Source of the DNA: Toxonevra muliebris
Lineage: Eukaryota; Arthropoda; Insecta; Diptera; Pallopteridae
NCBI GenBank assembly: GCA_963691655.1
Contig: OY829326.1
Location: 22,060,878 to 22,124,877, forward strand
Direction: 5' to 3'
DNA length: 64,000 nucleotides
Below, in pieces: positions 1 through 64,000 of the stretch. Under the pieces are notes generated by a model. It worked only from the letters and a program-made list of their open reading frames with translations, did not search any database and was not told the origin of the DNA. Positions within the stretch are counted from its first letter, which is position 1, and each line of letters starts with the position of its first letter. The position numbers were made by a program, and so were the translations under genes.

Positions 1-510
1 ATATGTAGCTTATGCATTGCAGAACGTATTGTATTGAAATTTTGCATTGTTTGTTGTGAAATATTAAAACTATTTCAATGCATACTTTTATGCGTTTGTT
101 ATAATGCGATTGTATGTGTTTTTAGTTTTAGTTGTAGTAGTTATTAAAAACCCAGCGGTAAATTGAGAGACTGCAATAGCATTAAGCAAGTGCTTAACTG
201 CAAGCACTTAAGTGCTCTATTAGCACATACGCTGAATATTAAATTTAACATTGCTTGTCCTAGGAGAGTAGAGCTTGTTAAGTGCAGTTCGTTGAGCGCT
301 AATCAAGCGTAACAATCAGTGCCTTAGATAGGTACTTCCGCTCATTCGTTCATTGCTACGTTAGTTAAGAAAAAAAGAAAATAACAAGTATCGATCCATG
401 AATTTCTATTTCTTTATTCTTTTTTTTTTAACTAAAAATATCTAAGATGACAACAATAAAAAGTGGCAACTGATTGTCGTAGTACGCTGCAATTCTGTTC
501 AGCAACGTGA
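1..510. other. Intergenic, no gene seen
   Basis: A+T-rich sequence without a supported gene. The stretch 180-300 carries several short AAGCACTTAAGTGC-like palindromic pieces whose meaning is unclear. Confidence 0.5.
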
Positions 511-518
511 ATTACGCA

Positions 519-1282
519 TAGTGTTGATTAGATACCCACATAGTATCGATTCTTTTACTCATTACTTGTATCCAATAAAAGTATCAATGGAACCGAAAAT
601 ATCTGAAAAAAGTATCGGGTATGTACTTGTATCGAATAGTCGTTTAAATACACAAATTACACTACCCAACACGAAATTGGTATCACGATGGCGTCCTCAG
701 TATTTCGCCTATACATCATGTTTTTGAGATATTTCGAGTTGAAACACGTGAGTCATGTAAAAATGACGTATTAGCTGCCTGGCGTAAAGTAAAAGTTGTA
801 ATTTGTTGAGTAGTTAACTTATATGATATTTATTATATTTAGATACAAGTCGCTAGATAATTTATAATGGCAGGAAAACTAATCAACAGATTGAAGATTG
901 TTAAAAATATTTTATTTTAATGAAAAGGTTTCAATATACATTATATTCTACATACATGGGCGGCAATATTTTCTAGAACTTCACTACTGTACTGTAATAT
1001 TTTCATACTGTATTGCAAATTGCAATATGAACTAAAATATTTTAAATATGCATATTGAATACTTCTGCAGTATTATGAATTATATTATTAATTGCTTAAT
1101 CTCAATCTAAAATATTATATAGCAATATTTCAGTTTTATAAATCAATGTTTTCTAAAGTATCGAGTATTCTATACTGACTCTTTTTTGTCGATACCAAGT
1201 AAAATACTTATGGTATAGCATCGAGTAAAAAAAAAGTACTTGAATCGAATGAAAAGTATTTACTTGTATAGAATCATCACTA
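519..1282. mobile_element. hAT-type MITE, copy A, with perfect 8-bp target duplication
   Basis: A 764-bp non-coding element with ends TAGTGTTGATTAGATAC and, inverted, TAGTGATGATTCTATAC. It is flanked by a perfect 8-bp direct repeat ATTACGCA at 511-518 and 1283-1290. An 8-bp duplication is the signature of the hAT superfamily. The interior is rich in GTATCGA and ACTTGTAT motifs. A second copy lies in the opposite orientation at 24571-25330. The short ORF inside (from 521) is conserved between copies only because the DNA is; no transposase is seen, so it depends on enzyme supplied elsewhere. Confidence 0.85.
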
Positions 1283-1499
1283 ATTACGCAGCGCTTTATT
1301 TCTGCTTTTTCGGACTGCATAAGAAACTGAGCAAATATGCTCAGAAACTTAAATGAGAAAATTTGTGTGAACGCAGTTTGCCCTGTTTAAACATTCGTTA
1401 TACATTCGCACAAAAAAATGTGGAATGCGGATCCGAATGCGAATATCAAAATTATACGAATGTTTCTCTTATAGCGAATACTCATGAAGACATCCGTAA

Positions 1500-2470
1500 C
1501 ATCCCTAGTTTGTTCTAACCAGCCTCCTTGGTTTGAATTTTCACCTGACCCTTGGTTTTCTTTTGGTCTAAGTTTTTATTTGAGTATTGGCATGATTTTC
1601 AGTATGAACTTTAGTCCAACTTATGGTTTCCCTTCGTTAATTTTTTGGTCTGTATTTCAGTATGAAGTTTGGTGGAACTTTAGTCTACATTTAATCTGAT
1701 TTTTCAACTGATTTGTAATCTGAACTTAGGGTTGAGTTTTGTATATTTTTAATCTGATTTTCGTTTGATAACACTGCCTTGCAAATTTCAACTTTTCTTG
1801 TGCGAATAAAATGGCTTCTGGTGATTCCGAATGAATTTTTCATGCTGAATACGAATCTGTGGTCAAAAACTTTCCATTACGTCACGTTTTCGAAAAAAAA
1901 GGGGTTGATATCCCTATAAAGAACGTTTTTGGCCATTTTTCATGCGCATGGTTTAGCCTTTAATTTCTGATATTAGCGAAGTTGATGGCATGTCAGGGTT
2001 CAGCTCCACAATTTAAAAAAATGGAGAAAAACACTGTTTTTAGGGAAAACGTGACGTGATGGGAAGTTTTTGACACCAGACTCGTATTCAGCATAGAAAA
2101 TTCATTTGGAAATACTAGGAATCATTTTATTCGAAAAACCCATGCTGGGCATTATACTGCCCTACTGAACATTTCATTCTGAGCTTTGTTCCAAATTTTT
2201 TATTGCTTTTAGTTTGAATTTCGTAAGGTTTTTTTTCTGGTCTGAATTTAGATGTGAGTTTTGGTCCAATCTTTGGATTAAATTTTGGTCTGCTTCTGCT
2301 CTGAGTTTTGGTCTAAACTTTATATATTCTACATTTGGCCAAATTTTTTGTACGAATTGGTCCGCTTTTGATATTTTAAATTTTTTTCTGCTTTTGGTCT
2401 GATTATTGCGTTAAATTTTCGGAATAAATTGAAGCCGGATTTTAGAATTAAACTTTTGGTCAACCCAGTA
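1500..2470. repeat. Degenerate TTTTGGTCTGA minisatellite tract, split by a fold-back element
   Basis: Before and after the fold-back at 1771-2155 the sequence is a drifted tandem array of an 11-13-bp unit close to TTTTGGTCTGAA (1505-1760 and 2165-2465). The same unit, on one strand or the other, fills 6880-8220, 39950-40290, 44390-45060 and 50880-51510. The open frames it makes are by-products and not genes. Confidence 0.65.
1771..2155. mobile_element. Fold-back element, family FB1, short copy
   Basis: About 385 bp with long terminal inverted repeats of roughly 120 bp. Each arm runs inwards from ACACTGCC-like ends through the GAATGAATTTTTCATGCTGA block to an ACGTCACGTTTTC block. Larger or half copies are at 54112-55020, 11960-12072 and 47828-47974. 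The right terminus is eroded. No coding capacity. Confidence 0.75.
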
Positions 2471-3575
2471 AGTTTTTCTATTAGAATTTAAAACTTTTAT
2501 ATATAGTTAAACTAAAATGCTATTGCCATCTCTAGTTATACTTTATAAATGGATAAAGTGAGTGAAAGAAAATCCGGTTGGAAACGGAGTAAAGTTTAGC
2601 GATATCAAGAACCTCGAACTGAAGCATGATTTTTTGAAGTCATAAAAGAAAATAATCTCTCACGTCCCTGCTGAAATTTTATAAATTTCTTTTGATATTA
2701 AGATGTCAATCAAAAGAATAGAGTAACAATGTATGGCTATGCATTTATAATGTATGACTATAAATATGAATATATCTTCAATAAGTTAAAGTGTTAATAA
2801 TCTAATAGACAGAAAAAAATACTTAATGTTATTTTGTGGTTAAATATTTTATATATTAAAATAATATACAAGCATAATAAACAAACAAAAAACAAAATCA
2901 TACAATAATCAACAGCACATCATCAGATGTAGATCATTAATATTAATATCCAATATTAATAATAAAAGATATGCAGTCTTAAGCGGCAGCACCAACAAGT
3001 CTACCTTTAAAAGCTCCAGATAACCTTAAAATCGTTTACAGCATCATTATTTGGAAACGTGTGCTCCAAAATGCATGCTGATTAAAAGAGTTAGCTAGAG
3101 GTATACATTTATTTGAAAATTACAAATTCATTAATTTTACCAATCGTTAAAAATTAATGACAAGTTGACACGCCCCTCAAAAACACGATATTTAGTTAAT
3201 GTAAACAAAAAAACTTAAGTCTCTAATTAAGCAAAAAACATATAAGGTCTATTCAAGTTCTTCTTTTTCTACTACTTCGTATGCTTCTTTTTATAGTTTT
3301 ACTAGTTTTTTGTTTGTTAATTGAACAACATTGCCAAGCGTTTGGAAATATTGCACCAACTCTGCTGCTTTCTGCTCACTCGTTTTCGCTTATTTGCACA
3401 TATATAATTAACTTATCTTTTTAAGTTTATAACTATATTGTGGCAAAATCTCATTATGTTTTCTTGTATTTTGCAGCTTTTGTTGTGCTTTTGTGTTAAT
3501 TTTTGTTCAGAATTCAGTGATTCTTATTTCTGATTTTTAATGTGGCTTTGAAGGGTGTGAGATTTTGTAGAAATA
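2471..3575. other. Intergenic, no feature seen
   Basis: A+T-rich DNA with simple poly-A and TTTCTTT patches. No open frame, RNA gene or repeat with recognisable ends. Confidence 0.4.
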
Positions 3576-3875
3576 CATCAAAGTCTCGATTTACGCCGTT
3601 AACTGGGACCAGAGAAAGACGACGCAAACCGGAATAATTTTCCTTATGTACATATTTCAACAATTTGTTTTATAATTGGTACTAAAATAAAATTAATTTG
3701 TGATTAAAAATCGAAATTTTAATAAATAAGACATACATACATTATACATGCTAACAAAAAAATCTTTAATTCATTATACGACAACGATAAATCTTTGCAA
3801 CCACGAAACCTGTTAAAGAAGTTATGTCATTATGAAATGACGCAAATCAGAACAACCTAAATCGAGGTTTTGGTG
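3576..3875. mobile_element. pogo/Tc1-mariner-type MITE with TA duplication
   Basis: About 300 bp flanked by TA (3574-3575 and 3876-3877). The ends are imperfect inverted repeats, CATCAAAGTCTCGATTTACG and CACCAAAACCTCGATTTAGG. A CCTCGATTTA core next to TA resembles pogo-like termini. It sits about 280 bp upstream of the TATA box of the first family gene. No transposase remains. Confidence 0.6.
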
Positions 3876-4158
3876 TATTAGAAATATATACTTGCATTTT
3901 ACCAAGGAAAATTAAAAAGATGAAACCATACAATTAAACTCTTGGCCCCACCACATGAAATTTATGAACAACGCTAAGAAGCTCTTCACAACTTCCGTAC
4001 TAAAAATCATAATTTCGATGGCGATGAAGGAGCGACTGAGATGAAGATAAATAAAAAAAGAGATTAATGAAAAGCGAAAAGATACAGTCGAAAAGAAACA
4101 ATCGTTTTGAAAAAAAGATTTTTAAGATTTTTAATTTAGTTTTTGTCTAGTATTTGTG

Positions 4159-4194
4159 TATAAATAATAAACACTTCAGTTGTTTTCATCATTC
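4159..4194 (+). promoter_or_regulatory. Core promoter of the 4.2-kb gene (TATA + initiator)
   Basis: TATAAATA at 4159-4166, followed at the right distance by TCATTC (4189-4194), a match to the fly initiator. The predicted start A at 4191 lies 32 bp from the TATA box and gives a leader of about 54 nt to the ATG at 4245. Confidence 0.7.
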
Positions 4195-4244
4195 AATAAC
4201 TTGTCTTCACTGGAGTAGAGTCATTGTGTTACAAAACAAAAACT

Positions 4245-5176
4245 ATGGTATGCATTTAAAGCCAAAAACAAAGCTAACAATATTTTTTAAGCCAATACAG
4301 TTCACTACTAGTGAAATTTGCTAACAATGGAATATTTTTTGTTTTCTATAGAAATTCTTCGCTGTTGTGGGACTCGCCCTGGTGGCATGTGTCTACGCTG
4401 ATGTCTCCGAATTATCGGGATACAATTACGACCAACATTCAGCAGGTGGAGGTGGAGGTGGAGGTGGATTCTCTTCAGGAGGCGGAGGTGGATTCTCTTC
4501 AGGAGGTGGAGGTGGATTCTCTTCAGGAGGTGGAGGTGGATTCTCTTCGGGAGGTGGTGAATCAGGATACAATTATCAACAACCTGCTCCAGCCCCAGCA
4601 CCTGAATATCACGCACCAGCACCTGAATATCATGCACCAGCACCTGTACATCATGCACCAGCACCTGTATATCATGCTCCAGCACCTGTACATCATGCAC
4701 CAGCACCTGTATATCATGCTCCAGCACCTGTACATCATGCACCAGCACCTGTATACCATGCTCCTGCACCTGTACATCATGCACCAGCACCTGAATATCT
4801 TGCACCAGCCCCAGCACCTGTATATCATGCCCCAGCACCAGTACATCATGCACCAGCACCTGAATATCATGCACCAGCCCCAGCACCTGTATATCATGCC
4901 CCAGCACCAGTACATCATGCACCAGCCCCAGCACCTGTATATCATGCACCAGCACCTGTACATCACGCACCATCTCAACAATATCTTGCTCCTGCTAGTG
5001 GTGGATCATTCTCCTCAGGTGGGGGTGGAGGATCATTTTCTTCAGGCGGTGGTGGAGGATCATTCTCTTCAGGCGGTGGCGGATCATTCTCTTCAGGAGG
5101 TGGCTCATCTGATTTACAAAGCGATGGCTACAGATACAAAACTGTTCGCCGATTGAGACACAGAAATCGTGCTTAA
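4245..5176 (+). CDS. Secreted Gly-rich / AP-repeat protein with C-terminal GYR motif (two exons)
   Basis: Exon 1 coding is only the ATG (4245-4247). The intron is 4248-4351 (GTATGC..TATAG) and exon 2 is 4352-5176, giving 275 residues. Residues 1-17 are a signal peptide (MKFF..VYA) cut before DVSEL. Then come a Gly block (about 33-68, GGGGGFSS units), an Ala/Pro/His/Tyr block (about 77-213) alternating APVYH and APVHH with a 14-residue (42-bp) period, a second Gly/Ser block, and the basic tail DGYRYKTVRRLRHRNRA, the GYR motif. It is probably a secreted structural protein of a cuticle or matrix type; this is inference from composition. Poly(A) signals AATAAA at 5248 and 5266. Splicing is predicted, not shown, but the same structure recurs in seven other genes here. 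The open frame starting at 4367 misses the signal peptide start; antisense frames here are by-products of the repeat. Confidence 0.88.
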
Positions 5177-5271
5177 GTTGCTTAGCTTAGTTTAGCGCTG
5201 TGATTTGTTGAACAATCTTTGTTATGATATGTTAGTTCATGGAACTAAATAAAAAAAGAACGCCGAATAAA

Positions 5272-6820
5272 TGAATGAATAAATAAAAGATTTTTTTACT
5301 TAATTTATGAAGTAATGTATTTTAAGCAACTATAGAAAATAAAGAAATAAATTAACGATCAAGTCGAAGGTATTGGTAGCTAGCATTAAAAATGGCACAA
5401 ATCAGATCATGATCCATTTGGAAATCAGTAAATATTCATTAATGCTTGGAATCATTTTCGAAAAAGAATTGAATGCAATATTTTAACTGCAGCCTATGAG
5501 TGTAGTATTTCAAAGTCATTTGAATTATTTCTGATTTCCTTTTAGAACTTTTAAATGTCAAGAAAAGACGCAGTACTGCCAGAATAAATATTATTGGCTT
5601 TTGGAGTGAAAAGTTTTATAATTTTTTTATTATTGAATATTATACAATAACATAAGCTACTCCGACATTTTTTTACTCAATACCCAATATCACATCTGCG
5701 ATAAAAATAGTCTCCATAAAAAATTAGGGGATGCTTCGAAATAGCAAAATGTACTCAGTCCCCCAATCTTGGAGTTAACTACTTAAAGAGTCAAAACTTT
5801 AATTTCTTTTATCCTTTTCTCTGTAATTTTCACAAATCACATATTTGTATACATTTTTCGACAAAAATTCCAGAAAGGGACCCAAAAAGTATTACAGATT
5901 AATTTTGGATTGCTGATCACAAATATTGATTTATATTATTTATTGTATTGTTTACTCGGGGCTGAAGGCAAACTTATAGTAGAGGGAATTGATAGAAATT
6001 AAAATCAAATGTCACGTCGCTGTCGTGTGAAATTTCATAATATGTATGGCTTTATAAGTGTGTGTTTTATTACATATTTAACTTTAAGCCCAAAAGTATG
6101 CAGCACATAATTTCTATATCAAAAATGGTTGTGGAATATACTTATACATCAATGGAATAGTGGGATATACCAAAAATTGTTTTTATTTATTGTTTATAGT
6201 TTATTCTTTCCTAATTTAAATTCTAAAATATTATCAACATAAAACGATATAAACTTGCAAAAAGCGAGAAAAGTGCATTAAATAGCGATAAAGAAAGATT
6301 TAAAAAACCCATGGTTGTACCTTATGGAACCGAAAAACGAGAACTTTTATAATGAAGTAAACAACAATGCGTAAAGTACGGTAAGTCTTATTTTAGTTTT
6401 TTCATAGCTTCTTAATTTTTAAATACTAAGTTCAAATATTAAATGATTGGTGTCTATGGAAAAGTTATTGGTTATCAAACTCTGAACATTTTTTGTTTTG
6501 CATCAATACCCACATTATCACTTCTTCTCCTCATTTTTGAGGTTAATTCAGTAAAACCTTTTTTTTAGAAGTGACCCTACGTTTCTTTGGAAGAAGGGTC
6601 AAAGTTTGACGACGACCTAAGATTTGTGAGCAGCTATCCAAAAGTAATCGTAAAACATTTCGTAAATTTCCATCTGATTTTCGCTGTACAATTTTATTAA
6701 TAAATTTAAGGTCGATTTTATAAACCCACAGTAAAAAGAAGAAAAAAAAATGCCGAATAAAATTTGGAAAACCATTTTCTGTAATATGAAATACTTGTGA
6801 ATTATAGCTATATATTCATA
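5272..6820. other. Intergenic, no feature seen
   Basis: A+T-rich spacer after the first family gene. No supported ORF, tRNA or bounded repeat; the frame at 6617-6874 (-) runs into the hAT-like element and has no recognisable product. Confidence 0.4.
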
Positions 6821-8550
6821 CAGTGGCGGTTCTAGGATTAGGGTTTGGGGGGGCGCTATCACTATCACTATCACAATCGACCAAAACCCAGACTTAGACC
6901 AAAAACTGGTGCAAAAATTTTATCAAATAGAGGTAAAAATTAAAAGAAGACTGGAAAGAAACTGAGACCAAAATTCAAACTCAAATCGGATAGAAATTTA
7001 TGCGGAAATTTCGACCAAATTTCGTACTAAAATTCAAATACTTTTTTCAGATCTAAGTTCAAACCAAGAAAAGAACCAAATTCAGACCAAAATGATATCA
7101 AATTCAGATCAAAATCTTGATTATGACATTTCTGATGGATTTATATTGTTAAATGATCTATTTTGAGAAAACAATTTGAAGGAAATTTTAATTTTCTTTG
7201 AGAAAAATTTTTGATGAAACAATTTGATACATCTCAATTTTTTGGGTCATTTTTGGTCGAAACAAAAACCCGAAAAAAAAATGAAATTAAGATAACAATT
7301 GGTTTGGATAGTAAAGTACTACTGATATGAATATATATTTTAAACGAATTCATATCACTCGTAACATTGATATCACTATTAACATCGGCCTGGTGGTGAG
7401 TTTATGATCTCACAACTCCATAACCAAGCACTTCATTTTTATGAAAAATTAAATACGTTCTTTAAGCCTGGTATACATTACTTAAAATGTAATTATACCT
7501 TAATTTGACCAAAAAACCAATACGTTTTAAATTTCAACGAGATCCGTACACGCTTTCGGGTACCGAGCAACAACCGGTGAAAAAAAAAACAATGTTCAAA
7601 CCACGAATCGGCCCAAAAACAAGAACGCAGACCAATAATTAGAGAAAACTTTAGGCCAAAAGGACACCAAATACCGAATGAAAGTAACCCAAAACTCAAA
7701 CCAAAAATTAATAGGAATATCTGATAAATATTTACATCAAAAAATTTTAACTTAAATTAAATAAAAACTAACCAAAATTCCCGACGAATTCAGCCAAATT
7801 TTAAAACAAAATTCAGACCGATTTCGGACCGAAATTAAGACCAAAATAGTATCAAAATCAAGCCAATTCGGACTAAAATATTAACCACAACTCAAACTAA
7901 GAGTTAGACTAAAACTGAGGCTAAAAAGACGCCAACAAATACAAATTAAAAGCAAACCAAAATTTAGACCGGAAATCAGTTCAAACGCTGGTCTGCAAAC
8001 GCTGGAAAGCAAATCAAAATTTTGACCAAACATGGATTAAAACTCAAACCAAATTCAGATTAAAGTTCAAACTAAAAAAAAACAAAATTTTGACTTACAA
8101 TCAAACCAGAATTTAGATCAAAAACGGGCAAAAACGGAAAAGTTAAACCAATATCAGACTAAAATTCAATACAAAATTTAATCCAAAAACTAGACCATTA
8201 TCAAGCTTTCTAAAAGTAAGACATTTATAAGCTGGCATTGAAATTGTGGATTCAATGTAGTCTGAATGTATTTAATAACCAATTGCACTGTAACGTGCAT
8301 CCTATTGGCACGCCCAGCATGGCGGGTAATCAGAATTGATTATTATTATTAAAGTATAATATAAAATAATTTTTTAAATCTTAAAGTTTTTCGTTTGTGC
8401 TGATAGTATATACTTCTCATTGCTGATGGTTTTTTTTTTTGGAAAAATCTAAATATTTTTGATTTCTCGAAAATTACTGTTTACTATAAGATTGTCGGGT
8501 TCTGGGGGGAGGCTTCAGCTCCCATATTCCCCCCCCTGGATACGCTACTG
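6821..8550. mobile_element. hAT-like element filled with degenerate minisatellite
   Basis: The left end CAGTGGCGGTTCTAGG and the right end, inverted, CAGTAGCGTATCCAGG are followed inwards by G-runs. Flanks are TATTCATA (6813-6820) and TATTCATT (8551-8558), a 7/8 match in an 8-bp duplication as expected for hAT. Between about 6880 and 8220 the interior is a drifted array of ACCAAAATTCAGA units, the reverse of the TTTTGGTCTGA tract elsewhere. No transposase frame is left. Confidence 0.65.
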
Positions 8551-8558
8551 TATTCATT

Positions 8559-10434
8559 CTTCTTCTCTTTATATCAAATATCACTATTATGCGTCAGATC
8601 TTTCTGGCGCCTTGAAGATATGCAACAAAAAATATATAATTTTTTTTTACTTTTGTAGCCCATTTTACTTTGTTGCCCAATAAGATGTTTACCATTTTTA
8701 TGATGAGAATACAAATTAATATTAATGGAATAAAGTTTCTTTCGAAGCACAGGGCTTCCACAAGGCTTTTCTCTTTGGCACGATATGCTGAAAATGATTT
8801 GGCGTTACATTCGGTTCATACTTGAATATTCAGTTCAATTAGTACAGTTAGAGATTTTCCCAGTAGGCGGAGTCTAGTCCTTATTTGCGAGGAGCTAACA
8901 TTTGCAAAGTTAATGTCGGAAGGTTTCTTTTACTCTAGAATCATTGCAGCTTCGATGCTAATATTATGGTACTTTTCTTTTAAAATTTTTTTTAATTACA
9001 CTTTCCATAAAGAAAAGCAAGACAGATGATTTATAATTAACTGTGAAATATAATCTGAAAAATTCGCTCTCAATTTGCGGAAACTCTGGCAATAGCAAAC
9101 TAAGAGTAAAATTTACCTAAAAAAACTTTGCACTTCGGCACGGGGGCTTGGCCTAACGCAGTAGACCCCTTCTATTCGTGCGCATGAATGGATGCGGAAG
9201 CTCTGTCCAAGGCCTCCATGGAATTGGAGCCATAAAATAATAAAAGAAGAAGACATTAATGTAAAGCAAAGCACAAAGTGAAGCTATGAGCAACGCGAAA
9301 TGAATATCATTGTGTTAGTTTCAGTGATATTAAAAACAAATTATTTTGGTTTTAGTTTTAAATTTCACAAAGAGTGATATTGGCCCTACTGTAATTACTG
9401 TATTCGAAAGAGAATCGTCTTTTTATTTCTCAATAAATAAAGAATTTATGATAAAAATATTTAGGCAGGCCAGATATTTGCTGCTCATTTATAAAAGAAT
9501 ACTTCTTTTTCCAAACTATCTCAATAAAAATGAAGAATAAAATAAAATAAGAATTACACGGTGCTGCAGTGAAAATGAATGTTTGGCCGTTGGGAATCCG
9601 CCACAATTCCTTATCAGTTATCTTAATGACAATTCTTATTTGTCTTTCAACATCATACATTAGTTACTAATATATGAAATCATAGCCTAAAATTATTGAA
9701 CACAAAAATATGCAATACAAAAATTATACAAATATTAAAAAGAGGGGATTACTGGTCAAAAATCCGAAATAAAATTTTAATAACTCATTCCCAAATAATG
9801 AAAATAATTATATTCAAATTATTATCATTCGTGCTCAATTAGATTTCATGGCCACTTAGGCTGTTCTCAAATTTATCTCAATATTTTAGATACAATTTTA
9901 AAATATTTTCTTTTTTATAGAGCTTTTTGCTTTAATTGATTAGATAATGAACAAATATTTACGTCATACATATGTAATTTTTCAAAATAATAATATATGT
10001 AAATAAAACGAAACTATATTTCTTACATTTTAAAGTTTGCTAGTCAGGCCAAATTGAATTAAACAATGACGAGCGTGCGATCACGTGTTTTTATTCCTCA
10101 GTTTTTCACATCAAAATCATCAAATGCCATATACTGATATCAGGAAGCAGTAACTTGTGCTGACGAGACTTTACGCATATGTGATGATATGAAGACACAC
10201 GCAAGTCTTAAGAAGCTTACCAAAAAACAAAACATACAAAAATAATTAATAAACAAAAAATTACCATATGAAAAAACAAGAATATAAATAAAAAATTGAC
10301 AACCACCAAAAAAAAAGGACAGGTTATTTTTGATACCAAGAAAGAGCTTGAAGAATCTATCAGAAGAAATGATTTGTCTTTCTTAATTTTCGTTTTCGGT
10401 CTACACGATTTTACTGTTGCGTGTAACCTTATCA
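8559..10434. other. Intergenic spacer with one SINE fragment
   Basis: Apart from the SINE 3' end at about 9140-9245 there is nothing I can support. Frames at 9346-9540 and 10217-10435 are A+T-rich and have no recognisable motif. Confidence 0.4.
9140..9245 (+). repeat. 5'-truncated SINE, family SINE-B
   Basis: Matches the 3' third of the tRNA-derived SINEs at 41942-42232 and 55122-55405: a ccccttctattcgtg block, then aatggatgcggaagctc and the final gccataa. It ends in an A-rich AATAATAAAAG tail. The tRNA-like head is missing. Confidence 0.6.
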
Positions 10435-10472
10435 TATATAAAAGCAGCTACTTGGCAACTTAATGATCATTC
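10435..10472 (+). promoter_or_regulatory. Core promoter of the 10.5-kb gene (TATA + initiator)
   Basis: TATATAAA at 10435-10442 and TCATTC at 10467-10472, so the predicted start A at 10469 is 34 bp downstream. The leader to the ATG at 10509 is about 40 nt. Confidence 0.72.
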
Positions 10473-10508
10473 TAGTCGTAACTTAGGATACCACACCAAC
10501 AAATCAAA

Positions 10509-11448
10509 ATGGTGAGCAAAAAATCTATCTGCGTTCGATTCGTAGATCTGTATATTTATTTACTTGAAATTTGAATTAAAAAAAAAATGTTTTTCCTTGT
10601 AGAAATACGCTGTAGCAATTTTGGCTTTGTGCGCCATGGCCTCCGCCGGTGGAATTTCCAACGATTACCTGCCACCACATGTTGATGAACCTGTAAATGA
10701 GTATTTACCTCCAGTTGAGCACCACCAAGCTCCCGCGCCAGTATACCATGAACCAGCTCCAGTGTATCATGCTCCCGCACCAGTACATCATGCTCCAGCT
10801 CCAGTGTACCATGCTCCCGCACCAGTACACCATGCTCCAGCTCCAGTGTACCATGCTCCCGCACCAGTACACCATGCTCCAGCACCAGTGTATCATGCTC
10901 CAGCACCAGTACATCATGCTCCAGCACCAGTGTATCATGCTCCAGCACCAGTACATCATGCTCCAGCTCCAGTGTACCATGCTCCAGCACCAGTATATCA
11001 TGCTCCAGCTCCAGTTCAGGTGCCCCACAATGACTACTTGCCACCTCAAGTTCATCATGAACCAGCGCCAGTATATCATGCTCCAGCTCCAGTTCATCAT
11101 GCTCCAGCTCCTGTACACCATGCTCCAGCTCCAGTTCACCATGCTCCAGTCTATCATGCTCCAGCACCCGTTCACCATGCTCCAGCTCCAGTATATCATG
11201 CCCCAGCTCCAGTGCATCATGCCCCAGCTCCAGTGTACCACGCCCCAGCTCCAGTGTACCATGCCCCGGCTCCAGTGCACCATGCTCCAGCACCAGTGCA
11301 CCATGCCCCAGCTCCAGTATACCACGCTCCAGCTCCAGTCAGCGAATACTTACCCCCTCAAGTTCATCATGAATCAGCTGGTGAACTCCAATCTGATGGT
11401 TACCATTACAAAACTGCTCGTCGTTTCAGACAGCGTCGCCGCCATTAA
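10509..11448 (+). CDS. Secreted YHAPAPVHHAPAPV-repeat protein with YLP and GYR motifs (two exons)
   Basis: ATG exon 10509-10511; intron 10512-10602 (GTGAGC..TTGTAG); exon 2 10603-11448; 282 residues. Residues 1-16 are the signal peptide (MKYAVAILALCAMASA). The mature start is divergent (GGISNDYLPPH, without DVS). YLPP motifs occur at the N-terminus (twice), mid-protein (NDYLPPQ) and before the tail (SEYLPPQ). Between them are long runs of alternating YHAPAPV and HHAPAPV, a 42-bp period. The tail is DGYHYKTARRFRQRRRH. AATAAA at 11607. Likely an extracellular structural protein. The repeat makes nearly all six frames open, which explains the overlapping frames; only this one has promoter, splice sites, signal peptide and family tail. 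Confidence 0.9.
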
Positions 11449-11959
11449 GCTAATGACCGAATTTCAGTATATACCTATTCTAAAATATACTGAAACTAGC
11501 TACGACTAACTTTATATATATATATATTTAAGTATTCTGTTTGTTTTATACCAAACATTTTACCTTATTTCTATTAAATTTCTGTTTACTTTTTTCATAA
11601 CGAACGAATAAATTTCTATCCCCAAAAATATTTGGAAATCATTGATATTGAAATTTGTGTTTAAAGTTCAATGGGGAAATTGAACTCATTACGATTTTTC
11701 AAAAACTCGAAAAGTTTTTAAATAAGGTAATTTTTTCGTCATAAAAAATTGTTTTTTATTTTTTAGGTAATTTTTCTATTCTTGGGGCATTTATAGGGCA
11801 ATTTTATTCTGAGAGAATAAACACAATAAGAAACTGTAGTGTCGAGAATATGCAGAAAAAAAATAAAACAAAAGCATTTCGATTTGGTTAGATTTTTAGA
11901 TTTTACAATTCTTTTTGTTTTTATTTATTTTGTCAATTGTCAAAAAATAAAAGGAAACT

Positions 11960-12072
11960 TTAAAAACGTGATGTGATGGCAAAGTTTTGACCTCCGATTC
12001 GTGTTCAGCATAAAAAATTCATTCGGAAACACTAGAAGCCATCTTATTCGCAAAAACCATTCCGGGAATTGA
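11960..12072. mobile_element. Half copy of fold-back family FB1
   Basis: One arm only: from AAAACGTGATGTGATGG through GTGTTCAGCATAAAAAATTC to an eroded terminus near 12070. It matches the right arms at 2040-2155 and 54900-55020 with substitutions. The partner arm is absent. Confidence 0.65.
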
Positions 12073-12649
12073 TACCTATGCCTACCTATAAAAACATATG
12101 CAACATTTCTGGCCTACGAGATTTTTAATTGATTGAAAGGAAGTAATGGTTCCCATGTATATTTGTACGCTGAACCCGAATCCGGATGCAAAATTTTTCT
12201 GTAACATTAAGATTTCTTTAAGAAAAAGATCGACTTTATTTACAAGTTTTTTTAAATAATATTTTTATTTAATTTTGTAATATTTTCGTTTCAGCCTATA
12301 CTAAATCAGTATTTAATCAGATTCGAAAATACAATAAAAAAAAAATTCCTAAAAATTTCAAAATACTGTTTGTTGCCGTCTTAAAATCCAGAAACAACTT
12401 TTTAAATTAGTTTTAGTAAATTCGTTATAAACTGCTGTTTATATGTATACCTTTTGAACTATTCTGAGTAAATTTGTGATTCGATCTTGAAATTCATTAT
12501 AATTTCGAAAAACTTTAAACTATTTTATTTAAAACGAACAATAATTCCAGAAGAATGTCGAAAAGTCAAAGAATTAGCAGATCGGACGATCGTTTCGGAA
12601 CCCGATATAGTTACTCATCAGATATACAAATCCTTTTTTTCGAACTTTA

Positions 12650-12730
12650 CTTCTTCTTCTTTTGTGGCACAACAGCCCATTAAAGGCTTCAATCATGTCT
12701 CTCGCATCCATTCATGTTGTGCGAGTTATA
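12650..12730 (-). repeat. 5'-truncated SINE-B fragment
   Basis: On the minus strand it reads the CAACATGAATGGATGCGAG and GGGCTGTTGTGCCAC blocks of the SINE-B 3' end, followed by an AAAAGAAGAAG tail. The tRNA-like head is missing. Confidence 0.6.
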
Positions 12731-14414
12731 ACTGTACACGATTAGAGGTTTACTTCTGGCTTCACAATAAAATACTAGTACCTACTCACCGTTTGAATAT
12801 ATTTTTGGTTTAGTTAATCCGCTAATATTTCATCCAAAAATATTGTGCCAAAATTCAATTTTAAGATTTCAGTTTTAATTTTTAGTTAGAATTATTCGAA
12901 ATGTTGATGTTCGGATCAAAAACTGGCCTAGGAAAATTTTCTTTGTTACAAAGTTGTAAAATGAAAGCTTTTTCCATGGGATTTTTTTCTATACTCAAAT
13001 TAAAGTGGTTGTCCAGTATAACGAATAAAATAATGTCCAAGAGCGCACGTTATATAGAAAATTCGTTATATCGAATAATTTCCGTATGATTATAACAAGA
13101 ATAATACGTTTGATTAATTTTTTAACATAATAATTCCTTCATTCAACAAAAAATCAAAACAAAACATGAGAGTTGAATAAAAATAAAACAAAAAATGCAG
13201 TTTTACAAGAGTCTTGTTCAAATTTTTAAAAATAGCTACATACAATTTTAATTGTTTATAACAAACTAGAATATTTGTATTTTACATAAATTTTTTAGAA
13301 CTGGTTTTGTCGTTACTAATAATACCTGAATAATGGCTTAAACATTCAAAATTTCGCCTACGACAACTTAGGGTTACACTTAACGAATTTCCACCACTAT
13401 ACATTACAATAAAACTATTCCAGCTCACGATGAACCTGTTTTCCAAAGCCCACCAGCTAAAGAAGCTAGCTCCTTTTAAACAGATCATTCTTATCATTAC
13501 GAAGGATTAAAAGCTCTGAACTAATTGTGAAGTCTATAACTAAAAGCAAAGAAATAATTACAATTACATATATCCAACGTAAATTAAATGAAATGCATTC
13601 ATGCTGATAACTCCGATTTAAAATGTAATATAAATTCCTAAAACTCACATGGAAAAATTTTGATTCTATTTCACACAAACTACAATTTAAAATAGATTTT
13701 TCTTAGAACTAAACATTAAACTAAAAATATTTACATAAATTTTTTATATATGTATGTATTTCTCCAGTTTTACGAAATGAGAAAATACAAGATTAATAAG
13801 AGAAAAAAAAAGAAAAAAACAAAATAATAATTTAATCCGCGATTAAATCAAATGCTTAACAATTGCCGGTTATTGTTATTTGTTTTCTTTTGTTTTTAAA
13901 TATTCATGAACCGCATTCATTAGGTATTCATTTTTAGTTTTAAAAAGATGCGATTGAATTAAATTATTCGACCATAATAGTTTTTAGTTATTTTTGTTTC
14001 ATCATAAAATGAATTATGTATTTTGTCGAAAATTGCATAAACATCGAATGTTTTAATTTTTCATAGAAATTTAAGAATAGTTCTTTTTTTTTTTGAATAT
14101 CATTGAATTGAACAAATATGCAAAAATTGATGATATAGCAAAAAAAAAAAAAAAGAAAATTGTGGGTTGCCAAGCTCTTGTGCTTGCTAATGTAACTGGT
14201 AATGCGCGGGCTGCTTTTGAATTATGTATTTAGAACGAAAAAAAAAAAAACAAAAATAATTTCAGATAATTTGATAAAACTGTGGATTCAAAAAAGTCGG
14301 CGTATCAGAATTCTGACTCTGAGCTCCAGAACTCATGAAAGCGTAAAATAAGAATGAAACAGAATTGGAAAGGACTTTTAACCTTTTCAGAATTAAAAAC
14401 TGATAAAGAGAATA

Positions 14415-14594
14415 AAGTCTCAATTATGCATAAGTAACGCAACGTAGCGTAACGGAACGTAAAAATCTATCGAAGATAGAACTCTACGTTGCGTTACGAT
14501 TTCGGTAATCACTTGCATTCACTGCCAATATCACAGACATATGACAGTTGGCAACGTTACGTTACGTTCCATTACTTATGCATAATGGAGCCTT
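14415..14594. mobile_element. 180-bp MITE with ATTATGCATAAGTAA ends
   Basis: Terminal inverted repeats of about 23 bp (14415-14437 and 14572-14594) share the core ATTATGCATAAGTAA. GTAACG-type motifs recur just inside both ends. Duplication of flanking bases is not clear, so the superfamily is not assigned. Confidence 0.6.
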
Positions 14595-14637
14595 AAGCAG
14601 ACGAACAGTTATAAAAATACTATAACACAATAATAAA

Positions 14638-14821
14638 TTGTGTATTAACGAACACAAGGGAGAAATGAAACTTCTTGTGAACTTAGAGAAACACGAGCAA
14701 ATGAAATTTTTCAATCGCTAAATTTTTTACTTCATTGGCTTGTGCTTTTTAATTTCATTTGCTTGTGTTTCGTTTAGTTCACAAGAAGTTTCACTTCTGC
14801 CTTGTGTTCGTTAATACACAA
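14638..14821. mobile_element. 184-bp near-palindromic MITE
   Basis: Arms of about 70 bp (14638-14710 and 14752-14821) begin TTGTGTATTAACGAACACAA and stay paired through AAACTTCTTGTGAAC and AGCAAATGAAA. It lies 43 bp from the previous MITE. Non-coding; a transcript would fold into a strong hairpin. Confidence 0.7.
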
Positions 14822-15850
14822 CCAATTTTTTTTTTTTGGTTTAATGCTAGAACAAAAATTGCAACTCTGTACCGGTAATGTCGATGACAATTGTAGCGAA
14901 CTTTTTTTGTGTGCGACATCTTCATGTAATTCTTTGGACGTTTGCGCCATCTGTATGTGAAATGTATAACTATCGTTAACTTTAAGATGGCGACGCTACA
15001 CATTGTTCTTTCTACCATAGGCGTGTGTGTGTATGTAATTAATATGTTATATTGAATTAAAAATATTTATGAATCGTTTATTATATAGTTTGCTCGTGAA
15101 TTCAGTTACGGAATATTGATATTTAGCCCGTCATACACATTGCTCGACAAAATTATGTCGCGCGACGTCACATCCGGTTGGTTTTACTCTAGGAAGAGAA
15201 AAGAAGTTTCACTTCAATATTAGTTTTGAGGAAATTACTCCCTCGTTTTTAGATATCTACCAAAACAAAATGTTTTAAAATCGCAATTTTCCACTTTATC
15301 AAAATATATCGACTTTTCTCTGTTTCTGTATTTACAATGTTGACAAGAGAATTTAAAAAATCATGAATAGAATAGTTCTTTATTTGTATTTAAAGTTCAC
15401 AATGTATGCTTACAGACTAACAAAAGTTTTAAATAACTAAAAAATCATGATGTTCTACGAAACAACTGATATTCCTTGGAGGGTTATAACTTTCGCTTGC
15501 AAGCATTGAAATCGGAATTAATGACATAAACTCTAATCTCTTCAACGACTTGTGAGAGTCATCTGAATAGATATATTTAGAGTAGTGCCGATGTACATTA
15601 CACTAAGTCTATTGGGTCTTTGTACTTTGAAAGAAGAAAACGAAAAATAGCTTTTTACGTTCTCTCAAAGAAGAAGAAGAACTCTCAAAAAACTGAAAAA
15701 TAGATAGAATGGAAGTAGCGAAATAGAATAAACAGAGTTTATACTCACGATATCATTATCATCATCATAGTGATACCTCAATATTTCAAAACCCTGAGGA
15801 AGAATTTATAAACAGATGTTTTCTGTCTAGTTTTTCAAGCTATTAGACAT
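14822..15850. other. Intergenic, no gene seen
   Basis: The minus-strand frame 14791-15018 overlaps the MITE end and has no recognisable domain. The sequence 15180-15230 repeats a GAAGTTTCACTT motif also present in the MITE. Otherwise nothing supported. Confidence 0.4.
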
Positions 15851-16569
15851 TAGGTTCGTTCCCGTACTACAACGCGGGTGAACGCATTCGCCCAAAATCA
15901 GCCCAGAAAGCGTTTCCGTACTCAAAAAACTTGCAAATGAGAGCTGAGATGAGAGAGTAATTGTCTTCTTCTTCTTGGGTAAAAATGTTAAAAGTGTCAA
16001 ACAATCAGCTGTTTTGTATTTATCAGCTGTTTTGCTTTTGTGAAAATATATTGAAAACTTGAAATTAATAAATAAATAAAGAGTTTTTAGAAAATTAAGT
16101 GTAATTTCAAATGGAAAGGTTTGAAAGACATTTGAAAATTAATTAATAGTATATTAGTTAGTTTTTAACTACATTCTCCACAAGTTAATGACGCAATTGC
16201 CTGTTCAACTTCTGACGCTGTAGAAGCTTCTACTATTTCTGAATAATGCAAATGGTGATTGTGAACCAGAAGATTCGAAAAAAGTAGCTGCTACAACAAC
16301 AACAAAAGTAGACAGGCGAACAATTTATGTTGAATTTTTTCATTATTTATTTATTTTCTTGTAAGATTTAACAATTTTCATTTTATTAAATATCACAGAA
16401 ACTTTGTTTTTTAAATTTAACTGTCGTTAAAATTTGACGTTTTGTTTCGTGCATAAAAAGTGGTTTGGGGCGTTCCCGTACTTTTGTGCATTTTTGTGTA
16501 TCAGAGAGAGCATTTTTCCTTTACTCTCAGTTTACCAGACTTTACCCAAAAAGTACGGGAACGGACCTA
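15851..16569. mobile_element. Non-autonomous DNA element with TAGGT(T/C)CGTTCCCGTACT ends
   Basis: About 719 bp bounded by an 18-bp inverted repeat with one mismatch (15851-15868 and 16552-16569). TTACTCTC-type and GGGTAAA-type blocks recur inside both ends, and a copy of GCGTTCCCGTACTTTTG lies just internal on the right. No open frame, no convincing target duplication. Superfamily unknown. Confidence 0.6.
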
Positions 16570-17422
16570 TTATGTGGCGTATACATAAATTAATGATAAA
16601 GCTTTAAGCTTTTTCAAGCTTTTTTTAGAATACGAGTTGTTAGAATTTTACGAACCTGACTGATTGTTTACCCATACCTTCACACTCTGTATAGCTATTT
16701 TAATTTATATTACAGTGGGCCAATTTCAACTTAACATTCAAATTATACAATGATAAATTTTTACAACCAATTAAGCATCAAGTATTTGTAAATTCATAAA
16801 TCATAAATAAATCTAAAAGCTGATGATAATTTATGTGGGCACAATAGGAAAATAATACGAAATAAACTGTAAAAGAGATTTTTTTTTTTGGGCGTGTTTT
16901 ATTAAGTTGATTTGCATTAAATTTACGCCGCAATTCATTTTACATACACAGAATTTATTTAAACAATTTAATTTTTAATCACCAGTGATGTTTTGTGTTT
17001 ATTGCAAAAACGAAAAAAAATTAGCAACATCATCATCAACAACAACATTCACAACACCGTAGCCATCAAACTGTCTTTGACTCTGAATCTCAGTTTATTT
17101 TCGTTGAAAAAGTCAACTACACGCTGAATCTCAATAATAACCAAATAAAATTTAACTACTTTCAAATTCAGCCAATCCTATAGATAGTTTGTTTTACGCA
17201 TGCATACATAAAAATTAAGCGTGCACGAGAATTTTTTAGTTTTAAAAATATTAATAAAATTAGAGATGAAAGACACGAAAACAAGAAAAAGAAGTTGGAA
17301 GAGTTCACGGATTGCACTGAGCAACTTAACTTCTACTTACTTCACAGCTTGGCTTCCGCGACGCCCGGTCAGCGTGCGTCACCAGAGAATCACAGAATAG
17401 GAAGGGAACAACACACCTCGGG
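16570..17422. other. Intergenic, upstream region of the 17.5-kb gene
   Basis: A+T-rich sequence with a CATCATCATCAACAACAAC patch at about 17025-17050. No supported gene or bounded element. Confidence 0.4.
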
Positions 17423-17459
17423 TATAAAAATGAAATCTTTTTGTTTCAAAATATCATTC
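17423..17459 (+). promoter_or_regulatory. Core promoter of the 17.5-kb gene (TATA + initiator)
   Basis: TATAAAAA at 17423-17430 and TCATTC at 17454-17459; predicted start A at 17456, 33 bp downstream of the TATA box. Confidence 0.72.
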
Positions 17460-17519
17460 TTAGTTGTGGCCTCGTGTTGAGCAGCAAACTATTATATTTT
17501 CTCTATACAATAACAAAAA

Positions 17520-18490
17520 ATGGTAAGCTGACTGCAAAAAAGAAACAATCAAAAAAATCAAAGATTCTAATTTGCAAAACTAGAATTAATGATAAATATG
17601 TAAATCTTTTTGTATTTAAAATTTTTAATTTGCTTTTCAATCATTTTGTATATTTGCAGAAATCCTTCGTGATTATATTTGCCTTAGTGGCCGCTGTATG
17701 CGGTGATGTTTCACATTTGGGTTATGACTATAGCCCACCAGCACCAGTTCACCACCCTGAGCCAGTTCATCCAGTAAATACTTATGTTCCCCCACAAGTC
17801 CATCACCAAGCTCCAGCACCAGTGGAACAACCAAAAACCACCTACATTCCCCCAGCACCCGTTCATCATGTAAATCTTCCTGAGCAAGTGCATTACCAAG
17901 CACCAGTACAACAGCCACAAGTACATCACCCAGCACCAGCTCCAGTTGTGCACCAACCACAAACTACCTACATTCCACCAGCACCCGTTCATCATGTAAA
18001 TTTGCCTGAGCCAGTGCGTCACCAGGAACCAGTACAACAGCCACAAAATACCTATATTCCTCCTCAAGTGCATCACCCCGCTCCAGTTGTGCACCATCCA
18101 GCTCCAGTTGTGCACCATCCAGCTCCAGTTGTTCACCATCCAGCTCCAGTTTTCCACCAACCAGCTCCAGTTGTACACCATCCAGCTCCAGTTTTCCACC
18201 AACCAGCTCCAGTTGTACACCATCCAGCTCCAGTTTTCCACCAACCAGCTCCAGTTGTACACCATCCAGCTCCAGTTTTCCACCAACCAGCTCCAGTTGT
18301 ACACCATCCAGCTCCAGTTTTCCACCAACCAGCTCCAGTTGTTCACCACCCAGCTCCAGTTGTACATCACCCAGCTCCCGTTAATACATACATTCCTCCT
18401 GCACCCAAACAAGAATACGAAACTGTTGAAGAACTTACCCCACAAGGTTACCAGACTGTCCGCAAATTGAAGTACAGACTCCGTTTCTAA
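17520..18490 (+). CDS. Secreted VHHPAPVFHQPAP-repeat protein with YIPP and GYQ tail (two exons)
   Basis: ATG exon 17520-17522; intron 17523-17659 (GTAAGC..TTGCAG); exon 2 17660-18490; 277 residues. Signal peptide residues 1-16 (MKSFVIIFALVAAVCG), mature start DVSHLGYDYSPPAP. The N-terminal half has TY(V/I)PP motifs and HHVNLPE blocks. The middle is a near-perfect 42-bp tandem array (HQPAPVVHHPAPVF, 18120-18350), so recently homogenised. The tail LTPQGYQTVRKLKYRLRF is a shortened GYR type. AATAAA at 18589. An open frame runs upstream through the intron to 17441, which would give a false 349-residue product; the promoter, splice sites and signal peptide favour the spliced start. Confidence 0.88.
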
Positions 18491-18747
18491 ATGGAAATTT
18501 AAGTTTTAACGCTACGCTTACAACCACTTGATCTTGATCCTAACGATGATCTTTAATCAAAACAAAACCTTTTATTAACTTGTCTGAAAATAAAATTTAA
18601 GTTAATACATTATAAGAAAAAAAAATAGTTTCCAATGTTGTTTAATTAATAATGTAGAAATATTTAAAATCACAAATTTTAGTAGCGTTTACAAATTTTG
18701 GTGTAGCTGTTGGTATGGAAACGACTCATGATAAAATTTGATGTATA

Positions 18748-19479
18748 CCACCTTGATCAAAAAGTTCCCGGAATAACCACCGTGTGGCGCTCCCATCGTT
18801 CTGATTTGAGTTCTGTTTTTTTTGTTAATTTGGTACATCTGTTGTTGATATTCCCTCTAAATCTTAGCGTCATAGCTTGACATTTGCAAAAGTTACGTTG
18901 CCAAGAGTACATCTATCTATGTGTGGGTTGGCGATTTTTTACAATTTTATTAAATTGTATTGTATTAAATTTTGCGTAAAAAACGGGTTTAATGGTGCGC
19001 GAACGTTGGAAATGTTGGAAAAGTGTTTCGGCAACGATTCTCTAAAGAAAACGGACGTTTACCATTGTACGAGCGGTTTTTTGGCCAATAACCGAAAACT
19101 AACCATCAGAGAGTATTATTTGGGCATAATGAGGCGTTTGCGTGAAGCAATTCGCCGAAAGAGTCCAGAATTGTGGACAGAAAACTCGTGGTTTTTGCAC
19201 CATGATAACGCACCGTCACACAGTGCAACAAATATCATCCAACAGCCACCGTTATGGGGGGCGTTTCAGCAGCCTAGAGGAAGTAATGGAAAAATCGCAG
19301 GAAGCACTGATGGACATACCGAAAACCGAATATAAAAAATGTTTCGAGGATTGGATCAAGCGCTGGCATAAGTGTGTTGCAGTCGATGGGGATTACTTTG
19401 AAGGGGACAATATAGATTTAGATGAATAAACTTGTACTTTGAATTTTCTGAATATCCGGGAACTTTCTGATCAAGGTGG
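18748..19479 (+). mobile_element. Internally deleted mariner element with intact ends
   Basis: 732 bp flanked by the TA duplication (18746-18747 and 19480-19481). Inverted repeats of about 24 bp match with one difference and begin CCACCTTGATCA. Full mariners are about 1.3 kb, so nearly half is gone. The ends may still be substrates for a transposase from elsewhere. Confidence 0.88.
18877..19429 (+). pseudogene. Mariner transposase remnant, deleted and frameshifted
   Basis: Fragments of a mariner transposase: an N-terminal helix-turn-helix-like piece (ARTLEMLEKCFGND), then, after a deletion, YYLGIMRRLREAIRRK..PELW and the catalytic-site motif HHDNAPSHS. A frameshift near 19200-19330 moves the frame to 19142-19429, which ends with the family C-terminus (KRWHKC..GDYFEGDN). 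The other catalytic aspartates are missing, so it is dead. Confidence 0.8.
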
Positions 19480-19481
19480 TA

Positions 19482-20184
19482 TGTATAGAAAGGAAAGGAT
19501 GTTTAACACTTGACAATTCTAAGTCAAAGTGAACAGCTCAACATGTCTTTTAATTCCAAGTTCGAGTTAAATTGAGTAATATCTAGAATGACCTAAATTT
19601 ATGACTCTATTGTCAGAGTATTTATTAAAATGAACTTGCCATTCTGATTGCATTAGATTTAGATTTGTAGTGAGTGATGATAAAAAGGTAAATAATGCGC
19701 TAAAATTTTCATTGAAATATCCGACCGAACTTTAAATTTTTCCTGAAACAGAACTATATAAATATAATTTGAAGAATGATTTCGATTTAAGCATATTTCA
19801 TCTTCTTCCAAGTAATACCTACTGTAATTCACTTATTCCGTCTCGATTTCTAATAGTCTTTCAATGTGGGCAGTGAACTCTCTTTTGTTTAAGTTCCGAT
19901 TCAGCTTTGTACAGTATTCACTTGTTTAAATTTTTAGGAAATTTAATATTTTCCTTCTTTCTATGCTTACGATCTGTATATTAAATTGAATGCTCCTTTG
20001 GTTTTTGATACCAGTCCTAAAAATTATCCATGGTTCAATAAAATTCTTCGACTCTAGCCACAAATTGTCATGTTTTCAAAACTTCTAGAAACACAGAAAG
20101 CCATTAAGAAGAACCAGTTTTGATACCAGAGCAACCCCAAAAACAATGAGGGATTTTCAGATATGGCTTTAAGAAAGTGGTAAT
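19482..20184. other. Intergenic, no feature seen
   Basis: A+T-rich spacer between the mariner and the TTAA-flanked MITE. No supported gene. Confidence 0.4.
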
Positions 20185-20188
20185 TTAA

Positions 20189-20669
20189 CCCTCTCCGGAT
20201 AATGTGTACTTCCCGTAGTAGAAAAAAATTGAGATGTTGATGTTCATGTTTAGGAGCCTCCAGATAGTCAAAAAATACTATTCACGAATGGACGAATTTA
20301 GATGTCCAGGTTTAGCCGTACGCGATGAACACATATTTTTACAAAACAAAAAAAGTTCGGGGAGCTTTAAAATACTCCGACTTACACAAAATGTGTCTCT
20401 ATCGGCAGAGGAAGGTTCTACCTACATAAGAAATTTGTTTTTTACACATCTTTTTATTATTAAGCATTTTTAATAATTTTTTGAAATTGACGACACGAAA
20501 AAAAAAGAGAGCACAAAAAAAAAGTGAGGTTGTCCCATAAAAGTCACAATAGTTTCGACGGTTATGCTTCGATTGTAACAAAATAAATTCCAAACGATAG
20601 AGGAAAAAACAAGAAAGACGTCAATATCGAAACTGCTTGGTTGGCATTTGTACGAAAATCCTGAGAGGG
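20189..20669. mobile_element. piggyBac-like MITE with TTAA duplication
   Basis: 481 bp flanked by TTAA at 20185-20188 and 20670-20673. The ends are CCCTCTCCGGAT and, inverted, CCCTCTCAGGAT, a 12-bp repeat with one mismatch. TTAA followed by CCC is the piggyBac pattern. The frame inside (20234-20473) has no transposase similarity I can see. Confidence 0.72.
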
Positions 20670-20673
20670 TTAA

Positions 20674-21967
20674 AGTGGACAAATATTTATGATAAAAAAA
20701 GTTAGCAAAAAATGTATACCACGAGGCGTTATCGGCGGGTTTTGAGGTTGCTTTTGATGTTACTCTTTACCTGCGATGGTTCAGATAACTTTCAAATATC
20801 ATAAAGAAATTTCTTGACTATAAACGCCTGCCGGTGCGTCCTTTGTACTATATTTCCTATTCCTCATCAAAAATATCTGTCCAAGGCGAACTACCAAAAA
20901 AGACCTTACCTCAAAAAAAATGTGATAATTTACGGCCAAACCAGATATGTTCCGTCCTTAGGGGCGCTTCCCCTTTAAGTTATTTCGAGAGTTGCTCTGG
21001 TGCTAGGAAACTTCTATTATAAAATCGACAATATTTATTATAAAATCTTGAGTTATTGAAGAGATTTTTGAAATATTTTGTTGCGAATCCTAATCGTAGC
21101 GCATGAAAAAGAGGTATTTTAAAATTAATCCTGCTTAAAAAATATTTTGGAAATCTTAATAAATTGAATCAAGGTTAATTCTCAGGTTAGAAACCGTTTT
21201 TTTTTTTTTTTTTTGCCTTAAATTCGGTAAATTTTGTCGGTTTGCAAGGGTTAAAAGACCCTATTAAATGATAACCTACAACTTACGAACCCTTTATAGC
21301 GGTATAAAATGTGATATAATAATAAAAAAAAAAAATAAAACCTTCTGATTTATTTATATCAATATTTATTTAAGTTCTAATATTTACGTCACGTTTCTGT
21401 AGGCGTTTCATTTTCAATCAGAACTTCTAAATTTAACATGATTTTAACCAAGTATGAATCTGTCAAACAATACATACTCAACCATCTTACATAATATGAA
21501 TCTATGAATCTGAGTTACTGTAAGCAATGACGTCATTTAACTTAGTTTGCATATTTAACTAAGTAGATAAATTTAAGTTCTTTATCTCTTCGATTCATTT
21601 GGTTGTATTGTTAAAACATAAACTAGAATAAAATTATGCAAATATATGTCTGTTCTCTTTGCTATGGGTGTGCAAAGGGTAAAACCCATGCTGAAATTAC
21701 CATAGGAATTAAATTTGTTTCTTAAACGTTTTTACAATAAAAATTCTCTAAAACGAGCAGCTTAAAGTCTGGCGCCAAAATAGGTCAATTACCGAATAAA
21801 AGAATTTTCACAAATTAATTTGCTGCAATCTTTCTAAGCTATAATAAATATTAAAAGTTGAACTCTGTCTACTACTAAGCTAAAAAGCGACAGAGATCTG
21901 CTTTCATCAATTGTATCATAGCTTAAGGCAATTCCGGCTTTTAAACGCTTCTTCTACTTGAATACTT

Positions 21968-22005
<38 letters not shown>

Positions 22006-22042
22006 CTGCTGCTAATTTTGTTGAACAGATGTGATGATAAGC
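20674..22042. other. Intergenic, no gene seen
   Basis: Nothing supported apart from simple repeats (T-run 21201-21214; T-run about 21971-22000). Confidence 0.4.
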
Positions 22043-22046
22043 TTAA

Positions 22047-22367
22047 GGGGAGATTAACAATCTTTGTCGTAAAAGAAAACATATTTTTTAGGAATTTTTT
22101 TTCGCAGGCTAACAAGGTGAAGTTGTCAAATTTGGGGTTTTCCGCATTTGAATAATTACACTTTCATCTACATAGCTATATTTTATTATAATTAAATATT
22201 GTTAATTCTCCCGGATAACGCGGAGAATATATCCAAGTGCAGGTTGTGCACCTCTTATCTGAAACAAATTTTAGTATTGTATTTTGAAAGCTTATATAAT
22301 TTTCTGAAGCTGATAACAACATTGAAATAATTCGACTTTTTTCAACCTCAAAAACTGAAATCACCCC
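22047..22367. mobile_element. Probable second TTAA-flanked MITE
   Basis: 321 bp between TTAA sites (22043-22046 and 22368-22371). The ends match over GGGG(A/T)GATT only, so the inverted repeat is short. Possibly a decayed piggyBac-type element; a chance pair of TTAA sites in A+T-rich DNA cannot be excluded. Confidence 0.4.
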
Positions 22368-22371
22368 TTAA

Positions 22372-23543
22372 TACCTCAAATAGTTTCGTAGCTGTTTGAT
22401 TACAGGCCAATAATTATTTCTATTCTGAAATCGAAAATAAAAGGCTTTAAGGCAAAAACTAAAGCAAAAAAAAAAAGTTAATACAATTAACAATTATGCA
22501 AATAAATGACAGAAAAAAAAAAATAAAAACAAGTTGATTACACTGTGAAGCAAAAAACAAAAAAAAATCGATAATGATGTCTGTTTTCATACGTATGCAT
22601 GGGGATCAGCATACAAACTAGCAGAGACGTCGACGTCAGCTCTCTCAGTTTCACCACATGTGCTGTATGACAAATGCCATCAAACACCCACAGATTAAGA
22701 AACTTCTCGTACAATTCTGTCATTTGAGGTGTTGTTCTCACAGGACTTGGCTTAAAAAAAAAAATTTACCAAATTCATAATTTGAAAATTGAAATAAAAA
22801 TTTGAAATTACTGGACTACCAAAAAATGTTATATTTCTAATATAACAGTTGTTTATGATGTTAACTGTTTTTCTAATTGGACTGTATATAAAAAAAATAA
22901 CTTTTATCTTAAAATATTATTTGTAAAAAAGTGGAAAAAACACAAAAATTTTGCCATTTGGAGTCGTTAATCCAAGAAAGGTAAGCTTAGGACCATTTTT
23001 TTGTTTGAAGTCCCGCCCCTCATTTTTTTATAAGGAATATTTTTCCTTTGTTGCTTTTCTAAATCGTTGGTTCTGCAACGATTATGCTTGATGGTGTAAG
23101 AACACAAAAATTTTCCGACTTTCATAAAAAATTAATTTTTCTCAATTATCAAGCATATAACATTTCAAAAAAGTATTATTTTAGTCAATCTCTTTTCCCC
23201 ACTTGAGAAGCTGCAAAATACTGACTTCAGGTTCGAGATTTTTTTTAATTAAACATTTCTCAAATCTCCATGTGGTTTTCAGTTGTTGCACAGTGTTATC
23301 AAGCGAATTATGTAAGACTTTCGCACTTATAGGCATAGGTTTTATGTTGTTTTTTTTTGTAGGCACCAGTCAGACAGATAGATAAATTTTTTTTTTTTTT
23401 TAAATGGCAGAAAAGCGGCAACAACCACAAGCACACACAAATTATATAGGCAAACTTCCGCGGTCAGAGTTGAACTAATCTGAGCTGAGTTGAGCGTGTA
23501 TTGTAGAGAATAGAAGTTTGTAAAATTGGAGCCAAACTTTCGA
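22372..23543. other. Intergenic, upstream region of the 23.6-kb gene
   Basis: A+T-rich; no supported gene. The paired frames at 23181-23385 on both strands lack any domain. Confidence 0.4.
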
Positions 23544-23551
23544 TATAAATA
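23544..23551 (+). promoter_or_regulatory. TATA box of the 23.6-kb gene
   Basis: TATAAATA, 72 bp before the start of the ATG codon. No strong initiator match is seen; transcription would start near 23576. Confidence 0.6.
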
Positions 23552-23622
23552 TTGATGCGAAAACCATAGTTGATATTATAAGAATTTAACCATTGTGGTA
23601 ATAACAGTTCTCGAAATTCAAA

Positions 23623-24366
23623 ATGGTTAGTATTAGCAAAAAAAAAAAAAAAAAAGGAAAAAGAATTGAAAGCACTGAAAAGGATATCAACTTAATTCTA
23701 ATTCCTTATTCTAATTTCTAATATCTACTGTTTTATTAATTACAGAAATTCCTACTTATCGCATTTGCTTTTGTGGCTTGTGTCTACGCTGATGTCAACG
23801 AGCTCGGCTATAACTATGAAGCACCCGCACCCGCACCAGCTCCAGTACATATTCCTGCACCAGCTCCAGCACCAATTGTAGTGCCTAAGAAAACTTATAT
23901 TCCACCAGCACCAGTACATGTTCCTGCACCAGCTCCAGTGCATATTCCTGCACCAGCACCAGTTCATGTCCCTGCACCAGCTCCAGTGCATATTCCTGCA
24001 CCAGCTCCAGTCCATGTCCCTGCACCAGCTCCAGTCCATGTTCCTGCACCAGCTCCAGCACCAATTGTAGTGCCCAAGGCAACTTATATTCCACCAGCAC
24101 CAGTACATATTCCTGCACCAGCACCAGTACATATTCCCGCACCAGCTCCAGTTCATATTCCCGCACCAGCTCCAGTTCATGTTCCAGCACCAGCTCCAGT
24201 CCATGTTCCAGCACCAGCTCCAGTCCATATCCCCGCACCAGCACCAGTCGCACCAAAGAACACTTATATTCCACCACGTGTTGCTCCAGCTCCTTCAGCT
24301 GAGCTTGCTCAAGATGGTTATCGTTACAAGACCGTACGTCGTGTTGTCTACAGACATCGTCATTAA
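23623..24366 (+). CDS. Secreted VHIPAPAP-repeat protein with YIPP and GYR motifs (two exons)
   Basis: ATG exon 23623-23625; intron 23626-23745 (GTTAGT..TTACAG); exon 2 23746-24366; 207 residues. Signal peptide residues 1-16 (MKFLLIAFAFVACVYA), mature start DVNELGYNYEAP. The body is an array of the 8-residue unit V(H)(I/V)PAPAP with a 24-bp period, interrupted by three Lys/Ala-TYIPP blocks. The tail DGYRYKTVRRVVYRHRH is very like that of each unit of the polyprotein at 61.6 kb. AATAAA at 24455. TYIPP links it to the 17.5-kb gene. Probably a secreted structural protein. Confidence 0.9.
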
Positions 24367-24570
24367 GCTGTAATGCATTGATTTTTCGAATGTTGTTATA
24401 TGAATAGCGATTCTTTATTTTGATTGAGAGAAAGAAAGATTATTCGTAATTGTGAATAAAATTTTATAGCAAAAAAAAAAAAAAATAAATTCTTTTAATT
24501 TAAAGTTTTGCTGTTACATGTGGAAAATATTATAATTCCACTGAGGAATGTGGAATGTGCATGTAAAGCC

Positions 24571-25330
24571 TAGTGATGATTCGATACAAGTAAATACAAG
24601 TAAAAATTCGATACTTTTCATTCGATTCAAGTATTTTTTTTACTCGATGCTATAACATAAGTATTTTACTTGGTATCGGAAGAAAGGTTCAGTATTGGAT
24701 TCTCGATTCTTTTGGAAAATATTTATTTAAAAAACTGAAATATTGCTATACAATATTTAAAATTGTGGATCATTTTACAATATTTTACATCAATCAATAA
24801 TATATTTCAAAATGCTACTGCAGAATTATTCAAAATATTTCAGTCCATATTGTAATATTTTAATGTATGACAATATTGTATTACAGTATTGAAGTTCTAG
24901 AAAATATTTCCGGCCATATTTCCGAACATAATGTTTATTGAAAGCTTTTCATTAAAATAAAATATTTTTAACAAGCTTTAATCTGTTGATTAGTTTTCAG
25001 TCTACTATAAATTTTCTAGCGATTTGCTAAATTAAATTAACGTCATTTTTATAAGATTCACGGGTTCCCAGTGGAAATATCTCAAATCCATGATTTATAG
25101 GCGAAAAACTCGTGTTAAGTAGTGTAAACTGTATCACAACGGGCCGTTCTGGCCTGAATGTTTTCCTTGACAACCACTTTAAAAAAGAGTAATTTGTCTC
25201 TTTAAACGAGTATTCGATACAAGTACATATTCGATACTTTTTTCCGATATTTTCGGTAGCATCGATACTTTTATTCGATACAAGTAATGAGTAAAGGTAT
25301 CGAAACTATGTGGGTATCGAATCAACACTA
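24571..25330. mobile_element. hAT-type MITE, copy B, with perfect 8-bp target duplication
   Basis: 760 bp, the reverse complement of the element at 519-1282. Ends TAGTGATGATTCGATAC and, inverted, TAGTGTTGATTCGATAC. Flanked by GTAAAGCC at 24563-24570 and 25331-25338, a perfect duplication. The two copies differ by scattered substitutions and small indels. Confidence 0.85.
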
Positions 25331-25338
25331 GTAAAGCC

Positions 25339-25999
25339 AAATATTCGCAATGAAACAACGGAAATGGTGAAAGGAATAAGAACGGGTGATCAGCAATAAA
25401 CTTCTGTGGCACAGAACAAATAGTTCCAAAAAACAAAAGTTGACGATAAATCGCGTTAACAACTAATAAAAAGTAACAACGTAACGATGAATCAGCCTAG
25501 TGATGTATTACCAAATGGTAGTCCAGAGAGAAGGTGGTAGAAGAGGAAATAGATGGTCATAGTAGGTAGAAATCTGACAAAATCATAGAATTTTAGTTAT
25601 GTGGTCCTGTCAACGTGCGCAAAACTACAAAATTAATAACCGGTGCTTATATATATAAGACTCTGGCTTGCGTTCACTGTGTTCCATCATAAGTTCTAAA
25701 TATGTTAAAAGAATTAGTATTCACTAATTTAAAATTCAAAGTCGTGGCTAAACAGATTAGGCATGCTTGGATAATAACTAACAACTAAAAATAATATATT
25801 TTGAGTAAATATATATGGCCAATTCAGAAGTTATCATATACTGTCGTATAATTTTGTATGAAAAATGTGATAATTTATGATAAATGAGAGGATATGACAG
25901 CTTGTAAATTGGCCAATAGTAAATAAGTCAAGGCATATTTTAACAGGTGAAATCAGTTCGACCATAAAATACGTGCTCATCCCGGCAACACAATGTTAG
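25339..25999. other. Intergenic, no feature seen
   Basis: No supported gene or bounded repeat. Confidence 0.4.
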
Positions 26000-26279
26000 A
26001 AGTTGGTCCCTCGACTTTCAAAAACTGATAATTTTTTTTATCGGAACTATTTGTTATTTCTTTGTTAGAAGCTATAAGTAAAGTTATTAACAATTTAAGT
26101 TTTTTACCTACTAATTTAATATTGGTAATAGAATACTTTTTCTTCTAACTATGTTTTCTTTAAGTTAAATTAGTAACATTTAAATTGTAATAGCTCCTAA
26201 CAAGCTCAAATGGACTAACAAGCCCTAACAAACGGTTTCGATGAAAAAAGTCACGCTTTGAAAGTCGAGGGGCCAACTT
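26000..26279. mobile_element. 280-bp MITE with AAGTTGG(T/C)CCCTCGACTTTC ends
   Basis: Inverted repeats of about 23 bp (26000-26022 and 26257-26279) with one mismatch. The interior has AAGTTATTAACAATTT-type A+T DNA. No clear flanking duplication and no transposase. Confidence 0.55.
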
Positions 26280-28929
26280 GACGGATGTAGCTAACTGATA
26301 TTTGTTTGTTTTAAAATATAATACAATCAATTTTGGTCGAAACGTCTCAACTTTGAACATCTTGCGGCACCCGCAAATGTTATCAGATTTGGAAAATTAT
26401 TTTTCCGTTACATTTGAATTTGTAAGAAGCTATAACAGAACTGTGGAATATAAGAAAATTTTGTGCCGAAAAATTTTGAGAAATCGTAATTTCGAGACTT
26501 TCAAGACCCTTTCATTATTATGTGATTGAAAAAATTTGATTCCACTTCTGTTCATCTGGTTGAGTAAAAACTTTTCTGTGCTGTAACTTTTCGATTTGAC
26601 GCCATTCTTGGATATTTTACGTGTCCTAAAAAAACGTTAACAGTTGAGTCACTGTATCTGTAGAATTAGGTATTGAGGGATATTTTTTCGAATAGTGGAA
26701 CCTTATGAGGGAAAGAAAACGAAAAAGAAAAATTATATGTTTGCAGGCACTCACAGTAGAAGTGAAACTTTGTTGTTTATTTGAAAATTATTAGAAAACT
26801 TTTATAACAAATTCTTTTGAAGTTTTTGCAGTCTTCTTCTCTCTATTTTGTTGTTACTCTTTTTCTCTTGGTGCTCTCTACACTTATCGGCACAAACACG
26901 ACGTAGTACACGTTTATAACAACATCAGAGGAAAGTTCAAGTATATACAATCAAGCAGAGACATCTAGGTGTGCTCTCTCACTAAAGCACATGAAATAAA
27001 ACTACGAGAAGTCGACTCTCTGCTTGATTGTATGTTGCCTATTAACAACTGCATAACTTCGTTTCTTACTGGTTTCGTATGAGTGCAACAAAAACGCGAT
27101 GTTTCACGTGACCGTTGTTGTTTGAGTTTTTACACTCTTCCTCTTTCTATTTTCTGAAGCTTTTTTTATGTTGGGCTGTCTTAAACACATGTGATTTTCT
27201 ACCTTTCCAGAGTTTTTTTTTCTTTATCTCCTATCGTTTTGATTACACTCGAGTGCACGGGAGTCGGAATCGATTTTTATATCGAAACAGCTGCCATTTT
27301 GGGAATCTAATGTTATTATATGCTTGCGTGCTTTATCCATTACTACTTGTATTGCATTGGATTAGGGAGTTCTTAGTTTTATCGAAAAAAATCGTTTTCA
27401 TTAAGATCTCCTTTGATGGAGATCCGAAAAAGAGGAAATACTGCCCACTAAATGGCTGAATTGAGGTTGAAGTTTGTACCGTAGAATGCGAAAGACATTT
27501 TATTGAATACTATTATGGGTTGGGGATCATCACATTATATCTCATCTACATATTAAATAGCTAGATGTACTCATAGCAAGCAGCAATATTAACTCTTCTG
27601 AAATGAACTGAAAATATTTGCACAATTCAGGGTCATGAGGCAAAGTGATCAGTGATCGTATGTAATTCATAACAGAGTACGAAATTTAGTAATTAAACTT
27701 TGAAAGCTAATATTGCCCAAATGAGAGTATGAAAGTGCTTACTTTTGAATTAAACAATTAAAATTAAGTACCGACCTAGTTTCAAATTTTATTTCTTTTT
27801 ATATAGGAATAAAACTTTTTAGCATATGCCCAAAAGAAAAAAGTCCGCAAAACAATGACGAAAAAAGACAAAGAAATTAAACAAAAAACTAAAATTATAA
27901 TAAAACAATTTTGCTACTGTTTCGCAATAAAAACAAAACAACTTAAAATGTTTATTTTGAATTTTAATTATTTTAATTTTTTCGCCTAATGGAAAACACT
28001 TAAATAAACGTGGTACAATGTTTTCAACTCTTTCTTTTAAATTATACTCTTTTAAATTAAAGATATGCTTATGCATTTATATATATACCCTGCTGCAGTA
28101 TGCCAATGCGACCTTATGCTGTTGCTGCCGCTGCTGCTTCTTCAAGGTCAACCAAGCTCGAATTAACTAAAATAAAAAAAAACGAAATCTATTAGAGATG
28201 CTACATAGTATATCTCAAATTAAATAAACGCATATTAAGAAAACAAATTTTTGAATGTAATTAAAAAAAAACTATAAAAACCATTAAAGTGTGCATTTTG
28301 TGGAGTTATACCTGGTTTTGTTTAAAAGGAAATGTTCAAAACTGCTGATTATCAAGTTATTCAAGTGATGATAAGTATCCATAACGATAAATTGTCAACT
28401 TTTTTGTGACTGACTTAAATGAAGTGTTGATTTTGCAATATCTATAGCAATCGCAAAAATATTCTATACATAATTTCTTTGATTGCTTTCATTATTTATA
28501 TATGCTGAAAAGAAAAATTATCATATTATGTAGGGAAAAGTGGGGGAGAATTGGGCCATGTCTTAGTTTTCTTCCTTGGAAGAATATAAACCTTTGGGAA
28601 GAGAAGGTCTAAGCACAATTATTTGCTGAGCTTGATTTTGCTCTATTTTTCATTTTTTTTTTGTCAAAAGAACAAAAGCGCGGCTATGTGTAATTCTTTA
28701 TTCTTTGAAAAAAAAAACAAAATAATTAAAGAATAATGACAGTTGGTATACTTCGTTTGCAATAAAAAAATACCCAAAATTCAAGTAAAAATTATATAGT
28801 TTGAACTTTTTTATATCCTGAAACCTTAAACCGATCAGCATACCACTTCTTTTACCTGACTGTAGAGGAAGTATTCCACATTACCACGTGTCCTCCATCG
28901 CCCTACTTTCCCCTATTGAGTAAAGTAGT
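26280..28929. other. Intergenic, with a 92-bp palindromic structure
   Basis: At 26943-27034 the sequence ATACAATCAAGCAGAGA is repeated inverted around a spacer of about 55 bp; it may be a small MITE. Frames at 27115-27459 and 27819-28076 have biased A+T composition and no recognisable domain. A short GCTGCTGCCGCTGCTGC run is at about 28120. Confidence 0.4.
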
Positions 28930-29810
28930 TTAAATTTAATAGGAAGATTGATAGGACCATTTATTGGCAGGTTATCTATAAAGTGATCTGTAGATAAATT
29001 GATTGTTAGGTAATACAAAGATTGAGCGACAGCAGATCAATAGACTAACCTGTAAATAAATTGATTGATTGATAATCTATAGATATATTGATATATGTAT
29101 GAACAGATAAATGATTTGATAGAGAGATCGATAAATGAAACGGTAATTAATAGACAGGTAGATCGGTAGGCCGCCCCAGAGATATGTCGATGAAATAATA
29201 AACAGAAATATATCATATGTAGATCAAAAGATTCATGTATACATAGGTAACTAGATCGACAGGTGGGTTGGCCGATTTGTCAGATCGGCTGGTATATTGA
29301 CAGATAGATCGATAGATTAATCAATTTCTCTGGCGGTTGATGCATAGAAAGATATATATTTGTCGATAGATGAATTGAGAGATATTTCAATAGGTAGAAG
29401 GATGGATACATAAGTTTATAATTAGATAGATAGACAGATAGGTATATTGATCGGCAGATATTTCAATAGGTATATATAGAGATAAATGTATACATAGATG
29501 GAAAGCTAGATGGAAAGGGAAATCGAAAGATAGATAAATGTATGGATAAATAGATTGACTAATTGATCGATATGTAGATCAGTAGATTTTACGGCAGGTA
29601 GATAGTTAGATTAATCAAATATATATATGAATCGACAGATATTTCACTTAATAGATGGTTGGATAAATACATAGTTGTGCAGATGGATCCATAGAAAGAC
29701 AATAAAATAGATTCATAGATTCATTTATAGATTGCAAACTAAATTGATCGATCGGAATAAGGTTAGGAAGATATATAAAAGCAGAGAAAAATCAATAGGA
29801 AGAAAGAACA
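28930..29810. repeat. Degenerate GATA/GATAGATC tract
   Basis: About 880 bp made of drifted GATA-, GATAGAT- and ATAGATCGATAG-like units with no fixed period, most dense between 29030 and 29760. It looks like an ancient expanded GATA microsatellite that has accumulated changes. Confidence 0.7.
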
Positions 29811-29868
29811 ACAGAGGAATCAATAAATAAATAGCCGTATGCATATTTACAAATGTCGAAAAAAAAAT

Positions 29869-29995
29869 GAACCTCAATAGTCTAGTGTGTAGTACATTAG
29901 ACTTTCACCCCAGAGGTTCGGATTCAATTACCGTCTTTGTCTGGTGGTTAATTCTCATAACCCAACGGGCGATACGGCCGTTGTGCCACAATACC
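29869..29995 (+). repeat. 3'-truncated SINE, family SINE-A
   Basis: tRNA-like head with box A TAGTCTAGTG.. and box B GGTTCGGATTC, then the GTCTGGTGGTTAATTCTCAT block shared with the copies at 38342-38654 and 40868-41303. The middle of the body is missing. Confidence 0.6.
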
Positions 29996-31358
29996 TTTTT
30001 TTCATAACCCCTTGCGGTGAAAACGACAACTAAAGAACGGTTTTTCTGAAATTCAAAAAAAAAAAAAAACAGAACATGTTTTAGTTTTCATCGACACGCT
30101 CTTGGTGAACGAAGAATTATGTAAAATTTTCATTTACAAAAAACTGGTGATTATTTTTTTTAAATTCTCGGTCTTTGAGGGTCTAAAAATTTGTTTTTGG
30201 TGGCCAAAAAAAAAAAAAGTTTGGTTCCAAATAAAAAGTCCTAAGAGGCTATAGTTATAAATTAGCCAGAAAAAACTCAGATAGATTGGTGGAATGATTT
30301 GTGAGAAACCTTTCTCATCGCAAGGAAACTTTTTGAAAAAATACATTTCGAGATAATCGTGTTTAAACTTTCGGCACCATATCGGAGGTAGTTGGAGGTG
30401 GCGCGCTGTTGGCAGCTGTAACTTTGATTCTAATGCTAAGATCACTATGAAATTTGGAGAATATTTTTCCAAGAGCATGAACTTTGAGAAAATGCAATAA
30501 AAAATTTTTCGATTTTTTCAGCAAGCACAAGTGTATATAAATAACCAATTAGTTGAATGACAAATCTGTGGAAATAAGGAATAATAGTTAAACTTGCTGC
30601 TGACTTTTTTATTATAAATCCCAAAATGTTGAAAGTTTTTGAAAAAAATTTACAATTTAGCAGTCTCCATTGGTTTTTATTAATTAAACTCCAATTAAAA
30701 ACTATTTAAGAACTTTCAATATAATGAAAAATACGCAACAGGTTTTTAGTCGACTTTTGAGTTTAGCTGTTATTCCACAGCTATTGCCACAGAAATAGAC
30801 TGATTTAAATGTGCATGCATTAATAATGAGATATATCAATAGATATCAAGATGAATAGAGAAATAGATCGATAAAGAATCGTTGCATTAATATACAGATA
30901 TACAAATCAAAATAAAGATATATAAGTGTAAAGTTCGACCGAGAGAACTGCGGTAATATCGATCATTAAAAAGAGCGTTAGATAGAACAAACAAGAGATG
31001 TTTGCATAAATAGCTTAAAAGCTGGAAACAATGATTTTCAGCATTCAAAAAAAAAAAAAAAAAAAAATGTATACCTATTTATTTTAAGCATTTTTTGTCC
31101 AACATTTTTATTTTATTAATGCATTTGTTGAAATCTTCAAATTCCTAATTTCGTATGAAGTTAAATTAAATTTTTTATGTGTTTCATGTGAAGCAATTCG
31201 TCGCCACTATTTATATCCTAATTTAAAATTCAATGAAAGACTTCAGACATTAACATTTTTTTGTATGTAATAAAAACACATGGAACACATTTTAATTATA
31301 CCATTCAACATATTGAACACTTATTTCAATATAATATAAATTATTAATTATAATTAAA
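29996..31358. other. Intergenic, no gene seen
   Basis: Frames on the minus strand at 30134-30548 have no recognisable domain. A poly-A run lies at about 31049-31067 and a little GATA-like sequence at 30830-30960. Confidence 0.4.
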
Positions 31359-31650
31359 TTATGGATGCGTTGGCCTGTTAACTGTTAGATCTGCTACATA
31401 AGTATTCAAGCGACTGCGTGGCACTGATCTTAAAGGTTGCGTGCCACCCCCACCGCCACCACCACCAGCTCTAATTGCTGGTGCTTCCACAGATGGCAAA
31501 TATCCATTTAAAAATGATTGTGCCATTGCCCAATGGCAAATGCTAAGCATAATTACAATAATTAGAAGAAATTTCTGGAAGAAAATCAATTTTATAATAA
31601 GGTTATGTTTTGCAAAACTTGTATTATTGCATATTATGAAAACCTACCAT
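31359..31650 (-). CDS. 72-residue mini-member of the family with YLP motif (two exons)
   Basis: On the minus strand: ATG at 31650-31648, intron 31647-31575 (GTAGGT..TTCCAG, 73 bp), exon 2 31574-31359. Residues 1-19 are a signal peptide (MKFLLIIVIMLSICHWAMA). The mature 53 residues start QSFLNGYLPSVEAP, with the YLP motif, then an eight-Gly run, and end LTVNRPTHP; there is no GYR tail. The start-codon-only exon and the Lys at residue 2 tie it to the family. The continuous frame upward to 31589 would start inside the intron and is unlikely. It is divergent from, and about 1.1 kb from, the His-rich gene. Small size makes it the least certain family member. Confidence 0.7.
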
Positions 31651-31693
31651 ATTTTGCTTCTGTTTTTTTTTTTTTAAAAAAAAGCTGTGAATA

Positions 31694-31702
31694 TTTTATA
31701 TA
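31694..31702 (-). promoter_or_regulatory. TATA box of the minus-strand mini gene
   Basis: TATATAAAA on the minus strand, 44 bp before the ATG. With the usual 30-bp spacing the leader would be only about 20 nt, within a T/A run. Confidence 0.5.
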
Positions 31703-31709
31703 TTCTTTT

Positions 31710-32674
31710 AGAGCACACTATTCCACCTGCAATACTAGAAAAGAAATGTTGACAAAATTCTATGTATTTATTATTTTTATACAGGAAATTTCACAATTTT
31801 TTTGAAATAATGCAGATGTGTTAAAAAATTTATATACTTGGATAATATATTAAACTAGTTTGTCTAATAATTTGCAATAAAAAGCTACAAAAAATACTTC
31901 TTTATGACTAAAAGAATATTTAAAAAATTTTTGACAATGCACGTAATTTTTTAAAAGAATTAAATAATTAATAAACACATTAAGTTAGTGATAAAATCAA
32001 CCAACCGGTGTTGAGTGAAGTTTGCAATATAAATGAGTGAAATAATTTATTAAGATTTAAATAAATAGTTTCTATTTGTATGTGAATTTTTGTTTCGTTT
32101 TTAAACGACAGTATTGCAGACTGAAACGGGAAACTTTTCAACTTTTTTCTAGAAGCCTTGATATATTCTTTAAAGTCCATGGTTCTCTACGGTTGCAGAC
32201 TAAACGAGTCTACATAGTGTTTGAAAAACCGACCGGTTTAGCGCCATCAAGTTTTCGTGGGAGAAACTAGCGTTGGCTAAATATATACTCATTTAGCTTT
32301 TTAGGGTAGAAAAAATGCATAAAATTTGCACATTTTTTTCAGATTTTTGGCTAATCTAAATTTAATCGTACACCAATGATTTTCGTTAAAATTTCTTAAG
32401 AAAAAAAATCTCATTCGATTTTAGTCATCGCACCCATGCTTATAATAAATTCAAAATAAAAACAATAGCTTTTTTAACAAAACTAAGACTATAAAATTGA
32501 TTAAAATATGCATCGCAGTAAAAGATTCCCACGTTTCTATAGCAATAAAACTGAAAGAAAAAGAATTATTGCACATTTAACAAAAAACGTTTAGTAAACT
32601 TGTTTTGAATTGAACTATTATAGAGCGCACAGAACAAATATTGCACTACAATTGAGCAATTGAATTTGAATTTT
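31710..32674. other. Divergent intergenic region between the mini gene and the His-rich gene
   Basis: About 1 kb of A+T-rich DNA that would hold any shared upstream control for the two divergent genes. No coding or bounded repeat seen. Confidence 0.4.
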
Positions 32675-32683
32675 TATATAAAA
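32675..32683 (+). promoter_or_regulatory. TATA box of the His-rich gene
   Basis: TATATAAAA, with transcription expected near 32705 (ATTCAATAG); leader of about 58 nt to the ATG. Confidence 0.6.
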
Positions 32684-32762
32684 ATGTGAAAATAATAGAA
32701 ATTCAATAGCATTACACTACGAGCATTAATCCAAATCCAAAGTGTGCAAATATCGCTCCAAT

Positions 32763-34420
32763 ATGGTAAGTGAAATTTCTCATTTAAAATAAAAACATGT
32801 ACCAAATATTCTTTCAAAAATGTTTGAAATTTACAGAAACCGCTAAATAATCTTGTAGTGTTGTTCACCATATGCCAATATGCATTTGCAGATGTAACGC
32901 ACTTGTTACAATCCACTCCTACGGAACACTATTATCTACCACCAATAACATCCTCAACGCCAGCACGTGACATTCAAGCTCCATCTACTCAGCACCATCA
33001 AAAATCCAGAGTAGAACAATTAAGACAACAAATCGAAGAGCTTAAATATTCATTGCAAATATTACCTCCCTATCATTCAAAGCCACCTACCTTAGATACT
33101 ACAAAACTACCGCAACACGATCAACACAGTAACGCGCATAATTATGGTTACGGTTTTGATAAAAAGCCAGCAGTGCATGCAATAGGAAAAAAGCAACATG
33201 AAGAAATGTTCAATGTAAATATTGACAAAAAATTCAAGGGGAAACCAAAACAAAGTGATCATTTTAAAATATCAAAACCTAAAGGTATACCAGATCCAGC
33301 ATTACGCTCCCAACCACATTTCTCAACATTATCGCCCACCATATTGGATGTACCAATTAATAATGATAATGTTGAACTTTTTCTACCAGCAGTTTCTCGT
33401 AATAATAATGCTTACTATCAGAAATCATTTATATATCCATATAGTGTAAATTTAAATAATTTACAAACTCAAAGTAGCGAATTGAAGGCTACATACCAGG
33501 AGAAGGCAACAGGGGTCAAAAATCAACTGCAATATCAAAAACAACAGGAAGAAAGTAAAGGGAATTATGTGGAGAAAAAAAATTATGAAAATCAGTTAAA
33601 AACTCATTATAATGATGGAAAATATCATCATCCCACTGCAGCAGGTAGCATTTCTCGTGAAATTAACATACTGCATGAGAATAAAAAACATGAACTTGTA
33701 AATGATGCTAGCGCTCCAGCTCCTGAAGTTATTTATACGCCAGGCGATAACTTAAATGGTGTTGCTCAGAGGAGTAATAATAATAAAAAGAAAGCCGACC
33801 TACATACTGATCTTTCTATCGATTATCATTACCCCGATCATCACAACAATGTGCACTACAATCGTCTTCACTCCGATCATCATCATACTAATCGACATCA
33901 CACTGATTTGCATCACATCGATCTACTTCACACCGATCATCAGAAAGAACTTCACACTGATCATCACACCAATCACCATACTGAACCTCACATCAATCAG
34001 CACACTGATCCTCATATCAATCAACACACCGATCGTCACTCCGATCATCTTCACGCCGGTCATTACAAAAAATCTCATACAGATTATCACACCAATCAAC
34101 ACACTGATCATACAAATCAATACACCGATCATTCCGATCATCATCTTCACACTGATCATAACGAAGCAATTCACACTGGTCATCGCACCAATAAGCAAAC
34201 CGATCAACTCAATGATCTTCACTCCAATCATCTTCACACCGATCATCATCACAGCGATCATAACAATTATTTTCACACCAATCATGACTCCAATTTACAC
34301 ACCAATCAACACAACGATCATCAACATTCCGATTATCACAGCGATCATAGTAGCAGTGATACTGATTTTCGTGATGATGGCTATCACTATAGCAAACCAA
34401 GCATAAAATTTGAATTTTAA
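32763..34420 (+). CDS. Secreted His-rich outlier of the family, 528 residues (two exons)
   Basis: ATG exon 32763-32765; intron 32766-32836 (GTAAGT..TTACAG, 71 bp); exon 2 32837-34420. Signal peptide residues 1-19 (MKPLNN..QYAFA), mature start DVTHLLQS, then EHYYLPP (YLP motif). Residues about 60-82 (VEQLRQQIEELKYSL) could form a short coiled coil. The middle (about 90-320) is hydrophilic and mostly non-repetitive. Residues about 323-510 are an irregular array of HTDHH-, HTNQH- and HSDH-like units, roughly a third histidine. The end is DDGYHYSKPSIKFEF, a GYR-like motif without the basic tail. AATAAA at 34424 and 34449. A metal-binding role is possible from the His/Asp pattern but is inference. 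Confidence 0.87.
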
Positions 34421-34454
34421 AATAATAAAAAATTATTTTTACAATATAAATAAA

Positions 34455-35764
34455 AAATTTATTTGGAATTAAAAATAAACAAATTTTTCTGCATAGTTTC
34501 AGGCTGTAGAAACGCAATAAATCTTTTTTTGTTTCGACACAAATTTGTATCATTCATTCATTATTAATGAAACTTTTGTTCATTGTGGGCGAATATCTAT
34601 GATCACAGTTTCATTTACTATTTAAGCTTTTGAAAAGCTTTTGTATTAGAAAAGCTTAAGCTCGAATTAAACTTAAACTAACTTCCGCCAGACTAAATAC
34701 ATTTCCGCTTATCTACAAAACTAAGCTTTTAATACAAATACAAGTTAATTAAGAATTAAAACTTTTTCCCTAACACAAAAAAAGCTAATGTTGCCGCTAG
34801 ATCAGCGTTATTTTGTTCATAAAAATTAACATAATCAAATAAATTTGCTAGACATGGCGGAGTCGTTGTTAAAGAGTTGGAAGAAAATAAATTCTTCTTT
34901 TATACATGTTTGTTAAAGGAATCTTTTGGTATTTTTCTAAAATAAATTACAGCGCGTTATCTTAAAAGTAAAGCTTATTTTTTGTCTGTCAAAAGTGCCA
35001 AGTTTTTTTTTTCTTTTTTTAATAATAATATGTATTTGTAGTTTTGTTTTGAATAAGCTGCGGCTTTGGCTTTTTTCTGGATTGAACTAATCTTTAGTTT
35101 TAACTTGCTTCATGTATAATTATCTATATTTCTATAGTTTTTTTTTGTTTGTTTTTATTTTCTATATGTTCAGTTCCATTTGTTAAAAAGGAATTATAAG
35201 AAAAAACAGAAATTAAGTTTGAACAAAAACAAATTATGTCATAGGATTTGCATTAAATTTCAATTAATATATTTTTTTTAATTTGTATGCTATTTATAAC
35301 AAGTTTTTCTATTATTTTTGGAAGAAAAAAGAAAGATAATTATCATCTATACATTTAGCTAATTTGTGGAGGATATACTATTCGCATATACTACACATTT
35401 TTTAATTGATTTCTACCTTCAGCAATTAAGAGAAGCAAACAAAAAACTGTAAAATTATTTAAGATTTATATTTTGTAGGGGGATCGATAGATTAAAGACT
35501 TGGCGCTTCGGGGAGAATAAAAATAAATTGAGCAGGAACTAGAAAAAAGCTTTAAAAAAAAAGAAGTAAATGTGTTCAAAAAAAATCAAAATTATATTGA
35601 AATAAATAAATAAATATGTTCATTAGTTTTTAACACTTCATATTTTTTTTTAAATTTTAAAGGCAGTGCTGGGAATTTCAATATTAAAGGAAAGTTCGCA
35701 AAACAAACAAAATGAACTGGGTTTGAATGCCAAGGCTGTGTCACGAATATTAGAAAATCAATAA
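34455..35764. other. Intergenic, no feature seen
   Basis: A+T-rich spacer with poly-T and poly-A patches; no supported gene. Confidence 0.4.
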
Positions 35765-35767
35765 TAA

Positions 35768-36826
35768 CACTGTGTGACAGTGAAAATATACTTTCCTCGA
35801 GACATAGCTCAAATTGTAGGTATAGTCAAGTAGATGAAAACTGCATACTCAGAATTTTGAATTGACCCTCAAAATCTGGACTTAGGGTCGAAAAACCCAT
35901 TTTTGATAGATTAAAGCATATACTTGCCCGTAACTTTATTTTTATTTATCAGACGAGTTTTTTTTTATATTTCATTCAAAAGACGACATTTAGTTGCTGA
36001 CAATGATGTATAAGTTAGTAACTTATCTCAAGAAATACCAGAGTTAGAGGGCAAAATACCTATAAGGAAAATTGAAATTTTTTAATTTTTTTCATTTTGA
36101 GTAAGGTTTTAAACTACTATTTTGTTTATCAGTGTATAAGCAAATAAACCACATTTAATTTTGTTTCCAACTAGTTATAAAATTTCAAAATCCATTGAGG
36201 TTTAACTGAGATATTTGACTTCAAGCACCATATACTGGAAAAAAATCCATATATTTTTTAGTTGCTTTTTATATTCTTAAATAGTTGGAGTAATACTCGT
36301 CTACAAATATTTACATAACTACGTATTGAAACTGTTTGTGTTGGCAAATAAAAGAGTTAAATAAGTCAGCCACACATCAATGGATTTTGAAAATTTATAA
36401 CTTGTTGGAAACAGAATTGAATGCAGTTTATTTTCATATACTCTGATGTATACACTGGTAAACAAAATTGTCGTTTATAACGACATTCAAAATGAAAAAA
36501 TGTAAAATTGTTTTCGATTTCCTTTATGTTTTGCCCTCTAACTCCGGTATTCCATAAGATATGTTAACAATTTGTATATCGTTGTAAGCAGCTAAATATC
36601 TTATTTTCAATTAAAAATATAAACTTACTCCTGGCATAAATAAAAATAAAGTAATGGGCAAGTATATGCTTTCACCTATCAAAAATGGGTTTTTCGGACC
36701 TAAGTCTAGATTTTGAGGGTCAATTCAAAATTCTGAGTATGCAGTTTTTTTCTGCTTAGCTAGACCTACGACAAGTGTAAACCTCGAAAAAAGTATATTC
36801 AAATTTTTGTTTTTTGTCACACTGTG
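35768..36826. mobile_element. 1.06-kb fold-back element with TAA duplication
   Basis: Almost the whole element is one imperfect palindrome: arms 35768-36235 and 36362-36826. Ends are CACTGTGTGACA and, inverted, CACAGTGTGACA. TAA flanks both sides (35765-35767 and 36827-36829), the 3-bp pattern of PIF/Harbinger elements. Landmarks in both arms include CTGCATACTCAGAATTTTG and CTAACTC(T/C)GG. No coding capacity. Confidence 0.72.
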
Positions 36827-36829
36827 TAA

Positions 36830-38328
36830 TCCTTTACAAAATTTCAAAACGGAGGGTCTTTAGTAAAATTGTAGCTGCTAAGCTTAGCTTGGTTTTATAA
36901 GTACAATACAGAAAACAAAGTAAGAATTCTTGGTATGGAGCACAGAATGCACAAAATTTCGCTTTGAGGTAAGGCAGCAAAAGTCAGATTTACTTCACTA
37001 GGGCAAAAATTGTATCCGCTATTCTCTTGGGAGCTAGTCCGACAGTAACTGCTAAGTAGTGTACCTGAGGCTGCTTACTACAAATTTTTTAAAATTTGTT
37101 GAAAATTCAGAAAAAAAGTAACTGCGTTGCTTTTTTTGTAAACCTCGATAATGCTGCAGTTCACACTGCTGAAAAAAACAAATAAACTTATTGCAGTTTC
37201 TGGCATAGATGAAATCTGTACAACAAGCGCCCCGATCTAGCGATTTCCGATTGTTGTAAAAAAGTTTTGAGATGAAGAAACTTCAGTGGTAATGGGGAAA
37301 TTAATTAAACTTGTTTATAAGGTTTTTGTACAGACTTCTTCAACTTCAACTGTTTGTTCCTACAAATTCGGGTGCCGAAAGCGAAGAACATGGAAAATCA
37401 TTCCACCAGGATATGAAGACTATGGTGGTCTGAAATAAATTCTCATTTAATACTAAAATGTAAGAAAAACCAATGAATCATAAGGGGAAGGCAACGCGCT
37501 GAAATTTCTTTTACTTCCGATTTCCGGTTTGGATGCAAAAATATTTGTAAAAAAGTTGATGAGAAGTTTGTGAAAAAAAATTACATTTGTGTGTACCAGT
37601 GTAATTAATGCAGTTTATGTCGAACAAGCTCCAAAGAGACGATTTTGAGGAGTGTTTTAAAAAGTGGATCTACTTAAGAAATGTTTTGAAACTAATGGAA
37701 ATTATAAAGAAAATATTCAAAATTATGAAAACTTGAGATTAAATTTTGTTCTGTTTTTTTTTTTCAACAAACAGATTGAACTTTTGTTAGTCCCTCCGTT
37801 TAACTTTTATTATTATTATTTACTGTTCTTTTTAAATTATTGTTAATAAACATGTTAATTACTTAATTTTATACAAATTTTGGGTGTTTAATAAACATTT
37901 AGTAATTTAATACTAATAGGGTAATAATTATAATTTTATAAATAGTAGTTATTAAATAAGATACTTCATTCCAAAAGGTCTTTTTGAATTCAGGTGTTAG
38001 AAGCTCTAATTGGGAAAGAATCGATTCAACAACTTAACCGTTCTTGTCATGCTCCGATTTATCATACAAATATATTTTATTATTTATACATATATATCTT
38101 TTTATTTATTTAATGAAAGAAAAATTATAAAAAATCAATAGATTACTGAATAAAAAGAAAATACCAGAATCTTTGGCTTTTAGTAATTTATGAAACTTCA
38201 CTCCTCCTGTGAGCAGACGTCTAAACTGTTCAGAAACTCTTCACTTTTTTACTTTTCCTATAAAATATTCAGCACATTTTATTAAAAATATTTGTATTTA
38301 GGTACTATGAAATTGCTCTACTCTTATG
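36830..38328. other. Intergenic, no feature seen
   Basis: No supported gene. Short frames (for example 37664-37846) are A+T-driven. Confidence 0.4.
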
Positions 38329-38341
38329 CTGTTCTTCTATT

Positions 38342-38654
38342 AGGTTGGTTAGGTTGGAGTGGCTGTCGAGAGACACACTTAGGCCTGAACGGCCCATTGT
38401 GATACCACATAGTTGGACCTACAGTTTAACGCCGATTCCGAACGGCGGTGTGGCAATTTTTTTATCGACTTGGTGGTTTTGCCATTACCAACCAATGTGT
38501 GTACTTGTACACTATCTTATAATTCTCATACACTTCATATTGATAGTGGATATAAGAAAGTAATGAAAATTAACCACCAGACGAAGACGGGAATCGAACC
38601 CGAACCTCCCAGATGAAAGTCTAGTGCACTATCCACTAGGCTATCGAGGTCGTC
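38342..38654 (-). repeat. Full-length tRNA-derived SINE, family SINE-A
   Basis: 313 bp on the minus strand, flanked by a perfect 13-bp duplication CTGTTCTTCTATT (38329-38341 and 38655-38667). The head has RNA polymerase III box A (TAGCCTAGTGG) and box B (GGTTCGATTCC-like). The body continues to GGAATCGGCGTTAAACTGTA and AATGGGCCGTTCAGG, and the 3' end is a CCAACCTAACC tail. Good retroposition hallmarks. Confidence 0.85.
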
Positions 38655-38667
38655 CTGTTCTTCTATT

Positions 38668-39949
38668 GGAGGGAACACAATTCCAATCGCTCTCCAACAA
38701 TCGCCGCAGCTTTCATTGTCAAAGGTATTGTGTCGGATCGCAATTGCGTTGCCTCCAGTGGGACAACGGTCTTAGAGTTAAAAACATATACAAAAAAATC
38801 GTATATATTAGCATAATATTTCTGAAAATATTTTGGAAATTTTTTTTTGATAAAAATATGTTTAAATTAATCTTGAAAAACAAGAACTTTTACTTTCATT
38901 TATCAAATCGTCAATCTTCTTTTCTGAAAAACAACATTAAAATTAGAATTTTTGCATAATTTTAAAATGTTCAAAATAAAATTGTTTTGATCACAGAGGT
39001 GACGAAATTGTTTTGTTATGGTGTATAGTAATGCATCATATCGTCGGCGTTCAAGCAGAAATCACTAAGTTCACATTAATTTTTTTAGTGAGGTCCGCAT
39101 TAATAATCAATATAAATATAATTTAAATGACGTAATGAATTAGATTTTTGATGATGCAGTTGAAACGTATACAAATGTATATATATATCAATCTGTTGAC
39201 TTGTTAAGTTGTGCCCGCACTCTCTAATTAAAAAAATGGACTTAGTGATTTCTGCCTGAGCCCACAACATATGTATGTAGTCAATGTAAATTTATATTTA
39301 AAGTTTTTATTTTTCAAGAATGTTATGATATAATTTTTTTTCTGCAAAACATAAAATTAATTAAAAATGAAAATAGAATCGAAGTGTTAAATTGTTGAAA
39401 CAAATTTATAAAATAAAATCTTGTATTGCTCAATTACATTTTCAGTTATAAGTAACTTATATATGGTCTTGAAATACTAATAAGAACCATCACTGAGATC
39501 TCTGGTAAGAATTCGTGGGGAAGTCCGAAAAGGCCGTCTGATCTCTCTTTCTCTTTATGGATAGTTGTAACATTGACGAAATAATACAAAATACGGGCAT
39601 CAGCTAATTTATATTTGAATTAGTTTTGCCAATATGGAGTTTTATATCTTATTCCTCTTTTCGGAATTCTTTATCTAAAAAGTAACTAAAATTACAAATT
39701 TCTTTCAGGCATTTGATAAAAGAAGTTTTAATTTCAAAAGGCAAATTAAATTACAACCAATATTAGGCTTATTATTGAGTTGGGAATAGAATTTGGATGC
39801 TGTGTTTTTTAAACTAAAATTATAACTTTTTTTGTATAAGTTGGCATTCAAATTCTGTTTTAATCTATATAGCTCAGAAACGATAGGTTCAAGGGACACT
39901 TGACTACATTAAAGCTGAAATTTCAGGGTTAGTTTATTGATGTCCGTTT
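38668..39949. other. Intergenic, no feature seen
   Basis: A+T-rich; no supported gene or bounded repeat. Confidence 0.4.
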
Positions 39950-40290
39950 GGGTGTTCTGGTTTTTTGAACAGTTTTTGAGCCTGAGTTTTGATTTATATT
40001 TTGGTCTGACATTTGGCTTGAAAATAGTTCAGAGTTTGTTCGAAATTCTGAACTGAATTTTGGTCTTACCTTTAGTTGAAATTTTGATCTGAGTTTTGGT
40101 CTGGTGTTCTGTTTGGATTTCGTTTTGATTTTTGGTCAAAATTTTGAACTGACCTTTGGTTTTACTTTTGATCTGAATATCAATCTAAGTTACTGTCTGA
40201 ACTTTAGTTTGAATTTTGGTCTGAGCTTAAGCCTTGATTTGGTCTGAGTTTTGGTTTTGAGTATTAGTCTAAAGTTTATTCTGGCTCCAG
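39950..40290. repeat. Degenerate TTTTGGTCTGA minisatellite tract
   Basis: About 340 bp of drifted 11-13-bp units (TTTTGGTCTGA, ATTTTGATCTGAG, CTTTAGTTTGAAT). Same family as the tract at 1500-2470. Confidence 0.65.
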
Positions 40291-40867
40291 ATTCAAACAG
40301 TATTATTACGAGTATTAGCTATGATATCCTCACCGCCGTTTATCACAGTTTTAAAAGGGTTAATTTTTCTGGATTAACTTTTCTATTATTATCTATTTAA
40401 ATTTTCTATTTTACTTACATAAATCCCAAAAGATATTCAATTCTCAATACTGCCCTATGATGAAAATTAATACGCCACTCCCCTTCTCTCCCGTTCCTTA
40501 GATCATTTACTTACAATAATCTAACAAAATTCTTTGCAAGTGCTTATAAGTATTTGTTGATCATCTAAGATTATTAAAAAATTATTCTCTCTCAGAACTC
40601 CGAAGAAGCCACTCATACAATTTTATTCCATAGTCCTTTATCAGTTTTATGTTTCGAACATCCAATCCCCCGCCATATTTGCGATATGGCGTTATTTCCA
40701 AATTAAAAATGCAATAATGCCATTAATTTTAGCAGACGAAGTGGAAATAACGCCATACCGGTGGAAAATGTTCTCTCTGCTGCAAAAATCGAGAAAAATA
40801 ATTTAAAAAAAAACAAGAAAATGTGCGTTTATATTTCAGGAAGTTCCTGGACATAACACCCACGGCG

Positions 40868-41303
40868 ACGACCTCGATAGTCTAGTGGATAGTGCACTAG
40901 ACTTTCATCCAGAAGGTTGCGATTCCCGTCTTGGTCTGGTGGTTAATTCTCATAAACTTCTTATATTCACTATCGATATGAAGTGGATGAGAATTATAAG
41001 AATGTGTACAAGTACACACCTTGGTTGGTAATGGCAAGACCACCGAGCTGATAAAAAATTGCCACATAGCCGTTCGGAATCGGCGTTAAACTGTAGGTCC
41101 TACCATCGCCACTGTGGTCTAGTGGAAGAGTGCCAGACTCTTGTTTCTGGAGACCCGAGTTCGATTCTCGGCTTGGGTATGTTTCTTATCTATCTTTCTT
41201 TCTCCCTTCCTTTCTTTCTTTCTTGGGGCTTTGGTACAAAAGATCTTATAGGTCGCAGTGCCTGACTTTCGAGTCGTCCTTCCTTCAAATAATAATAATA
41301 ATA
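40868..41303 (+). repeat. Composite SINE with two tRNA-like heads and an AAT tail
   Basis: The 15-bp repeat ATAACACCCACGGCG flanks the whole unit (40853-40867 and 41304-41318). Part one is a SINE-A head (box A TAGTCTAGTGG) and body to about 41102. Part two starts near 41105 with a different tRNA-like head (box A TGGTCTAGTGG, box B GTTCGATTCTC), a pyrimidine-rich stretch and an (AAT)n tail. The shared duplication suggests both moved together as a dimer, though a second insertion into the tail of the first is possible. Confidence 0.75.
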
Positions 41304-41941
41304 ATAACACCCACGGCGTTATGACCGCTCTAGGAATGGCCATAATGCCCAAAATCATTTTGGGCGCTATGGCTGCCCCGAAAAAGATCATAACACCCAG
41401 TGAGCGTTATGACCGTTGTGATTCTTTCATTAAAATCTTAAAAGTAAACCAAATTTACATGTATAAGAAAATGCAGTTTTATTTCGAACTTTTTTAAAAA
41501 TGTGCTTTCTAAAATAAAAAACTGTTCCGTTTAGGATGAAAGCGAATGGGTAAACCTATAAAAACAGAAGGGAAAAATATGCTCATATACTAAATAGGAA
41601 TGGTATGGTAATAAGCGCCTCAAGCGAAATATTTTTACAAAAATAAAGAAAGATATTGATTCAGTTGAATTTATCTGTAACATTGAAAGAGGCCTCGCAG
41701 GCGAAAAATGTTTACAAAAATAAAGAAAAAAAATCGCGCGATTTTTATTAAATATTTTCAATATTACATTTAAATTTAAATAAATAATACCGGTGTGAAG
41801 AATAAACACCAATTTGCTTTGTTGAAAAAAAGCAAGAAACGAAACTCAAAGAAAAAAATAAAAAAAAAAAGTTCCGTTCATCTCGTAAGTAACGGTATTT
41901 TCTTCTTCAACAATGCAAATTTAAAAACAAGTGAAAAATAA

Positions 41942-42232
41942 AGTCGCCGTAGCCCAGTGGTTAGTGTGTTGGACTGCTACGCAGAGGTTCATATCTCGGC
42001 ACGCTCAAAAATAGAAAATAAAAATTTTCTATATGGCACCACCTCTTGGCTGGCAATGGCAATGGCATCCAAGATTAAAAAAATTGCTATGAAAAGCTTC
42101 TCACTTCACCGTTCGGATTCGGCAAAAAACTGTAGGCCCCCTCCATTCGTGTATAAATATAGCTCACACAACATGAATGGATGCAAAAATCTCGACCTTG
42201 GCTCTCCAGGGGCTGTTGTGCATTAATAGTAA
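41942..42232 (+). repeat. tRNA-derived SINE, family SINE-B
   Basis: tRNA-like head GTCGCCGTAGCCCAGTGG (exact fit to box A TAGCCCAGTGG), box B-like GGTTCATATCTC, then a body with GGCAATGGCAATGGCATCC, CGTTCGGATTCGGC and AACTGTAGGCC blocks, a pattern familiar from tephritid-type SINEs. Ends near GGGGCTGTTGTGCATTAATAG. No clear duplication. Confidence 0.78.
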
Positions 42233-42430
42233 TTGTAAAAAAATATAGACAAATTATCTATGCATCATTTTGCAGTTTTCTTTTAAAATGTGCAATAACG
42301 CCATAATGGCCTTATTGCTGTTTCAAAGTGAAATAAAGCCATATCGCAAATATGGCGTTATTTCCCAATCAAAAGTGCAATAAAGCCTTTATGGCGTTAA
42401 TGCATATGGCCTTATAACACCCCCCTATTT

Positions 42431-44373
42431 TCCACAGTCCTTTAGAAATCTTAAGTGTTAAGCATGCCACTTCTTATCCTTTAGTAATGTTCAAATATTA
42501 TTTCACTGATCTCTAAAAAAAAACCTATTGGTTATGCTGCAAAATGTTCGCTTCTCAAACCTATTTTTATCAAAGACCCAGTATTGGAGAAAAAGAATCC
42601 CAAATTGGATTTTTCTTGATTCCATCCCAACTTCAGTGAAGCATCCAGTGAACAGTTCTTTAAATGTGATCACGTTGTCTGCTCAAAATAAGGCCCAAGG
42701 CAACTCGTTTCTTTCTTTGAATTTAAGTACCATTTTTCTATGTTCTACTTCACAATCTGAAATTTTACATTGTGTTAGACTAAATTATTCTAAAAATAGT
42801 AAGCTGAAAAGATAAGTTTTAGTCTGATTATCACAATGTTTTATTTTCTAAAGTGAATGTTAGATTCATATGTTGATCTCACTGTGCTATAAGAAGTAGG
42901 ACTTAAACCGTTGTTCCATTGTAGAGCTGTGGCTTTAAATTGTAGGGGCATGAATGAAATATCCGGGTTTGAATTAATGGAAGAAAAAATATTGTTTAAG
43001 TATTTCTTAATTCGATTTATCCATAATTACTATCACTTGCTTATAAATATATATCTATTCTCATTCTTAAAGTTCTAAAAACTTTGAATATTTCAGCATT
43101 CTAACATTTTGACCTATACCAATAAATCTTCAAAGTAAAATTATGACAGCTATTACTGTTCATTGTCTTCACATAGCGTTATAATACAAACAAATATACA
43201 TATACGCATACACTCAAAAAATCATATTAGCTTTGAAGTTTATGGATATTACAACCTTGTAGAAATTTCTAAAGAAGATAAACACAAAAAAAAAAAAAAA
43301 AAAAATGTTATACTCTTCATGGACCAATCATAATGGATTTTTTTTTTTAAACAAACAAAAGAAAAAATTAAAATCTTAATGTAAATGCTAATTTTAAAAG
43401 AACCTACAAAAAAAAAACCAAAGACCAATATTTGCCAATGTAATTAGAAAAAAAAAACTTATATGTAGATATTTTTGAAGCGTGTATAAGATTTATTAAT
43501 TTAACAAACTTTATAGAGATATATAGATTTACGATCTTAGATATATGTAAATTTATAAGAAAGTATAAGTAGACGAAAAGACACGCGCACGATCGAAGAA
43601 GAATCAGGCGCTCTTGCTCCAAAGAAATCTAATTTAACGCTTAAATCAAATTATAAACGGGTAGATCAATGAACTTTTCTCTTTTATAAAATCACAAACA
43701 AAAAAATTAAACAAAAATTAAACATAAAAGAACAAAAAATGAAAAGAACAGAAACGTTAGAATTAAAAACATAATAAAAAATTAACTGCGAATTCAGCGA
43801 AGTTCATGTACTCTATACTAATTAGATTTCCATTCACTCTATTTGTAAAAAAATCTTGATTACTGTTTGCACCTAATTTAAGAAAAGTTGTACCCACATT
43901 TGTTTTTGTTGGAAAGAAATTCAAGAATACAGCACTCAGACATGTTTTATGTCCATTATTCTACATCCTGTGTTTCCTTTTTCTATTCTTAAAATCTACC
44001 AAATTAAACCTGAGTAGATCTCTCAACACTCTAGCGCCAAATATGCTTACTTTGGCCTGAAAGAAAGCGAGGCAGATACTGATCTGCTGTCTCTTCACAT
44101 TCTTCCTCCAAACCACAAGCAGCACAGAAATCACTGGCTACCAGGCCAATCATATTTAAATGTTTGGCCCAAGAGAAGTGACCTGTGAACAGGATTGTAT
44201 ATTATGGCCGGCCGCTATAAATTTATAAAAATATTTTTTTTTTTTGGATTTTTGTTGATTCATGGCCAACTATAAAAATGTGTGAGATTTTCATCGGTAA
44301 TATAAATTTATAACGCTATCGGACCCTAGGGGGTGAGGTGTAATATATATTGAAATTCGTAACACACCGTGGC
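42431..44373. other. Intergenic, no gene seen
   Basis: The frame 42528-42815 has no recognised domain and ordinary noncoding composition. Poly-A and poly-T runs at 43290-43350. Nothing else supported. Confidence 0.4.
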
Positions 44374-45205
44374 AGATCTAGAATTTTGCATTTGGCAGAG
44401 TCGAATAAAATTCAAACCAAAACTATGCCGAGATTCAGATCAAAAGCAGATCAAAAATTCAAGCAGTAGTTTTGACCAGAATATTCAAACCTAATCAGAC
44501 CGAAATTCATATAAAAATCAAACGGATATTCTGATTGAAAATCAAACAAACACTAAACCAAAAGAAACCTGAACTCAAACCAAAAATTGGTCTAAAAACG
44601 AAAAAACCGGATCAAAATTTATATCTAAAAATTCAGAGTTTTCACGATTTTGGGAGGGATGCAGCCACAATATGCTAATGTTCCTAATATATAAAGCCAG
44701 CTGAACCTAAATATATTTCAGAGTTATTGTATTACATCAAAATTTCCAGATATTCAAAGTTAAAAGCAAAGCTGAGACCAAAATCATCCCGATATTCAGA
44801 TCAAAAACAAACTAAAAATCAGATTGATCTTTTGACTAAAAATTCAGACAAAATAGGGTGGAAATTCAAACCAAAAACCAACAAAAACTCAGACCAAAAA
44901 CCAAAAAAAAAAAAAAACTGACCAAAATTCTGTCCAAAATTCATACTAAATCCAACCAAATATAAATAAAAAATTTGACCAAAATATAAACTAAAACTCG
45001 TATCAAACTTTAGACCGAAACTCAGAACAAATTTTTTATATCCACGAAACAGACAAAAACTCACAGTTTTCACATTTTTAGAAAGAGCTGCAGCCCCATA
45101 AGCTAACATTGATCAGACCCAAAGTAATCTTTTACCACGATACTTTTCATGCTGAAATATATTTCAAAATTATTCTATCACATCAAAATCTCTAGATATT
45201 CAAAT
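44374..45205. repeat. Two-fold duplicated degenerate ACCAAAATTCAGA tract
   Basis: Drifted ACCAAAA(A/C)TCAGA units at about 44410-44640 and 44765-45050. Each block is followed by a related unique stretch: GTTTTCACGATTTTGGGAGG..GCAGCC..GCTAA and GTTTTCACATTTTTAGAAAG..GCAGCC..GCTAA, then ACATCAAAAT..AGATATTCAAA. So a unit of about 430 bp was tandemly duplicated. The left border CGTGGCAGATCTAG resembles the end of the hAT-like element at 6821. Confidence 0.55.
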
Positions 45206-47177
45206 GTGAAAGCAATCGGCTGATTTTGTTATTTTAGCTATCAATGAGTTGGAATTTTATGAATCATTCGTGCTGATTATTTTGTTTTTAAAATTAGAAA
45301 TATCACTAAGACTGTGATGATTGCTGATGTGTAGATAGGGGGAATAGCTAAAGAATTTTCTCAAACTACATTCACATAGATAGAGCATTTATTACAATAG
45401 TAAATACAAACTGATAATACTGGAACAAATACCAGAATGGAATTTATTTAAACATAAATAGAGAGAGGATCCTCAACATCACAACCTCCTTGAACTGATG
45501 TGCCACTTAATATCTCTTGGACCTACTAGAATCATTCAGGAGCCGTTAGATTCTCCGCCTTCACGCTCTTCTAGATTCTTTACCTCAGATTATTGTCTAG
45601 AGGTCTCTTTCAGACCACGACCAACAGTTCATTCAATAGCGATGAATCCGCATCGGATTCTCGTATAGCTCGTCGGGTGTCATCTCCAAGAATAAGAGAA
45701 AAAGCGATAGTACCGTACACAGATTTGGCACCGGAGCAGTTCGTCCTATTGTAATGTTCAAAACGAAAGTATAAATATAATATGACGATTCTCTCATTTT
45801 GGTTGTGCTATTATTTTTTTTATTGCAATTCATGCTAAAAATTTTCATGACAACTTCGAGTCGACCAATTCGTTTAGCAACTCAAGCACTCCTATAACTA
45901 AACTTCTATCCAAATAATCATACAACTTTAATACTTTCGTGTAGGGTATTTGTAATTAAAAAAAAAGAAGTTAAACAAAATTAAGAAAAAATCAAGCATA
46001 TATAATAGAAATAATGAAGTTGATGAAAAATTGAGAGAATCCCACTATAATCAGATAAAATTTATTTTTTTGCCTATTCTTTTTTTATTATTATTAGCAT
46101 AATAGTTTGTTCTTTTTTTCATTATTTATTGTTATAAATTGTTGAAGAGATGAAGCTGTTTGTTTTTGTTGTTGCTAGGTGAAAGGAATAGAAGGCGGTG
46201 ATTTGTTTTGTTTTCTTTATTTTATTTAGTTTATATTTTTTGCTTGCTGGTTGATTTTAATACATACTTAAAAATACATAAAAGGAAGAAGTTTCACCGC
46301 AGTGGTGGCAATTAATCTAAACTAAGAAAAATAAAACATATCCACATAAAAAACGAATAATATTTGCAAATAAATTATTAGCTTTTATTAGTTTTTTTTT
46401 TTCCATAAATTTTAAATAAACTTTAATCAAAACGTTTAGCAACTAAATTGAAGATTTTTTTTTCAAGAATACAGCCTTCTTTTTGATATTTTGTTACTCA
46501 AAATATAATTTTTTGTTGGGATTATTTATTTCTAATGAATTATTTTAATTTAATTCATTAGATTTTATGCCATAAATAATAATTTCGCACTTTGAAAAGC
46601 ATATCTTCATATTTTATTCATATTTGTCACAATTCATTCATAATTTATTTTTTTTATTTTTTTTTATCTATTTTAAGCCAAAGAAAAATCTTAGTGATTT
46701 TTTTTGTTTTTTTTTTAGATAGAGACAAATAGTGATCAGTGATACTAATGATCTTGGTCTTTAATTGCTTTTAAAAAGTTTATTAATTCAGAACAGTCAG
46801 AGAGGTTTTGGGGATAAATCAGCCCCTTACCTTCTGCTTGGTTATCTAGAATGTATACAGATTTATAAAAAGTGTTTGAAGTTTTTGAGAACAGCATTTC
46901 AGAATAGTTGCCAGTAGACCAACAGAAGTCACTAACTTGATTTGAATGAAACCTCAAGTTCAACAAATAAAACTATTTATAATTCAAGCCAAGGCCGTAT
47001 TTAGGGGGAGGAGGTTTTGGGGGTTCTGACCCCACCCCCCCCGAAATGTGAAAACTTGTTCCTAATTTTTGATATTGATTGCCAGTGGATGGAAAAAAAG
47101 TCAAAATAAAATCTATTGAACGATTTTTAAATATTGTTTAATCGGTTTCTTTCTAAAAAGTCAAATAAAAGAAAAGA
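45206..47177. other. Intergenic, no gene seen
   Basis: A+T-rich; short frames only. A GGGGGAGGAGGTTTTGGGGG..CCCCACCCCCCCC patch at 47005-47042 resembles the G-rich border of the hAT-like element at 6821. Confidence 0.4.
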
Positions 47178-47826
47178 TTTTTATTTTATTTTATTTTATT
47201 TTTATAACATCCTAATACAGCAAGATTAAAAAAAATATCTTATAATTTATAGTATTAGTCAAAGTGTCTTAAAATGAATAGAACAATTATATAATTGACA
47301 AAACAGAGTATTTAAAAAAAAAAAAAAGTTTGACTTAATTAAGAAAAGTGTTTTAAATTATTAAGAAAAATGTTTTAAAAGACCAATTTTGAATTGCGAT
47401 GCGTTGCTTATTATTTGTAAATGACTAGGAAGGGAGTTCCAAAGACGCATAGTGTAAATAAAATATTGACGTTCAGATGTTAAGTTCGAGTGTTTAAATA
47501 TAATTAAATTATTAGATCGCTGTGAGCGCGTAAAACAAAGTCTTTCAAATAAATAATTAGGCTCCTTAGTGAAAATAATCTTATGCAAAAAAATTAGATT
47601 TTTGTACTTTAGAAAATTGTTAAGGCTAATAAAGAAAATCTGTTTAGCATAGCGCGAGACGTGATCTGTTCGTTTTAATCCATAGATGTACCTGGCAATG
47701 TTATTGTAAAGGACATTCAATTTTCTATTGCTCACAGCGTCACTATTAGCATATATTTCGCAACCGTACAACAAAGTTGGGACCAGAAAAATAAATTTGA
47801 ATTGAAATCGTACCAAGTTGTGCAAC
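47178..47826 (-). pseudogene. 5'-truncated LINE: reverse transcriptase C-terminus with TAAAA tail
   Basis: On the minus strand the frame 47864-47361 has the layout of the C-terminal end of a non-LTR retrotransposon reverse transcriptase: VPTLLYGCEIYAN, then KLNVLYNNIARYIYGLKR and, near the end, MRLWNSLPSHL..FK. After the stop come about 150 bp and a (TAAAA)n tail (47178-47206 on the plus strand). The catalytic domain and endonuclease are missing. The first 15 or so codons of the frame belong to the adjoining fold-back element and not to the LINE. Confidence 0.78.
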
Positions 47827-47827
47827 A

Positions 47828-47974
47828 TGACCAAAAACGGTATTTTCAGGGGTTTCAACCCCATTTTTCTAAAACGTGACGTAATGGAAAGTTTTTGACC
47901 TCAGATTCATGTTCAGCATGAAAAATTCATTCGCAAACACTAGGAACAATTCACCAAACCCATGCAGGACAGTG
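47828..47974. mobile_element. Half copy of fold-back family FB1
   Basis: Right arm only, from GACCAAAAACGGTATTTTCAGG through AAAACGTGACGTAATGG to the terminus CATGCAGGACAGTGT. It abuts the 5' break of the LINE fragment, so one inserted into, or recombined with, the other. Confidence 0.7.
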
Positions 47975-49451
47975 TTATTGAATAAGCTTCAAAGTTCTTA
48001 ATCTTAAAATAAAATTAATCCTTTAACCCATTATTGCTCAGAGCACCATACTCGGAAGATTTCAATGCTGTGCATGCACGAATTTAGGGAATATATACCA
48101 ACCTCATCCGGGCTCCTCATCATTGATAATGGCCCAAATTCCCACTTATAATCATTTGAAAAAAATTAGTCTCTGACTATTTTTGGTATTTTTGATCGTT
48201 TTTTTGAGGTTGGATTCATTATCAGTAATGGCAAGTCAATGAGTTATCGAAATTATATCTTTCACGATAAAAAATGTATTGGAATCCACATTGAATAATA
48301 TTTATTTGAAAAAACTTAAATTAAATTTTTTTTTGTCATTTTCTGCCATTTTTTTTAGGTTAAGATTAAGAAACTTCGGAAACAAACATTTTTCCTAAAG
48401 CTTTAAGACATTTATCCACTTTTCTCCCTAGTCTGATAGGGTCCATCAAATGCATCATCGTATTTAAACTATTGTATTTAAACATCAGTTTCATAAAAAT
48501 TTTATATGAATATTTTCGTCGAATGAAATATGAAATAAAATACCGGCAAAAAATTATACATATTAAATCGCATTCAATTATTTATTAAAAATTTAAGTAT
48601 AAATGATTGAAGAAAAGATACCAAGACCAGACATAAATTGTACATGCATATGTATGCATTTATTCATTGATTGTACCTTTCTGAAACATGAATTACATGT
48701 ACCGTGCACCAATAAAAGTTTGTAAAACGTGAACAAAACTTTGAGGAAGCAATTACAATAAAATTTGTATATAGTCATATTAAGTTGCTTATTTTTAATT
48801 TAATTTGATAGAAATACTTATTGGTTTACAATTTGTTTAGATTTAACTCAATAAGTATGACAACATTCTCATCAAAATTTGGATTATATTGTTAGTCGTT
48901 ACATTAGCTACCGTTGAGAAAGAATTGTCCTTTCAGACTCCGAAACAATAAAGTATACCAGATGTAATTTTTCTATTGTATATAACCTACGATTTTATAT
49001 AAAATTTTAAAAAATTAAAGAAATATTCAAAGAAATCCATAAAAACTATACGTTATTATTTGATATATATTATTATCTTATGATTTATTTACGAGCATCT
49101 CAATTCACATCTATGCTATAATTTAAGTGTTGAGGAGTCTAAGGCTCCTCAAGACTTTTCAACCGGACACGGACTACAGATATGGATTTAATACAGCCAC
49201 AGCTGGTGGTCTGTTTTACAGTACTCCATCAGATGTTTCGCGCTATACCGTACTTCTTCACGTTTTAATCGGTTTACTAAGTAGCTTCCATTGAAGCATT
49301 CCATTCCACTTCTACTTTTTGATCCAAAAATTTTGGGGCTACATCAACGTTTTAAAGAGCAACTTTTCGCTGAACATTGTACATATTAAGCCAGAAATTC
49401 TGAAGTAAAATTCGACAACAGCGACTCACAACGACTTGCAGCTACCTGAAT
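47975..49451. other. Intergenic, no gene seen
   Basis: No supported gene or bounded element. Confidence 0.4.
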
Positions 49452-49465
49452 AATATTAGTTTTAT

Positions 49466-49826
49466 AATGACAGGCTTTTTGGTCGAAATTTTCATACGCA
49501 AATATTTAACTATTTCATACATTTTTCCCAACGTTTCGGCGCAAATTTTAGGCCTTCTTCAGGGGATTTATTATATATTAGATAATATTCGGCGTTAAAA
49601 AATGTTACGTGTTTTGTAAAGTTTTTTCGTGTTTTTTTGTCTTTTGTTAATTAAGGACTATATTTTATTTAATTTAATTACTTGACTGAATAATATAAAT
49701 AAATAAAAATCCCCTGAAGAAGGCCTAAAATTTGCGCCGAAACGTTGGGAAATAAGTATTTCGACCAAAAAGCCTGTCATTATAATCTCGTTAACAATAC
49801 ATAAATTGGTCTAATAGAAAATTAAA
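49466..49826. mobile_element. Penelope-like inverted repeat pair with hammerhead-type motifs
   Basis: 361 bp flanked by the 14-bp duplication AATATTAGTTTTAT (49452-49465 and 49827-49840). The left arm (to about 49575) and right arm (about 49706-49784) are inverted copies, the right one with a small deletion. Both read, outwards, CCCCTGAAGAAGGCC, then GCGCCGAAACGTTGGG and on to AAAAAGCCTGTCATTATA. CTGAAGA and GAAAC fit the hammerhead ribozyme core CUGANGA..GAAA, with TCCC/GGGA and GGC/GCC stems, as known in Penelope-like elements. No reverse transcriptase is present. Confidence 0.65.
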
Positions 49827-49840
49827 AATATTAGTTTTAT

Positions 49841-50737
49841 TCTTTGTGTTATCATCTTAACACAGAAGTTGTGCAGCACCCGATGTCTCAAAATATGTAC
49901 CGAATTCTGATAAAAAAAAATTGGTCACCTTATTTATAAACGTTTGTTGAGCTCAAGAATGTACACACTGTAAAATATGGAATGGAAAGGAACAAATAGA
50001 AACACCGTATCAAATGGAAATTGTCGATACTGTACTCATCAGAAGTATCAAATAAACAGTATCGAACAAAAGCCGGAAGTGTACATGATACCTAGAGCAG
50101 CAAGTTTCGATATCTGCATAAAAAACATAAAAAAAATGTATAGAGAGATGTGTTTCCGTTGCTTTTTTTATGCATTTGAAGCAAATTTTGCAAACCGCCG
50201 TCCAAGTCCAGCCATTGTAGCATTTATAAAGAAGATAGCGCGAAATTACTTCTGTAGGACTGCATGTTTTCCAAACTTGCTTTCTTGTAACTGGTCATCT
50301 AAATATTTTTAACGAAATACCAAATACGTGCTTTAATCAGTTCTGTGCCGGATTACATGATTGAGAATCTATATTTTGGTAGAAAATTCATTATCCGCTG
50401 TCGTAGTTGGATCCAACAAAAGAACCTCAATCCATTCAATGTGAATGTCCGGCCTAAGCATGAGAACATGTCAGAAACAAAGGTACTATGAAAACGTTCT
50501 CCAAATATTTAGCTTGAAGATTCTATTCGTATTTTCAGTACATTGTAAAACAGATTCTCACTATGTTACTCACATCGTCACAGGTGTAGGAGCCGAGCAA
50601 GGTTCTCATTGAAGCCGAATCTGAATCCAAGAGATAATCCTAGAGGCAAACTGAGATGCTAACCGTAGCAAGCCGATTTTAGGCCAGTTCAAAAAAACAA
50701 TAGTTTACCGTATATCAGCTACTCTGGGGAACTAGTA
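49841..50737. other. Intergenic with one unassigned ORF
   Basis: The frame 49977-50312 (111 residues) contains a Cys/Phe-rich stretch (YREMCFRCFFYAFEANFANR) with no family I recognise, no promoter and no splice context; probably not a gene. Nothing else seen. Confidence 0.35.
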
Positions 50738-51515
50738 TGTACAGTAGCGGGTCTAGAGCGGGACTGCACCTTCTTCCAAGAATGTCTATGTTTATAAGTT
50801 TTTGAAACATTTCTACATCGCAACTATTTGCCTTCGACTATTAGACAAGAATAAATCTAAAATTTCAGGATCAGCTTTGGAAATGTTGTTAATGGTTTTA
50901 ATCTGGTATAGATTAAATTTTAGGTTTAGATTTAAGTCTTCTTTCAGGTCTGAGTTTTGGTTTGAACTTCAGTTCGAATCTTGATGTTGTGGTCTAATTT
51001 TTGGGTTTAATCGTTATGTGGCTGATAAGAAAAACACCTTTTCTAGGCTGACAACGTACTCGGGTACCTTATATACGATATCCACCTATAATTCGATCTA
51101 AATTTACTTTAAGAAGTTAAGGGATCCTTTACATCAAAATTAAGCGTATTTCTCAAGTATGTATCAATTTTATTTTGAAATCGAATGGTCAGTTTGATAG
51201 GAATTTCCTAAATTAAAAACCCATATTACGAGGAATAACACCATTTAAAAACCATTTATCAGCCCGTTGACGGTTAAAGCGTTGCTCTGATTTTTGAACT
51301 GAGTTTTAGTCTGGTTAGATCTGACTACCTGTGTTTTTTTTGTTTTTTATTTAAATCAGTTTTAGACCTGATTTTTGGTCTGAATTTTAGTCGAGTTTTG
51401 GTCCGAACTTCTATTTGATTTTTGATTTGGATTTTAGTCTGTATTTTGATCTAGCTCAAAATTTAGTTTCTGATTTAATCTTTAGTTCGGTCTAATCTGC
51501 CTTGGAATATCATAT
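50738..51515. repeat. Degenerate TTTTGGTCTGA tract with a hAT-like left border
   Basis: Begins near CAGTAGCGGGTCTAG (50741), like the ends of the element at 6821-8550. TTTTGGTTTGAAC- and TTTTAGTCTG-type units occupy about 50890-51000 and 51290-51500. The right end and a target duplication were not found. Confidence 0.5.
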
Positions 51516-53369
51516 TTTAGTCACTGTGAAGTGAATTCTAATTTTTCGTGCCATAGTTCCAGACAATTTTTAACGCCGGCTATTGCAGAGATAAGATTCC
51601 CAGTACAAAAACAATTGAAAATGTTTTCTGATCCACCATGAAAGCATTCGCCTTAATGGAATATTGTTATACTTTGGAATACTATGTAATAAAAAGCTGA
51701 CCCAGCTATTGTGAAACCTCAATAGTATTCAATTTGAACAGGTTTAGAGCCCGTTTGAAAACAAATCTTATAATTTCCGGTTGCAGTTTTAGATATTAGA
51801 AGCTTATATAGGGTGTTGAAATACCAATAAGAACCTTCAATACTATCACTGATGGAATCATGATGAATTTCGAAACCGTCTGATTGGCCTGTCTTTTGTA
51901 ACTTTAACAAAAAAAGTATTCATTCATATCAAATAGCTGTGTCAATATATATTTCAATCTTATTAAGGTTTCTAATATTAATAGATTAATAGTTAGTACG
52001 GATAAGGTAGTGAATAACTTAATAATGTATGCTTTAGATAATATTCTAGATCTTCGGAAAGCCTAGAAATTTATTAAAGCTTTCTTGAATTCATTTTCCA
52101 TTTCATTCAGGTTTTAAAATTGAAATCGCTAAACTACGTAAAGAGTTTGTGTTCTTTATAAAGAAACTATCACATTCTCCTTAAGAGAAATCAACAAAGT
52201 CATAAAAATATTAGCGTTTCCCAATGTTATTAATGTCGACTTTTCACACCGTGATTGCTAAGCATAAGGTCAATAAACAAAATTATTTTTATAAGTATGT
52301 TTATTAATTTCTTTCTTTTTTTTTATTTGTATTTTATAGAAATCTGATACAATAGCAATTATGTGACAGCTTCAAAAAACAACTATAATTATAAAAGAAA
52401 AATAAATAAATTAATAATAAATTTCAATATGTGCCACACGAACAATTTCTTCTTCTTTTTCTTCTTTTTCACTCTGTCTTTCAGGTCTTTCCGCCACACT
52501 TCAGTTCCTAACTTCTTCTTCTTTTTCATCGAGATGTCGTTAATTTAGCAAATTCTACATAATTCTTATAAACCTGTTTCGTATAATTTATGGCCTACTG
52601 ATATAGAAGCCGACATTTGTTAATCACTATCTCTTTGATTTCGGTTTCTTCTAGTCTCAAAAAAATTCTAATTTTTTTTTACTAATCACATTCACCTAAT
52701 AGCAACAGCAGCCGTACTATAAAAATTAACAAAGATACCTAATAAAAGAAACAAAAAATAAATTTAAGTATATACTATAAATATATAGTACAAATTAGAA
52801 TATGATTAACATAAAATTAAGTAAAAAGTTTTATGTGAGACACAGCGACGCGTTTTAAGGATTATACACATCCAAACATTCAAAAAAAAAAAAAAGCTCA
52901 TATGGAAATGCCAAAAAAGTTAGTAGAATTGCTAGAATAATGCTTAATTTATTAAGAATTCGCGTAGACTTGTTAAAATTTATGATCTAAACCATTCTCA
53001 TGGTAGATTCGAGAGAAGTATACATTCACTAATTTACATAAGCTTTTTTTTTTTTTTTGTGTGTTTTTCATTAAAGACTTTAATTATAAAATGGCAAATT
53101 TAATACTAAGCGATCTTATTCTAAATTTGTATGAATATATAGAATAACTAGTAGAAATAATAGTTCAAATTTCATTTTTTTTGTTTAAAGAAAATCTATT
53201 CTCAAAATTTATTGTGCACGCTCAGTTTTAGCATTTCCTTTACGATACTGACATACATTAATTAAAATAAATTAATTTGGAAGGGTGTAGCTATTCGTAC
53301 CGTGTGTAGCTTTTTTAAAATATGCGCTCACGTGGGGTAATAATTTATAGGCTTTTTAATAGCTCTACT
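51516..53369. other. Intergenic, no gene seen
   Basis: A+T-rich DNA with TTCTTCTTTTTC runs (52440-52530) and poly-T and poly-A runs. No supported gene. Confidence 0.4.
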
Positions 53370-53384
53370 AATTTGCTTACTTAC

Positions 53385-53770
53385 TTGGGACAACAACCGA
53401 AGATCGACCTTGGCCGCCTCAATAATGATTCACCAGTCGCTGTTGCTATGCGCGCGCTGTCAGATCCTCTTGTATCTGATTTTTCAGCAGAGATTAGGTC
53501 GTCCTCCTTTTCTACGCTTTCCACTACTTTAGCGCGAATAGAATGCCTGTTTGCTCCATTCGCTCAACATATCCCAACCAGCGAAGTCGCTGGATTTTTA
53601 TACGCTTGACTTTATCAGTCAAATGCAGCTCATAGTTCTATTTTCGCCGTTGACGCATATAAGACCATAAAACTTGAAAAGTATCTTCATCTCGAATGTT
53701 CCCAGCAGCATCGTCATCGTGCATTGGCCGTCATCGTGCTGGTCTCAGTACGCTACAATAAATTGGGGAG
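53385..53770 (-). pseudogene. Decayed LINE reverse transcriptase C-terminal remnant
   Basis: The minus strand encodes KRIKIQRLRWLGYVERM at about 53608-53558, a signature of a common insect LINE-encoded reverse transcriptase C-terminus, preceded (53760-53640) by ..RRPMHDDDAAGN-like and YELHL-like fragments. Stops and frameshifts interrupt it. The plus-strand frame 53322-53609 across the same DNA is a shadow. Confidence 0.68.
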
Positions 53771-54111
53771 GACGAAAAATTTATTTTTGTTTGCCGAGAC
53801 AAAATAAAAAGTTAATTGACAACTTTATATTAATTAAACAAAAATTATTTTCATATTTTGTTTAGAGCAGTATGTATGATTTGTGGGTTATTGGGGATAA
53901 GATAGACCACGTCTACTACTACCATTTTGATTATTTTCCATAATAGTTTTATATACTCACCAGTGGTATTAATACTACACTGAGACAAAATTATGGCCAT
54001 GAAGTATCTTTATTTTCACAATTTCTTATAATATCATTATTTATTGTAACAAATTGAAATTTTATTTCGTTTGGTATTGAAGATATTTTATTCTTCGGTG
54101 TTATTTTAATA

Positions 54112-55020
54112 ACACTGCTCTGCATGGGTTTTGCGAATAAGATGATTCCTAGTGTTTTCGAATGAATTTTTCATGCTGAGCACGATTCTGGGGTCAAAAA
54201 CTTCCCATCACGTCACGTTTTCGAGAAAAAACTGCGTTTTTGGCCATTTTTGAACAATTGTGGAGCTGAACTCTGACGTGCTACGAACTTTGCTAATATC
54301 AGAAATTAAACCATGCCTTTTCAAATGAGCCCTATGTCAAATTGTTCGCATGCACCCTTGGAGCAGGAGGTGTGCATATGTCTAGGGATGCAGGAAAGAA
54401 ATGTATACAAAACAAACTTTATCTAACTTACACCCACGGCCAGACATAATGAGAAGCGCAGCGGCCCGAAATATTTTAAGGGTCGTTGGTTACACGTCTG
54501 CAGTCAAATTTCAAACATTCAAAAAAATGGTGGATCAAATATAGTGGGCAGATTTTATCTTACTCATACCAACGAAATATAATGAAAAATGCAGTGGTCC
54601 GAAGTATTTTAAGAGTCACTGATTACAAATCTGCAGTCAGGTTCTAAAAAATGGTAGATCAAATATGGCGGACGAATTAAGATGTAAGATAAAATCAGCC
54701 CTGTGTACATTTCTTCGTGCACCCCTAGACATAATCTTACCCCCTGCTCTAAGAGCGCGTGCGAACAACGCTTAGGGCTCATTTGAAAGGGCATGGTTCA
54801 GTCTTTAATTTCTGATATTAGCGAAGTTTGTAGCACGTCAGGGTTCAGCTCCACAATTTTACAAAAATGGCCAAAAACGCTGATTTCAGCGATTTTCTCG
54901 GAAACGTGACATGATGGAAAGTTTTTGACCACAGATTCGTGCTAAGCATGAAAAATTCATTGGAAATCACTAGAAGCCATCTTATTCGCATAAGAAAAGT
55001 TGAAATTTGCAGGACAGTGT
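54112..55020. mobile_element. Large fold-back element, family FB1
   Basis: 909 bp. Ends ACACTGCTCTGCA and, inverted, ACACTGTCCTGCA. Arms of about 300 bp (54112-54410 and 54710-55020) share GCGAATAAGATG, GAATGAATTTTTCATGCTGA, CACGTCACGTTTTC and TTGCTAATATCAGAAATTAA. The core holds an imperfect tandem duplication of about 120 bp (about 54445-54535 and 54565-54660) with GCAGCGGCCCGAAATATTTTAAG / GCAGTGGTCCGAAGTATTTTAAG. ATA lies on both sides, a possible 3-bp duplication. Non-coding. Confidence 0.8.
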
Positions 55021-55121
55021 ATACTAGTAGGGAAGGTGAGCGTTTTCCTTGTTGGATTTAGGTGATATTCACAGAAATTTTTAAACATTAGCTTTATAAA
55101 CGAGTGTACCAAGTTTCAATG

Positions 55122-55405
55122 TGGTCGCCGTAGCCTAGTAGTTAGTATGTTAGACTGCTATGAAGAGTTGCCCTGGTTCATATCTCGGATCGCTCATAAA
55201 TCAAAAATAGAAAATAATACACTGCACTACCTCTTGGCTGACAATGGCAAGCCTCCAACAGTAAAAAATGCCCATGAAAAGCTTTTCACTCGCCGGTATA
55301 AAACTGTAGATCCCTTCCATTCGTTTATAAATATAACTTACACAACATAAATGGATGCGAAAAGTTCGGCCTTAGGTGCTGTTGTGCCATAATGGTAGTA
55401 GTAGT
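55122..55405 (+). repeat. tRNA-derived SINE, family SINE-B, with target duplication
   Basis: tRNA-like head GTCGCCGTAGCCTAGTAG, box B-like GGTTCATATCTCGG, body as in the copy at 41942, and a (TAG)n tail. Flanks AAGTTTCAATG (55111-55121) and AAGTTTCATTG (55406-55416) are an 11-bp duplication with one change. Confidence 0.8.
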
Positions 55406-55416
55406 AAGTTTCATTG

Positions 55417-58100
55417 CTCTCCTAAAAATAACATAATTATAATGGTTAGATTGTCCAGGTGTGAACTGCTGTGCACTGGTGATGTTAGTCAAAGTCATTT
55501 TACCAACTCTAATGAGCTTCACAGGGGTACTAAGTCGAATGCGTCTTTATAACCGTAGGAGTATCGGTCTATTCTCCGGCCTTTTTCAGGACTTAGCGTA
55601 GAGTGAATATGTGGTCAACTGTAGACTTACTTGCCTAATAGGTATTGTAAATATAAACTTGCTGCGATATAAAGTAGACTTATTCCACGATTTGCACCAA
55701 TTTTCCCACAATAATTGGTAGATTAAAAAAACCTAGAAAAAACAATTTTCTTGAATATTTTGGTATTTCGCAATATTTCCATATAGCAGAATGTCCTCGG
55801 ACATTCACATATATTTTTTCTATAAATTTTGGAAGAATTAGTGAAAAAAGATTTGGTCACATTTTTGATTGATCTTAGGTAAAATTAAGAACATTTTTCG
55901 GAATATTTCCGTATTGTCGAATATTTAAAAAACGTAAAACGAAAATATGCTTCATAAGATTTCAAACAACACTTTATAACGCCAGACATATACACATTAG
56001 ACCGGGTCGATCCCCGTTCAAAAAACAGAAAAGTTTGAAAAGTACACCCCAATCAACCAACCAACTTACTACTTAAGTAGATATAACTTTACCTTGTGTA
56101 CAGCATGACGGTATTTTATCTATGAACTCTCGTCTTGAATAGAGTATTTATCAGTAATGCGTTCTTCACTGAAAACTTCCACTGCTTTGGTTTTTGGACT
56201 TATGACAGTCTTGCAGTAAACGGCCGATAAGAGTTTTGGGTTTTATGAATATTTATTTAATTGAATAAACTATGTTTGAGATTGCTTGGTTTACTTGAGG
56301 CTCTCACTCCATCTTAAATTACCATTATGCTATTTTCATATCATAAACCATCCTACTTAACTGACTGAATATCACTTCATGTGCATTATGAGGATAACAA
56401 TTTATTGAGTCCAACCCAAGATTTTTACATAGTTCTGCAAAGTTAGATTTCCACTCCATTCTTCATAAATAAGTCTATGGCTAGTAATGGTAATAGTAGC
56501 CATGTTTCTGAAGATATGTCTTTAGATTCAATTAAACAGCTCAGAAATTTGTGATGAATTTTATGCTCGAAATGATATGGCAAATGTAGCTGTTATTTAA
56601 AATCTATATATTTCAACCTTCTAAACTAAGCACATCTCTATACTTATGAACCACTGATCTGCAATAACTGATATCTTATTATGGCGCTATAATTACAAAA
56701 GTTTATACGCACTTATTATATCATTTGAATTGAAAAAAAATTATGTGCGGAAACCTAATTATATTATGTTTGCAAATTTGCAAAACAAAAAAAAAAAAAA
56801 CAAAAATGTATAACAGCTTCCTAGATCCAATTGAGATATTTAAAAAAAATTAATACAAACACGCAATGTTTTGAATAAAAAATACTAGAAAAACATATTT
56901 GAGGAATACTTCCACACACACAAACTACAACTGCTAAAAAAAAAATCAGCAAAAAAAATAATCAAAAAATATTAAAATACGTGTAATAAAAAAAGTAACG
57001 TCACGAAAATTCAATTCCGTTCATCCACGCAATATCTTCTAAGCCAAGCTGAATAGAACTGAACTTGGGACACTCGTTTATCGACTTATCATGATGCATT
57101 GATGACCGACTACAATTCATAGTTTAAATTGTTTTTAGAGTATAGTAGTGTGTAGCGTTGATAAGTATGCAACAATATCAGATTAAAGACCTTGACTTTG
57201 AGGGTAACAGTTAAAGAATTGATAGTGTCATTGAATGTTGAGACAATACCTGCCCGCCTGCCTGGCTGCTGCTGTGATGGCATAACTAACATATCATAAA
57301 AAATCCAAAAAAAAAACTGCTAAAAAAAAAAACCAAAAATCACAGCTTCACAGTCACAGCACGATGAATATCATTATCATCATAACTAAATACAATTTTC
57401 TGAGGCATCAAACGATATCAAACTCAGACTGAGACATACTCAACTACAAATAAACTAACAAACTATTGAGCATATTTGCAGTTTGCTGTTTTTGTATCGG
57501 GTTTTGTTTTTTTTTTTTTTTTCTTTGCAAAATTATGCATAATTAAATTTAATTAGTAAAGAAAACTATTGAAATTGAAATTCTTATGATGTGGTTGTCG
57601 TGTTGTCTGATGTCGAGATCATGATGGCAATCGAGTTGTGTCTTAACAAGTGCTGCTAATTTTTTTTATCTGCATATCTGTTTCGGTTTTGGGTTCTATT
57701 ATGGCGTTATTTGCGACAAAAGACGGAACGGATGCGTTCCAATTCGATTATTATTGTATTTTTCATGTTTCTTAAATATTATTAGCATTGAGATAATGCT
57801 TTAGGTTTATAAATTAAACAATTGCAATTAATGCAAATTATTTTATGTGACTAAAATATTGGTGCCTAATATTTAAAAATTTTGTACATTCATTAATCTT
57901 AACTTTTTTTTTTTGTCATAAATTTAATAATTTGTTTATTTAATCGTTTTGAAATAAATGAAAAGAAACGGAAGAATAGAGAAGAATTTTAAATATTATC
58001 TTGAAAGTTGATTGATTCTAAGTTTCAAAATAAAATTTAATAGTTTTATTGAATCTGCATACATAGTTTTTTTTAACAACTTTGCAATTTCTAGTTTGAT
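55417..58100. other. Intergenic, no gene seen
   Basis: A+T-rich with several poly-A/poly-T runs (56784, 57310, 57506). No supported gene or bounded element. Confidence 0.4.
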
Positions 58101-58103
58101 AAA

Positions 58104-58553
58104 GGTAACCAGACGTACTTACTGTTTTTGATAGAACATGCACTTTTTTTATTAAAATACTGATTTTACAATTCTGAAATTACTACTGTTATTTTAATTT
58201 TCCATTGTTATAGTACTGCTTTTTCAAAAAATTTATCTTAAAAATCTAAAGTTTGCTTATATTGAACCGATTTGTACTGATTTTTAAATTCAATTCAAAT
58301 TCAATGTACTGATTTTTTAGATGAAAAATGGGACTTTGATAATAAGATGAAAGATATTCCTGAAATCAGAACGAAAAAGTACTAATTTTTGAAATTTGCT
58401 TTGTTTTAGTACTGATTTTTCTATGCATATATACGGATATATCTAAAAAAAAAAAAGTATGGTGTGCTTATAATGTATTGATCTGAATTGATTTTTCATT
58501 TCAACTTAAGTTCAATGTACTGATTTTTTGAATTGAAAATCGGGCCACCCCAG
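58104..58553. repeat. Possible MITE with internal TACTGATTTTT repeats
   Basis: Left border GGTAACCAGACGTACT and right border, inverted, GGGGTGGCCCGATTTTC are weakly similar. The interior repeats (A/G)TACTGATTTTT seven or so times. Flanks share TTTGAT. The boundaries are uncertain. Confidence 0.4.
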
Positions 58554-60599
58554 GTTTGATGGTGATAGTGGTAAAATAATGCGCCCTTTTAATAAAGTTT
58601 CGGGAGCTTTAAACCAACAAACAACAATTATTAATTGTTCTGCCAACAAAGAAACTTTTAAAATTTTTGGAACCAAAAACGATTTTCTTTGGTCGCCGCG
58701 ATCCGCTAAAATATTGTTCTTTTTAGATTCGTTTTAAAATTTAGAGAAGTTCTACTGAGCAAACCTGCACTCACAGTTTTTCTAAGTTGACAGAGTTAAG
58801 AATTTCTTTTTTTGATTTATTTTCGTCTTAGGACAGAATTTAAAAAGTCTAATGTGAATTTCAAGGATTTTTTTAATATCAATGTTTTGCTGAAATGGAA
58901 ATTTTGTGGAGCTTAACCAAATAAGGACGAGCGGGAACCAAAGTAGATAGATCAAGAAAGTAACTTAAGAAAAAACTTATTTTTGAACCTGGCTCAGGAA
59001 CGGCTCAGCGATAAGGTGCCATATGGCCCTGCTAGGCATTACTGGTTTAACTTTACAGAAAGTTTTTCAAGAGAAAAAGTCCCGTTTAGAACTTTTACCT
59101 TGTAATGATATTTTTTTATTCTAACTGGATCTTTCCTTCAAGAACTACAGTGTTTTATAATCATTTCCCCTAATTAGAATCGTTATCAATTCTTCTTTTT
59201 TCCTCAAGTAAAAATATATCAATAGAAAAGTGTTAAATTTTTATTTTTCGCGGAGCTTCATTCAATTAGTTCATTGTCTGAGTAGGAAGTCTTTTAAGTC
59301 GTCTGTACTTATCTCAAAATGAGAGAGTCGTTTCGTTTCTGTCTGTTTCACTTAGAATTAAGACGGCAGCTTTTTGAAATTATATTTTAAGAAATTTTTT
59401 GTATACGAAATTTTTTTGTGATGAAGAAGTAAAAGTCAAAGATAATACTGTGATAGTGAGGAACATTTTTTTAATAAAATCTTTTGTAGATACTCCAACG
59501 CTGAAGCATTAAATAGCTTAATGGACTTACGCCACCTGGTAAAAAGTGAAATAGAATCTTAACATATATCTTCATGAACTTCATATATAAGTGGAACGAT
59601 CTTAGAATCATTCAACTTAACTAATAAACGAAGTAACGTCTACATTATCGAGTTTTTGATACAATTTTGGGATAGATAAATTTTCAAAATGAAGTTAACA
59701 CTAACAAAAATGTCGAAATGAAAAACATTTCTTTCGTTATTAGAAAGACTGTTTGCTTTTCTTTTCTAATGCTAAGAAGTAGGACTAGGGTTCTTGCATT
59801 CAATCGCTTTTTGAATGTTCAAATATATGTCAACACAGCTACGGCTATATTCATGACCGAGATTCAAAAATTCACGGTACCCAAAAAACAACTGCTCAAA
59901 ATAAGGCGTTTCTAATGCTTGTATTTTTTGCTGTTCAACTCAATCAATTTAGTTATTTATAGGTATAAATTACATATTATAATTGTAAATTAATTGAATA
60001 TAATAAAAAACAAATTCAAAGACAATTGAAATTTTTTTCAATTAAATTTTCAAGAACCAAAAAATCATTTCAATTATAAATATTTTTTTTGCAACCACTT
60101 TTTAAATATTTGAAACTAAAAATAGATTTGTTAGTTTGAGTACTGAATGAGATGATCATTTGAAATGATCGCGTTGACTGCAAACATATTGCGGGGCAAA
60201 TTAATTCAATCTGCAGTGTACAATTTAATTATCATTGTACAGTTTCGGTTGATTAAGTGTGCCCAATGTTGGTCGATCAAAATGATATTCAATGAATGAT
60301 TGAATAAATAAAAAGGTGTCAACATAATATCAAATCTTAAGATTTACGCTTCTTCACGCCAAATCAAACGATTGTCTTGAATATTATTTGAGTACACGCA
60401 TTAGGGCGTACCGATTTGTATGGAATAAATTTTGTTTGTTGACAAGCAACAAAAACAGAAAAATTGTTAGTCGAATTCTGCCCAACTGCTGTAGTTCAGG
60501 TAGGGAGGAAGTCACATTCCATTTTTTTTCCATACTTTATTCGGCAAAGTTGATCAGAATTCGACAACGAATTTTTTTGTCCAGCACACCTAAATATAC
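58554..60599. other. Intergenic, no gene seen
   Basis: No supported gene. The frame 60388-60690 runs into the hAT-like element and has no domain. Confidence 0.4.
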
Positions 60600-60607
60600 A
60601 TACATAT

Positions 60608-61119
60608 TAGAGGTGTTGTTATTTGTAGGGGCAATGCAAAAAAATCGTATTCTGCCAAGCGCCGTCACGATTTTTTTCCTTTCCATATAAAAGATTTACA
60701 GAAAAAATTTTGGGTCGATCGGATAACAATTGGTAGTAGCGAAAATGGCCGGCATTTCTAAGACCGTAAAAATTTAAATTTTTGGAGGAAATCGCATTTT
60801 GTAGCTTTTTTTTATCTCTTATATTATTATGAATATCGATGTATTTAAACTAATTTCATGGGTTTTATTAAATATAATAATTTATATTAATTTAACAATT
60901 AAATTTATTTAGTTTTCAAACGACCTTTACAAGATTTCCTTAAAAAAAAACAAAAAAAATATATATATAAATTTTTACGGTTTTAGAAACGCCGACCATT
61001 TCCGCATTTATGAAACGTTATCTAATCTGCTCTAAGTTTTTACTGTAAATCCTTTAAATGAAAAGGAAGCGAAATTGCTCTAGAGGAAGTTTTGATTTGT
61101 CCAAATAAGGACACCCCTA
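60608..61119. mobile_element. hAT-type fold-back MITE with perfect 8-bp duplication
   Basis: 512 bp with ends TAGAGGTGTTGTTATTTG and, inverted, TAGGGGTGTCCTTATTTG. Flanked by ATACATAT at 60600-60607 and 61120-61127, a perfect 8-bp duplication. The arms pair over about 180 bp, including AGATTTACAG, ATGG(C/T)CGGC(A/G)TTTCTAA and CCGTAAAAATTT. Non-coding. It lies about 370 bp upstream of the polyprotein gene promoter. Confidence 0.82.
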
Positions 61120-61489
61120 ATACATATGTAAGCATATGAAAAGATTAATAGATAAGTAAGAGAATCTTTAATTCGACATGCTTAATATAATGTAGTTTTA
61201 CGTTAACATTTACTTACTAATGTTGTGAGTAGGTATATAGGTATAGCTAGATAAATAGACAGACAGATAGATAAATTGGTTGATAGTAAGATACGAATGT
61301 GTTTGTATAAAAATTACCAAAAATAGATTTGGCGAATGTATTGTTAAAGCATAAGAGAGAAAAACAGAAGTTCTTGCTGATGATGATCATTCGTTTTCAA
61401 GTTACGATTTATGCGAATTTACATGTTGGCAGAGCATCGCTGAGAAGTTTTAGCGTTTTTTTTCTTAGTTGTAATAACGCAAATGTTCG

Positions 61490-61524
61490 TATAAATACCA
61501 CAAAGTTTTCTGGATTCTTCATTA
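61490..61524 (+). promoter_or_regulatory. Core promoter of the polyprotein gene (TATA + initiator)
   Basis: TATAAATA at 61490-61497 and TCATTA at 61519-61524; predicted start A at 61521, 31 bp downstream. Leader of about 44 nt to the ATG at 61565. Confidence 0.72.
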
Positions 61525-61564
61525 GAGTTTTGGTTTTACTAGTGTGAACATAGAGCAGCTAAAA

Positions 61565-63049
61565 ATGGTAAGCTTAGAGGGTCCTCTTTATTTACTTTAT
61601 TTTTTGTTTTTTGGTCTTTTGTAATATATTGTATATTATTGAAATATTTTGAGTTGAATTTTTAAAATTTACATTATTTTTCGTTTCGTTTATTTTTAGA
61701 AATTCTTCTTAATTGCCTTTGCTGTTATAGCAGCAGTAGCTGCTGATGTCAGCCATTTGCCTTCCAATGAATACTTGCCCCCAGTACAAGAGGCTCCAGT
61801 TGCTGCCCCAACCAACGAATACTTGGCACCAGTTTACGAGGCTCCAGTTGAAGCTGCCCCAGCTCATGAGCTCGCTGATGATGGTTATCGTTACAAGACC
61901 CATCGTCGCGTTGTCTACCGTCGTCATCGTCGTGATGTCAGCCATTTGCCTTCCAATGAATACTTGCCCCCAGTACAAGAAGCTCCAGTTGCAGCCCCTA
62001 CCAACGAATACTTGCCACCAGTGCAATCAGCTCCAGTTGAAGTTGCCCCAGCTCATGAACTCGCCGATGATGGTTACCGTTACAAGACCCACCGTCGCGT
62101 TGTATACCGTCGTCATCGTCGTGATGTCAGCCATTTGCCTTCCAATGAATACTTGCCCCCAGTACAAGAAGCTCCAGTTGCAGCCCCTACCAACGAATAC
62201 TTGCCACCCGTGCAATCAGCTCCAGTTGAAGTTGCCCCAGCTCATGAACTCGCCGATGATGGTTACCGTTACAAGACCCACCGTCGCGTTGTATATCGTC
62301 GCCACCGTCGTGATGTCAGCCATTTGCCATCCAATGAATATTTGCCCCCAGTACAAGAGGCTCCAGTTGCTGCCCCAACCAACGAATACTTGGCACCAGT
62401 TTATGAGGCTCCAGTTGAAGCTGCCCCAGCTCATGAGCTTGCTGATGATGGTTACCGTTACAAGACCAACCGTCGCGTTGTATACCGTCGCCACCGTCGT
62501 GATGTCAGCCATTTGCCTTCCAATGAATATTTGCCCCCAGTTCAAGAAGCTCAAGTTGCAGCCCCAACCAACGAATATTTGCCACCCGTGCAATCAGCTC
62601 CAGTTGAAGTTGCCCCAGCTCATGAACTCGCCGATGATGGTTACCGTTATAAGACCCACCGTCGCGTTGTATACCGTCGTCATCGTCGTGATGTCAGCCA
62701 TTTGCCATCCAACGAATATTTGCCCCCAGTACAAGAAGCTCAAGTTGCAGCCCCAACCAACGAATACTTGCCACCCGTGCAATCAGCTCCAGTTGAAGTT
62801 GCTCCAGCTCATGAACTAGCCGATGATGGTTACCGTTACAAGACCCATCGTCGCGTTGTATACCGTCGTCATCGTCGTGATGTCAGCCATTTGCCATCCA
62901 ACGAGTACTTGCCCCCAGTACAAGAAGCCCCAATCCAGGAAGCTCCAGCACCAGTATCATTTGAGGTTGAAGCTGCACCAGCTCATGTACTTGCCGATGA
63001 TGGTTACCGTTATAAGACCCACCGTCGCGTTGTCTATCGTCGCCATTAA
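61565..63049 (+). CDS. Seven-unit GYR/YLP polyprotein with furin-type RHRR sites (two exons)
   Basis: ATG exon 61565-61567; intron 61568-61699 (GTAAGC..TTTTAG); exon 2 61700-63049; 450 residues. Signal peptide residues 1-16 (MKFFLIAFAVIAAVAA). The rest is seven units: six of exactly 63 residues (189 bp, starting at 61745, 61934, 62123, 62312, 62501 and 62690) and a last one of 56 (from 62879). Each begins DVSHLPSNEYLPPVQEA, has a second NEYL(P/A)PV block in units 1-6, then AHELADDGYRYKT(H/N)RR and VVYRRH. Units 1-6 add RR, making RHRR before the next DVSH, a match to the furin site R-x-K/R-R. Units 1 and 4 share a YEAPVEAAP variant; units 2, 3, 5 and 6 have QSAPVEVAP, so blocks were duplicated or exchanged. 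AATAAA at about 63167. Processing into separate peptides is inference. Confidence 0.93.
61745..63046 (+). repeat. 189-bp coding tandem repeat, seven units
   Basis: Six full units and a shorter last unit, very similar at the DNA level including synonymous sites, a sign of recent duplication or gene conversion. The period is a multiple of three, so frames in other phases also stay open (for example the one from 61746) but have no signal peptide or splice context. Confidence 0.9.
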
Positions 63050-63526
63050 TCATCATCATTTAAGTGAAGACTTGTTAAGTGTCAAGTGATCGACTTGCTC
63101 TCTTTTTTGAGTGCAATACGTAGTATTAGGAATGTTTTCATTATCATTGCAAAATAATTTTCAAAAAATAAAAAATAAACTTGTGAATAGAAATTCACCA
63201 AAATAATAAAACTCATGTGCAATTTTTTCTAAAAACTTACCACATAATTGTAAAACGAACAGCATATTTTCAGTTTCGTATGGAAAAATGAAATCAGCCA
63301 GCTGCTTCTAACAGCTTCTTAACCTGAAATAGAATCTTCTTCTTTTTAGTTGATTTATCTCGCCAAATTAAATTGCATTGAATAATAATATGTCTTGTTC
63401 AATGTTCAACTTTCTATCAATAGACAACATAAAAATTATTGTCACCTAACCGGCTTGCAAAACTACATTTAGTATCGATTAAATTAAATGCAGATTGAAA
63501 GTGTTTTGCATAATCAAATAGAATCC

Positions 63527-63564
63527 TATAAAAGCGAAACAATTTTTTGGAAATAGTATCATTT
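63527..63564 (+). promoter_or_regulatory. Core promoter of the last family gene (TATA + initiator)
   Basis: TATAAAAG at 63527-63534 and TCATTT at 63559-63564; predicted start A at 63561, 34 bp downstream. The gap from the polyprotein stop to this ATG is only about 560 bp. Confidence 0.7.
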
Positions 63565-63606
63565 TCGTTTGGATCATTCATCCATCGGGAGAGAAACAGT
63601 TAAGAA

Positions 63607-64000
63607 ATGGTTAGTTGGATTGTGCAAAAGTGAATTTCTAATGGAAACTAAATATTAATACTTTTATTTTTCACCTCTTTAGAAATTCCTATTATTGGTC
63701 GCTTTCGTCGCTGCAGCTACGGCTGATGTCAGCCATATAGCAAACAACTACTTGCCACCTCATCATCATGCTGCATCAGCACCAGAACCACAATATGTTG
63801 CACCATCCTACCACGAAGAGGCTTCCGCTCCAGCTCCAGTCTTCCATGCTGCTGCTTCTGCTCCCGAGGTAGCCTACAGTGCTCCAGCTCCTGCTCCAGT
63901 CTATCACGCTCCAGCTCCTGCTCCAGTCTACCATGCTGCTGCTGCTGCTCCTGCTCCAGTATACAGTGCTCCAGCTCCTGCTCCAGTATACCACGCACCA
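63607..64000 (+). CDS. Secreted AP-rich family member, 3' end outside the window (two exons)
   Basis: ATG exon 63607-63609; intron 63610-63682 (GTTAGT..TTTAG, 73 bp); exon 2 from 63683, open to the window end (107 residues seen). Signal peptide residues 1-15 (MKFLLLVAFVAAATA), mature start DVSHIANNYLPPHHH with a YLP motif, then APAPVYHAP- and AAAAAPAPVYS-type repeats. The start is nearest to that of each polyprotein unit (DVSHLPSNEYLPP), so the two neighbours are probably a tandem duplication. A GYR tail is expected beyond 64000. Minus-strand frames at 63729-63998 are shadows. Confidence 0.88.

Follow-up and report, generated by a model that had tools for sequence, protein, structure and literature searches.

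The window analysed here, a stretch of 64,000 nucleotides from the fly Toxonevra muliebris, contains close to its right-hand end a gene on the forward strand (61565-63049) that codes for a product of 450 amino acids. The coding part of exon 1 consists of the ATG (61565..61567), with a GTAAG donor directly after it, and a putative GT...AG intron of 132 bp (61568..61699) would join this codon in frame to position 61700, giving MKFFLIAFAVIAAVAA, with exon 2 extending from 61700 to 63049. A TATA-like box, TATAAATA (61490..61497), lies 75 bp 5' of the ATG and is a putative assignment based on its position. The stop codon TAA (63047..63049) is followed by a first candidate polyadenylation signal AATAAA at 63167..63172, and further copies of AATAAA are found at 63174 and 63205. 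The product starts with a putative signal peptide of 16 residues, called by eye from a hydrophobic N-terminal stretch that ends in ...AAVAA; after the initial ATG, the remainder of this peptide (KFFLIAFAVIAAVAA) is encoded by 61700..61744. The mature chain of 434 residues is accounted for in full by seven units, six of 63 residues and a last one of 56, and with the splice proposed here every unit sits in a single open exon, 61700-63049.

The first six units occupy 61745..61933, 61934..62122, 62123..62311, 62312..62500, 62501..62689, and 62690..62878, and the RHRR codons with which they end are located at 61922-61933, 62111-62122, 62300-62311, 62489-62500, 62678-62689, and 62867-62878, respectively. 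Two types can be distinguished among them, with units 1 and 4 belonging to type A and units 2, 3, 5, and 6 to type B. The seventh unit (62879..63046) is divergent in its middle and ends in VVYRRH, without the RR that is found at the internal junctions. All seven units begin with DVSHLP and all six internal junctions read VVYRRHRR-DVSH, which places a convertase consensus at regular spacing along the chain, while DVSH also stands directly after the putative signal peptide. The motif R-x-K/R-R is cleaved by furin-type convertases in the secretory pathway. An earlier note on this DNA had given the same coordinates, length of the mature chain, unit lengths, DVSHLP starts, and RHRR-D junctions, all of which can be read from the sequence, and its remark that the presumed signal-peptide exit coincides with the start of a unit was confirmed for this gene. 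The repeat was also recovered independently by Tandem Repeats Finder, with a period of 189 bp, 6.3 copies, and 92% matches.

The first six units had been described in the earlier note as exact. This is true of their length, but not of their sequence, given that in pairwise comparisons 57-63 of 63 residues and 167-185 of 189 bases are identical. For unit 7, 47-48 of the 56 residues are the same as in the other units. Among units 1 to 6, six codons differ in amino acid and 20 differ synonymously only, and synonymous variation at R60 and H61, within the RRHRR stretch, leaves the protein unchanged. Pairwise NG86 estimates between units give a dN of 0-0.06 and a dS of 0.09-0.39, indicating that silent changes have accumulated between the copies while the protein sequence was kept. 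The mean identity of the units is 89% inside the window protein versus 77-81% to five other flies, a comparison from which the D. melanogaster protein is absent because DVSH splitting left no unit within the permitted length range. When the residues of one unit were shuffled, any R-x-[KR]-R appeared in 6% of 20,000 shuffles; for the junction sites, conservation across species is a stronger control than this one.

In Pfam, the protein matches PF02756 with 159.1 bits against a cut-off of 20.6 and PF02757 with 123 bits against a cut-off of 25, in seven stretches each. The 450 residues hold 11 YLPP, 2 YLAP, and 7 GYRYK, and every unit has one GYRYK along with YLP or YLP-like motifs, of which there are two in units 1 to 6 and one in unit 7. 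Neither CPR (PF00379) nor Tweedle (PF03103) is found among the Pfam matches of the window protein up to E 0.1, and a PDB sequence search with this protein returned no match at E 0.01. PF10014 (2OG-Fe dioxygenase) and PF07546 (EMI) passed the whole-protein cut-off, but this was achieved by no single stretch and, for this reason, both scores were treated as chance inflated by the repeats. PF10014 is also listed for many database relatives, where it is probably a false annotation arising from repeat inflation. A type-B unit without its final RR has 61 residues, including five tyrosines and nine prolines, and a mass of 6.9 kDa. Leaving His out of account, its net charge is -8 for residues 1 to 47 and +6 for the remaining 14. 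The AlphaFold model, obtained with an alignment of 13 sequences, has a mean pLDDT of 40, and its sole element is a helix at residues 2-15. The GYR and YLP motifs have been linked to cuticle and other matrices (Cornman 2010, PMC2932725), and in Anopheles, according to the available text of PMC5395146, 10 of the 11 GYR/YLP cuticular proteins recovered were found solely in the final insoluble pellet. Together with the neighbouring genes, these motifs suggest that the units may have a matrix role.

The window also contains several single-copy genes whose products look secreted and combine AP or Gly repeats with a GYR-like tail at the C-terminus; they are clustered at 4352-5176, 10621-11448, 17441-18490, and 23746-24366. 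The contrast that had been drawn between the seven-unit gene and such neighbours holds. Among the five complete neighbouring frames examined, R-x-[KR]-R is absent from four (4367-5176, 17441-18490, 23773-24366, and 32858-34420), and in the fifth (10621-11448) RQRR occurs only at the extreme C-terminus. The next gene (63609-64000) is partial at the edge of the window; in its exon 2, which starts at 63683, MKFLLLVAFVAAATADVSHIANNYLPP... precedes AP-rich repeats, its mature start is DVSH, and no convertase motif is found in the visible part. The cluster of neighbours resembles the clustered low-complexity genes described for Drosophila 3L. The open frame at 32858-34420 codes for 520 residues rich in His, Asp, and Thr, with 'HTDHH' repeats and DGYHYSKP near its end, and matches nothing in Pfam at E values up to 0.1. 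At 18877-19335 there is an open frame of 152 residues with HHDNAPSHSA, reminiscent of a mariner-type transposase. A frame of 167 residues on the reverse strand (47361-47864) is reminiscent of a non-LTR retrotransposon protein in its C-terminal part.

Relatives were collected with two protein searches, a method that favours close relatives. With the window protein 215 database proteins passed, of which the best 120 were analysed, and from the second search (best 120 of 160) 111 further proteins were analysed from the matches listed. In both searches the named relatives among the matches listed are flies throughout, some rows being nameless. They belong to Drosophila and its relatives, Musca, Stomoxys, Haematobia, Calliphora, Lucilia, Cochliomyia, Sarcophaga, Glossina, tephritid fruit flies, Teleopsis, hoverflies, Megaselia, and Condylostylus, the last of these a dolichopodid (Brachycera, Eremoneura). 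All of the best 120 of the 215 relatives are multi-unit proteins, with 4 to 14 GYxYK cores each and 43-173 residues between GYR cores, which makes this layout the rule among the listed relatives, with a copy number that varies. A multi-copy precursor is therefore not unusual here, contrary to what the earlier note had expected. The search for fly orthologs and their unit counts that it had proposed led to multi-unit relatives in many flies, such as Q9VZB4 (RE16136p) of D. melanogaster, which has five units, four RRHRR-D junctions, and the C-terminus VVLRRH. Six short relatives were also found. Three of them (P0123, P0124, and P0125) look complete and single-unit, all without R-x-[KR]-R, while P0121 and P0126 resemble truncated models of multi-unit proteins, and there are two units in P0122.

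It is clear that the junction sites are under strong evolutionary constraint. In the best 120 of the 215 relatives, R-x-[KR]-R with a non-basic residue (not R, K, or H) after it stands at 872 of the 880 internal junctions; the P1' residue is D in 858 of these 872, and P2 at the sites found is always R and never K. In the 111 further proteins from the matches listed, the motif, again with a non-basic residue after it, is present at 298 of 300 internal junctions. The frequencies at the individual P positions were determined for 877 junctions of the best 120 relatives by anchoring on the downstream residues and not on the motif. This gave R at P4, P2, and P1 in 98.5%, 98.3%, and 97.9% of the junctions, respectively, and at P3 H (49%), Q (23%), N (15%), K (6%), and R (5%). 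Such a pattern, near-invariant at P4, P2, and P1 and variable at P3, matches the requirement of a furin-type enzyme. In the last tails of the same proteins, where no cut is required, the motif is present in 25 of 118 and absent from 93, two of the 120 proteins being excluded because their tail exceeds 30 residues. In the second set it is present in 15 of 102 last tails, some of which belong to apparently truncated models, with 8 excluded as too long. In the 35 proteins with at least two RxRR-DVSH sites, the motif is found at 207 of 211 internal positions versus 2 of 35 terminal ones. Outside the stretches of 20 residues that follow the GYRYK cores, R-x-[KR]-R occurs 15 times in 42,228 residues, and 13 of these occurrences lie within 60 residues of the start of a protein. 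The claim of the earlier note that one transcript would give rise to seven secreted copies released by a convertase is well supported by this conservation, with the motif at 872 of the 880 junctions between units and in 25 of the 118 last tails.

The site is missing at eight junctions in the first set and at two in the second, and all ten were kept in the counts. The junctions concerned in P0015, P0058, P0076, P0084, and P0109 enter an apparent second signal peptide and, therefore, look like the product of fused gene models; these public models appear to join neighbouring genes of the family. The remaining cases of the first set are P0057, which is apparently frame-shifted, and P0005 and P0052, which are apparent true exceptions. 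In the second set, P0228 enters an apparent second signal peptide and P0143 is without explanation.

Given that the units of one protein evolve in concert and that the species are not independent, the raw junction counts amount to fewer tests than their size would imply. Because of this concerted evolution, a paralogue called CG11131 in D. busckii was chosen, whose four units are clearly unlike one another. With the D. mauritiana protein as query and the junctions masked, 66 of 237 proteins were selected, and R was found at P4, P2, and P1 of all three junctions in 100% of them (65, 65, and 66 sequences, with gaps set aside). At the same junctions the conservation is 92%, 80%, and 74% for P3 and 48%, 73%, and 100% for P5, versus a column mean of 72%. 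In this alignment 33 of the 230 columns reach at least 99%, and the chance of nine columns named beforehand all being among them is 9e-9, a value that is optimistic through shared ancestry, some of the 66 sequences being other paralogues or isoforms. The non-independence of units and species is answered only in part by this set.

The ends of the predicted products were also compared. The C-terminus of unit 7, VVYRRH, is the end of an internal unit minus RR. Once cut, the internal units would end in ...RRHRR and not in YRRH, unless a carboxypeptidase removes the RR. Measured against the modal internal P1 in 118 of the best 120 relatives, the last tail is shorter by two residues in 54, by one in 26, and by three to five in 4, while in 34 it is equal or longer. 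The last residue of the precursor is H in 78 of the best 120 of the 215 relatives and R or K in 2, and in 24 of the 25 last tails that bear the motif only one or two residues follow it. At the other end of the protein the outcome depends on the class of the unit start. The signal-peptide exit is the same as the internal start in 21 of 29 proteins of the DVSH class, in 1 of 28 of the DVSE class, and in 0 of 56 of the DVNE class, while a convertase motif before unit 1 is found in 3 of 29, 14 of 28, and 0 of 56, respectively. Seven proteins of minor classes have neither a matching start nor a convertase motif before unit 1, and a cruder test of N-terminal matching gave 24 of 120 (best 120 of the 215 relatives). 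This suggests that trimming and the matching of ends may hold for the class of the window gene, and would be no law of the whole family.

Taking these observations together, we consider it likely, though well short of certain, that the gene encodes a polyprotein processed by a convertase, in which a signal peptide and six RHRR cuts, followed by trimming of the RR, would yield seven disordered matrix peptides. Removal of the signal peptide would expose DVSH, and a furin-type proprotein convertase of the secretory pathway would then cut after R-H-R-R at the six junctions, exposing DVSH each time. A carboxypeptidase may subsequently strip the C-terminal RR, a step that is less certain, and the internal units would then end in VVYRRH like the last one. 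The resulting peptides, of about 6.9 kDa in the case of a trimmed type-B unit, are predicted to be disordered, with a basic tail after an acidic body that is rich in proline. Their tyrosines and the opposite charges of their ends would make them small cross-linkable blocks, most likely of the cuticle or of a related apical matrix. Given that the sites are nearly always kept in the related fly genes, cleavage of the protein into small blocks rich in tyrosine is very probable. This points to a large candidate family of polyproteins, conserved in many flies including Drosophila melanogaster and apparently unrecognised so far. If the cuts occur, relatives that are annotated as long 'extensin-like' or 'titin-like' chains would in fact give rise to matrix peptides with masses of a few kDa, and cuticle proteomics, cross-linking, and convertase mutants would have to be read differently.

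The sites could also be used for secretion or timing and not for the supply of free peptides, in the sense that cutting would prevent the intracellular assembly of sticky repeats and permit their export. In C. elegans, the furrow collagens DPY-7 and DPY-8 stay in the cell when their furin site is mutated, as stated in the available text of PMC13225626, and BLI-4 appears to process many cuticle collagens, according to that of PMC11304992. The collagen site is, however, described as lying near the N-terminus or just past the transmembrane domain (PMC11304992). In the present protein a site is found at every unit boundary and, therefore, cutting would free every unit, unlike what happens in the collagens. 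We regard this explanation as rather unlikely, and it is compatible with the release of matrix peptides, since both can hold.

It is also conceivable, and in our judgement improbable, that the chain stays whole, the basic RRxRR-D acting as a structural or binding element and the copy number setting the length and the cross-linking valency. In the available texts of PMC2932725 and PMC9612446, GYR/YLP repeat proteins are discussed without cleavage. Furthermore, the single-copy relatives also have a basic GYR tail, and concerted evolution, seen in the identity of 89% within the protein versus 77-81% to five flies, by itself makes the repeats alike. Nonetheless, a basic patch with a structural role would not predict fixed P4, P2, and P1 beside a free P3, nor the absence of the motif from 93 of 118 last units and from the three single-unit relatives that look complete. 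As for a hormone or neuropeptide type of precursor, with released units that act on receptors, a signal peptide and repeated peptides between basic sites are its usual layout, but such a function is very unlikely here because the amidation glycine that is common, though not obligatory, before the basic site of neuropeptide precursors is missing (RR is preceded by H in all six window junctions and by H, Q, N, K, R, P, S, Y, or L, never G, in the 872 junctions of the best 120 relatives), the units of 56-63 residues are predicted to be disordered, are rich in Pro and Tyr, and carry GYR/YLP, their length is free to vary (43-173 residues between GYR cores in the best 120 of 215 relatives), and the gene adjoins AP- and Gly-repeat genes.

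The reading as a polyprotein that supplies matrix peptides can be compared with several known systems. The gene is like the GYR/YLP proteins (PF02756, PF02757; PMC2932725) in having both motifs above the Pfam cut-off, a putative signal peptide, and a place among clustered low-complexity secreted genes. The available part of PMC2932725 describes proteins of cuticle and matrix that bear these motifs, and the words 'furin', 'cleav', 'polyprotein', and 'convertase' have no occurrence in its main text. Among the titles and abstracts listed in a search for links between furin and cuticle proteins, repeats, or polyproteins, in a collection that includes only a minority of subscription papers, none concerned furin processing of GYR/YLP proteins, and convertase processing of the fly repeats is not known to have been reported. 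A search by Drosophila gene number gave nothing on processing among the matches listed, and one with the peptide strings of the units found no paper.

The nematode epicuticlin Asu-EPIC-1 has the same plan as the fly gene, with a signal peptide and seven tandem, disordered, tyrosine-rich GYR repeats of 49-51 residues, whose RKKR or RRKR boundaries likewise fit R-x-K/R-R (PMC9612446). In the available text of the same study, Asu-EPIC-1 is likened to a YLP/GYR protein of D. grimshawi with 15 repeats, and dityrosine linking is proposed at comparable tyrosines of the epicuticlins. Where the fly units have YLP, the epicuticlin has YGD, which is absent from the 450 residues of the window protein with its seven GYRYK; the likeness is one of layout. 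The terms 'furin' and 'cleavage' have no occurrence in the available text of PMC9612446, and in that of PMC11529277, on the C. elegans EPIC proteins, 'furin' is absent and 'cleav' occurs once, concerning the signal peptide. It may be, although we hold this only tentatively and as the less likely outcome, that in flies and nematodes alike the GYR-repeat matrix proteins are tandemly repetitive polyproteins processed by convertases. Part of the cuticle of moulting animals would then consist of numerous short modules, disordered and rich in tyrosine, that are released by proprotein convertases, and the activity of these enzymes, known to gate the cuticle collagens of nematodes, would also control the supply of the modules. 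If so, the RKKR/RRKR boundaries of the Ascaris epicuticlin, described as a hydrophilic stretch in the available text of PMC9612446, would be sites of the same kind.

A likeness in layout, with no sequence relation claimed, is also found in the Rep1-type proteins of the fungus Ustilago. Kex2 is a member of the furin family. In the Rep1-type proteins, repeated secreted peptides are freed by Kex2, and some of the fungal repeat peptides processed in this way have a structural role at the cell surface, according to the available text of PMC6339444.

Lastly, the regular spacing of furin-like K/R-x-K/R-R sites between similar units and the few or no introns in the repeats are shared with the ABA-1 polyprotein allergens of nematodes and with filaggrin, in which the units are trimmed after cutting (PMC3079579). 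Such tandemly repetitive polyproteins are termed rare, and their adaptive value mysterious, in the available text of that study. The units of ABA-1 are folded lipid-binding proteins, whereas those of the fly protein are predicted to be disordered and carry GYR/YLP. With units that fill the whole mature chain, a single open exon, and regularly spaced convertase sites, the fly gene has the features of a tandemly repetitive polyprotein and would be expected to work like one, its units being predicted to be released.
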